Shown here: positions 1 through 64,000 of the stretch, one piece after another
Layout of the letters: each line of letters starts with the position of its first letter
Position numbering within the stretch: position 1 is the first letter of the stretch
Source: Bryoerythrophyllum caledonicum
Lineage: Eukaryota; Streptophyta; Bryopsida; Pottiales; Pottiaceae
Direction: 5' to 3'
DNA: 64,000 bases
Assembly (NCBI GenBank): GCA_963971425.1
Contig: OZ020523.1
Location: 17,046,867-17,110,866, forward strand
Program-made: the position numbers and the translations under genes
The notes under the pieces: generated by a model
What the model was told of the DNA's origin: nothing
The model's input: the letters and a program-made list of their open reading frames with translations, nothing else
Databases searched by the model: none

Positions 1-791
1 CATAGCTGAATGGCAAAACAAAGGCCACAAACTCAAACAAGAGTGTTGAGGTCAATGGTCTGACCCATCACGTAACGACGTAGGCCCTTCGAGAAATTTG
101 GTGCGGCGGTGGTGCCTGTTAAAAAATCCATCGCCCGCTCCGTCTCATCGGCAGAAGGCTCTTCGTAAGTTTGGGAAGTAGAATTTCAAACCATACCCAG
201 ACCGTGTGTCTTAAAGGCAAAGGACCCCGAGTAGCACATGAACGTGGGAAATGCCCCTCGAGTGAAGCCAACGCGGTTCACCACGGCCAATGGTGGCTCA
301 ACATTTTTGGTAACCTCCATGGAAATACGGTGGTCGTCCAAGATGTCATCAACCTCACGGCGCACGGGCCGTTGCACTTGAGCAAGTGCAAAGGTGAGTG
401 TTGCCGATGATGCCATGTTGGTCCAAGTTGGTCTACCCTTGAAAGGGGGAAGTAGTTCCAGTTCACTAATTCCCTGTCCGATGGACTTGGTCGTAGTAGT
501 GGAACGAATGGACACTTTATTCACGCCGGCCTCCTTCGGAGACCGGCGTTCTTCTTCTTCTTAGTCCAAGTCCAACATTGTTGATGAGCTTAGGAGCCCA
601 TCGCCGCGACATCTACAAACATGAGGGGACCAAGAAGGTGATGGATGTATGTCCTATCCTCACGCACCTTTGTCCATGTATCCTGCAATGGAGGTACATT
701 CTCAAAAATGTACCTCAATGGCGTCGATTGGTGGATTGTCCACCATTGAATGAGCTTGGGCAATCTTGAAAGAGCCTCGATTGTGGATCAA
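1..791 (-). pseudogene. Decayed C5 DNA methyltransferase domain of a gypsy-type retroelement (C-terminal half)
   Basis: Reading the minus strand in shifting frames recovers a protein collinear with residues about 995-1205 of the intact methyltransferase ORF at 52988-56983. Visible matches are a YIFENVPP segment near 697-720 (motif VI, intact copy YIVENVPV), an AAMGS segment, a PTWTN segment, DILDDHR, PPLAVVNR, ERAMDFLTGTT and a final MGQTIDLN segment near 30-60 (motif X region, intact copy LGQAMDLN). Two tryptophan codons of the intact copy appear as TGA (near 184 and 13), and there are frameshifts plus a small insertion around 523-600. Similarity stops at about 791, exactly where a copia LTR begins, so the catalytic PCQ motif is missing. 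The fragment runs off the left edge. This is a non-functional relic, older and more diverged than the intact element. Confidence 0.85.
523..549. repeat. 12-bp stem hairpin inside the methyltransferase relic
   Basis: Arms 523-534 and 538-549 are inverted repeats matching at 11 of 12 positions around a 3-base loop. It lies where alignment of the relic to the intact methyltransferase is broken by extra sequence. Confidence 0.6.
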
Positions 792-792
792 C

Positions 793-1003
793 TGTGAGGA
801 AAGAGATGAAGTGAATAGTGAATGATCCCTGTTGGAGGCAGGGGATTATATTTATAGTAAGGTGGTTTGGTACATGGACGGTTTTGTATTAAGAGGCCCA
901 GTTAATGAGGTAGATAGGGTGGCTAACAACCGAGATTCCCTAATTACTATCTAGGTAGGTAGTTGAGCAACCCTGGATTAATCATAGGATTGCTATCTCA
1001 ACA
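793..1003 (-). repeat. Copia LTR (3' LTR in the minus orientation)
   Basis: The segment starts TG and ends CA on either strand. On the minus strand it begins TGTTGAGATAGC, and the bases just before it (1004-1016, read on minus) are purine-rich, as a polypurine tract should be. The first 20 bases at 793 match the bases at 10890, the LTR edge next to the primer-binding site at the other end of the element. Length is 211 bp. It cuts straight into the methyltransferase relic. Confidence 0.65.
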
Positions 1004-3095
1004 CTCATCTTCGATCCAGGGTTACTGTAGAGTGGTTTTTCACCACTCTAATGAAACACCCAAGTGTACCCACACCTCATAGGATTCGTTACGGGGATGA
1101 TCATACGCCTAGTTTTAAGTAATTGGACATTAATTGTGTCGTTAAAGCTATCTTTTTGGTTAATTCTTAAGGTTATCTATCTATTTTTAGGAAATTAGGG
1201 CTGTTAGCATCACTCTTAAGGGATCCACAAACAAAGTCTAAACCCCAAGGATCTCTCGTGCCTTAAAACGGAACATTAGTCCTTTTAAGATTGTGCTTAT
1301 GCCACTAATCCTTAAACACTTGCCACACTGGGCTAATGGAAGTTTCCATTAAGTCTCATTGCATTGGTTCTTTAATTACAATCTTTAAGAATTCACATTC
1401 TTACCTCATGCAAAAACGCTCCACTTTTCACGTCCGTCCACTCGGTCCACGTGATCACGTTCTTAAGACAATGGTTAGTCTCAAAAATCCCATACACAAG
1501 TTAACTTAAGTCTTAAGGAGTTCACCTCTTAAGTCTCCACTTAAGTTCACTTACCCACAATTATCCCTTAAAGACCACGGTGTTCCACACTTACTCGTAC
1601 CACTTAGTCTTTAAGATGTCTGAATTTTACTTAAGACTTCTCTCTCGGTCGGGTCCATGTTCTTAAGAACACAGTTTCTGTCCTTGAGTTCTTAAGCACT
1701 CACTTTCTCACTTAGGACTGATTCTTAAGAACCTGCACTGTCTAGACCAATTCGGTCCTACAGTGTTCTTAAGTTTCTGTCTTTAAGACTTCCAGAACCG
1801 AGAATGCATCTCACTAACTGCAAATGTTGTCCCGTATTCTCACTCATACGAACCTTTAAGTCCAAGCCCTTAAACTTAAGGGTCTCATGGTACTTAAGGT
1901 CTCACTCTTCATAAGTTTATGTATCCAAACTTGGACTTAAGATTCTTAAGTTTTTATATTTTCTTCTTAAGTTTTTCTTTGGGATTTGTTCCTTATTTTC
2001 TCTCTTATGATAGATTCTTAAATACTCACAACTTAGCCTACCTTAGAGAATCCCTTCTATTAAGGTTAGACTTAATGCCAATTTTTTGGTATGCATAATA
2101 TGACACTCTTGCCATGCATCAAGGTATGCCACTCTTGATGTTTATTGCATAAATTGCATTAACATGAATAAGATCTCCACTCTTATTCTTATGATACTCA
2201 AGTTATGCTCACTCACACTTGAGATCTTATTAAGTACTTATGCATCACACATCTCATGCACTAAGTCACTTAATTCCACATTATCTCCATTAATCTTCAC
2301 AATTATAATTATTGCTCCAACACACACACAAGGTCACACACACGACCTTAGTAGTTAGGGTATTTCCCTAACTTATTCCATGAAGAATAAATATACAATG
2401 CATTCATGCATAGGAATTTTATCCACAATTAATACCTAATGCATGCAATTGCATTTACAACACACAATGTCAAATTTATGCAATGAAGTTCATATATTAT
2501 TGCAATTATACATATGACTCAAGTTACAAGACTCTACATATGCAAATTCAATAACCATTATATATTCATATATAAAATTAAATACTCTTACAACATTAAG
2601 AGTCATCAACTAGCTCTTTCACCTAAAGCTAGGGCTCACTCCAATCTTCCTCCAAGGAATTTCTATGGTAATGGCCAAGAATGCTAAAAATTCAAGCTAG
2701 TCATTCTACTCAACATCCAAGAGGTACAACTCTTGGAAAGAGGTTTTCCCTAGTATTAACCATTAAGATTAATTCCACTAAATCTTCACATCTCTTTATA
2801 TCTATTCATGAAAAGGTACACCCTACCCAAAGGGTGCGAATTCAACCCTTTTCCCATTATTTCCTTATTCTTGGATATGAATAGGTACTTTCCACTTAAT
2901 TAACTACTTAGTGTAAACTTAATCATTAATTTTTTAATTCTCCATATATCTACAACCCTTTTTACACTTAATTTTCGGAAAAAAGCTAATTTTGTCATTT
3001 TGGCTCTACAGTTACCTCATTAAAAAACTTACCCTAAGAAAGACCTTTTGAGGGAAAATCTCAACAAAGAAAAAGAGTGTAACTTACTAGGGAAG
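1004..3095. other. Copia 3' noncoding tract, AT-rich, with a TTAAG-dense block
   Basis: No supported gene is present. The tract lies between the copia RNase H end and its polypurine tract and is about 2 kb, long for a copia 3' untranslated region, so part may be a further insertion. From 1165 to 2065 the pentamer TTAAG occurs more than 20 times, often as the palindrome CTTAAG; a 12-bp palindrome GTTCTTAAGAAC lies near 1661. The part from 2100 to 3000 is plain AT-rich sequence. Confidence 0.5.
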
Positions 3096-3099
3096 AAAT

Positions 3100-5303
3100 T
3101 CGTATAGAAGTTGCATTCCTGCTTTCTTCATTAGCTCTTTGTGCTTGTATGCAGGTAGCGCTTTGGTGAGCATGTCGACAATGTTGTTGGCGGATTCAAT
3201 CTTCTTGACGTCTATGTGTCTTGATTCTATGAGATCTTGAATAAATCCAAAAATTTAAGGGCTGATATGATTGGTTCGAATAGCTTTGTTGAAGCCTGCC
3301 GTGACATGTGGGATACATGCTGTGTTGTCTTCAAAAACAATAGTTGATCCCTTGCTTGGACTGAGTCCACTTTGCTTCATAAGGATCTTGTCCATAGTTT
3401 GCAGCAATACCACTTCTTGCATTGCTTCATGAAGCACAATAAGATCCGCGTACTTCGTGGATGTTGCCGTTATCATCTGTTTGACTGACTTCCACGAAAT
3501 CAGGCCGTTGTTCTTGATAAAAATGTTAGATGTCTGTGATTTGTTGGAAATTTCATCGGTCTTGAATCCGGAGTCAGCATATCTAATCATCTCAAGTTTT
3601 CCACCCTACGTGTAGTAAAGTCCCATACCTTCTGTCCCTCACAGGTACCAGAAAAGGTGTTTTACTCTGTTCCAATGTCTCGTGGTAGGTTTCTGGCTGT
3701 GCCTCGCCATTACGCTTCTGGCAAAAGCTATGTCCGCTCTTGTATATGTGGACAAGTAGAGTAGAGCTCTGGCCGCTGCAGGGTACTTGGTTTTGTTAGT
3801 GAACTCCTCCTCCTCGCAAGGGCGATAAGGGTCGTCAATCGTCTTGCTTTGGCCGATCATTGGGGTTGCAAGAGGGTTTGCGTGATCCATGTTGAATGTT
3901 TTGAGAAGTCGTTGGGTGTATGATGTCTAATGGAGGAGTATGCTCCCATCGGCTAGGTGAGCAATGTAAAGGCCTTGACAAAAGGTTGTCTTGCCAAGTA
4001 ATTTCATTTCAAATGGTCTTGTGAGGAGCTTCACGGCAAATTTGCATGCACGCACTGTTCTAACTAAGTTAAGGTCATCGGCATATACAGCGATGATCAC
4101 AAAACCATTAGCGTCCTTGAGTATGCATGTACACGGAAGGGTTGGATCATGTTGGAAACCATGGTTTAGAAAGTTGTCATGGAGGTGTTGGTATGACATT
4201 TGTCCGGCTTGCTTGAGTCCATAAAGGGCTCACTGTAGCTTAAGTCCGGAGAATTTGCCTGAATTGTGAGCAGGCGATGTTGTCTCCGGCTTGGTCTCGG
4301 GGACAAAATCAGAAGGGGGTTCAATATAGATGTCAACGCCTAAGGGTCCGTAGAGGAAGGCAGTCACCACATCTAGAAACTGAGTTTCTAAAGAGAAATG
4401 GACAGCAAGGCTTAGGAGGTATCGGAAGGAGGTGTTGTCCATGACTAGGGAGTATGTAAATTCAAAATCAATCCCTGGTCGTTAGATAAATCCCTGGGCG
4501 ACTAAGCGTACTTTGAAACGGATGATATTTCCTTTTGCATCTCGTTTCTAGGTAAAAATCAGTTTAAAACCGATTGGTATATGAGTGAGATTAGTAACTA
4601 AGGGGCCAAAAATTATTTTTTTTTGGAGGAAATTGTATTCTGCTTCGAGCGCCTTGGACCATTCTAGCCAATCGGGGTTGACTTTAGCTTCCTTTAGACT
4701 TTAGGGTTCATCATCGGAGAGTGTCAGTCTAGTAATGAAGGCTCCTACTGATTGTGCATCTTCATTTGAGGTGGGAAAATCTACTTCAAAGTGTAGGTTT
4801 AGGGGTTTAGTTTGAGGAGTTTTCGAGGAAGATGGAGAACAGTCAAATTTACATTTGACCGGCAGCACGCTAATGGGCTGAAGTCATGTGCTCGGTAGAG
4901 AATTTCAGATGTTACGGGGTCATGCATTGAAGCTACTAGAAAACTTCTCAGTTAAGGTCTGAAGTTGAAGAAATTTCTTCACTTCAACTTTGGATAGGGC
5001 TGCTCGGGGATCAGGGTTTCAGGTGAATGTTTTGGGAGCCTAGAATTCTAGTCTGGGAGATGGATTTTTAGTTGGTATCGAAGGAAAAACGTCTTCTACA
5101 AGCTTACAATTTGTGAATCTAGCAAATAGAAGGTTTCCTGTAGATGGAGACACATATCGGATGATGCTTTGGGAGTCAAATCCTATGTACATGCCTTCAT
5201 GACAATGGGTACTAATGGTCTTTTTTTGCGGTTCAGTTGTGGGGACCCATACTTGACACCCGAATGTTTTTAGATGGAAAATGTTAGGAACGTACCCTCG
5301 TAG
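3100..5303 (-). pseudogene. Ty1-copia pol 3' part: integrase C-terminus, reverse transcriptase, RNase H
   Basis: Minus-strand fragments in order read as follows. Integrase C-terminal sequence with HLKTFGCQVWVP is at 5100-5300. Reverse transcriptase has DVVTAFLYG (near 4360) and the catalytic AVYADDL (near 4080; the usual family form is YVDD). The copia connection has YPAAARALLYLSTYTRADIA (3720-3800). RNase H has ATSTKYADLIVLHEA and EDNTACI (3330-3460), ending in the usual VDMLTKALP block near 3170. Stops and frame changes separate the pieces, so it cannot make a working polyprotein. The order INT-RT-RH identifies the Ty1-copia superfamily. The integrase frame continues exactly across the transposon insertion at 5304-8624 into the sequence right of 8625. 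Confidence 0.9.
5295..5303. repeat. 9-bp target site duplication, left copy
   Basis: CCCTCGTAG directly precedes the left inverted repeat and is identical to 8625-8633. Confidence 0.8.
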
Positions 5304-5649
5304 CAAGAATGCTAGAATGTGAGCAGTGAGCAGTGAGCAGTGAGCGGTGAGCACTGAGTAGTAAGCAATCTATTTTTTTCAGTTGGGCACCCTATAACCA
5401 CAGATTTGGGGTGCTTTACAAGAAACAATTTTATATTGTGACCTATTTCTGTGGTATGAAAAAATATCAAAATGGGAGAAAGTTGGATTAAAAAACCCCG
5501 AAATAAACTATGTGGAGGATATTTGGATGAATGTAGATAGATGGATGAATGTAGATAGATGAATGTAGATGAATGATTGCTCAACTTATAGTTTAAAAAA
5601 ATATAGCAACTTCTAAAATATTAGTAAAAAAAAGAAAAAAAAACTAATC

Positions 5650-5975
5650 AAGGAGCTCTTTGGTACCGAAGAGGGCCCTGAGGGTGAAAAAAAAAAACAA
5701 AAAAACAAAAAAAACCAGTCGAAGCGCTCCTCTGTACCGAGGAGGGCCAATGAGGGCGAAACCAAAAAAAAACAAAAAAACAAAAAAACCAGCCAAAGGG
5801 CTCCTCGGTACCGAGGAGGGTCATGAGGGCCAAATTAAAAATAAAAATAAAAATAAAAAAAAAACCAACCTAAGGGCTCCTCGGTATCGAAGAGTGCCCT
5901 CAGGGCGAAAGGCGAAAGGCGAAAAAAAAAAAAAACGGCTGAGGGGCTCCTCGGTACCGAGGAGTGCCTTGAGGG
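5650..5975. repeat. Minisatellite array 1 with palindromic GGTACC core
   Basis: Five units of about 70-80 bp each contain a core close to the perfect palindrome CTCCTCGGTACCGAGGAG (perfect at 5801-5818), followed by a GGGCCxTGAGGGCGAAA tail and an A/C-rich spacer of AAAAAAAC repeats. Long open frames here (Lys/Asn-rich on plus, Phe-rich on minus) are products of this composition and are not genes. Confidence 0.85.
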
Positions 5976-6961
5976 CGAAACCAAGGGAAACCAAAAAAAG
6001 AATACCAAAAAAAAATTAACTTAAAATTATCGCCCATTAAGAAAAATTCTCCTTAAGGGGTTATTCAAATTGCCCATTTGGCACTTCAAACTTCTCCGTA
6101 TATTTGAATACAAAAATTCTTGCTTTCACTACAATGCTACATAGTTTTACAATTCTTGCTTCTACTACAATTTGAGTGAGGGGAAAAATGGCACCTTGGT
6201 ACCAAAGTGCCCATTTGGCACTCCAAACTTTTATGAAATTTTGAACACTAAAATTTTTGCTTCCACTATAACTTTACATAGTTTGCGTGAGGGGAAAAAT
6301 GGCACCTCGATACCAAAGTGCCCATTTGGCACTCCAAAATTTTATGTAATTTTGAATACTAAAATTCTTGCTTCCACTATAATCTTCATCGCAGTGGAGC
6401 ATTAGGCCAACGCAAAGCGAGGGTGAATTGCAAACATTTGTATTATATATACAGATTCTTGTACAAGGCAAACCTGGAAGACAATAAGTAAATACATGCA
6501 CCAAGTCTTAGTTTCAATGAAGTACAGCTCCTACTCCGTAATAGTAATCTCTAAGTTTTCCTTGTTTTGGTCATAGTAGTTATAGCAAGTTATTGCCTCA
6601 TTTTTAGTTTAACTTTGAAAACTACACAAAACTTTGGAGGGCCAAAATGGCTCCTTGGTACCGAGGAACCCTTTTGGGCTTCACAGAAAACTTGTGAAGT
6701 TCAACGATTTTCACTTGTAGAAATAGTAGAATTTGTTGAGAAAAAATATTTTGAAACATGTCTTACCCGTTGTTGGGAACGGGAAAATAAATAAAATAAA
6801 TTAGACACAAAATTAAAATTAAAATAGGCCTAGTAGGCTCTTTGGCACAGAAGAACCTCTTTTGACTTCTTTAAAATCTTGTAGTTCACTGATTCATCTT
6901 CTAAAATATAGCAACTTCTAAAATATTAGTAAAAAAAAGAAAGAAAGAAAAAAAAAAACCA

Positions 6962-7335
6962 GCCAAGGGGCTCCTCAGTACCAAGGAGGGCCCTAAGGGT
7001 GAAACCAAAAAAACAAAAAAACAAAAAAACCAGCCGTAGGGTTCTTCAGTACTGAGGAGGGCAATGACGGCGAAACAACAAAAAAACAAAAAAACCAGCC
7101 AAAGGGTCCCTCGGTACCGAGGAGGGCCATGAGGGCGAAACCAAAAAAACCAAAAAAAAAATTAAAAAAAATAAAAGTTTTAAAAAATAAAAAAATAACA
7201 GAGGGGCTCCTCGGTACCGAGGAGTGCCCGGAGGGCGAAACCAAGGAGTAAAAGAAAATTTAAATAAATTTAAAAAAAATAAAAAAAATCCATGGCCTAG
7301 GGGCTCCTCGGTACCGAGGAGTGCCCTGAGGGCGA
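6962..7335. repeat. Minisatellite array 2 with palindromic GGTACC core
   Basis: The second tandem unit repeats array 1 with five further cores near 6969, 7029, 7108, 7206 and 7303. Single diverged cores with the same centre also occur outside the arrays, at about 6190, 6302, 6650, 7555 and 7900. Confidence 0.85.
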
Positions 7336-8624
7336 AACCAAGGGAAACCAAAAGAAAAAATACAAACTTACAAAAAATATATATTTATATTATCGCCCAT
7401 TAAGAAAAATTCTCCTTAAAGGGTTATTCAAATTGCCCATTTGGCACTTCAAACTTCTCCATATATTTGAATACATAAATTCTTGCTTTCACTACAGTTT
7501 TACATAATTTTACAATTCTTGCTTCCACTTCAATTTGAGTGAGGGGAAAAATGGCACCTCGGTACCAAAGTGCCCATTTGGCACTCCAAAATTTTATGTA
7601 ATTTTGAATACTAAAATTCTTGCTTCCATTATAATCTTCATCGCAGTGGAGCATTATGCCATCGCAAAGCGTGAGTGAATTGCAAACACTTGTATTATGT
7701 ATATAGATTCTTGTACAAGGCAAACCTGGAAGACGACAAGTATATACATGCACCAAGTCTTAGTTTCAATGAAGTACAGCTCCTACTCCGCAATAGTAAT
7801 GTCTAAGTTTTTATTGTTTTGGTCATAGTAGTTATAGCAAGTTATTGCCTCTTTTATAGTTTAACTTTGAAACTACACAAAACTTTGGAGGGCCAAAATG
7901 GCTCCTTGGTACCGGAGGAACCCTTTTGGGTTTTACAAAAAACTTGTGAAGTTCAACGATTTTCACTTGTAGAAATAGTAGAATTTGTTGAGGAAAAATA
8001 TTTTGAAACATGTTTTACTTGTTGTTGGGAACGGAAAAAAAAATCAAAAAAATTAGACAAAAAAATAAAGAAATAAATGGGCCTAATAGGCTCTTTGGCA
8101 CAGAAGAACCTCTTTTGACTTCTTTAAAATCTTGTAGTTTAGTGATTCATCTTCACTCTTGAAAGGTATATTTTTTTGCGGCATGAATTATGAAGCACTG
8201 TAAACTAACATAATTTTTTTTCCCATTAAATTTCATGTTGCTCATAGAGAAATTTTCGTAAAACTAGATGAGATTTTGAATGGATGTCCTAAACTTCATT
8301 CATCCATAAACTCTATCCATCCATGAAATATATCATCCAAACTTATTCATCCATTTAATGACGAGAAATAGTCAACTCCATATTAAAGTTTGGTTAGGTT
8401 TGTCCCTAAAATTCAACATTTATTTTTATGTGAAGCAATTTCATAGCCCATTTGTAAGTGAAAAATCACAGAAGACATTTGTAAACCACGATAATAGGTT
8501 GCAAAATTTTACTTTAAAAAAAAAATTCCAAATATCATTTATAGAAAATTCCTATAATTAGAATATTCATGTCCATTTTTATCCTCCCTCTTCACTGCTC
8601 ACTACTCACATCCTAGCGTCGTTG

Positions 8625-8633
8625 CCCTCGTAG
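8625..8633. repeat. 9-bp target site duplication, right copy
   Basis: CCCTCGTAG directly follows the right inverted repeat and is identical to 5295-5303. Confidence 0.8.
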
Positions 8634-10740
8634 TAGTTCTAGCGAAGTATGAGAATTTAATAGAGTAGTGCGTAATCTAACGAGAGTTGTGGCATGTAAC
8701 ACCGCATGTCTCCATATAGAAGTGGGTAGCTTAGCGTGAAAAAGTAAAGGCCATGTAATCAATTGGATCTTTTTTATATGAGCTTTTGCAAGTCCATTTT
8801 GTGCGTGCTCATATGGAACAGAGTAGGTGAGGGTAATACCAGAGGCTAAACAAAAGTCCTCAAATGCATGGGATCTAAACCCTTAAGTGTTATCCATGCG
8901 TAAAGTTTTCAGAGGGTGGTCAGGGAAGTGAGTCCAGAATCAAATGAGCATCATTAAAAGTTTTAGAAATACCATGTTTTCGGTGGTAAGAAGGGAGACT
9001 TACATATGTCTACCAGATGCATCAACCAATACAAGAAAGTATTGGAACGGACGTGAGGGTGGGTTTATAGGACCGCATACATCTCCTTGAAGGCGTTGAA
9101 GCACCTGGAGGAGCTCTGTCCGGAGTTTCCATCGTGATGGTCGCTTGATCAGCTTTCTTTGGACGCAGGCGGCGCAACTCCCTACCTTACCAGCATTGCC
9201 CGAGCAGAGATTGTGTCCGGCAAGTAGAGGTAGCATGCGGAAAAACATTTTGGTGCCCGAGTGCCCCAATCGTTGGTGCCATACTCAATGTTGGCTAAAG
9301 AAGAAACCACAAAAACAGAGCCTTGGGTTGCTTTTTTGTAGACCTTCAGCTCCGGAGGTTTTACCCTCATGTGTGAGCTTCTCGATTTCTTCATCAAGTC
9401 CACTTGTAGTGGAGAAGTGGCTTGTTGCTTGCCCCTTTCAGCACTTGTATGCACCCACCAGCCCTTGACTAAGCTTGTCCTTTTGCAGAGGCAAGGAATC
9501 TCAGCCCTTGACTAAGCTCCAGAACCTCTTCATCATTCTCTACCGCAGTAGAGACGTGGATCCCATTCGCCCATAAATCTCTATAGTTGATTAGGCTAAG
9601 ACGACTAGTGGGTGCATACATTGCCTTTCAACACTTGGGGAATCCCCCAGGCAATACTGTAGTTGTTTGGCCCTCTCGAAATCTAAAATTCCGACTTCCG
9701 ACTTCCGACGATTGAGATGATGTCATATGTCTGCCAAGTGGTTTCACACTCCGAAAAATTAAAATATTTTCTATTTTGTAGGATGGTATGGATGGAGGCA
9801 CTGTCCAACAATGCTATATTTGCTTGAATCAGGGCTTCACGGTCGCCTACCATAAATTTTTTGGGATTTGCATCCAGAGCGTGCGTTTCCTTTTTTTTTA
9901 ATTTCCAAAGTTCCTGGTAGATTTTAACAAAATATGGTGGTGTGCGATAATCTTTGGCAAAATGACCCGGTCTACCACATTTGTGACAATGATTTTTATC
10001 ACGAGTGACGTTCCCGTTCCTACTTGATGAAGGAGACTTATTGAATTGTTTGGTTTTCTCGTGTGAGAAATTTCTACGTTGCAGTCGTCTCTTGTTCCCG
10101 CGCGGTGCTTGTGTTGATGTCTCTACAATTTACGCTTCCCGGGGCGGCCTAGCTTCAGTATTTTCAATAGCAACGTTGTTGTTTCTCAGCAAATGTAAGT
10201 ACGACATGATTCAACTAAAAATACTTTTTAAATTACATGTGTCTATACTATTGAGCTAAGATAACAGAAGTAGGAAGGAAGGTAGAGAGAGTTTTGTCTA
10301 TGAGTTCCTTAAATGTGATTTTGTCACCGCAGAATTGGAGTTGTACATTGATCCGATGCAACTCGATGTTGAAGGCGAAAAAGTCGGGGAAGTCAAGGAC
10401 GCGCATGTTGATCCAATTGCTTCGCGCATGAGGTTGGAATGTGGTCTGCTTGTGATGGAACCGTGCTTGAAGATGGCTCCATAGAACCTCCGGGCTGTCT
10501 GTCTAGATATATTGTCGTAGGGATGTATCAATGTGGCGACAAAATATTAGTAGAGCTTGCCATCGAGAAGGTGTGAGCAACTCTTCCATGGTCTTAGGGT
10601 CAAGTGCGTAATCGAGCTCCTCTGCGCATAGGAATGCCTTCACGTCATTGCTCCACTCCAAGTAGTTGTTGTAGTCTGGCTCCAAGTCGTCGAACAGTAG
10701 CGGTTGGATGCGTGCTTCTCTCGGCTACTTTGGCGTTGAA
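8634..10740 (-). pseudogene. Ty1-copia gag, pre-integrase and integrase N-terminal part
   Basis: Reading from right to left on the minus strand: gag with NYLEWSNDVKAFLCAEELD (10503-10685) and a continuation at 10298-10531; a gag zinc knuckle CHKCGRPGHFAKDY near 9945-9995, whose last cysteine has become tyrosine; and a pre-integrase/integrase zinc region with the GHSGTKMF block and CAACVQRK (9000-9269), followed by GDVCGPINPPSRP and VLVDASGRH, the start of the integrase core. Several stops and frameshifts lie between the pieces. With 3100-5303 this gives a full copia gene order, all on the minus strand, interrupted only by the DNA transposon. Confidence 0.85.
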
Positions 10741-10875
10741 TGAGCCATCAGAATGCACGTGCCATGTGCCAAAAAAATAATTCACAAATCTAGATATGGA
10801 GGTCTATTAGTGTACTAAAAGCAAAGGAGAGAAGAAAAATCAATTTGGAGGTCAGAGAGCGTAAGAGACAAGTCA

Positions 10876-10889
10876 AGCTGATAACGTGT
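10876..10889 (-). other. Copia primer-binding site
   Basis: On the minus strand the bases next to the LTR read ACACGTTATCAG, the half-tRNA-initiator-Met type of primer-binding site that I know from some plant copia elements. It directly abuts the LTR edge at 10890. Confidence 0.5.
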
Positions 10890-11100
10890 TGTGAGAAGAG
10901 AGATGAAGTAAACAGTGGCAAACTACCCCGAAATGGCCTAATTGGGTGGATTGGCAGACCACCTAGGCCTAATCCAAGCCTCCACCGTCCAGTTATCCAC
11001 ACTGAAATCGAGTGGATAAAGTGCTTGCTGACCCACAAAAATGTCGTAGTTGGTGGCACCAGTCACAACGCATTGGAGAGATATATAGGAGAACAATGGA
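10890..11100 (-). repeat. Copia LTR (5' LTR), poorly conserved
   Basis: It starts TGTGAGAAGAGAGATGAAG next to the primer-binding site, matching the LTR edge at 793 for about 20 bases. The rest is weakly similar, and the outer end near 11100 is placed only because gypsy protease coding resumes at 11101. Confidence 0.4.
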
Positions 11101-13405
11101 CTAGATCTCCACGCCGTACATCAAGTGCAACAAATGTCGGGTGTAGTTCATGGCCTTATCCGTGCCCCCAACCGATGTAACAATTGTAAATGGGCAAGGC
11201 GCAAGGTTCGAAGCACCTAGACCAAAATCCTGAGCTAGCTGCTTGCCAATCTTCACAAGCTGAATCCAACATATTGCTCCGGAATCTAACAAAACACGCA
11301 GGGGTGAAGCTCAATTGAGGTGGTTGTCCGTACAACCAACCACCATATTTTCGTCGTCATTCACTAAACGTATCACCCCTGGACGCTCACTACGTCGCTC
11401 TCGTGCCGACCAAGCCAACATGTCAAATAAATAAGCCACTCCAAAGGTCAATGGCTGACCCTTGGAGGACTGCTTTGTAGGTGTGAAAGTGGCATTGGCC
11501 TGAAACGCGGAAATAGCCTCTGCCACCAACTTGGCCCGCATTGCCACCAAATCCTCCTCAGTGGATGGAGCCGTTACTGCTTGTGACATCTCCAACGATG
11601 GCATGGGCACCTTGCCCTCCAACATACTACCTGCCAAATAGAAAATACTAGATAGTTGAAAATTCGGTGTCAGAATGTCTACACCGGCAAACACCGCCAA
11701 TTAGCACATCTTATATGCAAAGGTGTGTGCGGTATCTCCATAAAATGGAAGAAACGTGTGGGGCCGGAGTCGGAGTGGGAGCGGCCGGAGAAGTAGCCAT
11801 ATCAGCCATGCTAAATGAAAAAGGTACTGAGATTGACCAATGTGGTCTGGCAAACCCACGTGGCATGGACAGCTACTACTACCAGATAGAGATGAAGAAG
11901 GTTCCACTGCTTGTGCGGTAGTCCTAGCACGAGTGGCAATTGCTGTCACCACCTCCCTTGAAACGCCATTCAAGCAGCGATCTAGGGCTAAAGATGAGCC
12001 TTGATTCCTCACTAGAGGTCGTATGTTGGCTACTTGCCCCAAAGAAGCCATTGCACTCATCTGCTTCTTCACCTCTGCGAGTTTGGACTGTAGTATCTTC
12101 ACCACATCCGATCTAGCAACTAAAGACCCTAGGTGCTTTGGCAAATGAAGCGCAAAATAGTTCTCATTATTGTAGCCAGTTTTGCCTCAATGAGAACATA
12201 TTACGGTCTTCATCTCCTTGCCCCCTGCCTTGTCTATAAGCTTGGCCGCCTTGGTCTTAGGCTTGGCCTTCCCCGCCCATGTTCCCTTCTTCTTCGAGAG
12301 TTGAGGTCCCCATTGGTATGACTAGCCTCTCCACAAGCCCAACAATGTACAACCTTTTTAGGTTGTGCTTCTCCTAAGCTACTAGTAATTGTAGCAAGCT
12401 TCTTGGGCTTTAGAGCCGCCAGATCTGATTTGACCAGATTTGTGGCCTTGCTCACGCCCAGTTCTATTGAGCGCTTCCGCCTCGGCAATCGCTTGTGCCA
12501 AAGTGACATTGTCGTGATACCGAAAAAGAAGGTGCGGACTAATCAACTCCACCATCCGCTTGTCAAGCTTAGAGATGAAGATCTTTATCGATTGGCGCTA
12601 GGTGAACACATCACCAGCCTCCGCTGACAATCGTACCAACCAAATATACATAGTGTGTGGGATATTTTCCTTCTCCCGGTGGAAATCGAGGATGCGCTGC
12701 ATTTGTTTACGCCTGAACCCCTTGTACTCCACCTTTAGATGTGCCATGAACTGTGCTAGTGGATTGAAGGCTGGCGGATTGCCAACTGCCACCAATGCCG
12801 CATGTGTGGCTACGGGCAAACGAGACATGGCCCCATGCTTACCCGCTCAACCACAATGGCAACACTCTTGCCTTGACAGTCCTCACCAATGAAACTCTCT
12901 TCTACCATAGGTTCCTCGGTGGAAGTCGAGAGTTGGGCAAACGCACTCTCTTTGAGCGCAGTCAACAACTCTACACGCTAGCGCCAATATTCCTCAATAG
13001 GGCATAACTTTGCCTCATGTTGCGTGGTCAACAGCCATATGTCTGAAGGGCCTTCAGTTCTAAATGTTGGAGCAAGAGCCCAAACATATACCAATTGTCA
13101 AACGACGATGTTCGCTGGCGCTTCTTCTTCATTTAGGTCTAGAATCAGAGTCGCTAATTGGCCAGGAAGATGCCCCTAGCTTGTCCTAAAAACTTCTCTC
13201 GCATGACATGACGATGATCGTCCTCCATGTCGTCAAACGTGCCAACACCCCAAATCCAGAGCCTACAATCGGTGTCCAACGTTGAAATAGGCTCAAAAGC
13301 CTTGTTAATATCCGATCCTAGCCCAAAGCCTGTGATGGAATTACTCTCCGGGTGGTATGGTGAGGGGGAGCAATAATATCGACTTTGGGTACTCACCATA
13401 AACAA
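11101..13405 (-). pseudogene. Decayed gag-protease of the methyltransferase-bearing gypsy family
   Basis: Four minus-strand fragments align in order with the first 700 residues of the intact ORF at 52988-56983. 13154-13405 is a weak N-terminal match. 12598-12828 has PPAFNPLAQF (intact PPPFNPTAMF) and RRKQMQRIL. 12234-12509 carries a knuckle-like CWACGEASHTNGD. 11311-11700 and 11101-11292 have the protease start LLDSGA followed by a VGGTDKA block (intact MGGTEHA). The alignment stops at 11101, where the copia LTR begins. The segment between protease and methyltransferase (about 290 residues) is missing, so either a deletion came before the copia insertion or the two relics at 1-791 and 11101-13405 come from different copies. 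Confidence 0.75.
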
Positions 13406-15195
13406 AAACCATCCCAGGATCTATCTACGGGTATTATCTAAAGGGTAATGATAGAAACGGACAACTTGCACCTGCAAAACCACCAAACTTTGTGGTTCAC
13501 TATTCATCACCTCCAGCTAGCACAGGTCTAACCTCAATTTTCCACATAAAAAGGTCTTGCCGGCCATGAACCTGACTTCACCTTTACGATACCCTATTAT
13601 AATCTAGGGACGACATGAAATGGGGCCACTGAAAAACAACGGCAACAAGCCCGCAACACGGGGAAGGTACCGCACAAGAATCTGAAAACCAAAACTAGAT
13701 CCTCTCCCCCAAAAACATAGAAGTAGAATGGATAGGGTCAGAGCCACTAGCACACGCCTGTAGTGGATGGCCTCAAGTCGCAATACCTACAGTGCAAAGG
13801 AAAACACTCGAAATTGTTCCCTTCAATGTCTAAAACTAAGAAGTAGTGGGAAGTGTTTAAAAACACAAATCCCCCTAATGCAATTGACACAACGGGTGAT
13901 TTAGTGCATCAATAATCTTATCCAATACTAAAATTGGATTAAATGGCAAAATCTCCAATTAGAGGTGCAAATTTCACTCACATTCGAGTCAAATTGCCCA
14001 TGCAAACTACCTCCAAAGTTTAGACACTAATTTTTAATTTTTTTAAAACCACATAAAAATGTGGATTTTTCAAATTCCAAAAACTTCAATTTGTCTATAC
14101 TCTTAAACTAATACTACTAGTAGTAGTCCAAAATTGCACTGGGAATTAAGAAGTAATGATTTTTGCAAAAGTTAGAATTTGCAAAATTCAATTTCAGCAA
14201 CTTCGGCACCAAAACTGGCGATTTAGGGTTCCCGGCACGATTTAGGATCCCAACGGAATAACGTACCAAATTTGCAATTGGGTCTCTCCTAGTGTGAACA
14301 CGGCTAATAAGAAACTAGTTCACGCAATAGCCCAAATTGTTTGTCCCACGCAATGAGAACGGGGTAACAAAAAAACTAGTTCCAAAAATGTCCCAAACCA
14401 CTTACAGTGTGAACGTAGTACTGCTGAAATCAGCTCCAACAACTCCTCTTTGTCCTCCAATTCTTCCATCGGTTATAACTTCCTCAAAATCTGTCGTATT
14501 TGCGAGTTTTTTGTTGCGTTCTCCTCCATTATACGCGCTCTATGACATCGTTTGAAGTACCAATTTTTTTTTAAACTTACCCAAGCTCAAATTCAAGAAT
14601 TAAAGAGAGGAACGTAGAAGGGTCTTTGTTAAGTCAATAACTAGTACATCACAAGAATATTCAAGCGTCTCCCACCCCACAAAGGAAGAATCAACAAGTA
14701 CTAGTAGTAGAGGAGAATGCGGAGCCTTTACTAATGATAAACAATCACTTACAAGCAAATGTAATCACTAAACACTCTCTAACTCACTCACAAAGTTTGA
14801 TTTGACAAAGAAGTTAAGTCAAGGACGTGTGCGGCGCTATACTCACACACACACAACCCTAAGTGGATAAAAATCATCCATGGATGAATGCGGTGAGTTG
14901 TCGTACGTCCGTAAACCCATGTACTAGTTACAAACTAATCTATGCTAAAACACTAGGATGCGGAGAGGCCTTCGACCCCTCGTTTCATAATAGCTTGGAG
15001 ATAGTTGGCTAGGACCTTTTCTCACCGGCGCCCGGTTACGGCATGTCGAGCAAATATAAATGGCCAAATAATAAACCAAGTGCCACAATCAACCAAGTGC
15101 TTCAGATTTTGAATACTGAACACACTTGATGTGTATGATGTTGTTTGAGAACATATCTTGCAACTAGCATGTATACCAAAGTAGTATTAACATCT
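13406..15195. other. Noncoding tract upstream of the gypsy relic
   Basis: No gene is supported. This is where the leader and 5' LTR of the relic should be. Around 14735-14860 the sequence resembles in composition the LTR part at 49034-49399 (a GATAAACA..CTCAC phrase, then a CACACACAC run), but the match is too weak to call an LTR. Confidence 0.35.
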
Positions 15196-15420
15196 CAAGC
15201 ATGAACACCTTTGAGCATTGATATGATCTATAATACCTTTGAACTTGCATCTTGAGCATCAACATCTGTAAATTGGCCTCTCGTGCATCAACACCTTTGA
15301 ACTTGTATCTTGAGCATCAACACCTTTAATCTTGCATTTCAAGCATCAACACCTCTAAACTTGCATTTCAAGCATCAACACCTTTGAACTTGCATCTCGA
15401 GCATGGCCTTTGAGCATCCA
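15196..15420. repeat. Minisatellite, about 33-bp unit
   Basis: About six to seven degenerate copies of a unit built on CACCTTTGAACTTGCATC followed by TTGAGCATCAA. Some units vary ACTTGCAT to ACTTGTAT or ATTTCAAG. Confidence 0.85.
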
Positions 15421-16254
15421 AGCAACAACCAATTATAGTAGTAACAACATGATCACTTATGGTGAGGAAAAAGCCAACTTAAGATAATGAAAAGCGATAA
15501 AAAAAGGACCAACCGTAGTCATCCGGCCGAAGATGTCTAGGCCGCTGCACTACGGCAGTGGACCATCGAGAGGCTAGCCGGGAGGCCCACTCGGCCACGT
15601 CCGGGTGGGGCGCTTGCTAGGGCACCACCTTACTCCACCCATCGGCCTTGCGGACAAGTGGGAATGGTCTTATACTCCAAATTTTGCAACAAGACATGAC
15701 AACTAGTCAATAGGAGAAGCATGAATTGTCATGATGTTATCTCAAAGATCAAGATTGTTGCCATCCTAAGATTTATCCAAACCAAGATTTACTATTCAGA
15801 TTTCCTTTTTCTCTCTCATGAAAGATTAAAGAGACTGATAAAAGTGTTGAGAATGTAAGATCCAAGCTTGCAATCTGCTACCTTTCACATTGTAAAGTCC
15901 TCAATCAAAGAGCAAGGAGACAAAATTGCAATCTTCAAACCTCTTTCCAATGAAGAGTCCATTTCTTTCTCCCCACATAGTCTTGCATCGCCCTTGCCCT
16001 GTTGAGGACGACAAAGGTTCCTACTAGATAATATAAAAATTATATAAATACACATTTAACTATATGATTATAAGATAAACTAATATTATAATTATTTATG
16101 TTAATTGCCTCATATTACAACATTTGCATGTTCTTGGACAGAGCTCAAGCATTCTTTTAAGCGCTCCAAACCACTAAATGGAAAGTTCTGACATGGTGTT
16201 TTAACCCTTAAAAACCCAAGAGTCTCCTTGTCGGACTCTTGAAGGTTTGGGCAA
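15421..16254. other. No gene seen; short GC-rich island at 15525-15660
   Basis: A 130-base GC-rich stretch (CGGCC and CCGGG motifs) sits in AT-rich surroundings. No open frame or RNA gene could be recognised. Confidence 0.3.
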
Positions 16255-17045
16255 GCTTCTATGGTGTCAATTTATAACATTCTTCTATGAAACTTTTACA
16301 GTGAATGGGCATTATTAAAGCTTTGTGTAAGTACAATTCTTTCCTAACTCCAACATTTAATAAAAAAGATATAGGGTTTTGAATTTCAAATGGGGAGAGC
16401 GGGCACATGGGGCAACTCCAAAAACTTTTTCTATAATACTCTATCAAATGTGAGATTTTCAATACTAGCAATTAATATTATTTCCTTTTATATTGCCAAA
16501 AAACATTTATTGTCTTTGGTTGAAAATAGCATACTAACCCAAATCAAGCATTTTCACCCTTTGTCACACATTGTCGAGCAAGGTACCAAAAAAACTTCTT
16601 CTTTTCCACATAAAACTTAGAGATCTTCATATTATTATCATTTTATTTTTTGTACAACAAGATGTGGTGTAACTTCCAAATTGACCGTTTCGATTCTCAT
16701 CATGGAACATACTTAGTTCACAAAAAAATATAAGTGAATCAACAATTTTTGAACCTCCCCTACTTGCACAATTGTTTTGAAAATGTTAATCCCTTTTCTG
16801 CCTCTAATAGTTGGTGTACAAGGAACTAACATCATGATAAATAGAATGGTAATGAATTTAGTCCTTGTATAGTGCCAAAATTTGACATCAAGTGAAGTCC
16901 AAGTCTGCAAGGAAGAAAATGAACCGTTTTTCTACTTTAAACACTATAATATTTCAATCCATGTGGTCAAAGTTTGTGAAATTATTCGAGGACGTTAGTT
17001 AATAAGTCTTTATTGAGATCCTACGGCTAGATGTAGAAATGAATT
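16255..17045 (-). repeat. Dispersed repeat family A, inverted copy
   Basis: The reverse complement matches 27840-28690 through several phrases: a GGGGAGAGCGGGCAC-type core, a GTGTACAAGGAACTAACATC phrase, the AGACTTTGACTTCACTTGG-type phrase and the terminal CCGTAGGATCTC block. No coding potential is seen. Confidence 0.7.
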
Positions 17046-19252
17046 CTTTTAGTTTCCCTCCTTACTCATTGCACTAGAAGAAGTAGTTTTGAAGTGTGTT
17101 TGGTGTGAAAATGCCTTGGGCCTTTAGGGTTAAAATCGAGAGAAATGTCGATAAAGGAGTGGCTTGTAATTGCTCGTTTCCCCTATCACACCATGGTAGG
17201 CTATTTGGTGATGTGGAGGTTTTGTGTGGCAACTGATTTGGCAAAGTTTAATATCAACAATAATTAGGTGTAGATTTGTTTACTTTTGAAATTGTAGTTT
17301 ATATCACCAAAGAATACCAAACACAAAATGTGCATGGTGGTATGAACAATGGTATGTACTACACTAAATTTTATGATTAGTGTAGTAGTACTTTATGATT
17401 TGAAAGCTCTATAACTTTTCATTTTGATGACGATTTTTAGTGTGAGTACAACCATCTATACTACTCAAAAGTGTAAAGATTGTCAACATGGTTGATAATT
17501 TATGTCATCGAGAGTAAAAACTTGTAACATTTAATAAATCATATAGTGTGCTTTCACTAAACATCAAATTTAGAGTATTGGATTGAAGGAACAATTAACT
17601 TTGATGAGAACAAGAAACCAAAAAAAAAATACAAATGGACCTCTAAACTACCCTTACTCTTGTGTTTACTTCATCAATATAATTGAGAACTCATTCTTTG
17701 GAGTCTAGTAAAGGGCCCCAGAATCTCGGGGTGAACTGAACCACTACTCTAAGAATGATGTTTAGTGTATGAACGCTAATTGGTTTATAAATGCTATAAG
17801 TTTTTACACTTGATGAATACTTTTACCAACTAAGTCTACTGTTGACGAAACCCTCCGGTTTTAGTGGAGTGTCTCGCATCGAAGCTTGTCTCTTTCACAC
17901 ACGCTCGATCGACCATCGGCGGCCCTTGCTTGTCGAGAGCGAAAGATCTGAGGTGCTTTTGAGGTTTGGTTTCGTTGGGTGCAGTTCGTGGCGTGCAAGT
18001 GGTGCACACACACTGATGCACTGTGCCAACTAGAAGCTCTCTGAGGTAATCACGCAACCATTACTTTGCCTGTTGTGAGAACTTTGTTGGATCTGCTTCT
18101 GCCTTTCTTTCCAGCGAGGTGGATAATCATGTATTTTGATCTTATTTCAGCAACATCGCATGAAAGCAGGGGCTTGTTCCCAATTTCGTCGAGGACGCCA
18201 GAGTTTGTTGTTTGTGCTGATCATCCTCCTCTTGGCAGGAACGGCGACAAGTAAAGGAAAGTACGTTCTACGATCCGCTCCCATGTGTTGCTTGTAATGT
18301 TGGATTCATCATTGTTAAGACCGTTAGATAGAAGAGAGCAGACCTCTTTGAACAGGATTTAATTTGTCATATGGTCAAGTTGAATGTCAAAGTCTCACAA
18401 TATCTATTATCACGTCTGTGCCACTGACGACCATGAAGTTGAGACTTATGTGTATATTGATATATATCGTGACGCATGTTATGCGACTCCTTCGTGTTGG
18501 GAACAGGATCGTAGTGGGCCAGTGTTATAGTTGATCAGGGGTGACTGCGACTGAAGGTTTTTTCAATGTCGAAATCTAGTGTAGACTTGTCAAAGTATCG
18601 AGTATGAGATTTCCTAAGGTGATGCTTAACATTCCTGAGGTTTGTATACCATTCTAACCACTTGGCATCATTAACCCTTTGAGTTGTTGCTCTGTGACTA
18701 AAGATTTTTGGTGTACTCCGCCAAATTTGCTGTGCAACATTGCCCAAATGGACCATGGGCATCAAAGACCTTGTTCACCATGTTTATGAGGTACAGAGAT
18801 GGATAGGCGTGACATATTTCTCTTAATTTCACAGACTAGCTCATCTCTTATGAAAATTTGAAGATAGCTTTGCAGGTTCGGCTCATGAGTTTCATTCGGT
18901 TTTCTTAGTGGGTTCAAGTTAGGTGATCAATCATGTGTCGAAGTGGCACACACTCAAATCAAGATTCAAAGTCTTATGCCAAATAATCTAATTTTGTCAA
19001 TTATTACATTCGTTAGCATGCTAAATCTAGTTCTTCAACGATTGCACAATAATGAATACATGGTACCACTTTGATACTTGGGCCCGGCCAAATGACTAGT
19101 ATATTTACTCATGAATTCTTTGAACGTCAGTTGAAGCTATATTAGAGCTACAGTAGTTGATGGTATCATGTTTGCAATGTCACAAATAACAAAGACATCA
19201 ATGTTGAGCATTTCAGAGTGCTCTACAATTAAGTGTCTGTATAATATTATTT
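17046..19252. other. Intergenic or 5' region of the kinase relic; no gene supported
   Basis: 17360-17835 holds an AT-rich repeat with the phrase TGATGTTTAGTGT, seen again near 45075 and 45900 and inverted near 46080. 17835-18260 is more GC-balanced and could include an untranslated exon of the kinase gene at 19253, but I could not find a convincing reading frame or splice pair. Confidence 0.3.
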
Positions 19253-20560
19253 TTGCAGGCCGGCATTAAAACATATAGAGATCTTGGAAACTTGATAGTT
19301 GGTACTCTACCAACTTGCTTTCGAGGTGGCCACGTTGTGAGTGCTGATAGACACACTAAGGAAGAAGTTGTTGGTGAAGAAGAGGCAGCTGCAACACCAG
19401 CAGCAGACGGTGGTGCAGCGTCATGTTCACAGGCATTGACTCCACGCAAGCAGAGACTAGAGCTTCTGAGGAGCCAATGTCGCAGCGAGGTGGAGTATGA
19501 AATTAAAAAGTCCACCGAGCACTGGACGGAGGTGTCTAGCGAGTCCTTCGACGACCATGCCCTCTTATTAGCTAACAGTAAGAGATTCAAGAAACTCATG
19601 AAGCGATGGCGCTGTCCTAAGTCCGAATATGGTTTCTTTTTGGACTACGGAGAGCGGCTGCGAATAGGTTAAAAGATTGCGGAAGGAGGGCAAGCTGAAA
19701 TCTTTGACGCACACTTTGAAGATGATAGCAGAGATTTTGTATCGAAAGTGTTCAAGTATGCTCGTCTAGAAGATCTAGAGCGGTTATGGCCTGCACCATT
19801 GCTTCCGCTGCTTTACGTTGACTATGAGCCAGGTTGGATGCGAGAAGGAACCACATTGTTGTTGGGTACGGGGTGGTACAGTGCTGAAGAATGGGCGCTT
19901 CGCATTTCTGATGGATAGGTATGAGGGGGATTTGCGCTCATATATTGATCGCCAAATGCGTGCCACTCAATATTCTGAAGAGGGGCCTTTCGAATTGGGA
20001 GATGCAGTCCGCATCATGCTGGAAATTGCCAGAGGAATGAGGTGTTTACACGAGCCTGGCATTTTGCACAGGGATCTCAAAGCATCCAATGTGCTGGTTC
20101 ACCCCCACAGTTCACATTGTGTTATTACCGATTTTGAGACGTCACTGGGAGTATTTGGAACAGGATTTTGGAGAGCTCCTGAAGTACTACGTGCTATGAA
20201 AAATCGGAATTTTCAGCCTGGTCTGTGGACCAAAAAGGCCGACGTGTACAGTTATGCAATGACTTGTTATGAGGTTATAACAGGTCATATTCCATTTGAG
20301 AATGTGAGACAGAATGACTATGATGTTGTTCTCAATGGGGGAAGACCTTCGGTGCCTGATTGGTATGGACGTAAATATGTGGCCTTCGGAGATGAAATCT
20401 TTTGCAACCCAAATCCTTCGGTATCGGTAAAGGAGAAGCGAAGATATCCGGTGCCTTGGTTGAAAGAGTTATTGGAGAGCTGTTGGGATCAGGATCCCTC
20501 AAAGAGACCTACTTTTGACAATATAGTGAAAACGATATGTTATAATTCAGGCTATGAAGG
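19253..20560 (+). pseudogene. Protein kinase (plant Ser/Thr-Tyr kinase-like) pseudogene
   Basis: An exon appears to start after a TTTTTGCAG acceptor at about 19257. It encodes a charged linker, then the glycine-loop region GERLRIG-stop-KIAEGGQAEIF, the VSKVFK lysine region, HRDLKASNVLVH (catalytic loop), DFETS in place of DFG, GTGFWRAPEVL (activation segment and APE), DVYSYAMTCYEVITG and the closing PSKRPTFDNIVKTI. The loop, lysine and APE motifs are present. An in-frame TAA at 19670-19672 sits inside the glycine loop, and a 1-base frameshift lies near 19780-19815, so this copy is broken as assembled. The exon probably ends at an AAG/GTACGG donor near 20558. DFE instead of DFG may be a family trait and not damage. 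A fragment of a relative is at 45722-45796. Confidence 0.8.
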
Positions 20561-20904
20561 TACGGCCTGTTTCGTGGTCTCTGCCCTTGTTCTGTGCTCT
20601 CTTGGATTGCAAGTTTGACGGATTGTTGGGTGCTTGGAGTTTGGTCGGAGGACGCTTTCGTTTAGTTGTGGAGGTGGTGAGGTTGTGTGTAGTTGTAGGG
20701 GCGTGTGACGGAGTCGAGATGAGGTTGACCCATGTTGTTGGATTTCGTGTTTGGAGTGCGTTGTGGCAGTTCCACGAACTAAACAGCGAGTTGGAATGAG
20801 GAGATGGCTTCAGTGGGAAACTCGACGTCGAAGATACTTGACTCCGGGAAGGGTGCTCTCGAGGTTGTAGAGGTCACAGGTTTTCTGTGAGGGGGATGAA
20901 ACAT
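20561..20904. other. Possible kinase intron or 3' region
   Basis: G/T-rich sequence with no recognised protein. It follows a plausible splice donor at the end of the kinase domain. Confidence 0.3.
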
Positions 20905-21265
20905 CGAAGCTTTCTTTGGCTTCTACACGTTCTTCTCCATTGTAGGCTCCATCCACTACGCTGTCTGGTACCCGCAGTTCGACCTCCACGACGTGCACAT
21001 TCGTGCCTTCAACGTGACCCCCGACTCACTCCTCACGTACGATGTGGACGTCCTCATCCAAGCGCGTCACTTGAGCAGCATGCATTGTATCGAGCAGCAC
21101 TTCTACGAGGTCCGCACCTCCAACGTCGGTCTCCGCAACGGCTCCAGCAACGTGCCGTCCTTCAACCCCAGCCGATCCTCCTCCATGGAGCTCATCTTAA
21201 CGCTGTACACCACGCTCCAAGAAGCTCTGCTGCCTCATTTAACCACCACGCAACTACACCACTGA
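20905..21265 (+). pseudogene. NDR1/HIN1-like (LEA_2 domain) fragment
   Basis: One open frame reads a hydrophobic segment FFGFYTFFSIVGSIHYAVWY, then a beta-rich part with HIRAFNVTPDSLLTYDVDVL, and later VPSFNPSRSSSMELILTLY. This is the layout of NHL/LEA_2 proteins: one transmembrane helix, then a LEA_2 fold exposed outside the membrane, in proteins linked to defence and stress. An in-frame TGA lies just upstream, no N-terminal cytosolic part is visible, and the C-terminus runs into unrelated sequence before a stop at about 21263. I take it as a truncated relic. It follows the kinase relic on the same strand, with no evidence of a joint transcript. Confidence 0.5.
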
Positions 21266-22511
21266 TTACTAGTGCTCCAGGTCGTTGCCCAACTGTTGCC
21301 TGTTGGCTTCTTCGGACCTGCGCTCCACGATCAGTAGCTCCGGATAAGTTAATTTTCTCACTGATACACTCAACCTTGGCAACTGCTGCAGTGTTTGTAG
21401 TATTGTAACAAGGTGTAAAGGGACGATGGTAGGGAATAATCTCATGTCGTAGTTGCTAGCTCTATGATTCTCTCCTTTCGAGAGGTACTTGCTCTGTAGA
21501 CTTTGCAACAAGATGTGAGAGTGGAGCGTTGTTGCGCCTGCTCTGTACGCAGTGTTAGACGTTGCCTGCAAACTTTGTGAAGAAAGTTTTCCATGTGAAA
21601 TCCAAAGTGGTGAGAGACTGGAAGTCGTCACATGACAAACTGAAATTCGAGTCCAAGTTGAGAATGAGGCATATTATGAAGAAGATAGAAATTTTATTTT
21701 CATTCTTGATGTCTGAATGATGCATTAATCCACATGTGAGTCATCGGACCAAGTAAGGTGAAACCCCAATAACCGACAAGTTAAGCAATGTGCTAATCTA
21801 GAGAAAAATAATAATAATACCTTTGCTTATTGGTGAAAGCCAATAGAATTACACTTTCAACCCAAGTGATTCTAGATTTTTCCAATGAAATGTTTGTTCG
21901 GTAAGTTTTTTTCATTTTGTAGTTTCAAATTTTAATTTTAATTGCACGTTATACTGAACTAGGAATGACTTTCGTCAGTTGGAAATTATGGGGATCCACT
22001 AGATGGTGAAGCTGACACTAGGATACCCTAGAAAGGAGGAGGGTTTTAAAATGAAATATTTTGGACCTTTCCTCGGAGGGTGGTGGTGGTGGTATTCTCA
22101 AAGGGTGAGAGTATTTGGTGGTGAAGGTTTTGAATAGAGCGTGATTCACAGACATGAAATTCTAATTATATTTTTGGTGGCCAATGGTTTGGTTTGGAAA
22201 TTAGGGTTTGTGGGTTGTTAAGTGGAACTTTTGAAACATGATTTTGATAGAATTGAGAGGTTTTTGAATTGGGTTTCAATTTGTGCATTGGAATTTAAAG
22301 TTGATACTAGTGGTCCGGGTGAGATGCGTAGATGTCGAGGATGCCAAAATCTAGGGTTCATGGGTATACAAAGTAAATAACGGATATATAATGTGGATAA
22401 TGGGAATATAAAGTATGTTGGTATACAATGGATATATTTGATGTTTGCATTTACATATGTATAATTAATTTGGCTTTGCCCTTGGCCCGTCAACAACAAT
22501 GGAGGTTCAAT

Positions 22512-22512
<1 letters not shown>
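21266..22512. other. No gene supported
   Basis: Mixed sequence. Around 21836-21890 there is a phrase (AGAATTACA..CCAACCC/CAAGTGAT) shared with the repeat at 45105-45415. No RNA gene was recognised. Confidence 0.3.
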
Positions 22513-22575
<63 letters not shown>

Positions 22576-22600
22576 CTCTCTCTTTATATATATATATATA
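22513..22600. repeat. TA / TC / TA compound microsatellite
   Basis: A long (TA)n run is followed by (TC)n and another (TA)n run. Confidence 0.95.
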
Positions 22601-22689
22601 GATACATACAAGTTTAGAATATGATCCTACGGTTACATTTTCAAAGAGTTTACCTTGGCAATTTTTAATCACTGGAGTTGAGGATCCTC

Positions 22690-22870
22690 TGAAATGCATT
22701 GGTCCTTAGGGGTTAAATGGCAGAATTAGAAAAAAAATTGTACTCCATCAAAGGTCTTAGTGATGCACATCTACAGTAAAAAAATTCAAAGAAAAACGTT
22801 TTAAATTGGCACCATAGAAACTTGACTAAACCTTCCAAAAACCCATTTTGGAACATTTTGTCATGTTGGT
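22690..22870 (+). repeat. Dispersed repeat family A, partial copy
   Basis: The CACCATAGAAACTTGACTAA phrase and the following CCCATTTTGGA phrase match 28640-28690; the inverse is at about 16200-16270. Confidence 0.6.
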
Positions 22871-24469
22871 GTTATAGTCCCCACTTGAACTCTTTGCATA
22901 ACTCTTGGGAGGACCTTGGTGGAGCTCCAACATGACACGTCTCACATGCAAGACATTGTTCCCGTGCCCTACGGAACAATGCCCTAAACTGACTTTGAAT
23001 TGTGTAATCAAAATTTGTAAATAAAACATCCACAATGTCCTCCAACCTAAAAAATAGATAGTCTTTGGGCAATTGTTGATAGGAAAAATTGGATAGTCTC
23101 CAATGTAGTTAGTGTCCTTCAACCTAAAAATGGAGACACATTAATGTGACCCTCTACTAACTCATGGAATCCACATTGAAATGAATCATAGTTTCATTTT
23201 AAACTTCAAGATGTGAAACTAATCCAATTACAACAAAAAAAAACATGATGTAAACTGTTGGTGCCAATAGACATTGTTGACCATTAAGATCAAAGTACTA
23301 GATTTCTTGCAACATGAATGATGAATACTTCTGAATATTAAAGTTGAAAACATCAGATTATGTAAGGTCCCTATGAATCTTGATAAATAAGAATTACAAA
23401 TACAAGAGGTGTTTGTTGTATCACGGTTGGTTAGAATTAAATGGCTAGAAAAAAATAATGCTATAATTAGAAGGGTGTAGGTTCAAAAGAGGTGGTTCTA
23501 GAAGTAAAAGCTGTGCTTTTTGTTTGAAGAATATCAACAAGAAAACCAATGAAATAGTTTGAAGTATCTTGATAGACATAATTGCTAGAAGAGAATGGAT
23601 TTAGTGAATATCCTTAATCCAAAATTTTAGGCTAAAATACCATTTGGCAACCTTCATATTGTTGAGATTACAGACATGTTGTTTTTGTCTTGTGATTTAT
23701 AGACTTTGTGAAGTTAAGGTAGAGGCACCCAATTCCGATCAGTAGAGTATGTATGGCACGGAGCATGAAAATAGCAAATAACACGCAATTAAGCAATTAT
23801 GCACTGGCCATTTAAAAGTGCACTTGGGTACAACGGCGGCCATTGCGAGCAAAAGTGGCAAAATTGAAAAAAAAAAAAAAAAATCAATGAAAAAAAAAGT
23901 TTTCCAAAGGAAAAAAATTGAGCTTCTGCAACAATATTACGTACAATCATGGTTGTTCATATTGGAAGCAATTTTTTGGCATTTTCAACTAATTTTTGGT
24001 GGCCCCTCGTTAATACTAGATAAATGTGTATTTAATATAGTTTCACAATATTTCAAAGATAAATTTGAAGGATTGTAGTATACAAACAGGCGTAATCACA
24101 AAAAGACATACTTTATGCAAGGGTTGGCAGTTGATTAGAAGATATTCTACGTAGTACATAATGCATACAATGGTGGAACTTAAATATAGATTCTTCTACA
24201 AATGAACTTAGCACCAATAGTAAAATTACCTTTACTCTATAGGATTAATGACATAACGTCTTACATCACCCTTAGAATATACTACTCTTACACATACACT
24301 ATATATCAATTACCATACACAACTAATATACTCTCATAAAGGCACACTATCTACTCCACAGAATTTAGGGCTGCTTGCAAACGGTCGTCATCGATAGCTT
24401 CGGTTTACATTGCAATATATTGTAGTATGTGAGCCTTGCCGATTGAAGAATGCGAATCCTGCTTTCAAC
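22871..24469. other. No supported gene; one unassigned minus-strand frame at 22872-23072
   Basis: A 66-codon minus frame (22872-23072) with mixed composition (LEDIVDVLF, RRAREQCLACETC) might be a relic, but I do not recognise it. The remainder is AT-rich. Confidence 0.25.
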
Positions 24470-27400
24470 CTATACTCCAAATACATTGCGCTTTCTCCAC
24501 CCACTGGCCCCGGACATGGTTCTTTCCAGTGTGTCTACCCATGAAAAAATGCATGCATCTTTCTCTACCCAACTATGGCTCTCCCCAGATGGCTCCCAGA
24601 ATGAATCCATGCAATTTGCATACCGTTGTGCAGAAGACCCATGTCCATCAGCAACCCCCCTTTGGATGATGGGCCAATACCAACAAACCTTAATCTTAAG
24701 TCTCCATCGGTTTTTTCCTTCCTCAATCACCTTCCCCACATAGAATGGTACACCGCCTTCTATCTCTGCTCGATCAACACTCAAGGCTACAAACTGTCCA
24801 CAACGGATATCAGATTGTGGATTAAATGGTGGAAATGGGTCGTGATTACCTTCATACATTGCTCCTTCTTCGGCGCGTTCCTCAACATAGTTGCGCTCTG
24901 TTTGTTGTGCCCTACGCACTGCTTGATTACAGGGTCTTCCTCTACGAGGACCAAAGTATCCTCGAGCCTCGGCATTTGGAAGCATGGCCACTACCTGCTC
25001 TACGACATCTATCTCACGATTTTCTTCACTTGCACCATCCATTACATCCAAAGATGCGCTCCCTGTAGGTCCGGTGTTAGAGAACTATGAAGGCCAAAAC
25101 GGTGAGGAACGATGCTCATTGCTACGGTCTTTGTGTGGAAATTCAGCTAAATAGAGTTTCAATCTTTCAGCCTCTACTTTTACCTCACGATTCTTGTCCT
25201 CATGCTGCAACCTTTGGATGCACCTTTCTTTATATACAATGAAGTCATCCAATGCCTTCAACTCCCGTTCGTCCACTGCAAATACTTCCACAAACGATGG
25301 TCGCTCATCCCTACTTGGCAACGACCTCAAAGTTTTCGTCCCTGCCTCCGGTCACCATGGATCCTTGCAATAATGCTTGTGTTGTACTCGAACCTCACGA
25401 GTCCCTTCTCGATTGTCCAAATAGAATCGCATGTGGTGCGGAAATGTTATGCCCACCAATGAATCATGACCTGTTAGTAAGTGAGGAGTTATGAACAATT
25501 TCCAATCCCATACATTCTCTAGTAGCCGGGCGCTAAGAAATGCCTCCGTAGGGGATGTTCCTCGTTCTATAAGACTCATCATTTCCTTCAACGAATCCAC
25601 GTCCGACCTCTTCAACGTATTTGATATACAACTGAAGCGTTGATCAATATCTTCGTGTTTATGGCCCACTATAAGAAAAGATAGTTCCACCTCCTGAAAA
25701 AACCCCAATCCCACTAATGTAGCACATAGAGCAAATATATAAATGTTTTTGTTCTCACGCGTGCAGTTGTCGGCCTGAATCCGCAATGTTGGTGGCAAAA
25801 AGCCCCTCCTCCGCAGCACATCTCCTATCACGTACTACAATGTGCTCACGACTTAGTTGCTATCGTGTTTGTGGTGAGCCCCAAACCACACGTCGCAATA
25901 TAAATCAATCCCATGTACAAGAGCACCACACAGATGAGTCTTCACAAACCGGTGTTCAATGTTCTTCACAGTCTGACGCATCCTCGGTACCATGGTCGTG
26001 TTTTGGTCCATGCCATCCACGATGATGCACATGTACAACTGAGGGCTAATATAACACGACCTCTTGAATATCCAATAATGCCTACGTTCTTCCATCTGGT
26101 TGTGTAGATGCAAGATAAACAACTCCTTTATCTTTAACCTTGCATCCGCATTGGTGGTTCCCTCCATGGCACATTTATACTCCCAACAATGATAACACTT
26201 TCAAAATTTCCAGAATGGAGGTACTTGAACGTGGGGATACTTGATGCGCCACATCCTCCAGAACGAACTCATAGAAATGGTTTCTCCATTACAAATTCTC
26301 TTGACCTCCTCGTTCACGTAATTGAATACATCAAATTTGGTTGTATTCATAGGAAGGAGAATGAGAGGCACCATTTCGTTGTCACTCTTACGGCGAATAC
26401 AACGATGAGGTTGAGGACAACCAGCTTCATCAACAAACGATTTAAAGCAAGCCTCTGGTGTAGACATTCTAATACTCTCTCTTATCGGATCTGAAAGAGT
26501 ATTGCCGTGAATCGATGTCACTCTTCCATATATTAGACAGTCCTTCTTCAATTGCTTAAAGGGCCTCTGTGAATATCCAATCCCAAGAGCGTAGCAAGCA
26601 TTGCAAACTTCTTTCCCATCTAACTTTGTTACAAACTTGTCTCGACGAGTTCCTTCCGTCCTTGTGTAAAAAGAAACCAGCATCTGTCTCATCCACGTAC
26701 TTCGAACTAAAAACTCATTATCCCATGCATTATATCGCATGTCCAATAGATACCTTGCTGGAACGTCCCTCAAACAATTGCGTTTGCATCCTCCTCGTGC
26801 CATTACAATTTGCACGCTTCTAAGCGATACCTTAGATGGTGCAGCTTTTGTCAATGATGGCTCCCTTGAATCTCTCCTTCTCCTATTTTGCATAGAATAT
26901 GGACGACGTGCTGGTCTAACGTAAGCAAATCCATCTACATGGGGCAAATCTTGGATATTTGAAAGAGTAGATTGGGAAAACGGCGAATTTTCATCTATGG
27001 CGTTTGAAGCATGACTACTACGTCGAGACCTCTGGGTGGATCCTGGTGTATAGATGAACTCAGGAAAATCAAATTCTAGGGCCATCACTTGTGTAGGCGC
27101 TATCTGTGATCCAATGTCACCATGGACACCTGTGATATCAGGTTCTACAGCCACTACACGTAGCAAAGATCGATGTCAACGAATGATCAAGCCCACACAC
27201 ATGCCAAGGCGTTCTCCTACAATCTCTCCGGTCCAATGCAATGCATCATCTACCCTAGTGATACGCACCGCCACCTCGAATGGGAACAACTTTGACCCAT
27301 TCAATTCCATGCCACTTTTGAATGCATGCTCCCTCGTTGCTAAGCCCACGACATCTCCTCTTTCTGAAAGCAATTCTACTGCCCTTTCCAATTCAGATGT

Positions 27401-27541
27401 TGTGATCCCAGCAGATCTCTGTTGAATTTGCCTTGCACGTGCTGCTCGTACTAATTGGGCCCCCACAGAGCTATTAGAAGGCATATTGTCCCTTTCGATG
27501 TGTGGCCGTATCAAAGGAGTCTGAATCGTGCGGCTCTCCAT
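24470..27541 (-). pseudogene. Long transposase-like ORF (RNase H-fold, DUF7869-like), broken by six stops
   Basis: Six consecutive open segments share one minus frame from ATG 27541 down to 24470, about 1020 codons, separated only by six stop codons (near 27174, 26199, 25849, 25831, 25350 and 25083). Every one is TGA, TAA or TAG that a single C-to-T change would make from CGA, CAA or CAG. The central region has VCNACYALGIG, then three acidic blocks in the right order for a DDE-type nuclease: IIVDGMDQ (near 26017), RIQADNCTRENKN (near 25771) and VGHKHEDIDQ (near 25654). This pattern resembles the DUF7869 domain found in many eukaryotic transposon proteins; the family name is from memory. N- and C-terminal parts are unassigned. 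No terminal inverted repeats were identified. Confidence 0.65.
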
Positions 27542-27549
27542 TATCACTA

Positions 27550-27839
27550 TTCAAAAAATAGGAACATTATGGCTGCACAATAGTCAAAATACATGTACTA
27601 ATTGTTAACCTTTAAAGCACCATTCATCTGATAAAAGATATGTTTCTAAACACATATTTACAGTTCAAAATATGATGATGATATTGGACCTTTTGATAAA
27701 ACAACTTTGAAATAAAAAAATTAAGAATTTGTAGAGCATGAACTCCTTGCACGGAGTCTTTAACCCTGAAGATACAATGACAGTTTTACACCAAAAACAC
27801 TTCAAAATTGTTTGATTCCATCGCAATGAACAAAAAATG
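27550..27839. other. No gene seen
   Basis: AT-rich sequence between the transposase relic and repeat family A. Confidence 0.3.
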
Positions 27840-28720
27840 AAACAAAAACTTTTATCTCTACTTTTGACCGTAGGATCTCAATTAAGACTTATTCAATAAC
27901 ATACTAAAAATTTTTCATAAACTTTGACCGCACGGATTGAAAAATTATAGTGTTTGAAGTCAAGCAAATGGTTCATTTTGTTCCCTGCATGCAGTGGATC
28001 AGCAGACTTTGACTTCACTTGGTGTCAATATTTTGCACTATACAAGGTCTAAATCCATAACCATCTTGTTAAGCATGATGTTAGTTCCTTGTACACCAAT
28101 TTTCAGAGGTAGAGAATGGGTGTAGCATATTCAAAACAACTATGCAAGGAGTGGAAGTTTGGAAGTTGTTAATTCACAGTGTAATTTTTTGTGAACTTAA
28201 TATGTTTTAGATTGATAATCAAAATCGTCAATAAGAAGGTTTACACCACATAATGTTGTGGAAAAATAAAAAGTGAAATATAAAAAGATATCACGGTTTT
28301 AATTGGAAAACAAGAAGTTTTTTTGGTACCTTGCCCAACACCGAGTGAGAATGTGTGAAATGTTTGACTTGGGTTGGTATGCTATTTTTCGCTAAAAACA
28401 AGAAATTATTTTGACAACATGAAGGGAAATTATATTACTTGCAAGTACCGAAAATCTCACATTCAACAGAGTGTCCTAGCAAAAGTTTTTGGACGTGCTC
28501 GACTTGCCTGCTCTCCCCATTTGAAATTCAAAACCCGAAATTGTTTTGGTCAAATGTCCAATTTAGGTAAAAATTGTTTTCCCACTAAAGTCTTCGTAAT
28601 GCCTTTCTATAGAAAAAATTTCAAAGAGAAATGGTGGAAATTGACACCATAGGAACTTGACCGAACTTTCAAAAAGCCCATTTTGGACACTTGATCCTTT
28701 AGGAGTTAAATATGCTACAC
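27840..28720 (+). repeat. Dispersed repeat family A, longest copy
   Basis: Contains the CCGTAGGATCTC block, the GATCAGCAGACTTTGACTTC phrase, TTAGTTCCTTGTACACCAA, and the CTCTCCCCATTTGAAATTC phrase. The same phrases occur inverted at 16255-17045 and again at 30640-31720 and, diverged, at 63560-63900. Confidence 0.7.
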
Positions 28721-29820
28721 CTCTTCTGCATCCCTAAACATTGGTGTAAATGGAACTTATATCATTTCTGACATGATGATAACAAATCTAGATCATGTGT
28801 GATGCGATTTTTTGAATCCAAGTGAATTGAAACGAAGGGAATCCACTGAACTTAGGGAAGAAAATGAACCATGTTGTCTACTTGCTATTACCGATACCAT
28901 TGGAACTTATTACAATCGCAAATAAAAAAAAGGTTTGTACATCCACATAAAGGTTATTCTACAAACAATATGGTATAGAAGATCAATCAACATTCAATCT
29001 TAAACTTGTATAAAAATAAATGTTTACCTCAAGATACGTTGCAGGTGTTAGCGGTATACGCACTGATGCTTGATGGCGTTCCACATTTAATCACCATTCC
29101 GTTGTTGTTGAACATGTTTTTTAACCCTTCCCACTTTACCTGCACCACATGCATAAAATTTATACGGTAAACTATGCGATAAAACCTCCTAAGTATCATC
29201 GTATTACATATACCCCAAAATTTTAATATAATATGTAAAAAGTTTAAACATAAGGAGGAACAAAGCAAAAGGACCAAAGTTCAAAAGTCAAACTTTGACT
29301 TGTAAACTTGAGGCACAAGGTTCCAACATGGATATAAGGTTTCTATGCAAATCTGGAGGTCATTTCTCTTCCCAGTTTCTAAGGTGAGCTCTCTTGCATT
29401 CGAAACCTTAAGGCCATGTGCATTTTTACTCCATTCACTAATTTCTGTCAACTTTGTGTATTGTGTAGATTGAAGGAAATTTGCACATCGAGGAGATTTT
29501 AGCAAATTTGGTAAGCTTCTAACTTTGTTTCAATTCTGCATAGAGGGAACTCAGGGATAGGTACATGATGATTGAAGTTCAGTCAGAGTTACGATAGAGT
29601 TAGGCGAATACCAATATATGAATACACAAATGATGACACCAACTTCAGTATGTACAAAATTGCAAAGTTGAATGAATACACATATAGCAGTCAACAACTA
29701 GTAAGTTCAACCTTCGTTCAACTGAAATAATTACACCAACACCACACAAATTGAAGTCAATGTGAAGTTAATAGTATGGCACTAAATCCTCAGTACGGCA
29801 CATCACCGCACAACCTGAAA
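28721..29820. other. No supported gene
   Basis: Two short minus frames (29029-29150 and 29281-29505) look faintly coding, but they match nothing I recognise and lack splice or domain support. Confidence 0.25.
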
Positions 29821-30010
29821 TCCTAGCCGCCACACCCAGGCACCCAAACCCTAGCTGCCGCAACTAAACCCTAGCCGCCGCACCCAAAACCTCGCTGCCG
29901 CAACTAAACCCTAGCCGCCGCACCCAAACCTAGCCACCGGAACTAAATCCTAGCCGCCGCAACGAAACGCTAGCCGCCGCAGCCAAACCATAGCCGCCGG
30001 TCCCATGGCG
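29821..30010. repeat. GC-rich minisatellite with telo-box-like unit
   Basis: About eight degenerate copies of a 21-22 bp unit of the form AAACCCTAGCCGCCGCA plus a short spacer. AAACCCTA is the plant telo-box hexamer context. Confidence 0.8.
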
Positions 30011-30046
30011 TTCGCGCGACACCTCATGGAGTAATCGTGGACTGGA

Positions 30047-30064
30047 GGTGTGCGCGCGCACACC
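30047..30064. repeat. 18-bp perfect palindrome, copy 1
   Basis: GGTGTGCGCGCGCACACC, an alternating purine-pyrimidine core. Confidence 0.9.
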
Positions 30065-30400
30065 CCCAACTGCTGCTGCTCCTGCATCCATCCAAAAACG
30101 CCCCGCCGCAGCGAGAGCTGCGATTGAAATCCATCCTCGCGGCGCGGCGCGAGCGCTCGCAGGCGCAGCGCAAGCGCCATCTCTCTCACCTCTCAATCAC
30201 TCACATGTTCATCTCTCACACCTCCCAAACTTCTCTCCTTCTCTCTCCCAAACCCTAGTCGCCCACTACTTCTCTCCCTCAAAACTCCCCTCCATTCCTC
30301 TCCCTCACAACTCTACTCTCCTCACCCTCACAAGCCCTTCTCTCAAACCCTCCTCCAAACCCTCTCTAACACTCACAGCCTCCCTCAAACTACTGCCAGG

Positions 30401-30418
30401 GGTGTGCGCGCGCACACC
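30401..30418. repeat. 18-bp perfect palindrome, copy 2
   Basis: Identical to 30047-30064. The 336 bases between the two are rich in CTCTC and CCCTC runs. Confidence 0.9.
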
Positions 30419-30439
30419 TCCTCGTAGGACAACCCAACC

Positions 30440-30600
30440 TTGCAAAGGATTGATACCCACATTTCCAAAACCATGATATCAAACCCTAATTGATACCCGA
30501 ATTAGATACCTCGGTTAATAACTTGGAAATGGTACCTATGAACTCATACCCTGGTGGTGATACCCTCGCTATTGATACCCAATGTACCTTGGTCCATAAA
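30440..30600. repeat. GATACC-rich tract
   Basis: The hexamer GATACC, or GATACCC, recurs irregularly at least six times in 160 bases. Confidence 0.6.
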
Positions 30601-30639
30601 TGATGTTGAGAACATCTCAACCAAAAATCGTTAAAAATG

Positions 30640-31720
30640 CTTGTTTTAGTGCATTTAGCAAGGAAGACAAAATATAGTTTTTTTGGTAGTTTTAACCGTA
30701 AGATCTTAATCCTTACCTATTAAATAGTATGCTAGAAAAATTTCATAAATTTTCACCGCACGGATTGAAAGATTATAATGTTTGAAGTAGTGAAAAGGCT
30801 CATTTTCTTCACTGCGTTTTCTGGATCAGCAGACTTTGACTTCAATTGGTGTCACATTTTTGCACTATAAATGGTCTCAAATTAATTACCATAATGTTAA
30901 GCATGATGTTACTTTGCTGTATACCATTTTTTAGAGTTAGAAAAGGGGTGTAGCATATTCAAAAAAATTGTGCAATGAGTGGGGGTTCAAAAATTCTCAA
31001 TTCACGTTATGTTTTTTTGTGAACTTGATATCGTTTGAAATGAGAATCCAAATGGTCAATACGAAGGTTTACATCACATAATGCCGTAGGAAAAATCAAA
31101 AGTGAATCATACAAAGATCTCAAAGTTTTATGTGGAAAGGTAGAAGTTTTTTGGTACTCTCCTCGAAAATGTGTGACAATGATTGAAAAATAATTGACTT
31201 GGATTAATATGCTATTTCACCAAAGAACTAACAACATGCTTAACACAATGGTATTGGATTTAGATCTTGTGTAGTTTATAAGTTTTTAGAGGTAGACAAG
31301 GGGTGTAGCATAAAAAAAAAATGTGCAATGAGTGGTGGTTCAAAAATTCTCAATTCACGTTATGTTTTTTTGTGAACTTGATATCGTTTGAAATGAGAAT
31401 CCAAATTGTCAATGAGAAGTTTTACATCGCATAATGCTGTAGGCAAAATCAAAAGTGAATCGTACAAAGTTCTCAAAGTTTTATGTGGAAAGGTAGAAGT
31501 TTTCTGGTACTCTCCCCGAAAATGTGTGACAATGTGTGAAAATAATTGGCTTGGATTAATATGCTATTTCACCAAAGAACTAACAACATGCTTAACACGA
31601 TGGTATTGGATTTAGATCTTGTGTAGTGCAAAAGTTTTTAGAGGTAGACAAGGGGTGTTGCATGTTCAAAAATATTGTGCAATGAGTGGTGGTTCAAAAA
31701 TTCTTATTCCATACTAATAG
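30640..31720 (+). repeat. Family A copy with internal tandem repeats of about 350 bp
   Basis: 30640-30930 matches 27840-28090. Then a unit of about 350 bp is repeated: the phrase GTGCAATGAGTGGTGGTTCA recurs near 31320 and 31678 (a close variant near 30975), and AACTAACAACATGCTTAACA occurs near 31227 and 31577. A third partial unit ends near 31710, just before the ORF at 31767. Confidence 0.75.
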
Positions 31721-31766
31721 TGACTATTGTTTTGTAATGATATACAAGTTTTTTGAGTGTTGCGTT

Positions 31767-34740
31767 ATGGCACCACCAAATATTGATAGAATCTGGGAGA
31801 GCCACGGCTGGTGGATCGCAGAAGTGGATGAGTCGAGCGACTTCTTATGAGTGACGGATTATCCCTCTGAGCTGGGGAAGCGTACATCGGCGTTGGGAAA
31901 GAGTTTTGGCAAAATCCAAGCAATCACTCTTCGACGTGATGATATGGTATACGTTACATGCGTAGTGGGTCCAGGTCAATCGGAGGTGAAGACTTATCTT
32001 TCAAAGAAGTTTCTTTTGGCACCTGTCCCTTTGAATCTTCTTCAAAATCCAGGTCAGGTGAAATTCCTCAAATCATTGCAGACGTTTTGGTTGAACATCT
32101 CTCTTGCCGTACGTACTGCTAGACACAACAACGTCTTAGCCTGTTTAGCGTTATCACCGGAGTTGGTGCTGAAGGCTAAGAAGATTATGGAGGAACATAT
32201 TAGATATGAAGCATTTCGGGAGAAGAACCCATCACGTGCGACAACTCAAGCCCCACTAGCGGAACCAGAAGAAACAGAAGTTTATCGAATTCTTGCTGAG
32301 CCGTTGCAATTGGATTGGCGACCACTGGAAGGGGGGAGAGGAAGTGGAGGCCAACATCCGACCACAACTTCTGAGGTACAGATATTATCGAATCCTCCAT
32401 TAACGAGTAGATGTCCTACGAAGAGGCCACGGCGTGTTGACAGTGATGTAGCTTCTGGTTCAAGAGAAGGCCCATTAAGTTTGGACCCAAGTGGGAGGAG
32501 GTTGATTGGGAGAAGTGTAAGATCGGGTGGCAGGATTCCTAGGTCGGGGCTCAGGACGTCTGATGGTCATCGTAAGGCCCCTACATCTACACCGGGAGAT
32601 TTAGCTGATTTGTCAGCCATGGCGCCGGAGGAAGAAGATTTTCACAACCTTCCAGACAGTATACCAGAGGATTTTGAAGACAATGCGGCGATACCACAGG
32701 ATCTTCCAACTCCAATGAATTTAAAAGCACTAGTGCCTATAATAGAGGAGATTGCGAAAGGATCAGTGTTGGGGAATTTTGTGTTTAAGGCACACATAGA
32801 CCGCATTGTCTCTGTGGAAAATCCGGAAACCAACCACCGGGTTTTATCACAAAAGAGGGTCATAGAAGTATTCAACCGCTTACGAGACCCAGAATCCGCG
32901 ACTCGGGTGAGTAGATTGGTACTTCGATCGATCAGATACATCGTGCATACTACCACCGATGATAGTGTCGTTGAGAAAGAAGAGCTGTCATTTCCGTTGG
33001 TAGGTACCGCACGAGAGTCTGAACGCATGTTCATTGCACACGGGAGTGCTTCTGCAGAGGGTGCTATGGGATCCGAGTATTCTTGGCTTCAAGATCATAT
33101 CATTTGGGAACTAGTGGATGGGCAACACATAGTGGCAGCTTGTAAGTTTGCACAGCAACGGTGGAGAGATGGTACTATGCCTTTAAATGAGTACCTCGAC
33201 ATGTTCAAGCGGCGGGAGGCCTCTTTTGTGGTGTATGATGATCGTCGCTTTTACATTGAGAAGTCTGCGCGGATCAACGTGGCGGAGTTCCAGAGATAGT
33301 CATATTCTACCATGGAGGAGGATTTGAGGAAGCTCTGTCAGATTTGGGATCTATACGGGAGGCCTGACAGCACACCACGTGCGGACGATGCACATAGGAT
33401 TGTTGCTTTGGTGAGTGCGGCAAGTGCAGTGCATAAGTTGTCCAAGGGGGATGGAGTTGTCACGGTGAAGACGTTGGCCAAAAACATGGAGTATCTGACC
33501 AATCATGCATGGAATCCGAGCAATGACTGCTTCGAAGCTATCATTCAAGTATGCAAGGACTACGAAGACGGCATTCTCTTTTACAGCAAGGAAGAAGAGG
33601 ACAAGTGGAAGGACATGGCGAGGAAGAAAGAGCTAGATCCAAATGTGGACGTACGACCAACAAAAAAGGAGATGACCCAGAATTGGTTGAGGCCGTTAGG
33701 TAGGGTTCCGATTCCATATTATCTTTGGTTGGCAAAATCAGCTGCAGCGAAGCCGGTGACGGAGGATGGAGTAAGACCTCGTCAAGCATATTACTTCGAC
33801 GGTGTAAAAGACAAGAATCCACATCCTCGTACGATTGCCGATGTTTGTGACCGATATCAGAGACGAGAAGCTTTGATCAATTCCATCTGTTGGTTGATGG
33901 TGGAGAACAAGGAAAGTACACCTGATTCTATGGAGGAGTTCTTCCGTATCCGTGTAGAGAAGTATTTTCCGAAGAGTAACGCACAACTTGATACCTTTGA
34001 GAAGCTTTTGAATGCTACCACGAAAAAGGCTTGGACTGCTCCTGTGCGGGGGAAGGTGTCTAAGCTGGAAGACATAGGCTACCTCATCCCTCCTTCCATC
34101 ACGTTTCATTATGGTGACATTGCAGCAAGGGGGCGTGGATACATTGGACTGTCCATGGATGTAGGAGGACTGACTAATGCTAATTGGGAATGGCAGATGG
34201 AAGTCAAGAGGCCAGGCTAGAGCGACACAGAGAATCTTCTTCCGATTCGGTGTAGAAGAGGGTTATTCCGCACCGACTACATAGAGTTGGGGAAACCATG
34301 TTTGTGGGTGATTGATTGTCGACGTGGCGGTGGAAGGCAAGGAGATGGTCATTGGGGAGACGCCCAGTTATTCGCAGCTTTTGCACAGCTGTCATTATGG
34401 ATTGCAAATATTGAACGATGGAACGTCATCTTCTTGTTACCAGCGGCCGTGTATGCCAACGAAGAGTTTTTCACGAAGGTGAAGCGTCCAGAGGGATGTA
34501 CTATGCAACGTGGATGTTGGGCATTTGATCCGAACTCGGTAAATCCCTCTGCTCTCGATTTTACAGAGTCTGGAGCAAGTAGTACAACCGATTGGCGATG
34601 TTGTGATTTGTATGCAGCACCATGTGGGTACATCTCCTGGCCCAAACTATGTTTCTGGAGACGTTCCATTTCCTCTTGTTTTCTTGGATCACTGGAGTGA
34701 GGCACGCCAACCCTCTGAAGTTGTGTCGTAGTCTAGTGGT
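31767..34740 (+). pseudogene. Long decayed ORF, N-terminal part; tentative ParB-like plus methyltransferase-like protein
   Basis: A single plus frame runs from ATG 31767 to about 34545 with only three stops: TGA 31848, TAG 33297 and TAG 34218, each one C-to-T change from CGA or CAG. Near 34545 the frame shifts by one base and coding-like sequence continues (IGDVVICMQHHVG, then GDVPFPLVFLDHW) to about 34735. After a basic, disordered middle part, 32720-33290 contains ELVDGQHIVAACKFAQ, the DGxH..A signature of ParB/sulfiredoxin-like folds. 34287-34480 reads PCLWVIDCRRGGG then RWNVIFLLPA, which could be a degenerate beta-class MTase catalytic region. I do not recognise the family with confidence. 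The remainder is at 39209-40276. Confidence 0.6.
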
Positions 34741-36178
34741 TCGTTATTCTCAAAATTAACCGAAATTAACTTTGAGCAAGCCCACCTTACCAGATCGTTT
34801 CCAGGGATTTTTATCGTGCATCAAACTCTTTAAATCTTAACAACAATCCACACATAATACCTCGGCACATCCCTGAAGATGGCTTCCCCGGTACCTTAGT
34901 AACCAGTAACAAGTAACCACATGTGTTTCAGTTAAACTTTGTTGAGCGTCAGAGTAGATTTCTGGTAAGTTTTTACAGTGCCTGGAAAGTCACTGCCCTC
35001 CGTTCTTGCAGTGCAGAGGCCACAATATCCACAATCTAACCCTACACCTTGAAAGAGTTATAAAGGTCGCAGCCGGTTTACCGGTCTTCACAATCTACCA
35101 GGAACTTGTCTCGGTAAACCGGTCACACAAGCCCGGGTTCCAACTATAACCACACCCAATGAATTCAAGCAAGAAGATACAAGACTCACAACAAGTTGGT
35201 ACTTAATAAATCATATGAGCAAAACAACCTTCCACGAGGATCGTCGGAACTCATCCACTGCAAGGGTATTATTCCCAGAATTCACCGGACTCAGGCTTAG
35301 CCAGGATGTCTCCCGGTGTACCGAGAGAAGGGGGATGTCACCCCCTACTCCCCACCAATCCGAACACTTCCCACTTAAGGGAGGCTATCATAAATAGCCG
35401 TGGGCTTCCCGGATCCCATCCGATAAAACAACTCTTCCCGGTCCGACCGGTGAAAAGTCTAGAGCATAAGTCCTGGACCTCACTCTACCTATCTTATCCG
35501 GATATCCTAGCCCCTCGGGATGTCTCCACTCACACTCAATCACTTAACACACAACAAGTCACAACCTTGCACACCTAGCAAAGACACACTAGAAGAACTC
35601 AACTCTCTTCCGGTCCACTCAAAAAGCTCAACAAATACTCTAGACACAAGCAATGAAGGCAAGACACGAGGAGATCAACAAAGAGAAGAGTACATAACAC
35701 AAGAGCCCAAGGCCCTTAAGTACACAAAGGCCACTAGCTACCCTCCAAAACTAGATCCCCAAAAGGTGGAAATGGCATCAAAAGAGTGCACTAAAGTCAA
35801 TAGCTACGCTCCAAAACTAGACCGCAAAAGGACAAAACGGCATCTAGGAGGTGCACTAAAGTCAATAGCTACCCTTCAAAAGTAGCTCCACTACGGGACA
35901 AAACGGCATCTAGATCCTAAAACCAAGGGTAGCCTAGCCACCGGCGGATTACTGGTAGACCGGTAAACTGAAAGACACCCCGTCCGGCGGTCCCGGGATC
36001 GGTGAATCTTTTTCTAACAAAAATAAGTAGCCGGAGAAACCACTCAAGTGGTAGTGACCGGGTGCGCAATGGGGCCCCATTGACATCACTACTCTCACCC
36101 TAGTGTGTAATTCTAGCAACTTAAAACAACATCTCACCAACTGGTGAGATAAACCAACACATAACATATAACGAAGAC
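34741..36178. mobile_element. Inserted element, 3' noncoding part (CCGG-rich)
   Basis: Sequence unlike the flanking ORF, with many CCGGT motifs, separates the two halves of the long ORF. 35730-35900 holds two or three copies of a short tandem unit (CCAAAACTAGA followed by AAAAGG..ACGGCATC). No LTR pair was found. Confidence 0.45.
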
Positions 36179-37790
36179 TCAACCGGAAGATTCTTCCAAT
36201 TGAGACATATAGGGATTGTCACTACGTCTAGAAGTACCAACATGATCAAGAGAATTCCCCGGGAGGTCAGATGTCTCAACCGTGAGGTCTACCGGTGGAT
36301 TGGGATTATCCACCGGAAGGTCTACCGGTGGAGTGGCGGTATCCACCGGAAGGTTGGGTGTATCTATAGATACACGTGGAATCTCCTTAAGCTCAATCAA
36401 TATGGCCACAGAAGATTCCACCAAAGACTCCGGGGTTGAGGAAGGGAGGTCTACCGGTTCCTTCCCAGTAGGAGTTACCGGGAGGTTCCTTTTTCTCCCG
36501 TAGACCTTCACACCCCACTCCTTGGAGGGTGGGGAATCCACCCTAGTCACCGGTGTTTGAGTGGGTGGACCATCCTCTTCCGAAGAAGAAGATTTGGTGT
36601 GGACCAATCTCCTCTTCTTCCGGGGTGAACCCCGGTCTTCTAACGATGTAGTGGCACTTGGCCGCTTGGCAAGCTTCTTGGTCAATGATAGGATAGCCTC
36701 TTGGGACTGCGCCTTCGAGTCTCGGATCTCCTTCTGAGCGGCCCGGAGATCTTTCTTGAACTTGGTCACTAGTTCTAGCTTCTCCCGGGTTGCCGGTAAG
36801 ATCTCCTAGTTATCCTCCACTTCAAAGATCCTCCGAAGAGCCCTTTTGAAACTCTTTGCCTCCTTTACTTCCATCTCCATCCCTTGAATCTCCCGGGTCA
36901 CCTTCCGGGAGAACTTGGAGATGTTCTCCACGAGAGTGAGTTGCTTGGATGTCCCGGGTGGTTGTGGTGGCCTCCCCCGGTGAAACCGGGAGGTCCTCTC
37001 CTTCTTTGGAATTGCTTGAGATGAAGAGGCTTCCCGGGGAGTCCCCGGGAGAGTTGATCGCGACTCCGGTTGCGAAGGATCCCCGGGAGTCACCGATAAC
37101 ACCAACCGAGTCTCCGGTTGCTGAAGAGGGCCCCGGGGAGGATGATCTAGAGGACCCATTGCATCTCTCCACATCTTCTGCTCATCCGGGTCCAGACAAC
37201 GGTGGTGCTCATACAAATGCATGAGATAGGGGGTCAGAAAAGTCTTGAAGCCTCCACCTTGTCGAACCACCCGGATTTGAGGCAAGATTGCCTCTACCAA
37301 CAAGGACCTCCAATCCGGGAAGGATTCTTCCAAAAATGCCTCGATGTAGGCAGTGGCCAACCGGGCCGTGACCCTTTCACGACAGTTGGGATGGAGGCTT
37401 GGGTTTAGAAACTCAACCGCTCTTCTCAACCGGTGATTCGTGAAGTGGTCGCTCCGGTAGCATTCTGAAGAGTTGTAGGGCTGCGATACGTGTTCCTCTA
37501 ACAACCCGCGGTTGACTGCGGCTGACCACTCGCTCTCTTGACGAAGAGAGTACACTTCGCACCACACGTCCACGGTCCAAGATCGGTGATTAGCCCGGTA
37601 GGCTTCTCGGGAGGTTGCAACTCTGACACCGCATGTCCCCTCTGGAATACCCATGGCTTCCCGTAAAGACCCCGGCACCCCATCCGGATGAGGTCTTCCT
37701 CCAACTGTATGCCCTTCGGAGTCCCTTCCTACTTATTTGGATCTATCTTCGAAAGGGTAATCGACACCGATAGAGCCATGTTGTCCGGGG
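36179..37790 (-). pseudogene. gag-like ORF of a retroelement lacking pol
   Basis: On the minus strand a start at about 37780 (MALSVSITLSKI) leads, after a TAG and a 1-base shift near 37680, into an open frame from 37678 to 36179 broken by one TAG (36770). Both stops are compatible with CAG. The N-terminal half is helical (LRRAVEFLNPSLH, YIEAFLEESFPDWRSLLVEA), the middle is Pro/Ser-rich and coiled (ENISKFSRKVTREIQGMEME), and the C-terminal part has KKRRLV and repeats built on PPVDL. No zinc knuckle, protease or reverse transcriptase follows, so this looks like a large non-autonomous LTR-type derivative. Assignment as gag rests on position and composition only. Confidence 0.45.
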
Positions 37791-38682
37791 TGGACGAAAT
37801 CTTCAAAGTGTCTGTACTTCCACCAATCTCCCTATTAACTTGTCACAAACTCCGGTCTTGCCCGGAAACACAAGTCTACCGGTCAACCGGTAAACAACTC
37901 CCGAGCACTTTGCTAGAATATGTGGATATAGGTGTCTCACACATCTAGCAACATACTAACAACACAAGGGCACATATAATCGTAACGAGAAGAGGACTTT
38001 GGAGACAAGGACTTAGAAAGAGGTTCTTCCCGGTTGACCGGGAAGACCGGGAAAAAGATAAGAATTGTGGGCAAGACCTAAAATAATAGGAGGAGGGAGA
38101 CAACTCAAGATAACAACTTGCCACAAGGCTAGGACAATCGACAACAACTACACATGTAAACAACACAATGAGGTCTAGATGAAATCCCCCGGGGGACTTT
38201 TTCTCTAGATCGGGGAGGATGTTACCGGGGAGTCACCCCGGTAGACAAGAGAGGAAAAGACTCACAAACAAGAAATTCTCACAAACAAAAGAAACCCTAC
38301 AAGGGCAAGAATCACCTTTGTTGTTGCACCCGCAGCCTCCTTCTTTTGTCTCTTTTATCTTCTCGCTTCGGCCACAAATCTCCTCCACTTCCGCAAACCC
38401 TAAAATTCTCCACCACCTTCTTCAAACCCTAGCTTATGCTTCCTCCTCAACGAATCTAGAGAGTGTGCGCCTCTTCCTCCAAACCCTAGCTTGTGCTTTC
38501 TTCTCTTCAAAGTTCCTCTTCTTGAAACCCTAGTTGGCACTCCTTGTCTTCTTCTTGAAACCCCAACTCCCAAAAGATATAAAACTAAATTTGTTGAGAA
38601 AGAGGAACTAGGAGGAAGAAGGAAGAGAGAGAGAGAGAGATTAAAAAATGAGAAGGAATATTTGGAGGAGAGAGAGCTGCGG
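37791..38682. other. 5' noncoding part of the inserted element
   Basis: Contains four AAACCCTA (telo-box) motifs at 38390-38540 in a pyrimidine-rich context, with TATAAAA near 38578. This may be a leader or promoter of the element or of another transcript. Confidence 0.35.
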
Positions 38683-38882
38683 NNNNNNNNNNNNNNNNNN
38701 NNNNNNNNNNNNNNNNNNNNNNNNNNNNNNNNNNNNNNNNNNNNNNNNNNNNNNNNNNNNNNNNNNNNNNNNNNNNNNNNNNNNNNNNNNNNNNNNNNNN
38801 NNNNNNNNNNNNNNNNNNNNNNNNNNNNNNNNNNNNNNNNNNNNNNNNNNNNNNNNNNNNNNNNNNNNNNNNNNNNNNNNNN
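38683..38882. other. Assembly gap (200 N)
   Basis: Exactly 200 undetermined bases, the usual placeholder for a gap of unknown size. Translations across it are meaningless. Confidence 1.
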
Positions 38883-39208
38883 CACTATTATTAATTCAAA
38901 CAAGAATTAGCATCTGTAAGAACTCAACTACTTCTAACTACCTTCTAAACTTAAATAGTTAATTTAGATTTAAGTGGTGATTTTAGACTTACGTCCCGGG
39001 ATCTCTCCCGGGACTCTTTTGATATTGTTTCCCGGGACTTAAATTAGTGATTTTAAGACCCGATTTTATCACCACTATAAACCTAATTAACTACTTAAGC
39101 ATTTCTCTATTTTCTCTATTGGCTATCTAATCTAATTTCACACAATACTAACTACTTTTCTAATTAACTAATACTAAAAACCCTATTTTAACTAATTTTT
39201 TTTGGTAG
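38883..39208. other. AT-rich tract ending in a possible 3' splice site
   Basis: No gene. It ends TTTTTTTTGGTAG at 39208, a good polypyrimidine-AG acceptor directly before coding-like sequence. Confidence 0.45.
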
Positions 39209-40276
39209 GGGCGACCAAGTGGGAGTTTTAGACTCCCACAAGTTTATTCACTTGAAAGATCTCCATCAGAGCTGGCAAGACTAGTGGGCTCATACTTGCC
39301 CTGTGGTTGGGGTTTAGTGGCGTGTAACATATCTACGGCCATTCCCACAATCCTTGAAGGAGATTTCCAGGGATCTGAGGTTTTCATCATTGACGATTGT
39401 ACAGACAGAGTTTCATTTATGTATAATGAGTTGTCCGACAATTTCTAAGGACAACTGTTGGTCAGGATTGGTGGAACAAGTACAGATTGCAACATCGTAC
39501 CTGAGACCGAAGAGGCGGTTGGTGGAGTGAGGAATGAAAACGACAATGAGGATGGAGGTGGTTTACATGAGAGATTGCCACGTTCAGGTACCACTGAAGA
39601 TTTCTCATCTCGCAGTAGTTCATACGCCGATGAAGATGGAGTGAACCAGTCTCATCTAAGAGAGAGGATTCCATCAACGCAGCGGGCGGTGGTAGATACT
39701 TCAGAGGAGACATCTGCAACACCTACAGAGAGGATGCAAGATACCGGTGTAGTGGATGTTGGTTTGGCGGCAAGGGCAGGAGGGGGGCGTACATTTGATG
39801 GTCCTAGACTGGAGATGGAGGAAGAAGAATTAGATTCATTGGAATTTTTTTCGGTGCAGAGGAGGATTCTACAGCCTTCGATGCCTTCTCAATCAGAGCC
39901 TGTATCAGAGACACAAGAGACGTTCGGAGGTACTCAGAGTGATACCAGACCAAGTTTGCCTTCCGTTCCAAGATCTAGCGTATCCGAGGACATCTTTCCA
40001 TTTCAGGGGGCCTTCTCGTTCGAGCAAGAGATGTCCTTCAATCCAGAGGATGGCTTTTTCTACAATGATGATAGGGTAAGGTATACGCGGGAGGGTGTTC
40101 CTGGCAATTACCGATATGTTGAGTGTGCGTCTATTGGCATCGAAAGTGTGGGAGATCGTCCATTGGCATCGAAGGTGTGGGAGATCGTCCAGTGCAAGAT
40201 CATGAACTGTCCGCTATGGTAGGTAGCGCCATTGGACACGTGGAGAGAGTCGTTCCGCCAGAAGATGAGCTCTGAG
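39209..40276 (+). pseudogene. Long decayed ORF, C-terminal part
   Basis: Plus-frame coding starts after the acceptor-like site with VYSLERSPSELARLVGSYL, then LPCGWGLVAC and EVFIIDDCTDRVSFMYNEL. That order is what the SAM-binding FxGxG region of a beta-class methyltransferase would give if degenerate. A TAA at 39446 (one C-to-T from CAA) interrupts it. An acidic, Ser-rich low-complexity tail follows. At 40134-40191 a 29-bp tandem duplication throws the frame, causing a stop at 40220; without the extra 29 bases the frame continues to a TGA at 40274-40276. Together with 31767-34740 this makes one gene of about 1300 codons, now broken by four C-to-T-type stops, a frameshift and a duplication. Confidence 0.55.
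40134..40191. repeat. 29-bp tandem duplication
   Basis: 40134-40162 and 40163-40191 are identical except for one A/G difference. Confidence 0.95.
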
Positions 40277-42112
40277 TCCTGGAGCTATATACTATAGTAG
40301 AGCATGCACGCAGTTTAGGTGACAAATACGTTAGTATAATGCAGTTTGAGATGTGTCTATCGTTCGGTGGGTGGTATATATTTATATATTGGGAGGTCCA
40401 TATGATATGTTTGATTTTAGAATTCCTCAGCAATAGTGTGGAATTGTTTGATTATGTATGTTTTTGCATTATAAAATACAGTGAGGTACTTTACACTGTC
40501 TTAGGAAATTGCATATATATTTTTGTATCTCTTACACATTGTATTTGTAGTGCACTACTGTAAAATCCTATAATAACTCATAACAAATTTATAATCTCTT
40601 TGGGCACATGATTATAATTTTGTAGCAGGATTTGTAAACTAGATTAGAAATCATATATTTTCTAAAAAAAGGTAGCAAATGTAAAAAATATATTACTGAT
40701 ATGATCATGAAGATGCCAAGGTACGACACGACAAACACTAAAAAAATTTGACAAAAAACATACTAAACATTTGCCAAATTTTGATTTAAAAAAAAGTTAT
40801 GAGCAAATAATTTGCGGCTTTCTACCAGCAACCAGTGCACTTGGCTAAGAGCATAATTGCTTAATTGCGTGTTTAAAATGCTTGAAATGGTACACAAAGT
40901 GACTCAAAACCAAAAACTCAAAATCTAAAAACACCAGTCATTATCGGCATTGGGTCATGATGTGTACAATTTTGGGTTGCTCCACCTCAATTGAGCTCTC
41001 ATTGGTGGCATTGCCTTGAAAGTAGAACAAGGCTGATAGGTATTGGGTACCCTCTATGAGTTGGTTATCCATGGCATGTCTTCTCTCTTTTACTCTCTCA
41101 CTTATTGGCATTGGATGAAGGAGGGCACCAAATCTCACCTACTCTAGAGTTTGATTATGGGCTCCAGTGGTTTTTGGGCTTTAAAATTCTATATCAATTC
41201 CAAATCTTTGTGATTAAATTTGAAAAAATATTTGTTGAGTTTCATTCCTAATTCTGCATCTTTCTACATAAATATTTTTGACATACGATGTCATTTGAGT
41301 CCCGAACTGGCTTAAGTGATCGGAATTGGATGCCTCTACCTTAATTATCTTCACTGTACTCAGTGTATGTGTACAAAATGCCCCAACGTGATGTCATACA
41401 TACAAAAATTGTATCAATAACTCAAACAATTAAGTTATGAATTGTTTGAAAAAAGTTCTATCTACATGACATATAGCATTCTTCAAAGAAGTTTCATCAC
41501 CCCAACTATGGCTAGATACCATATACCAATGGATTCTTCCTACATAGTGGTTTAGAGATTGTTTGTTTTCTGCAAGATTTATGTCATATCTTTAATATGT
41601 GAAATTTAAATCTAGAAGAAGGCCTTCACATTTTGACAATATACTTACTGGTGATTCACTCATTCATGAAACTTATCATGTGGTGCAACAACTCTTAATG
41701 GATTTCTAGATCTCCAACGCACATGTACATGTGCAAATAAATATTTTATTCACCTTAAAATATTCTAAAACTAAAAGTGTAGGTAATCTATATTAGTTTC
41801 ACCATGCTCAACATTATATGACAGCGATAAATGGACATTCTCATAGATGTATACAGATATACAAACAATCATAGTATTAACTAGTTTGCCCATAATATAT
41901 ATAGATTTTATTTGGAAGTAAATAGAAAAAATATAATGAATAAGTTTATAGTGATATAAGCTATTACAATGAACCTTATGGAGACTATTTCTACCATACT
42001 TTGACTAGAAAAAACCATATTTAACAACTTCAATTTCAAACCTAGAATGAATCTAGTCTTTCCATAGTTCCTTGTCATGGTGCTATGGTATAGCTTTGCC
42101 AAGGGGCTGATG
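40277..42112. other. Noncoding; 3' flank of the GDSL gene
   Basis: AT-rich with no gene. 41830-42110 is repeated with the GDSL last exon at 47500-47900, which suggests a duplicated block. Confidence 0.4.
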
Positions 42113-44674
42113 TCAACAAGTTTGCTTGATGTAGAAAGGGGGTTGCATATGCTTGCCGTCTATGAAAGCTTGAGCAATATGGTAGGAAAATGCATCAGTC
42201 GGGTGGAGACTATCCCACAACATGTATTCAGATCGATTCTCACATACAGTGGCTTTGCAAAGCTGCCCATCTATGATACCCTCCGTTGAACACTGTACTG
42301 CTCTGTTATAGTTGTAGTTTCCACCACCATACCCACAACATGCCCTCTGCACGTACTTCAACCCTAACAAAACAAACAAAATGATAGTCACAAGCCCCCA
42401 ATCTCAAAACCTTCTAAGTTATAACTTTTGTTAACTTATAACCTCTATTGACGTGGATAGAAGCTAAAAACTACCAAGTCCAAGCTCTTAAGTTGTATCT
42501 AAGATTTTACCTCTACTAAGTTCTTACTAGAACTACCAAATCTTTTGTTAAGATGTATGTGAGTTTTTTACCTCTAGTAAGCTCTTACTAAAACTACCAA
42601 GTCCTCTCTTAAGTTGTATCTAAGTTTTTACCTCTAGTACTTAGTTCTTACAAGACCCATCTGCTTAGCTGTGAGTGTAATGAGAAAATCATATAGAAAC
42701 CTGGTATCTAGCTAAGCAATGCAACAACTACACCGTTCACTGAATATAGTGTAGACTAGACTATTTGAAATTTCCTACACTACATGCAATTGTTGACTAA
42801 CACACACTTGCTAGAGAACAAATACCCTATCAGAGCTTGGCATGCACATGCTTTGATAGAAATTAGTGTGGGTGATCCACATCAATAATGAATCCACACT
42901 AAATTCAGTGTGTAGTGTAGTTTTGCAAATATATCACGATGATTATGTGTTTTTCCGGAGTACAAACATGGGATGTAAGGTCCAACTCACCGAGTTGTGA
43001 GGGATTGCGAATGGCGCTCATGAACACATCAAAAAGGCTGAAGATGATGAGGTTGGCCCGCGGCAGATCCATGTTCAATTTGCGGAGCATCGCGCGCAGT
43101 CTTTCATTGTGTCTCTCAACGACGTTCATGACCGGGATCCAACACCCATCGTCGTTGAGCTCCGCGAGCCCCGCAGATTTCCACATTTGATCTGGATAGC
43201 AGCCTCGGGGAAAAGCATCCATCACCACAATGGTCCTCGCACCCTCGAGGTAAAGACTCTGGCCACAATCATCAGATTAGCCACATTACATTTGTGAGAG
43301 GTGAGTATCTATACAAGTTTGCTGGTCCATTCCAAGTTTTCACCAGAAAGTACATCCTGCCAACAAACATAAGATGGCACGCACCCGAACAGCATTCTCG
43401 ATGCTCTCCAACGCCAATGAAATCAGCGCTTCATCTACATGAAAACCGATTGTAAAGTTGTAGTCATTGTTGCCAGATTCAATGATGTACACTCCCCGAG
43501 AAAAGTCCTGGGGTGCTGGTAATCGGCCTTCCGTGTCTGTGATCAAGACAGTGCAACGAAGAAACGTCAAAGGCCCGATTCTAGGGGGAAAACTTCATTG
43601 CAATCTGGCGGTTGAAAAGAGTAATGCAGGGGATCATAGGGTTCACTTTACCCAGTTTTGATTGAGACATGGCAAGGGCCCGATTGTGGAAGTCGCGGAA
43701 TTGGTCGATTTGAACAGACAGGGAGAAGAGGCCGGAGCTGTCGGAGCCGTCGCCGGCTATTGAAGAGTTGCGCGCCGTGGATCCAGACGAGGCGAAATTG
43801 ACACCGTAGCGAAAACCCGAGCCCACATCCCGCAAGTAGGGACTCAAGAATTCCTGGCCCAGTCCCTGCGCTGCCACACTCACATAGTCCACACCCATCG
43901 TCAAAAGCAGTACAAGTTGAAAGTCCCCACAAAAGTGACGGAAAGTTATCAAAGGATAGAGATTGCTTCTGACGTACTAGCTAAAGAACATGCCTTTACA
44001 ATTTTGTACATGTAGCGTGTATATTGCTTTGAGTTGTCGTTCAGGTGAGTGAGGATTGACGATCATGGCCGACAATGACAAGGAACGGATTTCTTTGCCA
44101 TCGCACCCACTTTCGCAGCTAATATATCATGCAGAGATCATATCAAGGAACGATGACCTCACTAAACCCACAAACTCACAACGTAGGATATTTAGAATCG
44201 CCTTCGTGAATTACCACAATGAACCCACCCTCTCTGGCAACAACAATCAGTGAAGTTGAATCCAACCAAGTTGGTTCTAACTTCTATCAGATATCAAGCA
44301 CAGGCCATCGCGCGAATGCCCACGCTACTGCAAACAAGTTCGGAACGGGCACCGAAACCGATTCAGGATTGAGCTGGAACCGTGTACTCACAGATGTGAT
44401 CGATGATGAGGCGGCCGTTGCTGAAGCGGCCCGAAGGCTTGCCATCGAAGTAATCCAGGCCATACGGCGCCCGCTCCGAGCCCCCCCGGAACGGCATCGC
44501 GGCGGCGTTCTCGCCCACGTCCATGTACGACGCGCCGAACACGAACAGCGGCGGCGAGCACGCTCCATCTCGTAATAACGTCGGTGCCCGCCCACCTTCC
44601 ACCGCAGCAACTAGTCCCCAGCCTGCAGCTCCCATCAACCATAGCGCCATCGTCACCACGGAGCACTGCCCCAT
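42113..44674 (-). CDS. GDSL-type esterase/lipase, five exons
   Basis: Secreted SGNH-hydrolase family, acting on ester bonds of lipids or cell-wall acyl groups; the substrate cannot be told. Exons on the minus strand: 44674-44392, 43870-43652, 43536-43385, 43258-42991, 42363-42113. All introns are GT-AG and the joined length is 1173 bases (390 residues plus stop), in frame. The start ATG leads a hydrophobic signal-peptide-like stretch (MALWLMGAAGWGLVAA). Block I is FVFGASYMDVGEN, so the GDSL motif is GASY; the nucleophile serine is kept but Asp and Leu are replaced. The PSGRFSNGR segment, block II NFASSG, block III GNNDYN and block V WDSLHPTDAF (catalytic Asp and His) are present. The length and exon number fit plant GDSL genes. 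No stops or shifts were seen, so it is probably functional. Confidence 0.9.
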
Positions 44675-45104
44675 CGCAACGCGAAATCCTCAACAGATGT
44701 CGCCTGGAAGATCACACCATCAAAGCTTCACGCTGAGGATTCCGCGCAACTCGACACAAGGTTCGTGTGGAGAGTGAGAGAGAGAGAGCAGCTGCGGTGG
44801 AATGTGTGCATCCGGACATTCCATGGAAGTAGAACTAGAGGCTCATTTTATATTTTCTATTAAATACAAAATACAAAGTATAAAACGTTTTATACTATAA
44901 ATTTTCTATTTTCTATTTAATATTTAATATTTTATATTTTATATTTTCTCGAGTACAAGTGGGGCTAGCTAAATTCGATACTATCACACTATGCTAAAGT
45001 TTTCAACACTTTTTTTCATACTCAGCAGAAAGTGCCTACTTTACTCTGTCAAAAGCTGCCCCATTTGTACTCCACTGTAATGATGTTTAGTGAATCCACA
45101 CCTA
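44675..45104. promoter_or_regulatory. Upstream region of the GDSL gene
   Basis: A GAGAGAGAGAG run lies about 100 bases upstream of the ATG (44777-44790). An AT-rich stretch with TATTTTATATTTT repeats follows at 44850-44950. No single TATA box can be chosen. Confidence 0.3.
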
Positions 45105-45415
45105 GGTAAGCCCCCCTAAAGATAAGGAATGTGCATATATTTGGAGAGGAGATAATTATACTGTTATTTTTCAGTGATGGCCAGTAGAATTACAATTCCA
45201 ACCCAAGTGATTTCATATTTTTCTGATGAAAACTGAATTAGTTATGAATTTTCAAACTTTGCACCCATGTTTAGTGGGTGGCCAGCAGTAGGTACCCCCC
45301 ATAAACCAACGACCAAAAGTAAGGGTCTTGACTAATAGCAAACCTCCATTTGGAGCTGAGTTGGTGGTAATGGGATGGAAGAGGGTTGGATACACCCCAA
45401 TTTTATGTATGGTCA
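45105..45415 (+). repeat. Dispersed repeat family B, copy 1
   Basis: About 310 bases whose reverse complement is at 62258-62570. The phrases CCTCCATTTGG/TAATGG..GATGGAAGAGGGTTGGAT, GGTGGCCAGCAGTAGGTACC and AATTCCAACCCAAGTGAT are shared. Confidence 0.85.
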
Positions 45416-45721
45416 CATAGAATGTATTAGAATTTTGCAAGACATACATTTTTGGATTGAAGATTCTTCAACAAACATCTTTCATTTGGAGGTCATTTCA
45501 AAATATGAACCTTGTCATGCTCAAATACAACACTAGACATGTAGAATACATGACCATTTTGCAACTTCTCAAACATGTAGGGAGTGCAATAATGATCTAA
45601 ATTAGAATTGTCGTGTGTCATTGAATTGGGCTTAACACAAATACAAACTCTTGTAACTACTATACACATCAATTCTTACACCTTCTATGTCAAATACACA
45701 AATAACATCATGTGGCAACCC

Positions 45722-45796
45722 AAATGTGGCTTTTGGGATCATGATTCCTCAAAGAGGCCTAGTTTTCACAATATAGTCAAAACCCTTTCAGTTTGT
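45722..45796 (+). pseudogene. Protein kinase C-terminal relic
   Basis: A 25-residue stretch, GFWDHDSSKRPSFHNIVKTL, matches the end of the kinase domain at about 20480-20540 (CWDQDPSKRPTFDNIVKTI). No other kinase motif is nearby, so this is an isolated fragment, perhaps carried by a duplication. Confidence 0.75.
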
Positions 45797-45809
45797 ATTC
45801 CTTTGTAGT

Positions 45810-46925
45810 CAAAGCGATATGGATATGTCTTTTCCGTAACGATGAATGGCCCTGGTAGACTTTTCATTCAATTCAGTAACAAGAAAACACTACTCTGATT
45901 ATGATGTTTAGTGTGTCCACCTTATATGATTTATAAATGCAGCTCGTTTTTTCTCTTGACGAATTATTTTTTACCAAATATTTCTTAACAATCTCTTTGA
46001 GAAGAATAGATAGTTGTGCTCTTAGTACATCAAAAGTACAGAAAGTGTAGCACTTTCCAATCATGGAGTGTGGTTACACTAAACATCATTATTAGTGTAA
46101 CGTAACCAATTCCATTACCAACCATCTTAGTACCGACAATTTATAAGTGGTACCATTTCTGCCCCATTTCTACCCAATTTGCGCATTTTCAACTCCAAAT
46201 TCGGGTGTGCTATAGGCCATGACAAACCACTTTGACATTTTATAACTAATTCTATTTTTGTTAGAAAATATGAAATCACTTGGGATGAAATTGTAATAAT
46301 AACAATACCACCAAAAAAAACGAATTTATTATTGTGAGTCCCTTCCAAATATGCACACTACTTAAATTGTTGGTATTAGGTGGGTCGCCTTAGAGTTTTT
46401 GGTAGATAGATCAAAGACTTGCTACTACTAGCTTTTGAATACACAAGAAGAACATAGTGAAAATTGATTTAGCCAAAGCAATTTTTGAGTTTCAAATGAA
46501 CAAGTTCACAAATCTTTACAAGCCATGATGAATTTGAAGATACATGCATTTTTTATGCCGATACAATATTAGAATTTAAGAAAGCATATGGTTTTATAAA
46601 GACAATCTAATATAGTACTTGAGATGAGCAGACAAGAAAGAACATCTTTGAATGTATGCTATTGTTGTAAAATTTGAAGTCATGGTTAGAGTTTTTTTTT
46701 TAATGTAGCATTTATAACTACCGAAATAAAACATTAAAATTAGACAACTTTTTGAAGTATACCATTATCTGAATATAGTGTGGACCACAGTAGTTTGGGT
46801 TTCTAAACTAATTGAAAATTTACATGCAACAACGATTGGCACACACTTGCTTGAAAACAAAATGTCCAATCAGAACTTGACATATATGCTTGAAGTAAAA
46901 TAATTATGAATTCACACTACATTCA
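45810..46925. other. No gene seen
   Basis: AT-rich. It contains the TGATGTTTAGTGT phrase near 45900 and its inverse near 46077, about 190 bases apart, perhaps a small inverted-repeat element, plus a partial family B phrase near 46265. Confidence 0.3.
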
Positions 46926-47465
46926 GTGAACGGTGTAACTATTACGGATTTGGCAATGAATTTATTTCACCTTGCCGCTATAACTGAAAACACAAAAAAT
47001 ATGAGTGATATTATAGAGGTTGCAAAAGCTTATACTACAACAAATTTAATTCCAATGACTAACTCTGTTAGTGCAACCATTCCAATTAAATACTATTGGA
47101 GTTCTACTTTCGGCAACAAAAAAGAAGCAAATAAGAATCTAGAAAAGGTTAAAGAGTTGTTTCTTCCAATATTGAAAAAATTAGACATGGGTACAATTGG
47201 AATCGGTAAGGTGACTGCATTTTAAATTACTTGAAGCCAAAGTTACTTGATTACATGGGATGAAGATAGAATTACTAATACGGGGATATGACTTTGCTTT
47301 GCATTTGTTATTTGAAAGCGTGTATGTTGGTGATGAAGGAATGTCACTTCTATAAAAAGTTTTAATGAGTTTAGAATTAGAGCTATTGCCATGTATATTA
47401 CATCTTTTGGGTGGAAGAACTCTATTACATATTCTAGCGGATAATTCTAACATTGAAGGTTATCA
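46926..47465 (+). pseudogene. Unrecognised AT-rich coding relic
   Basis: A 99-codon open frame (46926-47225) is followed by further coding-like sequence containing two stops, including GGRTLLHILADN near 47405, which is faintly ankyrin-like. I cannot assign a family. Codon use is very AT-rich compared with the GDSL gene nearby. Confidence 0.25.
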
Positions 47466-47559
47466 CGTGACAACTATATTTGGGATTGTAGATTTTCAGT
47501 GTCCAAAAGTATCATGGACATACTCATAGATGTATAAGGATATACAAGCTAGTTTGTCC

Positions 47560-47560
<1 letters not shown>

Positions 47561-47598
<38 letters not shown>
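47561..47598. repeat. (AT)n(GT)n microsatellite
   Basis: Ten AT units are directly followed by nine GT units. Confidence 0.95.
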
Positions 47599-47739
47599 AC
47601 GCTAGTTTGCTAGTTTGTATATCCTTATTCATTTATGAAAAATACATATTTATTTCTTTTGATTTTTAAAATTTTAAGAAATAATTCTTTTATAAAATAA
47701 TAGAATGAATAAATAATTAGTGATATTAAGCTATAATGA

Positions 47740-48061
47740 ACCTATTGATGACTATTTCTACCTTGATTTTATTGGAAAAGATAGTGTTCAAAAGATTCAT
47801 TTTAAAAATTGGAGCAAATCTAATTTTTCCATACCAATTCTTTACCATGGTGCTATGGTATAGTTTTGTCAAGGGGCTGTTGTCAACAAATTTATTCGAT
47901 GTAAAAAGGGGGTGCATATGTTGGCCATCTATAAAAGCTTGAGCAACATGGAAGAAAAATGCATCGGTCGGGTGGCGATTGTCCCATAGCATGTATTCAT
48001 ATTGATTCTCACACAGAGTGGCTTGCAATGCTACCCATCTATGATGCCCTCCTTTGAACAT
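47740..48061 (-). pseudogene. Duplicated last exon of the GDSL esterase gene
   Basis: The minus frame reads CENQYEYMLWDNRHPTDAFF and HVAQAFIDGQHMHP, matching exon 5 of the gene at 42113 (CENRSEYMLWDSLHPTDAF, IAQAFIDGKHMQP). Similarity continues through the 3' flank (47500-47740 with 41830-42110). The upstream part of the exon is degraded and no other exon is seen, so this is a partial 3' duplicate about 5.6 kb from the parent, in the same orientation. Confidence 0.85.
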
Positions 48062-48798
48062 TGTACTAATTTGTCAAAGTTGTGGTTGCCATTGTAGAAA
48101 GGTGATAAATTGTTGGGTATTGTCAAAAGTGTCGTTGTAGATAATAGAAAGCTAATTGGAAGTTATCAAAAATACCAATTTAAGAAAAAAAATCTTGATT
48201 GTGATGTTAATCACACAAGATTTCATTGAGACACCTTATCATTCTTAGAATTTTGCAGCAAATGTTGTCCCTGGAGTTTTGAACTTTTCTTTGATAGATT
48301 ATTTATCATTGGTTCAAAACTACAACTTATAAATCTATAAAAACATTTATAAAGCTGAAAAATCTATGTACAAATCCAAAACTTTTCTCCTTTGTTTCTT
48401 GCTTTTGTTGGCCTTTAAAGATTTATTTTTTGGTTGATTACAAAAATGACCATTGAAATCATAATCAAAATGGTTAATCCAACAAGAGCCATTGCAAAGA
48501 TGAAAACTTGTATAAAAAATTTAATTATTTGAAATGAATCCAATATTATTATTTCAAATATTAAATCTAATTGTTTATATTTTGAGTATTTGAATTTATT
48601 GAAGATTAAACCATTATTTAAATTAAAATGTTAAGGATTCATTAGAGGGGTTATCATATTGAGTTTAAACTCAATAATCATTCCCTAAGCATTGATCACT
48701 CAAGAAATATTTACTAAACATCATTAGTTATTCAAAATTTAAAGTGTTATTTATAAGGTTTATTAGAAAGTCAATACATTGAATCTTCTCTCTTAACC
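48062..48798. other. No gene seen
   Basis: Very AT-rich sequence without recognisable features. Confidence 0.3.
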
Positions 48799-48802
48799 AT
48801 TC

Positions 48803-49399
48803 TGTCGTGCACAAACACATCGTGCAAAGATAACATCGTGCCAACAGGTGAGAGCGCACAATTAGAGGCAAACTCGGAGCAATGGTGACTATACTATCAC
48901 CGTTGCCTCCGTAAACAACGAAAACAATAGTTCACAAAAGAAACTAACAACCTCCAACAACCTAGGCTAGGGAAAAAGAAATAAATACCCAGACCATAAC
49001 ATTTAGTAATTGGTCTACAAGGACCCCTTTACTAACAAATAAGTGATAAACACTCACAAATCACAACAAGTCAAGTCCATGCCACTCTTCAAGAGTGAAA
49101 ACATGATATGGATGAGGCTAACGATGTGCAACACGCACACACCCTCACCTCATCACGTGGGAGACTCAACTTGAGAAAGATGAGTCTCCCTCAACCACAC
49201 GTGGAGGTCACCCGGGTTCCAAGTCCCGAGATGAGGTGTCGAAAGACACCACGGTTGCCCTAGCCGCCACGCGGCACTAAACCTAACCCTAATCTCCCAT
49301 TAGCACTAAGTCTTGGGCTCTCCGGTAACTCCACAACTCTCTAGATGGTTTCTATCCGAATACCATCTATACAAACACCTCCATGCGCCGATCCTGACA
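48803..49399 (-). repeat. Complete 597-bp LTR
   Basis: TG...CA boundaries. The first 231 bases are repeated at 49402-49632 and the last 366 at 60464-60829. Confidence 0.85.
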
Positions 49400-49401
49400 G
49401 C

Positions 49402-49632
49402 TGTCGTGCACAAACACATCGTGCAAAGATAACATCGTGCCAACAGGTGAGAGCGCACAATTAGAGGCAAACTCGGAGCAATGGTGACTATACTATCACC
49501 GTTGCCTCCGTAAACAACGAAAACAATAGTTCACAAAAGAAACTAACAACCTCCAACAACCTAGGCTAGGGAAAAAGAAATAAATACCCAGACCATAACA
49601 TTTAGTAATTGGTCTACAAGGACCCCTTTACT
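49402..49632 (-). repeat. LTR segment X (231 bp), second copy
   Basis: Appears identical to 48803-49033 and is separated from the full LTR by only the dinucleotide GC. On the minus strand the internal domain reaches it through a purine-rich GCGAAGGGGGCGAG stretch at about 49633-49646, which could be the polypurine tract. Confidence 0.85.
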
Positions 49633-49861
49633 CGCCCCCTTCGCCTGTGCTGAAGTCCCTTTCACACCGGCGAACCACACAATTAACGTAAAGTGTATGA
49701 ACGACCGAGCATGAAAACCTCTCAAGTCCAGAAAAATCAAGGTGACCTATAGAAAAGACACTAATAGACCATGTAGACAAAGGATAGGCCGGGTGCAATG
49801 AGAGCCCCATCGTTAATCGCCTCTAACACTTTTAATGGCTAGACCTTGTCTACGTAGACTC

Positions 49862-52800
49862 TTAATGTGCTAAACAATTTGGACACGACCATTGACCTAC
49901 TGGTACCTCTAGAAGAGGTGGGGTTAGACATTCTAGATGCCACCCCGTAGAACACAAGTCACAAATGACCATTGTGGCTGCCCGTTTGGCACTACCACAC
50001 AATTGACATCGCAATCCAGAGGAGATGTGAGAAATACCAGGGTTTACTGTTCCATCAATGTGTGGTAAATGGCAAGGAGCGCAATTGCGTGTGTGATCCT
50101 TCCATATCTTACCATCACGGCCCTCCAACAGTAACACTCCTGAGTGCTTCACCTCACGAACTCGCAAGATCACCCGTCCCGCTGTCACATCCAAGGTGGT
50201 GGGCGCTGCTTGCTGCAAATACACATAGTCTCCAGGAGTAAACCGTCGCACTTGCGGTCGGTAGCCTCCTCCCCGTATTGTAGCATAACGCAACGTATCC
50301 CGATGTTGAGCAATGGAAAGATTCTCCAATGCCATAGGCATCACCCGTTTGAACAAATCCGCACGTTGCTCACACACTTGAGCCCACGTATCTGGATTGT
50401 CCATGTTAGCCAACACGGTGTCAGCATCCGCCTGAATGGCCTTCGGTAATACCGGTTGCCTTCCAAACAACAACAAGTAAGGAGAAAAGGACGCCAAAGA
50501 TGCTTGCTTGCTAAACCGGTAGCCCATAGCTATCCACGGTAATTGCAAGTCCCAATCTTGATGATGTCCCTTCTTCAAACTATACTTCCGAAGCCCCCTC
50601 TTGACGGTTTGCACCATGCGCTCCGCCAAGCCATCCGCTTCGGGGTGATCCCTCGAAGTAGTGCGGTGATCTATCATCGCTCGCTCACACAACGTTTGAA
50701 ACTCACCCAAGAATTCCCTTCCTTGGTCTGTGAGAACTTCCGCTGGAGCTCCAAAGCGGCTCAATACACGATCGAGAAAAGAGTAAGCGGCCCCCTCACT
50801 AAACTTGTCAGGCAACGCCACCAACTCTATCCATTTCGAGAAGTGCTCGATCATCACCAATACATACTTGTTGTGTCGAGGTGTCACTGGCAACGGACCA
50901 GCAAAATCTAAGCTCCACCTATATCCCAAGCCCATAATTGGCAATGGTTGCAATTGTGGCATCGGAGCGTTAAAAGACGCTCGCACACGATCACAAATCA
51001 TACACCGGGCTATCAAGGCTTGAACTTGAATTTGCATACCTCGCCACCAATAGTGAAGCTGGAGCAAGCTATAAGTCCTCCGCACTCCAAAGTGCCCAAG
51101 GTCTTCATGCGTGTCCTTGATGAGCTTCACTCTCTCCAATGGAGTTGGCACAACCTTTCGCGTGCCATCCGGCCACACCCTCACAAGGTGAATCCTCTCC
51201 CACACAAACCGTTTGGCTCGTTGTGAGACCCGATCTCTCTCCTTAGCGGACCACGCAAGCACCACTTCTCCATTCTTTAGAAAATGCATCACGTTCCTGT
51301 CTTCAAAGATGTCTTTGGCGCCCCCAGATTCTTCACCGCCATCCTCATCTACCGTGGCCACAGTAGAAGCTCCGGTGTCATCTCCACGCATCGCCAATAC
51401 ACTTAGAAAGGCCGAACTATGCCAACCTGGCAACGGATCGGCTTCATCCTCCCCGTGCCACCTAGCGCCCGTAGCATCCGCTTGGTTTGGAATTGGATTG
51501 CGGCTAAGGCCGTCGGCATCCATATTCACCAATCCCGCTCTGTGCACCACCTTGAAGTCGTATTCCATCAACATCAAGGCCCACCGCGCTAGCTTGCCTG
51601 TTAGTTTGTCAGACTCCATCAACCACTTTAAAGGTTGATGATCCGTGACTAACAAGAACTCGTTACCATAAAGGTAACATCGAAAATGAGCAATTGCCCA
51701 TATGGCAGCCAAACACTCCCCTTCATACGAGCTATACTGGGCCTCCGCATTATTGTTGGACCGGCCGGCGTACGCAATGACAAACTCCTTCCCGTCGTCA
51801 TCCATTTGCGTCAACACCGCACCAATTCCCAATGCGCTCCAATCTGTGTGTAGCTGGTATGTCCTTCCGGCTATTGGCCTTCGAAGTATAGGTGCCGATG
51901 CCAAACGGTCCTTCAACTCTTGAAAGGCCACCTCTTGCTCATCTCCCCATATCCAAGGTTGATCATTCCTTGTCAACATGGTTAATGGCTTGGCAATAGC
52001 ACTGAAAGTCTTCACAAACTTTCTATAGTAATTACACAACCCCAAGAATGCACGTAGCCTACTAATATCCCTTGGTCTAGGAATAGACATCACTACTTCA
52101 ATTTTACTAGCTACCACACCCAATCCACTTGGATATATCATGTGGCCTAAGTACTCGATGCGGTCAAAGTAGAATTTGCACTTACCAGGGTGCAACTTCA
52201 AACCGTGGAGCCTCAATCTAGCAAACACTTCCATCAAGTGTAGCCTATGTTGCCTTCGATTCGTGCTAAAGACAACGATGTCGTCAATGTAGCATCTCAC
52301 GAAATCCAAGCCCGAGAATACTCGGTCCATAACCCTCTGGAATTCGGCAGGGGCATTCTTCAATCCAAATGGTAAGAATTTCCATTGGAACAACCGGTCC
52401 TTCCCATCTTTGTCAATGCCCCAGAACGCGGTCTTCTCCTTGTCTTCCTCTCTCAGTCCAATCTGGTGGTATCCAGAGCGCAAGTCCAACGTACTAAATA
52501 CCTTGGCGTGACCAATAGCCTCAAAGTTCTCCTCCGGCGTTGGCATCGCATAACGATCCGACTTGGTGAATTTGTTAATCCTCCTATAGTCCCCGCACAT
52601 CCTCTTCTCGGTCCAATTACCGTAGATATCTTTCTTGGATGGCATAACCGTCGCCGATGCATACTCGCAATCCGGTGGAGCCAACTCCACTAGCCCCGCA
52701 GCCACCAACTCCTCCGTACGAGCACGTATCATCCTCCGTTCAACGTCGCTATACTTGTACGGCTTCCGGTATATTGGTGCTTTGTCCGTCAAATTGATAT

Positions 52801-52942
52801 GTACTTCTTGCCCCTTCAATATTCCAAGATCTTCAAGACTAAAGGCAAAACAATCTAAGTACTCCCTGAGGAACTCATGTTCCTCTCTCTCAACTGCTCC
52901 ATCCGCCAGGCCTACCATCGGTTTCCAAGTATCCTTGGTCAC
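49862..52942 (-). CDS. Gypsy Pol: reverse transcriptase, RNase H, integrase and C-terminal PHD finger
   Basis: An intact 1026-codon frame, in the same frame as the upstream ORF and separated from it by one UAG, so it is probably made as a readthrough fusion; the ATG at 52942 is not needed. RT spans about 90-270 with FLPFGLKNAPAEFQ and the catalytic YIDD (218-221). RNase H has D367, E399 or E407, and D434 (LVTDHQPL). Integrase has an HHCC zinc site (H612, H617, C647, C650) and core residues D679, D739 and E775, the last two 35 residues apart. After the C-terminal beta region, residues 979-1023 form a PHD finger with C979, C982, C994, C997, H1002, C1005, C1020 and C1023 and the WHLEC core. Chromodomains are the usual C-terminal module in plant gypsy integrases, so a PHD finger is unusual. 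All catalytic residues are present. Confidence 0.95.
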   Translation of the reverse strand: MTKDTWKPMVGLADGAVEREEHEFLREYLDCFAFSLEDLGILKGQEVHINLTDKAPIYRKPYKYSDVERRMIRARTEELVAAGLVELAPPDCEYASATVMPSKKDIYGNWTEKRMCGDYRRINKFTKSDRYAMPTPEENFEAIGHAKVFSTLDLRSGYHQIGLREEDKEKTAFWGIDKDGKDRLFQWKFLPFGLKNAPAEFQRVMDRVFSGLDFVRCYIDDIVVFSTNRRQHRLHLMEVFARLRLHGLKLHPGKCKFYFDRIEYLGHMIYPSGLGVVASKIEVVMSIPRPRDISRLRAFLGLCNYYRKFVKTFSAIAKPLTMLTRNDQPWIWGDEQEVAFQELKDRLASAPILRRPIAGRTYQLHTDWSALGIGAVLTQMDDDGKEFVIAYAGRSNNNAEAQYSSYEGECLAAIWAIAHFRCYLYGNEFLLVTDHQPLKWLMESDKLTGKLARWALMLMEYDFKVVHRAGLVNMDADGLSRNPIPNQADATGARWHGEDEADPLPGWHSSAFLSVLAMRGDDTGASTVATVDEDGGEESGGAKDIFEDRNVMHFLKNGEVVLAWSAKERDRVSQRAKRFVWERIHLVRVWPDGTRKVVPTPLERVKLIKDTHEDLGHFGVRRTYSLLQLHYWWRGMQIQVQALIARCMICDRVRASFNAPMPQLQPLPIMGLGYRWSLDFAGPLPVTPRHNKYVLVMIEHFSKWIELVALPDKFSEGAAYSFLDRVLSRFGAPAEVLTDQGREFLGEFQTLCERAMIDHRTTSRDHPEADGLAERMVQTVKRGLRKYSLKKGHHQDWDLQLPWIAMGYRFSKQASLASFSPYLLLFGRQPVLPKAIQADADTVLANMDNPDTWAQVCEQRADLFKRVMPMALENLSIAQHRDTLRYATIRGGGYRPQVRRFTPGDYVYLQQAAPTTLDVTAGRVILRVREVKHSGVLLLEGRDGKIWKDHTRNCAPCHLPHIDGTVNPGISHISSGLRCQLCGSAKRAATMVICDLCSTGWHLECLTPPLLEVPVGQWSCPNCLAH
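49874..50008 (-). other. PHD finger at the integrase C-terminus
   Basis: Cys4-His-Cys3 spacing (C-x2-C, C-x2-C, H-x2-C, C-x2-C) with ICDLCSTGWHLECL between the second and third pairs. PHD fingers commonly bind histone H3 tails. Here the finger could steer integration, by analogy with integrase chromodomains. Confidence 0.9.
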
Positions 52943-52987
52943 CGCCTCCTTCGGTTCCTTTGGAGCAGGATTCTCCTTCCTTGGTTG

Positions 52988-52990
52988 CTA
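52988..52990 (-). promoter_or_regulatory. Probable programmed UAG readthrough site between Gag-Pro-MTase and Pol
   Basis: The minus-strand codons are ATC CAA TAG CAA CCA AGG. This fits the tobamovirus-type readthrough context UAG-CAR-YYA, including the upstream CAA. The next 15 codons are open and lead in frame into Pol. It would give a low ratio of Gag-Pro-MTase-Pol to Gag-Pro-MTase. Confidence 0.75.
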
Positions 52991-55900
52991 TTGGATGCCA
53001 TGCGAAGGAGAATCCTCTCCTTCCACCTCCACCAAGCTTCCAAGTCCTTCCAATTGGCATAGTTTGCCAATTCTCTCCCTTTGGTGAGTTGTGTGTTCTC
53101 CCACGAACACAGCCTCCTCCAAATCCTTCGTTTGGTGGGCCAATTCCCTACTTCGGTTCCAATCCTTCACTCCATGAAGAGGATCCTCAGTCTTGGGTGT
53201 CGCGAAAAGGTTCGCGGAGCTCCACATATTCCATGGGTGAAGTGCCAAGGCCTTCTCGCCCCCAACCACTTTGCCTGTTACCTTGACAGAGACAAATGGT
53301 TCTCCGGCCGCCCGCAACTCATAAGACCCCATGTAACCAGTAAAACTAGAAGCCAACCGCTTCTGTTCTGCCACTAGCAACGAAACGATCCACGTCAAGC
53401 AATTTAAGTCCATCGCTTGCCCAAGTAAAAATCGCCGTTGGTGCTCCGAGATCCCGGGTGCATCGGTAGTGCCCGTGGAAAATCCCATGGCTCTCTCCCG
53501 TTCATCCGCATTAGGCTCCACCATCTCTTGAGACAAGGAATCCCACACAAGACCCGGGCCGTTATCCTTAAAGGCATACGACCGAGCAAAACTAACCAAC
53601 GTGGGCAATGCCCTACGTGGTTCTCCTTTGCGGTTGACGACCGCCAAAGGTGCTTGGTCGTCATGATAAACGCGCCGCGGTGCCCTGTGAGGATCCAAAA
53701 TATCACTCACGTAGACATCCGGCCGTTTAATTCGACCCACAACGGACTGTAACAACTCTTGAGGTGCTAAATTCGTCCACCACAATCGCGGGCGATGTGC
53801 TCGCGATCCCACCGCAGCTGCATCCAACAATACGGGCATACCCAGAGTCTGGTGTATGCGGTGCATGCCCTCTAATGTCCTCGACCTCGAGCTACTCATC
53901 ACTGGTACATTCTCCACAATGTAACCTGGTGGTCGCTTCTGAGAGGTTTGAAGCAAAGACAATACCCGAATCATATCATGAAACCGCGAAGAACGAGTGT
54001 CTTTCAACCCGTTTTGATGTCCAGCCATTGACAATCCTTGACATGGCCATCCCGCGATGACAAGGTCCACATGGCCAACACGTTGAATATCCTCTGCTGA
54101 AAGCAAAGCAATATCACCAACAAGAGTAGAAAATGAAGTCTTGATGGCACTAGTGGCCAACAAGTTTGGAAATTGGGTCCTCAATCGCCGTGAATGCCGC
54201 TTAGCCACGTGCCTTGCTGCCTCATCAACATCTACGTAGATGTAGCGTTTGACCTTCATCCCTGCTTGCAGCACTGCCGCCAAGCCACTTCCAATCCCTC
54301 CGAACAACTCCAACAACACAATACCATCCTCTGGTACCTTCCACTGAATGGTGGAAGTGTCTAGACGTCGGCCCAAGTCTTGGTCCACTCGAGAATCATA
54401 TTCCGATTGTGGGAGTATCGAATGCTGCCAAGCATCTTCAATGACCTGTGCCGCATCCTTCTGAAGTTGAGTCGTGGTCCTCCACGCTGCTTCTATGCCA
54501 GGTTGATACATCTCTGTATCTCCACCACTTGTGTCACCCACTTGGGCATCCATCTCGTGAAGTGTAGGAGTATCCATCGAGAAAGTAGCACAACCCTTGT
54601 GAAAGCATGATGGTCCCACATCCATACCTCCTGAGAAGGCAAACACGTCTGCAAGATTGCCAGTCAGAACTCGAATAAAACGAGCTGGCAGCTGAGCCTT
54701 CCGCCCATCTCCTGCTTGCCATCCTGGTCTATAACTTGCGGTTTCCTCCCAGAAATCCAAGGTGAACCCCATGGGGTATAGCACCGCCGAGCCCACCAAG
54801 ACATCGTATGACTTGGCCTCCGTTACTATAGCTTTCACCTTCATAAAGCTTGCATCCTCGACGTCATCTTCGTTGAGTCGTAAAATCAACTCTTCCTTTG
54901 TGATGCCTGTAGCATGCTCCGTACCCCCCATGGAAGTGCTAATTGTCCATGGACACTTCTCCAAAGTGTCCCCAGTCAAACCCAACCCCTCACGGGCAGA
55001 TGCTCCCAGCATCAATGGTTGAGCTCCTGAATCCAAAAGCACTCGTCGAGGCACAAATACCCTCCCCTTGGGCCCAACAAGTTGGAAAATCCCCTGGGAG
55101 TTGTCAACCACCACCACACCAGGTGTAATGGATGACCTCTCGATTGCAGGTCTGGCGGCCATGGTCTTGACACGCATAGCTGCTGAAAGCAGCCCCTCCA
55201 CGTTGTCCTCTTGACTCTTATCCACCTCTCCTTCAATCACTTCCGTCTTCAACGCATTGACGCCCGTGGAGTCACCCGACTCACACATTTGAGCCGCCAT
55301 CTTGAAGACCGCCGCTGCATTGAAGCCCTCTTGTGACATCAATTTAGCAGAAAATAATGAAGCCTCACAAACCACGTTTGCTGCTTCTCTCACCACCGTA
55401 GTTGGTGGCTCTACAATCCCAACGGTAGGACGAGTTGTTGACACCCCCCGACGCGTTGGAGGCACCATGGAAGATGTTGGCACCATCTCCTCCAACGTGA
55501 AAGACTCTGGCAATCGAGCTTGCCGGTTGTCCTTTCCATGTTGAGGATCCAAGGTTGGACTTGCTCCACGTGGAACCTCCTTCGTCACCGGTGTTTGACT
55601 CCGCGTAAGGGCATAAGCCTCCCGTGAGCCATCCGTGATAGCAAGTGCCATGCCACTTAGCATATAGTCCCCGAATTCGTCATCTTCGAGCCTAAACCCG
55701 CCCCCAGCATGAAAACTAGGAGTGACTTGGGGCTTCTCACTTACTGAAGCAGCATTCGCGCTCATGGCCGCCATCTTAGCCTCCAACTCCGCGAATTTGG
55801 ACTTCCAGCCTTTCTTGTCTCCTCCCGAAGACTTGGACTCTTTCTCCTTGTTGCTTGCCTTGGTTCCCTTGCCTCCAGAAGGCTTCAACTCCGGGTGAAG

Positions 55901-56983
55901 CTTCCAACACTTCGCCTCGGAATGCCCCTTGGCACCACAACCAGAGCAATAGCCACCGGTTTGAGGGGTAGATGACTTACTTTCCTTGCAATCCTTCTTC
56001 AAATGCCCCGGTTTGCCACAACTAAAGCATAATGCTTCAGTGTCGGTGGCATAGGAGGGAACCGAAGCCTTGGCCACCTTGACCTTTTCAGGAATCTTCT
56101 CTTCACGTTTGAGAAATCCCATGGCCGCTTTCTCCTCCAATAAATTGATCTCAATTCTCTCGGAAGTCTCGAATACAAATCTCAAAGTCGGTGGCTCACC
56201 CAATCGCAATGCCTCATTGCGAACTAAGGTCTTCAACTCCTTCTCTAGGATGTTGTACCAGTGCTGCACCGCTTGCTGCTCCGTGACTCCGTGAGTGGCA
56301 GAAATCAGTCTCCGCAATCTCGCATGAGCTTCTCGCAAGGATTCATCTCCTCCTCGCGCAAAAGACCTCAATGCCTTCATCTTATCCGCCCGTTGACCTT
56401 GATAGTCTCGACGGATCTGTGTGAAGAACATGGCCGTAGGGTTAAACGGAGGTGGAATAGCCACCGTTTCCATCGGTTGGCTCAAGTCCTCGGCACCACT
56501 CGTGCCCTCCTCCTGCTTCCCCTTTCCCACACGTGATGGCACACTCGGCGCTCCGCCGAATACATCCGCGTAATTCGGTGCATAGAAATCCCTCCATGCC
56601 AATATCTCTGTGAGGTGAGCCGCCTCGAATTCTCCATAATCCGCTAACGGAGCTCCCTCTAGACATCCAAATAACGCCCTCCACACCATGTAAGGGTTGA
56701 AGTTGGGGTTGCGAGACTTCTGGAGTTCACACCACATGGTGAACTCCCTCTTGAAGTCATCCGCTTCGATAGTGCCCGTGGCACCCGAAAACCGTCGCAC
56801 CCCCCGTTCTCCTCCTCCATATGGTGAAGCCATCTCCTCCCAATCAAAAATTGATTGCAAAGGTTTTCTTGGTGGGGAACTTGCACTACGTACCAAAGAT
56901 TCCACCACAAACTCACGTTCTTCTACTATCGGTTGAACCGTATCCTCCTCTTCCTTCGATTGAGTGGTAACTTCCTCCACCAC
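52988..56983 (-). CDS. Gag, zinc knuckles, aspartic protease and C5 cytosine DNA methyltransferase
   Basis: An intact 1331-codon frame. Residues 1-300 are gag (PPPFNPTAMFFTQI at 178-191). Two CCHC knuckles are at 319-332 (CFSCGKPGHLKKDC) and 346-359 (CSGCGAKGHSEAKC). A lysine-rich linker follows, then the aspartic protease active site LLDSGAQ at 649-655. Residues 885-1210 are a complete canonical-order C5 methyltransferase: motif I VLLELFGGIGSG (889-900), motif IV WPCQGLS with the catalytic Cys at 981, motif VI ENV (1024-1026), motif VIII RAHRPRLWW (1061-1069) and a motif X region RRFLLGQAMDLN (1183-1194). The DAAxVGSRAHRPR and ERAMGF..TDA..RRFLLG phrases resemble DNMT3-type enzymes. The first ATG in this frame is at 56833; translation may instead enter by frameshift from the leader ORF. 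It could methylate the element's own cDNA or host DNA. Confidence 0.95.
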   Translation of the reverse strand: MVEEVTTQSKEEEDTVQPIVEEREFVVESLVRSASSPPRKPLQSIFDWEEMASPYGGGERGVRRFSGATGTIEADDFKREFTMWCELQKSRNPNFNPYMVWRALFGCLEGAPLADYGEFEAAHLTEILAWRDFYAPNYADVFGGAPSVPSRVGKGKQEEGTSGAEDLSQPMETVAIPPPFNPTAMFFTQIRRDYQGQRADKMKALRSFARGGDESLREAHARLRRLISATHGVTEQQAVQHWYNILEKELKTLVRNEALRLGEPPTLRFVFETSERIEINLLEEKAAMGFLKREEKIPEKVKVAKASVPSYATDTEALCFSCGKPGHLKKDCKESKSSTPQTGGYCSGCGAKGHSEAKCWKLHPELKPSGGKGTKASNKEKESKSSGGDKKGWKSKFAELEAKMAAMSANAASVSEKPQVTPSFHAGGGFRLEDDEFGDYMLSGMALAITDGSREAYALTRSQTPVTKEVPRGASPTLDPQHGKDNRQARLPESFTLEEMVPTSSMVPPTRRGVSTTRPTVGIVEPPTTVVREAANVVCEASLFSAKLMSQEGFNAAAVFKMAAQMCESGDSTGVNALKTEVIEGEVDKSQEDNVEGLLSAAMRVKTMAARPAIERSSITPGVVVVDNSQGIFQLVGPKGRVFVPRRVLLDSGAQPLMLGASAREGLGLTGDTLEKCPWTISTSMGGTEHATGITKEELILRLNEDDVEDASFMKVKAIVTEAKSYDVLVGSAVLYPMGFTLDFWEETASYRPGWQAGDGRKAQLPARFIRVLTGNLADVFAFSGGMDVGPSCFHKGCATFSMDTPTLHEMDAQVGDTSGGDTEMYQPGIEAAWRTTTQLQKDAAQVIEDAWQHSILPQSEYDSRVDQDLGRRLDTSTIQWKVPEDGIVLLELFGGIGSGLAAVLQAGMKVKRYIYVDVDEAARHVAKRHSRRLRTQFPNLLATSAIKTSFSTLVGDIALLSAEDIQRVGHVDLVIAGWPCQGLSMAGHQNGLKDTRSSRFHDMIRVLSLLQTSQKRPPGYIVENVPVMSSSRSRTLEGMHRIHQTLGMPVLLDAAAVGSRAHRPRLWWTNLAPQELLQSVVGRIKRPDVYVSDILDPHRAPRRVYHDDQAPLAVVNRKGEPRRALPTLVSFARSYAFKDNGPGLVWDSLSQEMVEPNADERERAMGFSTGTTDAPGISEHQRRFLLGQAMDLNCLTWIVSLLVAEQKRLASSFTGYMGSYELRAAGEPFVSVKVTGKVVGGEKALALHPWNMWSSANLFATPKTEDPLHGVKDWNRSRELAHQTKDLEEAVFVGEHTTHQRERIGKLCQLEGLGSLVEVEGEDSPSHGIQ
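53354..54331 (-). other. C5 DNA methyltransferase domain, all catalytic motifs present
   Basis: Encodes residues about 885-1210 of the ORF. Motif order is I, IV, VI, VIII, then X, so it is not the rearranged order of plant DRM enzymes. The distance from PCQ to ENV (43 residues) and the DNMT3-like VIII and X phrases suggest a de novo-type enzyme. Confidence 0.9.
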
Positions 56984-57069
56984 TCGTTCACGAACGCCTA
57001 CCGCAAATGGGGTGTTTCTCCGAGTGAAACCGGGCCCCTTCCACGTCTCCAGATTGAGAATTGGTTAGC

Positions 57070-57711
57070 TCAATCAAAGAAGCGCCATGCTTCATGAGTG
57101 CCCTTCTTCTCCGGAGCGTAGATGGTGGGTGGTACTTCCCAATCGAGTAGCTCCAACGTGAGTGTGTCCCACACACTGCTGGCCCGCTCTCGCCACGTAC
57201 CCACTTCCCACTGCCACGTAGTATGAAATACGAAGCCTTCACTCTCAAACTCGGTAAAGATGAGGGAGAACGTGGGCAATTGGTTCCCTCGGCGGAAATC
57301 CACCACTTCCACGGTGTATCTTGACCCAACGTTCTAGAGGACAACGGCCTTCTCTCCAACCACAAGATCCACGGCTTCAACTTGGCCTCGTGCACGACAA
57401 AGAGGAGCTCGAACACCCTCCTTAGCCCGAAGCGCTCGAACTTTGCGCACCCCACCAAGTGAAGTCCAATACTTCACGGACTCTTCGCTTAGCACCTTCG
57501 TGCCTGGTTTTCGCAAGTCTTGAGTCCCGGTTCGAGACTTGGCTATAGGAGATAACTCAAAATCCCTACCACTAGAGCTTGCCTGGGAAGATGAAGATTT
57601 AACTTGCAAATCTTGGAGGCAAGTAATCAATTGACTAAGGGTTTCGGTGCTGATCTCTACCGTGGATGCACTAGACTCTTTTGATTCCTTCTTCTTTCCT
57701 CCACTATCCAT
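57070..57711 (-). pseudogene. Leader ORF upstream of gag, with one in-frame UAG
   Basis: ATG at 57711 (MDSGGKKKESK) opens a frame of 213 codons to a TGA at about 57070, interrupted once by TAG at 57334-57336 after AVVL. A Ser-rich, leucine-containing first part (ETLSQLITCLQDLQ, coiled-coil-like) is followed by a basic segment and, after the TAG, a beta-rich part with FRRGNQLPTFSLIF and WEVGTWRERA. The next ORF is in another frame, with a TAA between. It may be the true gag N-terminus broken by a UAG and a frameshift, or a separate small ORF. The UAG context (UAG AAC) is not a readthrough consensus. Confidence 0.5.
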
Positions 57712-57726
57712 GTCCCATATGCTCAA

Positions 57727-59360
57727 TGCAACCCACTCTTTTTACGTGGTTGTATTAAGTGGGCTCACAATGGATGTTAGGGGAATGCTAGATTAGGGGA
57801 ATGCTAGAATTTCACTTTTTGTTCACTATCATATGTCACACTTAGCTCACGTGATGCAACACATCAACAGTGTGCACAACAATTTGATGAGAACAACCCA
57901 AAGTCTAGCCATACATGATCCCCATAATCCAAATTTCTAGACGAAGTACAAGAGGAAAGCGACAATGTCACTCACCATCCCATACCTCTACTAGTCACTC
58001 CCCAAAGGTGGCAAAGTGCAAGAAAAAGGTGACTATGGCACCCAATATCCCACAACTCTTCCAATCACTCTCACAAGCAAATTGGCAAGGGTAAGAAGTG
58101 GGCAACAATGGTACCTACTATCCCACACCTTCACCTCTTACAAGAATGACGAAGAGCAAGAAGAAGGTGACTATGGCACCCGCTCTCCCGCACTTTCACC
58201 ACTTACTAACAAGATGCAACATACAAACTTGTCACTCCCCCAAGCAACCGACTACCCCCTCCCAACGCGGGTCCGGATACGTTACCTTGTTGAAGTTGTC
58301 TTGGGCCTTCAAATAGCTACCACTAGCTACTCCTAGAGAAAACCCTAAATTCAATCAAAGCCTTATAATGCCACATAAAAGAAGCTGGCTTTTCTCTAAA
58401 ACCACACAAAGTCCTAGGATAACACCCTAAAATTCTAAGTGATCAAAATCACTAGAAACGGGCAGATCTTGCACTAACATGTGCACAAAGGCTATCATGT
58501 GTTCAAGCATGTATCATTCTCACATGGAGACAATTGAACAACCTTGAAACAATTGCAATATGCAATTCCAACGAAATTTTGGCAACGCTTCCGCATCACC
58601 AAAGCACCACAAAAATTCACAAGACGCCAGAAGTGAACAAACTCACATCCATGGAATAGCACGCACAATTGAAGAGGCAACTCACCTCAACAATCCTCTG
58701 GACCCCAATTTCGGTGAACGAAGAACCCTCTTTCAGGCCATTCTCCCAAGCCGCAGCAATATTGGAGATCCTCCTTCAAGCTGTGCCCTCAGTGTCCACG
58801 ACATGCAGCACCACCGTCGCTTCTCGTCGACGTCCGGTCCTCTTCCACTTCTCCAGCTTCCAGGGCAGCCACCATAGGCAACATCCTCCCGCACCAGACC
58901 GTGCTTCTCTCCTAACGAAATACGGCCACCAACTTCAAGCACCGCATGCACTTAGGGTGCTCCAAAACCAGCATACACCAGCAGATGCTCGAATGTCGCC
59001 GAAGACACCACAGTTGACAGCGAAAAATACAAGGATCGAGAGTAACACCTCTGGGAGAACCACTCCAACTCGTGCGAAAAGCGGATCACCCCCTCCAGCA
59101 ACCGGTGAAAGAGATGTTTTACAACTCAGTTGTGTTCTCAAGCAACTCAGTTGTGCCGAAATTGCGTTTGGCGGCACAAATGGAAACTTTGCTCCTCACG
59201 TCCCGGGTAGGTGAAATAATTTCCCCACTCCACCACCGACACAAACATACACCAACGTAGGAGCAACGATCACTCTTCAGTAGAAGCAATCCTTCTCGAG
59301 CGCCGTACCACCGTCTATCCCAGCAACTCCGTCAACCTTGCTTGTGACCACATTAGGTCT
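57727..59360. other. Element 5' untranslated region with degenerate tandem repeats
   Basis: 57957-58205 contains about three copies of an 85-95 bp unit marked by AAGGTGACTATGGCACCC (exact at 58027 and 58165, altered to CAACAATGGTACCTAC at 58105), each followed by a TATCCCACA/TCTCCCGCA phrase. The remainder shows no gene I can support. Confidence 0.5.
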
Positions 59361-59912
59361 CTAAGGTGGACAGCACAAACGCAGAACTCCCGACAACCGC
59401 TGCAGCTCATCCAATCCCAAAATTGTGATGATGTCCTGCAGGTTCTTGTAATTCTGCAGCACCTTCTGTACGTCACGCGCGCAGTAGTAGATAGTCGAAT
59501 CCAGAGGGCCTATCGCAAGGTAGATACCCAGCTCCGAAATCTGACGGGACAGCGTCGTCGTTGCCTGCAGATGGTCGAACGTCGTCGCCAGAGCAGGATC
59601 CGTCAAGTCGTCCGCCGGCACGTAGCTCGCCTGCACCGACGTGATCGTACCCTTCTGCGTCGTCTTGATATGCTCCTGCACCGTTGTGCGCCGAACTCGC
59701 AATGTCCACGAGATCCTCGTCCTCTCCCAGGACCACCTTGTCGTCGCTGCTGCTATCCCTGCGGGTTCCGATACCAGGTCCGCTTCCGGCGGCCAGCTCC
59801 TGCCGAACACCGCCTCTCGCAGCAGCTCCGCGCTCACTCGCCTTCGTCCAGACTGCTTCCGACCCCTCTGTCTCCAACTTGCGTGAAACTCCGGCACTCA
59901 CAGCCTTCCTAA
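59361..59912 (-). pseudogene. Captured mitochondrial ATP synthase beta subunit fragment
   Basis: The minus frame 59681-59370 reads [20 protein letters not shown], then [12 protein letters not shown] and [15 protein letters not shown], near-identical to conserved stretches of the mitochondrial F1 beta subunit (nuclear ATP2 type; the chloroplast form reads differently at [10 protein letters not shown] and VQKVLQNY). About 14 residues normally between DSTS and the VQKVL helix are replaced by a short odd sequence, and homology ends after LDEL. The upstream part (59912-59690) is Arg/Ala-rich and unassigned. Codons are GC-rich compared with the rest of the element. It lies in sense between the 5' LTR piece and the leader ORF, consistent with capture by the retroelement. 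It cannot make an active beta subunit. Confidence 0.85.
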
Positions 59913-60463
59913 TCACGCCGCCTCGCAGAGCTCCATTCCAGTAGAAGTCTATTTCTCAAACTCTTTCGTTCCCTCGCACACACACCTTCCTACAACATGT
60001 GAGAAGGCTCCTGTATCAAGCTGCTAGTCACGATCTCAACTGGAGTCATGCACTTGTCGCCCAACACCTTCGAGTCGCTCAAGTACTCAGACAGCATCCA
60101 CCAACGTCGGTTGAAGGACAGATTAACACGGCATCAGGTGCGACGCAGCATCCATAACTCCAAGAGTGTGCTCCGCTTCTGCAGCTTCAACGCCGCAAGC
60201 TCCCCAAACTCCGACTCTCTTCTGGTTCGTTCTGCTGGAGTAGCACCTCTAGTAGTTGGTCTTCTTACTTCGTCATCGACATGCTCAAACCCCACGCCGC
60301 GCCGTTGGGCTCACTAATAGGTCGGAACCTCCAACCCCTCTACTTCTAGAGATTAGAAACCCTCGTGTCCAAACACAAATTTTAAGCAAGGTTCTCCAAA
60401 CCACATTTAGATGTACATAATGTTGTGGTTACACCGATTTCCACAACATGATCTTTCTCAAGT
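59913..60463. other. Internal 5' end of the gypsy element
   Basis: No gene is supported. The last bases before the LTR segment (GATCTTTCTCAAG) repeat, inverted, a phrase inside the LTR. No primer-binding site was recognised. Confidence 0.35.
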
Positions 60464-60829
60464 AACAAATAAGTGATAAACACTCACAAATCACAACAAG
60501 TCAAGTCCATGCCACTCTTCAAGAGTGAAAACATGATATGGATGAGGCTAACGATGTGCAACACGCACACACCCTCACCTCATCACATGGGAGACTCAAC
60601 TTGAGAAAGATGAGTCTCCCTCAACCACACGTGGAGGTCACCCGGGTTCCAAGTCCCGAGATGAGGTGTCGAAAGACACCACGGTTGCCCTAGCCGCCAC
60701 GCGGCACTAAACCTAACCCTAATCTCCCATTAGCACTAAGTCTTGGGCTCTCCGGTAACTCCACAACTCTCTAGATGGTTTCTATCCGAATACCATCTAT
60801 ACAAACACCTCCATGCGCCGATCCTGACA
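60464..60829 (-). repeat. LTR segment Y (366 bp), second copy
   Basis: Matches 49034-49399 with one G/A difference seen inside a CACGTG. It ends in CA at the outer target repeat. No tRNA-like primer-binding site was recognised just inside it. Confidence 0.85.
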
Positions 60830-60833
60830 ATTC

Positions 60834-61140
60834 TTTAAGTTAACATCAATTATACGAGAAATTATAAATAATAGATATTATAGATTAATCAAACTTAGGA
60901 AATCCAAATTATCTAGGAATCGATACCTTCTACTTCCTTTCTTACTAAAATTAGCATAGATGCATTTTATTTGTATGGTTTAATTGATTTTTTATAAAAA
61001 GTTTCAATCCATTTTGGAAGAGCTATAAGGAACTAATTTGTAACTATTTGAAAACAAAATGTTACTAATGAGATTCAATAGATCTGGTTATATGTATGGT
61101 TAAGCCCTATCGTGATCGCAAGCCTTCCATCATAAGAACA
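60834..61140. other. No gene seen
   Basis: AT-rich flank of the gypsy insertion. Confidence 0.3.
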
Positions 61141-61159
61141 CACACATGGCCTGGGGGCA

Positions 61160-62178
61160 TCTGATGTGGCTGTCATTAGGTTCCAAAACCCTATGGATGG
61201 ATTCAAGGATGCGGAGGCATTTGACAACAACGTTTATTACAAGACGCAACGACAGTGGGACTTTGAAAAGGACTATCCACACACTAAGCTCACGCACATG
61301 TGTGCGGATGAGCCTCTGTTGGGCCCCAACAATTGGTGGTGGGCCCCATTTCTTAAAAGGTAAATTTGGATAAAAATTTAGAAGTATAAATTGGTTCTCA
61401 GTGTAAACGCATTGGGAACTCTTTGGAAACATGGGAAATGTGTTGGGAACATTGAGGAACGTTGGGGAACACTTTGGGAACATGGTGGGGAACTCTAGGG
61501 AACAACATGGGAACACAATGGGAACATTGTGGTAAAAAGGTAAATGAGAAGAGGGTAGCCAAATGGTTTGGTTAGGAACCACATCGGATTTTACCGTGAA
61601 ACTGATGTGGGCATGAGGAGCCCAACCCGGACATTTAGGGACCGTATCTCGGAGATGAAGCCCAATATGATCGTCATGTGCGTCTGCTTACTTGTGGGTT
61701 GCTCTTGTATGGGTGGATGGATACAAAGTGTCTGGTGGATGGTATGGGTGCGTCTTTTTGGTTTGGTTTTCGAAGATGTTTTTTTCGGATACGGTGGTGC
61801 CATGTGTGTGTGCTTGCAGGATGTGGATGGGGTAACATGTTGTTGGTGGAGCACCTGAACTAGAATATCGTACAGCAGCAGGTGCAGAATGTGACGGAGA
61901 TTGTCATACAGAAGGACCATCAGTTAGTAGTGACGCACCAGAAGAATTGGAGCGTGACTTGGAAGGTGGATTTTTTTCAATACCAAAAATTTGCAATTGG
62001 AGGAGAAGGAGAAGGAAATCAAGGCAAAAGAGGAGGATATCAAGGAGAAGGAGAAGCAGCTGAAGGCGCTACGAAAGCCCACACTTGCAAGGAAGACTCC
62101 AACTCCAACTCCCGCCTCTACACCAGAGAAGAGGCGGGTTCTCCTCGTGTGGTATACAACATTTTGCATATATTCTGA
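61160..62178 (+). CDS. Hypothetical multi-exon gene or transposon protein with C-terminal coiled coil
   Basis: 61160-61360 is a good-looking exon (FQNPMDGFKDAEAFDNNVYY, then HMCADEPLLGPNNWWWAPFL) ending at an AAAAG/GTAAAT donor near 61361. 61580-61710 has RSPTRTFRDRISEMKPNMIV. From about 61860 sequence rich in Gln, then a strongly charged helix EEKEKEIKAKEEDIKEKEKQ and a basic tail (RKPTLARKTPTPTPAS), runs to a stop at 62178. The pieces are in different frames and the splice sites between them are not settled. The first exon has a tryptophan-rich motif I do not recognise. It may be a transposon-encoded protein. No function is proposed. Confidence 0.35.
61405..61540. repeat. GGGAACA-rich short tandem repeat
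   Basis: About ten copies of GGGAACA or GGAACAT with spacings of 10-16 bases, between two putative exons. Confidence 0.75.
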
Positions 62179-62257
62179 GTAACTCTGTCCACACTGTTTG
62201 GCTTTGTGATCCAGTTACATAAGGTTAGCCCCCATAACCAACAAAAACCCATAGCAA

Positions 62258-62570
62258 ACGCCTGTAAAATTGGGGTATATCCAACCCTCTTCCATCCCAT
62301 TACCATTAAATGGAGGTTTGCTATTAGACAAGACCCTTACTTTTGGTCGTTGGTTATGAGGGGTACCTACTGCTGGCCACCCACTAAACATGGCTGCACA
62401 GTTTGAATATTCATAACTAGTTCAGTTTTCATCAGAAAAATATGAAATCACTTGGGTTGGAATTGTAATTCTATTGGCTATCACTAGAAAATAATAGCAT
62501 AATTATCTCCTCTCTAAATATATGCACATTCCTTAACTTCTCGATTTCAGGGGGCTTACCTTAGATCTCG
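62258..62570 (-). repeat. Dispersed repeat family B, copy 2 (inverted)
   Basis: Reverse complement of 45105-45415 with only modest divergence, including the ends (GGTAAGCCCCC phrase). No coding sequence. Confidence 0.85.
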
Positions 62571-63559
62571 TGAATTTTGCGCTTCTCTCCGCACGTGCTT
62601 CTTAGGCATGATTTTGGCATTTGATGCCCCTTTGTGACACTAGACCTTTCAAAGGTTGAGATTTCACAATCTTCATTTTTTCACTCTCTGCACCAGAATG
62701 AGTAGTTTTGAAGGTGGTTTTTGTGAAATATTCAAAGGCCTTTTGAAATAAAAATTCCAATCTGTGCAATCCTGCTTTGAACTGTGGTATAAATGAAGTT
62801 GCATATCTCTATGTGCGAGTCATCTTGAAACATAATTGATTCACTATGGAGAATGTTCAAAATTGTGTGCGTGGAAAATTTAAGAGATTTGTCTAGGTGA
62901 TACCCATGTAATGCCAAAGTGCTACCCATTGTGTCCAAACTATTGCGGAAAAGAATTCAAAAAATAAGTTTGGTAGGTACTTGCTGAAAGTGACCCCAAC
63001 GTATAGTAATCAGAGTAATCACATCTTCTGCCCTAAAATGATAAACAAACTGCCCATCAACTTCCATGATTAAAAAAACCAACCAAAGATTAAAATATTC
63101 AGATCTAATTACCATACTCAAACAAGAGGCCATTTTTTCACCCCATATATTTTTACTGGAACGTTCCCTCTTTTTGTTCCCAACACCACGTTCCCCGGCA
63201 CGAAGCACAAGAAGTCTAGACCGAGTCTGCTGACAAGCAAGACTCGAGACCCTGTGTTAGTTGGAGTTTTTCCGAAAGTTTGATTTTTAAAGGGTGGCCA
63301 CCTTGTCCGAGCCAAAAAGACCCGTTGCAACACCTTTTGAGGACCTTGTGTTCTTTACTCATCAAAGAAGCATGAGATTACAAATTGGAAATATTTAGAC
63401 GGTGAGAAATCTCACCTTGCATATTTCATGGACCATAGGTTGACATTCCTAGAATAGTACTACATAGTTATATAGCTCCACCTAGGCTCCTAAATCTAGG
63501 TTCCACATGCACATGTGCATGATTTCTACATCCCCATACAACCTCCTCTATTCATGATT
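62571..63559. other. No gene seen
   Basis: AT-rich, no supported features. Confidence 0.3.
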
Positions 63560-63905
63560 GCATCTTAACCCCTTAAGGACCGGGCCTTGTGCTTCACCAA
63601 AACCACCCCAAAACTACCACTTTGAGATGATATATTATTAGACTTATTCAAACGCATTTTTAAAATTTTCAACCTTTGGATCTTCAAGCTAGCTACTATG
63701 AGAATATACCTTAATTTTTTTGTAAACTTTGACTGTATGGATCAAAAGATAAATGCATTTGAAGAGTGCAAAATTGTTTTTTTCTACTGTGCTCGGACTG
63801 GTTCAACATACTTTGACTCAAGATAATGGCATATTTTTCCATTACACATTGCATAAACTCAATGGATATGTGTTCTACATTCTGTTAGGTCATCGCATAT
63901 CAAAA
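63560..63905 (+). repeat. Dispersed repeat family A, diverged copy
   Basis: Follows the same order as 27760-28060: a TTAACCCC/CTGAAG phrase, a TTATTCAA phrase, TAAACTTTGAC with a short GG-ending block, then an ACTTTGACTC phrase. The match is diverged. Confidence 0.5.
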
Positions 63906-64000
63906 ACCACAAGTAATGGAGGTGTTTATGATAAGAAAAATGGATCTACAACAACAAGGGCTGTAGAAAGTGGCTCTTAGCTTAGGATTTTAAAAAAAAA

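Follow-up and report, generated by a model that had tools for sequence, protein, structure and literature searches.

Elements of the DIRS and Ngaro types carry split direct repeats and a tyrosine recombinase and leave no target duplication. Split repeats recur in KnitGypsy-Dnmt3 of the alga Klebsormidium nitens, which has Gypsy-type domains, DIRS-like repeats in the order A-coding-B-A-B and, in its Pol ORF, a Dnmt3-type domain that is unrearranged and shows purifying selection (de Mendoza et al. 2018, PMC5890265; cited throughout for passages of its text). The dinoflagellate elements SymbioDIRS-Dnmt3, also A-coding-B-A-B, and SymbioLINE-Dnmt carry cytosine methyltransferases too, alongside tyrosine recombinase and LINE machinery, respectively (PMC5890265). 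Tf1/Sushi elements and the plant Tcn1 chromoviruses are comparable in another respect, with predicted self-primed reverse transcription and a histone-reader-like module after the integrase (passages of PMC6317226 and PMC4600332).

Here we describe a retrotransposon within a window of 64,000 nucleotides from the moss Bryoerythrophyllum caledonicum (contig OZ020523.1), with coordinates given as window positions. It shares the Gypsy-type domains, the unrearranged and selected Dnmt3-type domain and the split repeats of KnitGypsy-Dnmt3; the latter, however, resides in an alga and has its enzyme in the Pol ORF, whereas in the moss element it belongs to a gag-protease-methyltransferase ORF that ends at a TAG predicted to be leaky. 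In contrast to SymbioDIRS and SymbioLINE it has a DDE integrase, and unlike DIRS and Ngaro-type elements it combines split repeats with an rve integrase and 4-bp target duplications. A PHD finger stands where chromoviruses have a chromodomain, and split repeats and a methyltransferase set the element apart from Tf1/Sushi and Tcn1. The principle is not new, as KnitGypsy-Dnmt3 had already been described with DIRS-like repeats; what is new is a land-plant member, a methyltransferase encoded with gag ahead of a predicted leaky stop, the PHD finger, predicted self-priming and the evidence for an integrase. The terms 'PHD', 'Marchantia' and 'target site' are absent from the main text of PMC5890265, whose passages cited here state nothing on priming. 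In the literature covered, which takes in a minority of subscription journals, the published reports of retroelement-borne methyltransferases are from algae and none is from a moss. The precedents in charophytes and dinoflagellates that a first-pass annotation of this DNA had named are borne out by PMC5890265.

Split repeats and target duplications

The element occupies 12,027 bp on the minus strand (48803..60829) and has the layout A-internal-B-A-B, with the 4-bp duplication ATTC (plus strand) outside both ends, at 48799..48802 (GAAT on the minus strand) and 60830..60833. Repeat A1 (367 nt, 60463..60829, minus) forms the 5′ end and begins TGTCAGG. At the other end, B1 (230 nt, 49402..49631, minus) adjoins a polypurine-like tract, GGCGAAGGGGGCGA (49632..49645, minus), and is followed by a GC spacer (49400-49401, minus) inside the palindrome GACAGCTGTC, by A2 (367 nt, 49033..49399, minus) and by B2 (230 nt, 48803..49032, minus), whose final letters, CGACA, close the element. 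Over 367 positions a single difference separates A1 from A2; B1 and B2 are identical throughout their 230. The termini are split repeats and not two plain LTRs, and we call the element Ty3/gypsy-type with permuted repeats, because A-internal-B-A-B or A-internal-B replaces two identical full flanking LTRs. The first-pass annotation had reported a Ty3-gypsy element with near-identical LTR pieces at 52988..56983. Its classification holds for the domain order, the rve integrase and the target duplications, though not for two identical full LTRs; the near-identity stands, but the pieces are not plain LTRs, and the interval is that of the first ORF (ORF1) and not of the whole element. A 130-aa leader ORF lies at 57334-57726; compared with 182 proteins, it gave a sole, non-significant match (E 0.67).

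At least 57 copies, which fall into two subfamilies, are present in the assembly. Among the matches listed, B, a part of it or AB adjoins 38 of 42 AB units at one and the same junction. Copies differ in how many AB units they carry (B, BAB, longer arrays); of the 9 subfamily-1 copies whose 3′ repeats could be seen, 4 show A-internal-B alone. Subfamily 2, whose repeats match at about 75% where alignable, has the same split arrangement.

Target duplications of 4 bp flank all full copies with both ends seen (10/10; subfamily 1, 8/8; subfamily 2, 2/2) and three of four solo AB units, which points to the element's DDE integrase. The domain order protease - RT - RNase H - integrase, DDE (rve), is that of Ty3/gypsy-type elements, with the protease match below cut-off. 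Pfam detected no tyrosine recombinase in ORF1 or ORF2, and membership of DIRS was rejected on this ground and on that of the target duplications.

ORF1 encodes a DNMT3-type methyltransferase

ORF1 (52988..56983, minus, 1331 aa) has a listed start at GTG; no ATG opens it there. As the first-pass annotation had proposed, its frame is intact and runs from gag through CCHC knuckles and aspartic protease to a methyltransferase. Pfam places Retrotrans_gag at residues 186-243 (below cut-off) and a zinc knuckle at residues 319-334 (above cut-off), the first of two CCHC knuckles within the approximate limits 55904..56032 (minus), of which the second was read from the sequence. The aspartic protease region (residues 645-732; 54788..55051, minus) matches PF13650 below cut-off (E 0.0053).

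The methyltransferase domain spans residues 885-1210 (53354..54331, minus), with the catalytic Cys 981 at 54041-54043 and a C5 methylase core at residues 951-1067 (Pfam E 1.8e-13, above cut-off). Its motifs follow the canonical, unrearranged order that had been noted at first sight: I (ELFGGIGSG), IV (GWPCQG, with Cys 981), VI (ENV), VIII (SRAHRPRLWW) and IX/X. PCQ and ENV are retained in 21/21 aligned copies, and neither Cys 981 nor the Glu of ENV varies across the window and 39 aligned relatives, a chosen set that leaves out the Sphagnum and Volvox records. An AlphaFold2 model of the domain scored pLDDT 95.0 and pTM 0.93, and in a Foldseek search of the PDB with this model all 50 matches listed were DNMT3 proteins or complexes. 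The PDB sequence search ranked DNMT3A first (3e-13) and DNMT3B next (7e-10), with weaker matches to DRM2 (3.5e-7), HhaI (5e-6) and DNMT1 (0.56). The unlabelled 'DNA methyltransferase' 4onj (E 1.2e-9) is presumably tobacco DRM. A rearranged enzyme of DRM type was rejected, as the motif order is canonical and DRM scores lower. By motifs and modelled fold, the domain is a complete DNMT3-type cytosine methyltransferase, in agreement with the first-pass annotation.

Two findings that the first-pass annotation had named as refuting its reading, copies without the domain alongside an assembly join here and a lack of purifying selection on it, did not emerge. The methyltransferase sequence is present at this place in all 43 copies examined of 45 listed that were picked by pol, and we reject chance or an assembly join as its origin. 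Across 21 copies, pN/pS is 0.24 (0.16-0.35) in the domain, whereas the spacer and the tail beside it give 1.09 and 0.65; in 10 stop-free copies the domain value is 0.15 (0.08-0.25). Between the subfamilies its dN/dS is 0.04 (0.02-0.06), the lowest point estimate among the seven regions of ORF1. Judged by these ratios, the domain is under purifying selection. Among copies, transitions at CpG exceed other transitions 2.8-fold per site, an excess that host methylation alone would explain.

A same-frame TAG, pol and a PHD finger

ORF1 ends at a TAG (52988..52990, minus) in the context CAA TAG CAA CCA, and pol continues in the same frame. The context fits UAG_CAR_YYA, the tobamovirus-type readthrough motif (PMC3542737), and the stop is predicted to be leaky. 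Among 20 subfamily-1 copies the stop position reads TAG in 19 and CAG in one, and it is followed by CAACCA in 19 of 20. TAG also occurs in 9/9 further subfamily-1 copies and in 10/11 subfamily-2 copies, the remaining one having CAG; the two CAG copies may be dead. Folding 3′ of the TAG revealed no marked RNA structure (z -1.3; 16 of 200 shuffles fold equally well). Readthrough driven by a pseudoknot was rejected on this basis, weakly, as the computed fold excludes pseudoknots.

ORF2 (49862..52942, minus) encodes reverse transcriptase, RNase H and integrase (H2C2, rve), with a PHD finger at the integrase C terminus (residues 979-1023; 49874..50008, minus; PF00628, E 1.8e-9, and PDB matches). 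Pfam found no chromodomain after the integrase, the PHD finger being found instead. The first-pass account of the domains was right for ORF1 and had overlooked the TAG and the PHD finger.

Predicted self-priming

A 33-nt hairpin in A1 (60588..60620, minus) recurs without change in subfamily 2. In the region of its loop lies ATCTTTCTCAAGT (60599-60611), a predicted self-primer; it is complementary to ACTTGAGAAAGAT (60451..60463, minus), which lies where A1 meets the internal part and is predicted to be the primer binding site. The 13-nt complementarity occurs in both subfamilies, and its two parts fall within the longest and second-longest identical runs, of 33 and 18 nt, in a stretch only 66% identical overall; 0 of 3000 shuffles reached 13 nt. 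Against self-priming, the hairpin stays closed and unpaired with the primer site in the predicted minimum-energy fold of the 186-nt leader. An ordinary tRNA primer was rejected, since by eye there is no TGG directly 3′ of A1. The match between the A/internal site and the hairpin loop inside A suggests reverse transcription self-primed from the A hairpin.

Relatives

Elements of this kind are not confined to this moss: related protein records exist from Marchantia, Sphagnum and Closterium. The stretch with motif IV is missing from the Sphagnum fallax record, and a Volvox relative has kept the module and lost PCQ; the active site is therefore not kept in every relative. The K. nitens integrase-PHD protein P0072 is 54% identical over 72% of the query part and joins the window element in a 55-row clade of the integrase tree with local support 98 (FastTree only), though as a partial protein without a methyltransferase it may not be KnitGypsy-Dnmt3 itself. 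The tree comprises 147 of 151 labelled rows; methyltransferase state is unassigned for 42 of the 151, and in rows without RT its placement was judged by distance to the integrase. P0147, P0173 and P0154, with no domain detected, fall inside the other-position group.

Proposed life cycle and alternatives

We favour, with a probability of roughly 0.55, a Ty3/gypsy-type retrotransposon whose complete, selected, gag-side DNMT3-type enzyme would be packaged with the particle and methylate the element's own DNA copy before insertion, a role that the first-pass annotation had raised beside methylation of host chromatin. RNA would begin in A1, and its own hairpin region would serve as the primer on the site adjoining A1, as in Tf1. 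Ribosomes would halt at the TAG, giving Gag-protease-methyltransferase, while a minority read on into pol; the enzyme would therefore be made in Gag-like and not Pol-like amounts. Newly made double-stranded DNA would be its substrate, with methylation probably at CG; SymbioDIRS enzymes gave CG methylation in yeast (PMC5890265). DNA so methylated might appear host-like, be protected, or arrive pre-marked. The PHD finger would direct the integrase to a histone state, and the integrase would insert DNA with its ends at the B|A junction, producing A-internal-B(-A-B). Against this reading stand the copies with A-internal-B alone, which offer strand transfer no second A, and the yeast result for KnitGypsy-Dnmt3, the closest relative described: no methylation was seen, an outcome its authors deem inconclusive (PMC5890265).

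More tentatively, and with the odds somewhat against it, the element may belong to a green-lineage clade with a permuted life cycle. Self-primed cDNA, with an RT-defined LTR of B-A, would be circularised, and the DDE integrase would cut the internal B|A junction (GACA-GC-TGTC) to give A-internal-B, or A-internal-B-A-B from two-LTR circles; the gag-side DNMT3 and the PHD-finger integrase would deliver pre-methylated DNA to chosen chromatin.

The enzyme might instead work in trans on host chromatin, methylating host genes or rival elements, or silencing older copies of the element and so limiting damage. DNMT3 proteins act on chromatin, the fold here is of that type, and readthrough would join the domain to the PHD-finger integrase; host-wide effects have also been discussed for Symbiodinium (de Mendoza et al., PMC5890265). 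We consider this unlikely, given that the gag-side place would leave most enzyme molecules without the PHD finger and that K. nitens has a plant-like methylome despite bearing such elements (PMC5890265).

It is also improbable that the domain is retained for a role other than DNA methylation, be it RNA methylation or nucleic-acid binding in the particle with catalysis unimportant. Its position beside gag and the CCHC knuckles would suit such a role, as would the Volvox and Sphagnum records described above and the yeast result for KnitGypsy-Dnmt3 (PMC5890265). The invariant catalytic residues and the PCQ of every aligned copy speak against it, however, and the nearest class is DNMT3, not DNMT2.

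It is very improbable that the split repeats have no part in the life cycle and arose from ordinary LTRs through nested insertion, through unequal exchange or through an error of assembly: unequal exchange would be expected to vary the number of AB units and can also yield solo AB units, but the junction is constant in 38/42 units among the matches listed, the diverged subfamily repeats the arrangement with its own duplications, and PMC5890265 describes the same layout in K. nitens.

Cytosine methylation is a classic plant weapon against transposons, and here a transposon keeps its own methyltransferase, conserved between subfamilies as strictly as any part of ORF1. With this genome and the Marchantia and Sphagnum protein records, the element kind reaches non-vascular land plants; since the clade has named members in a moss and a liverwort as well as in streptophyte algae, its link with the enzyme seems to be of long standing and not a one-off acquisition by a single alga. 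If the permuted cycle is true, it would represent a mode of integration between Gypsy and DIRS. The permuted repeats, together with integrase-type footprints, make the insertion of split-repeat elements testable, and the methylome, mutant and long-read tools of moss laboratories bring this element itself within reach of experiment.

Coding organisation

The first open reading frame, ORF1, occupies window positions 52988–56983 on the minus strand and is open over 1331 codons. Pfam profiles match its CCHC knuckle and C5 methylase core above cut-off, and gag and aspartyl protease below cut-off. ORF2 (49862–52942) encodes reverse transcriptase (RT) and RNase H, followed by the zinc-binding and core domains of an integrase, and ends in a PHD finger, all recognised by Pfam. 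Both lie in the same frame, separated by one TAG in the context CAA TAG CAA CCA; the available text of a review gives the tobamovirus-type readthrough motif as UAG_CAR_YYA (PMC3542737). At the stop position, TAG is present in 19 of 20 further subfamily-1 copies and CAG in the other, with CAACCA directly 3′ in 19/20, and another nine copies all have TAG. In subfamily 2, TAGCAACC is retained in 10 of 11 copies, the remaining one having CAG. The ORF1–ORF2 distance is unchanged in 21 of 23 paired copies. Since this conserved context is accompanied by no marked RNA fold 3′ of the TAG (z −1.3), readthrough from ORF1 into pol is predicted only.

The listed start of ORF1 lacks an ATG, and translation may therefore begin after splicing or at a codon other than ATG. 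Upstream of gag lies a 130-amino acid leader ORF (57334–57726) with no significant relative among 182 collected proteins, and at 57939–58207 the leader carries a 61-nt direct repeat in four imperfect copies.

The closest solved relatives of the PHD finger are those of PHF12, CHD4, KMT2C (a structure listed as MLL3 homolog), KDM5, PHF21A and ATXR5, several of which read unmodified H3K4. The PHD profile matches 141 of 184 collected proteins, many of the non-matching ones being ORF1-type or partial and without pol. No report of a PHD finger on the integrase of such elements was found in the portions of the literature searched. Ginger1 DNA transposons, as far as the available text describes them, possess a Gypsy-like integrase and, in one family, a PHD among the C-terminal domains (PMC2836005).

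A DNMT3-type methyltransferase

In a sequence search of solved structures, DNMT3A was closest to the methyltransferase domain (E 3e-13), with DNMT3B (7e-10), DRM2 (3.5e-7), HhaI (5e-6) and DNMT1 (0.56) at lower ranks. Entry 4onj, labelled just ‘DNA methyltransferase’ and presumably tobacco DRM, scored 1.2e-9. An AlphaFold2 model built from an alignment of 40 sequences reached a pLDDT of 95.0 and a pTM of 0.93, and all 50 Foldseek matches listed for it were DNMT3 proteins or complexes. When the domain from the window is aligned with 39 chosen relatives, the invariant positions include Cys 981 and the ENV glutamate, although other relatives have lost such residues. A Sphagnum fallax record is missing the motif IV stretch, and in the Volvox africanus relative P0144, where the module lies before the integrase, the PCQ catalytic motif is gone.

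Selection and copy number

Across 21 aligned ORF1 copies (that of the window and 20 of 34 others listed), pN/pS was 0.24 (0.16–0.35) for the methyltransferase, 0.21 for gag, 0.42 for protease, 1.09 for the adjoining spacer and 0.65 for the tail, and the methyltransferase value in 10 stop-free copies was 0.15 (0.08–0.25); these intervals are too narrow, as copy pairs are non-independent. The copies were chosen by protein score. Comparing the 10 stop-free subfamily-1 copies with 9 of 11 fetched subfamily-2 copies (two were omitted for an indel or frame shift) gave dN/dS ratios of 0.04 (0.02–0.06) for the methyltransferase, 0.06 (0.04–0.11) for gag, 0.10 for protease, 0.22 for the spacer and 0.40 for the tail, all approximate because dS exceeds 1 in 5 of 7 ORF1 regions.

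Element copies occupy at least 57 distinct places in the assembly (437 Mb, 894 contigs), a lower bound as the searches score best candidates only. Among 45 copies selected solely through pol, 23 are accompanied by an ORF1 match extending into the methyltransferase. We fetched 20 of the remaining 22, each of which contains methyltransferase sequence, interrupted in one by ~3.5 kb and in some bearing frame shifts or a gap. Among the 21 ORF1 copies, CpG transitions reach 0.052 per site versus 0.019 elsewhere, and 14 of 19 in-frame stops are consistent with C-to-T or G-to-A changes; this pattern makes it probable that either the host or the element methylates copies once inserted.

The assembly also holds two full-length plastid-type matK genes (contigs C821 and C894; loci L093 and L094), 69% identical. 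One is 79% identical to Bartramia pomiformis, the nearest among matches with a species name (another match reaches 84%); the other, compared within the 120 matches listed for the first, is 92–93% identical to Cinclidotus and Barbula. Judged by these sequences, the host is most likely a moss; the two genes come from different mosses, and plastid DNA of a second moss is thus present in the assembly.

Split repeats and element ends

In element orientation the repeats run A1 (60829–60463), then, beyond the internal sequence, B1 (49631–49402), GC, A2 (49399–49033) and B2 (49032–48803). We compared the window's element with 10 subfamily-1 copies fetched at both ends. The 5′ end is A: six of these 11 copies, that of the window among them, run through the whole of A straight into internal sequence, and in the other five the fetched stretch stops within A. 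At the 3′ end, four copies have B, four (including that of the window) BAB and one a longer array, while in two this end lies beyond the fetched stretch. One copy (G000:C9:22325590-22327617) terminates in three or more AB units in tandem. Perfect 4-bp target duplications flank 8/8 subfamily-1 copies with both flanks visible. Subfamily 2 repeats are ~75% identical to those of subfamily 1 where alignable, and both copies fetched have the A-internal-B-A-B layout, the GACAGCTGTC junction as in subfamily 1 and 4-bp duplications. The footprints fit the encoded DDE integrase, not a tyrosine recombinase.

For 38 of 42 AB units listed, the abutting upstream neighbour is B, part of B, or AB. The remaining four (L095–L098) are solo, three with 4-bp duplications, a product that recombination between A1 and A2 would give and the solo-LTR equivalent for a split-repeat element. 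Inverted arms flank the whole element at 45119–45379 and 62280–62539, 17 kb apart (186 nt 93% complementary; 76 nt 82% complementary), and perhaps represent another mobile element into which the present one jumped.

Retroelement-borne DNMT3 with A-B split repeats was published in 2018, and the layout of KnitGypsy-Dnmt3 from Klebsormidium nitens is the same as that described here (PMC5890265). A 2025 paper, in its available portion, cites the 2018 cases (PMC12344493); the portions of the literature searched yielded no moss or liverwort report of such an element.

A model for priming and integration

At the A1/internal junction, ACTTGAGAAAGAT has 13-nt complementarity to the loop part of a hairpin lying within A; among 3000 dinucleotide shuffles none reached 13 nt and one reached 12. 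The loop sequence is identical in 9/9 subfamily-1 ends covering it and in 2/2 of subfamily 2, and the junction copy is exact in 5/6 (one mismatch in L031) and 2/2, respectively. When one A-plus-junction stretch per subfamily was compared (66% identical in alignment), the longest identical runs, 33 and 18 nt, contained loop and junction parts. In the minimum-energy fold of a 186-nt stretch (z −5.7) the hairpin stays closed and unpaired with the junction, which counts against self-priming. Available excerpts describe self-priming, in the same sense as predicted here, as a prediction for plant Tcn1 elements (PMC6317226) and likewise for Tj1 and Tf1 (PMC4600332); no report for this DNMT3-retroelement clade was found in the portions of the literature searched.

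A GGCGAAGGGGGCGA tract adjoins B1. With the junction site as PBS and this tract as PPT, the reverse-transcribed LTR would be B-A, whereas the inserted element ends are A and B. Cutting of a joined intermediate at the B|A boundary would, we infer, reconcile the two. If two-LTR circles were cut in this way, 5′-extended forms would also be predicted; none occurs among the six copies with A1 read through.

Relatives and probable history

A methyltransferase search returned 64 proteins, the best from Marchantia polymorpha (56%), with Sphagnum fallax and Closterium also matched. An integrase-PHD search returned 344, the best 120 including Klebsormidium nitens, Marchantia, Haematococcus and Volvox africanus. 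P0068, a protein from transcripts assembled with Trinity (source eukprot), is 73% identical over ORF2 residues 600–1026, pointing to transcription of elements of this kind somewhere.

Among relatives the methyltransferase lies either before RT, as in the present element, or between RNase H and integrase. One branch of a 79-row tree splits these placements (100/97), placement in rows without RT being judged by distance to the integrase. A FastTree integrase tree recovers the two groups, apart from one Marchantia model that is truncated and a group of rows in which no domain was detected. Their separation in both trees makes it likely that the methyltransferase joined these elements in one old association, followed by one shift of place.
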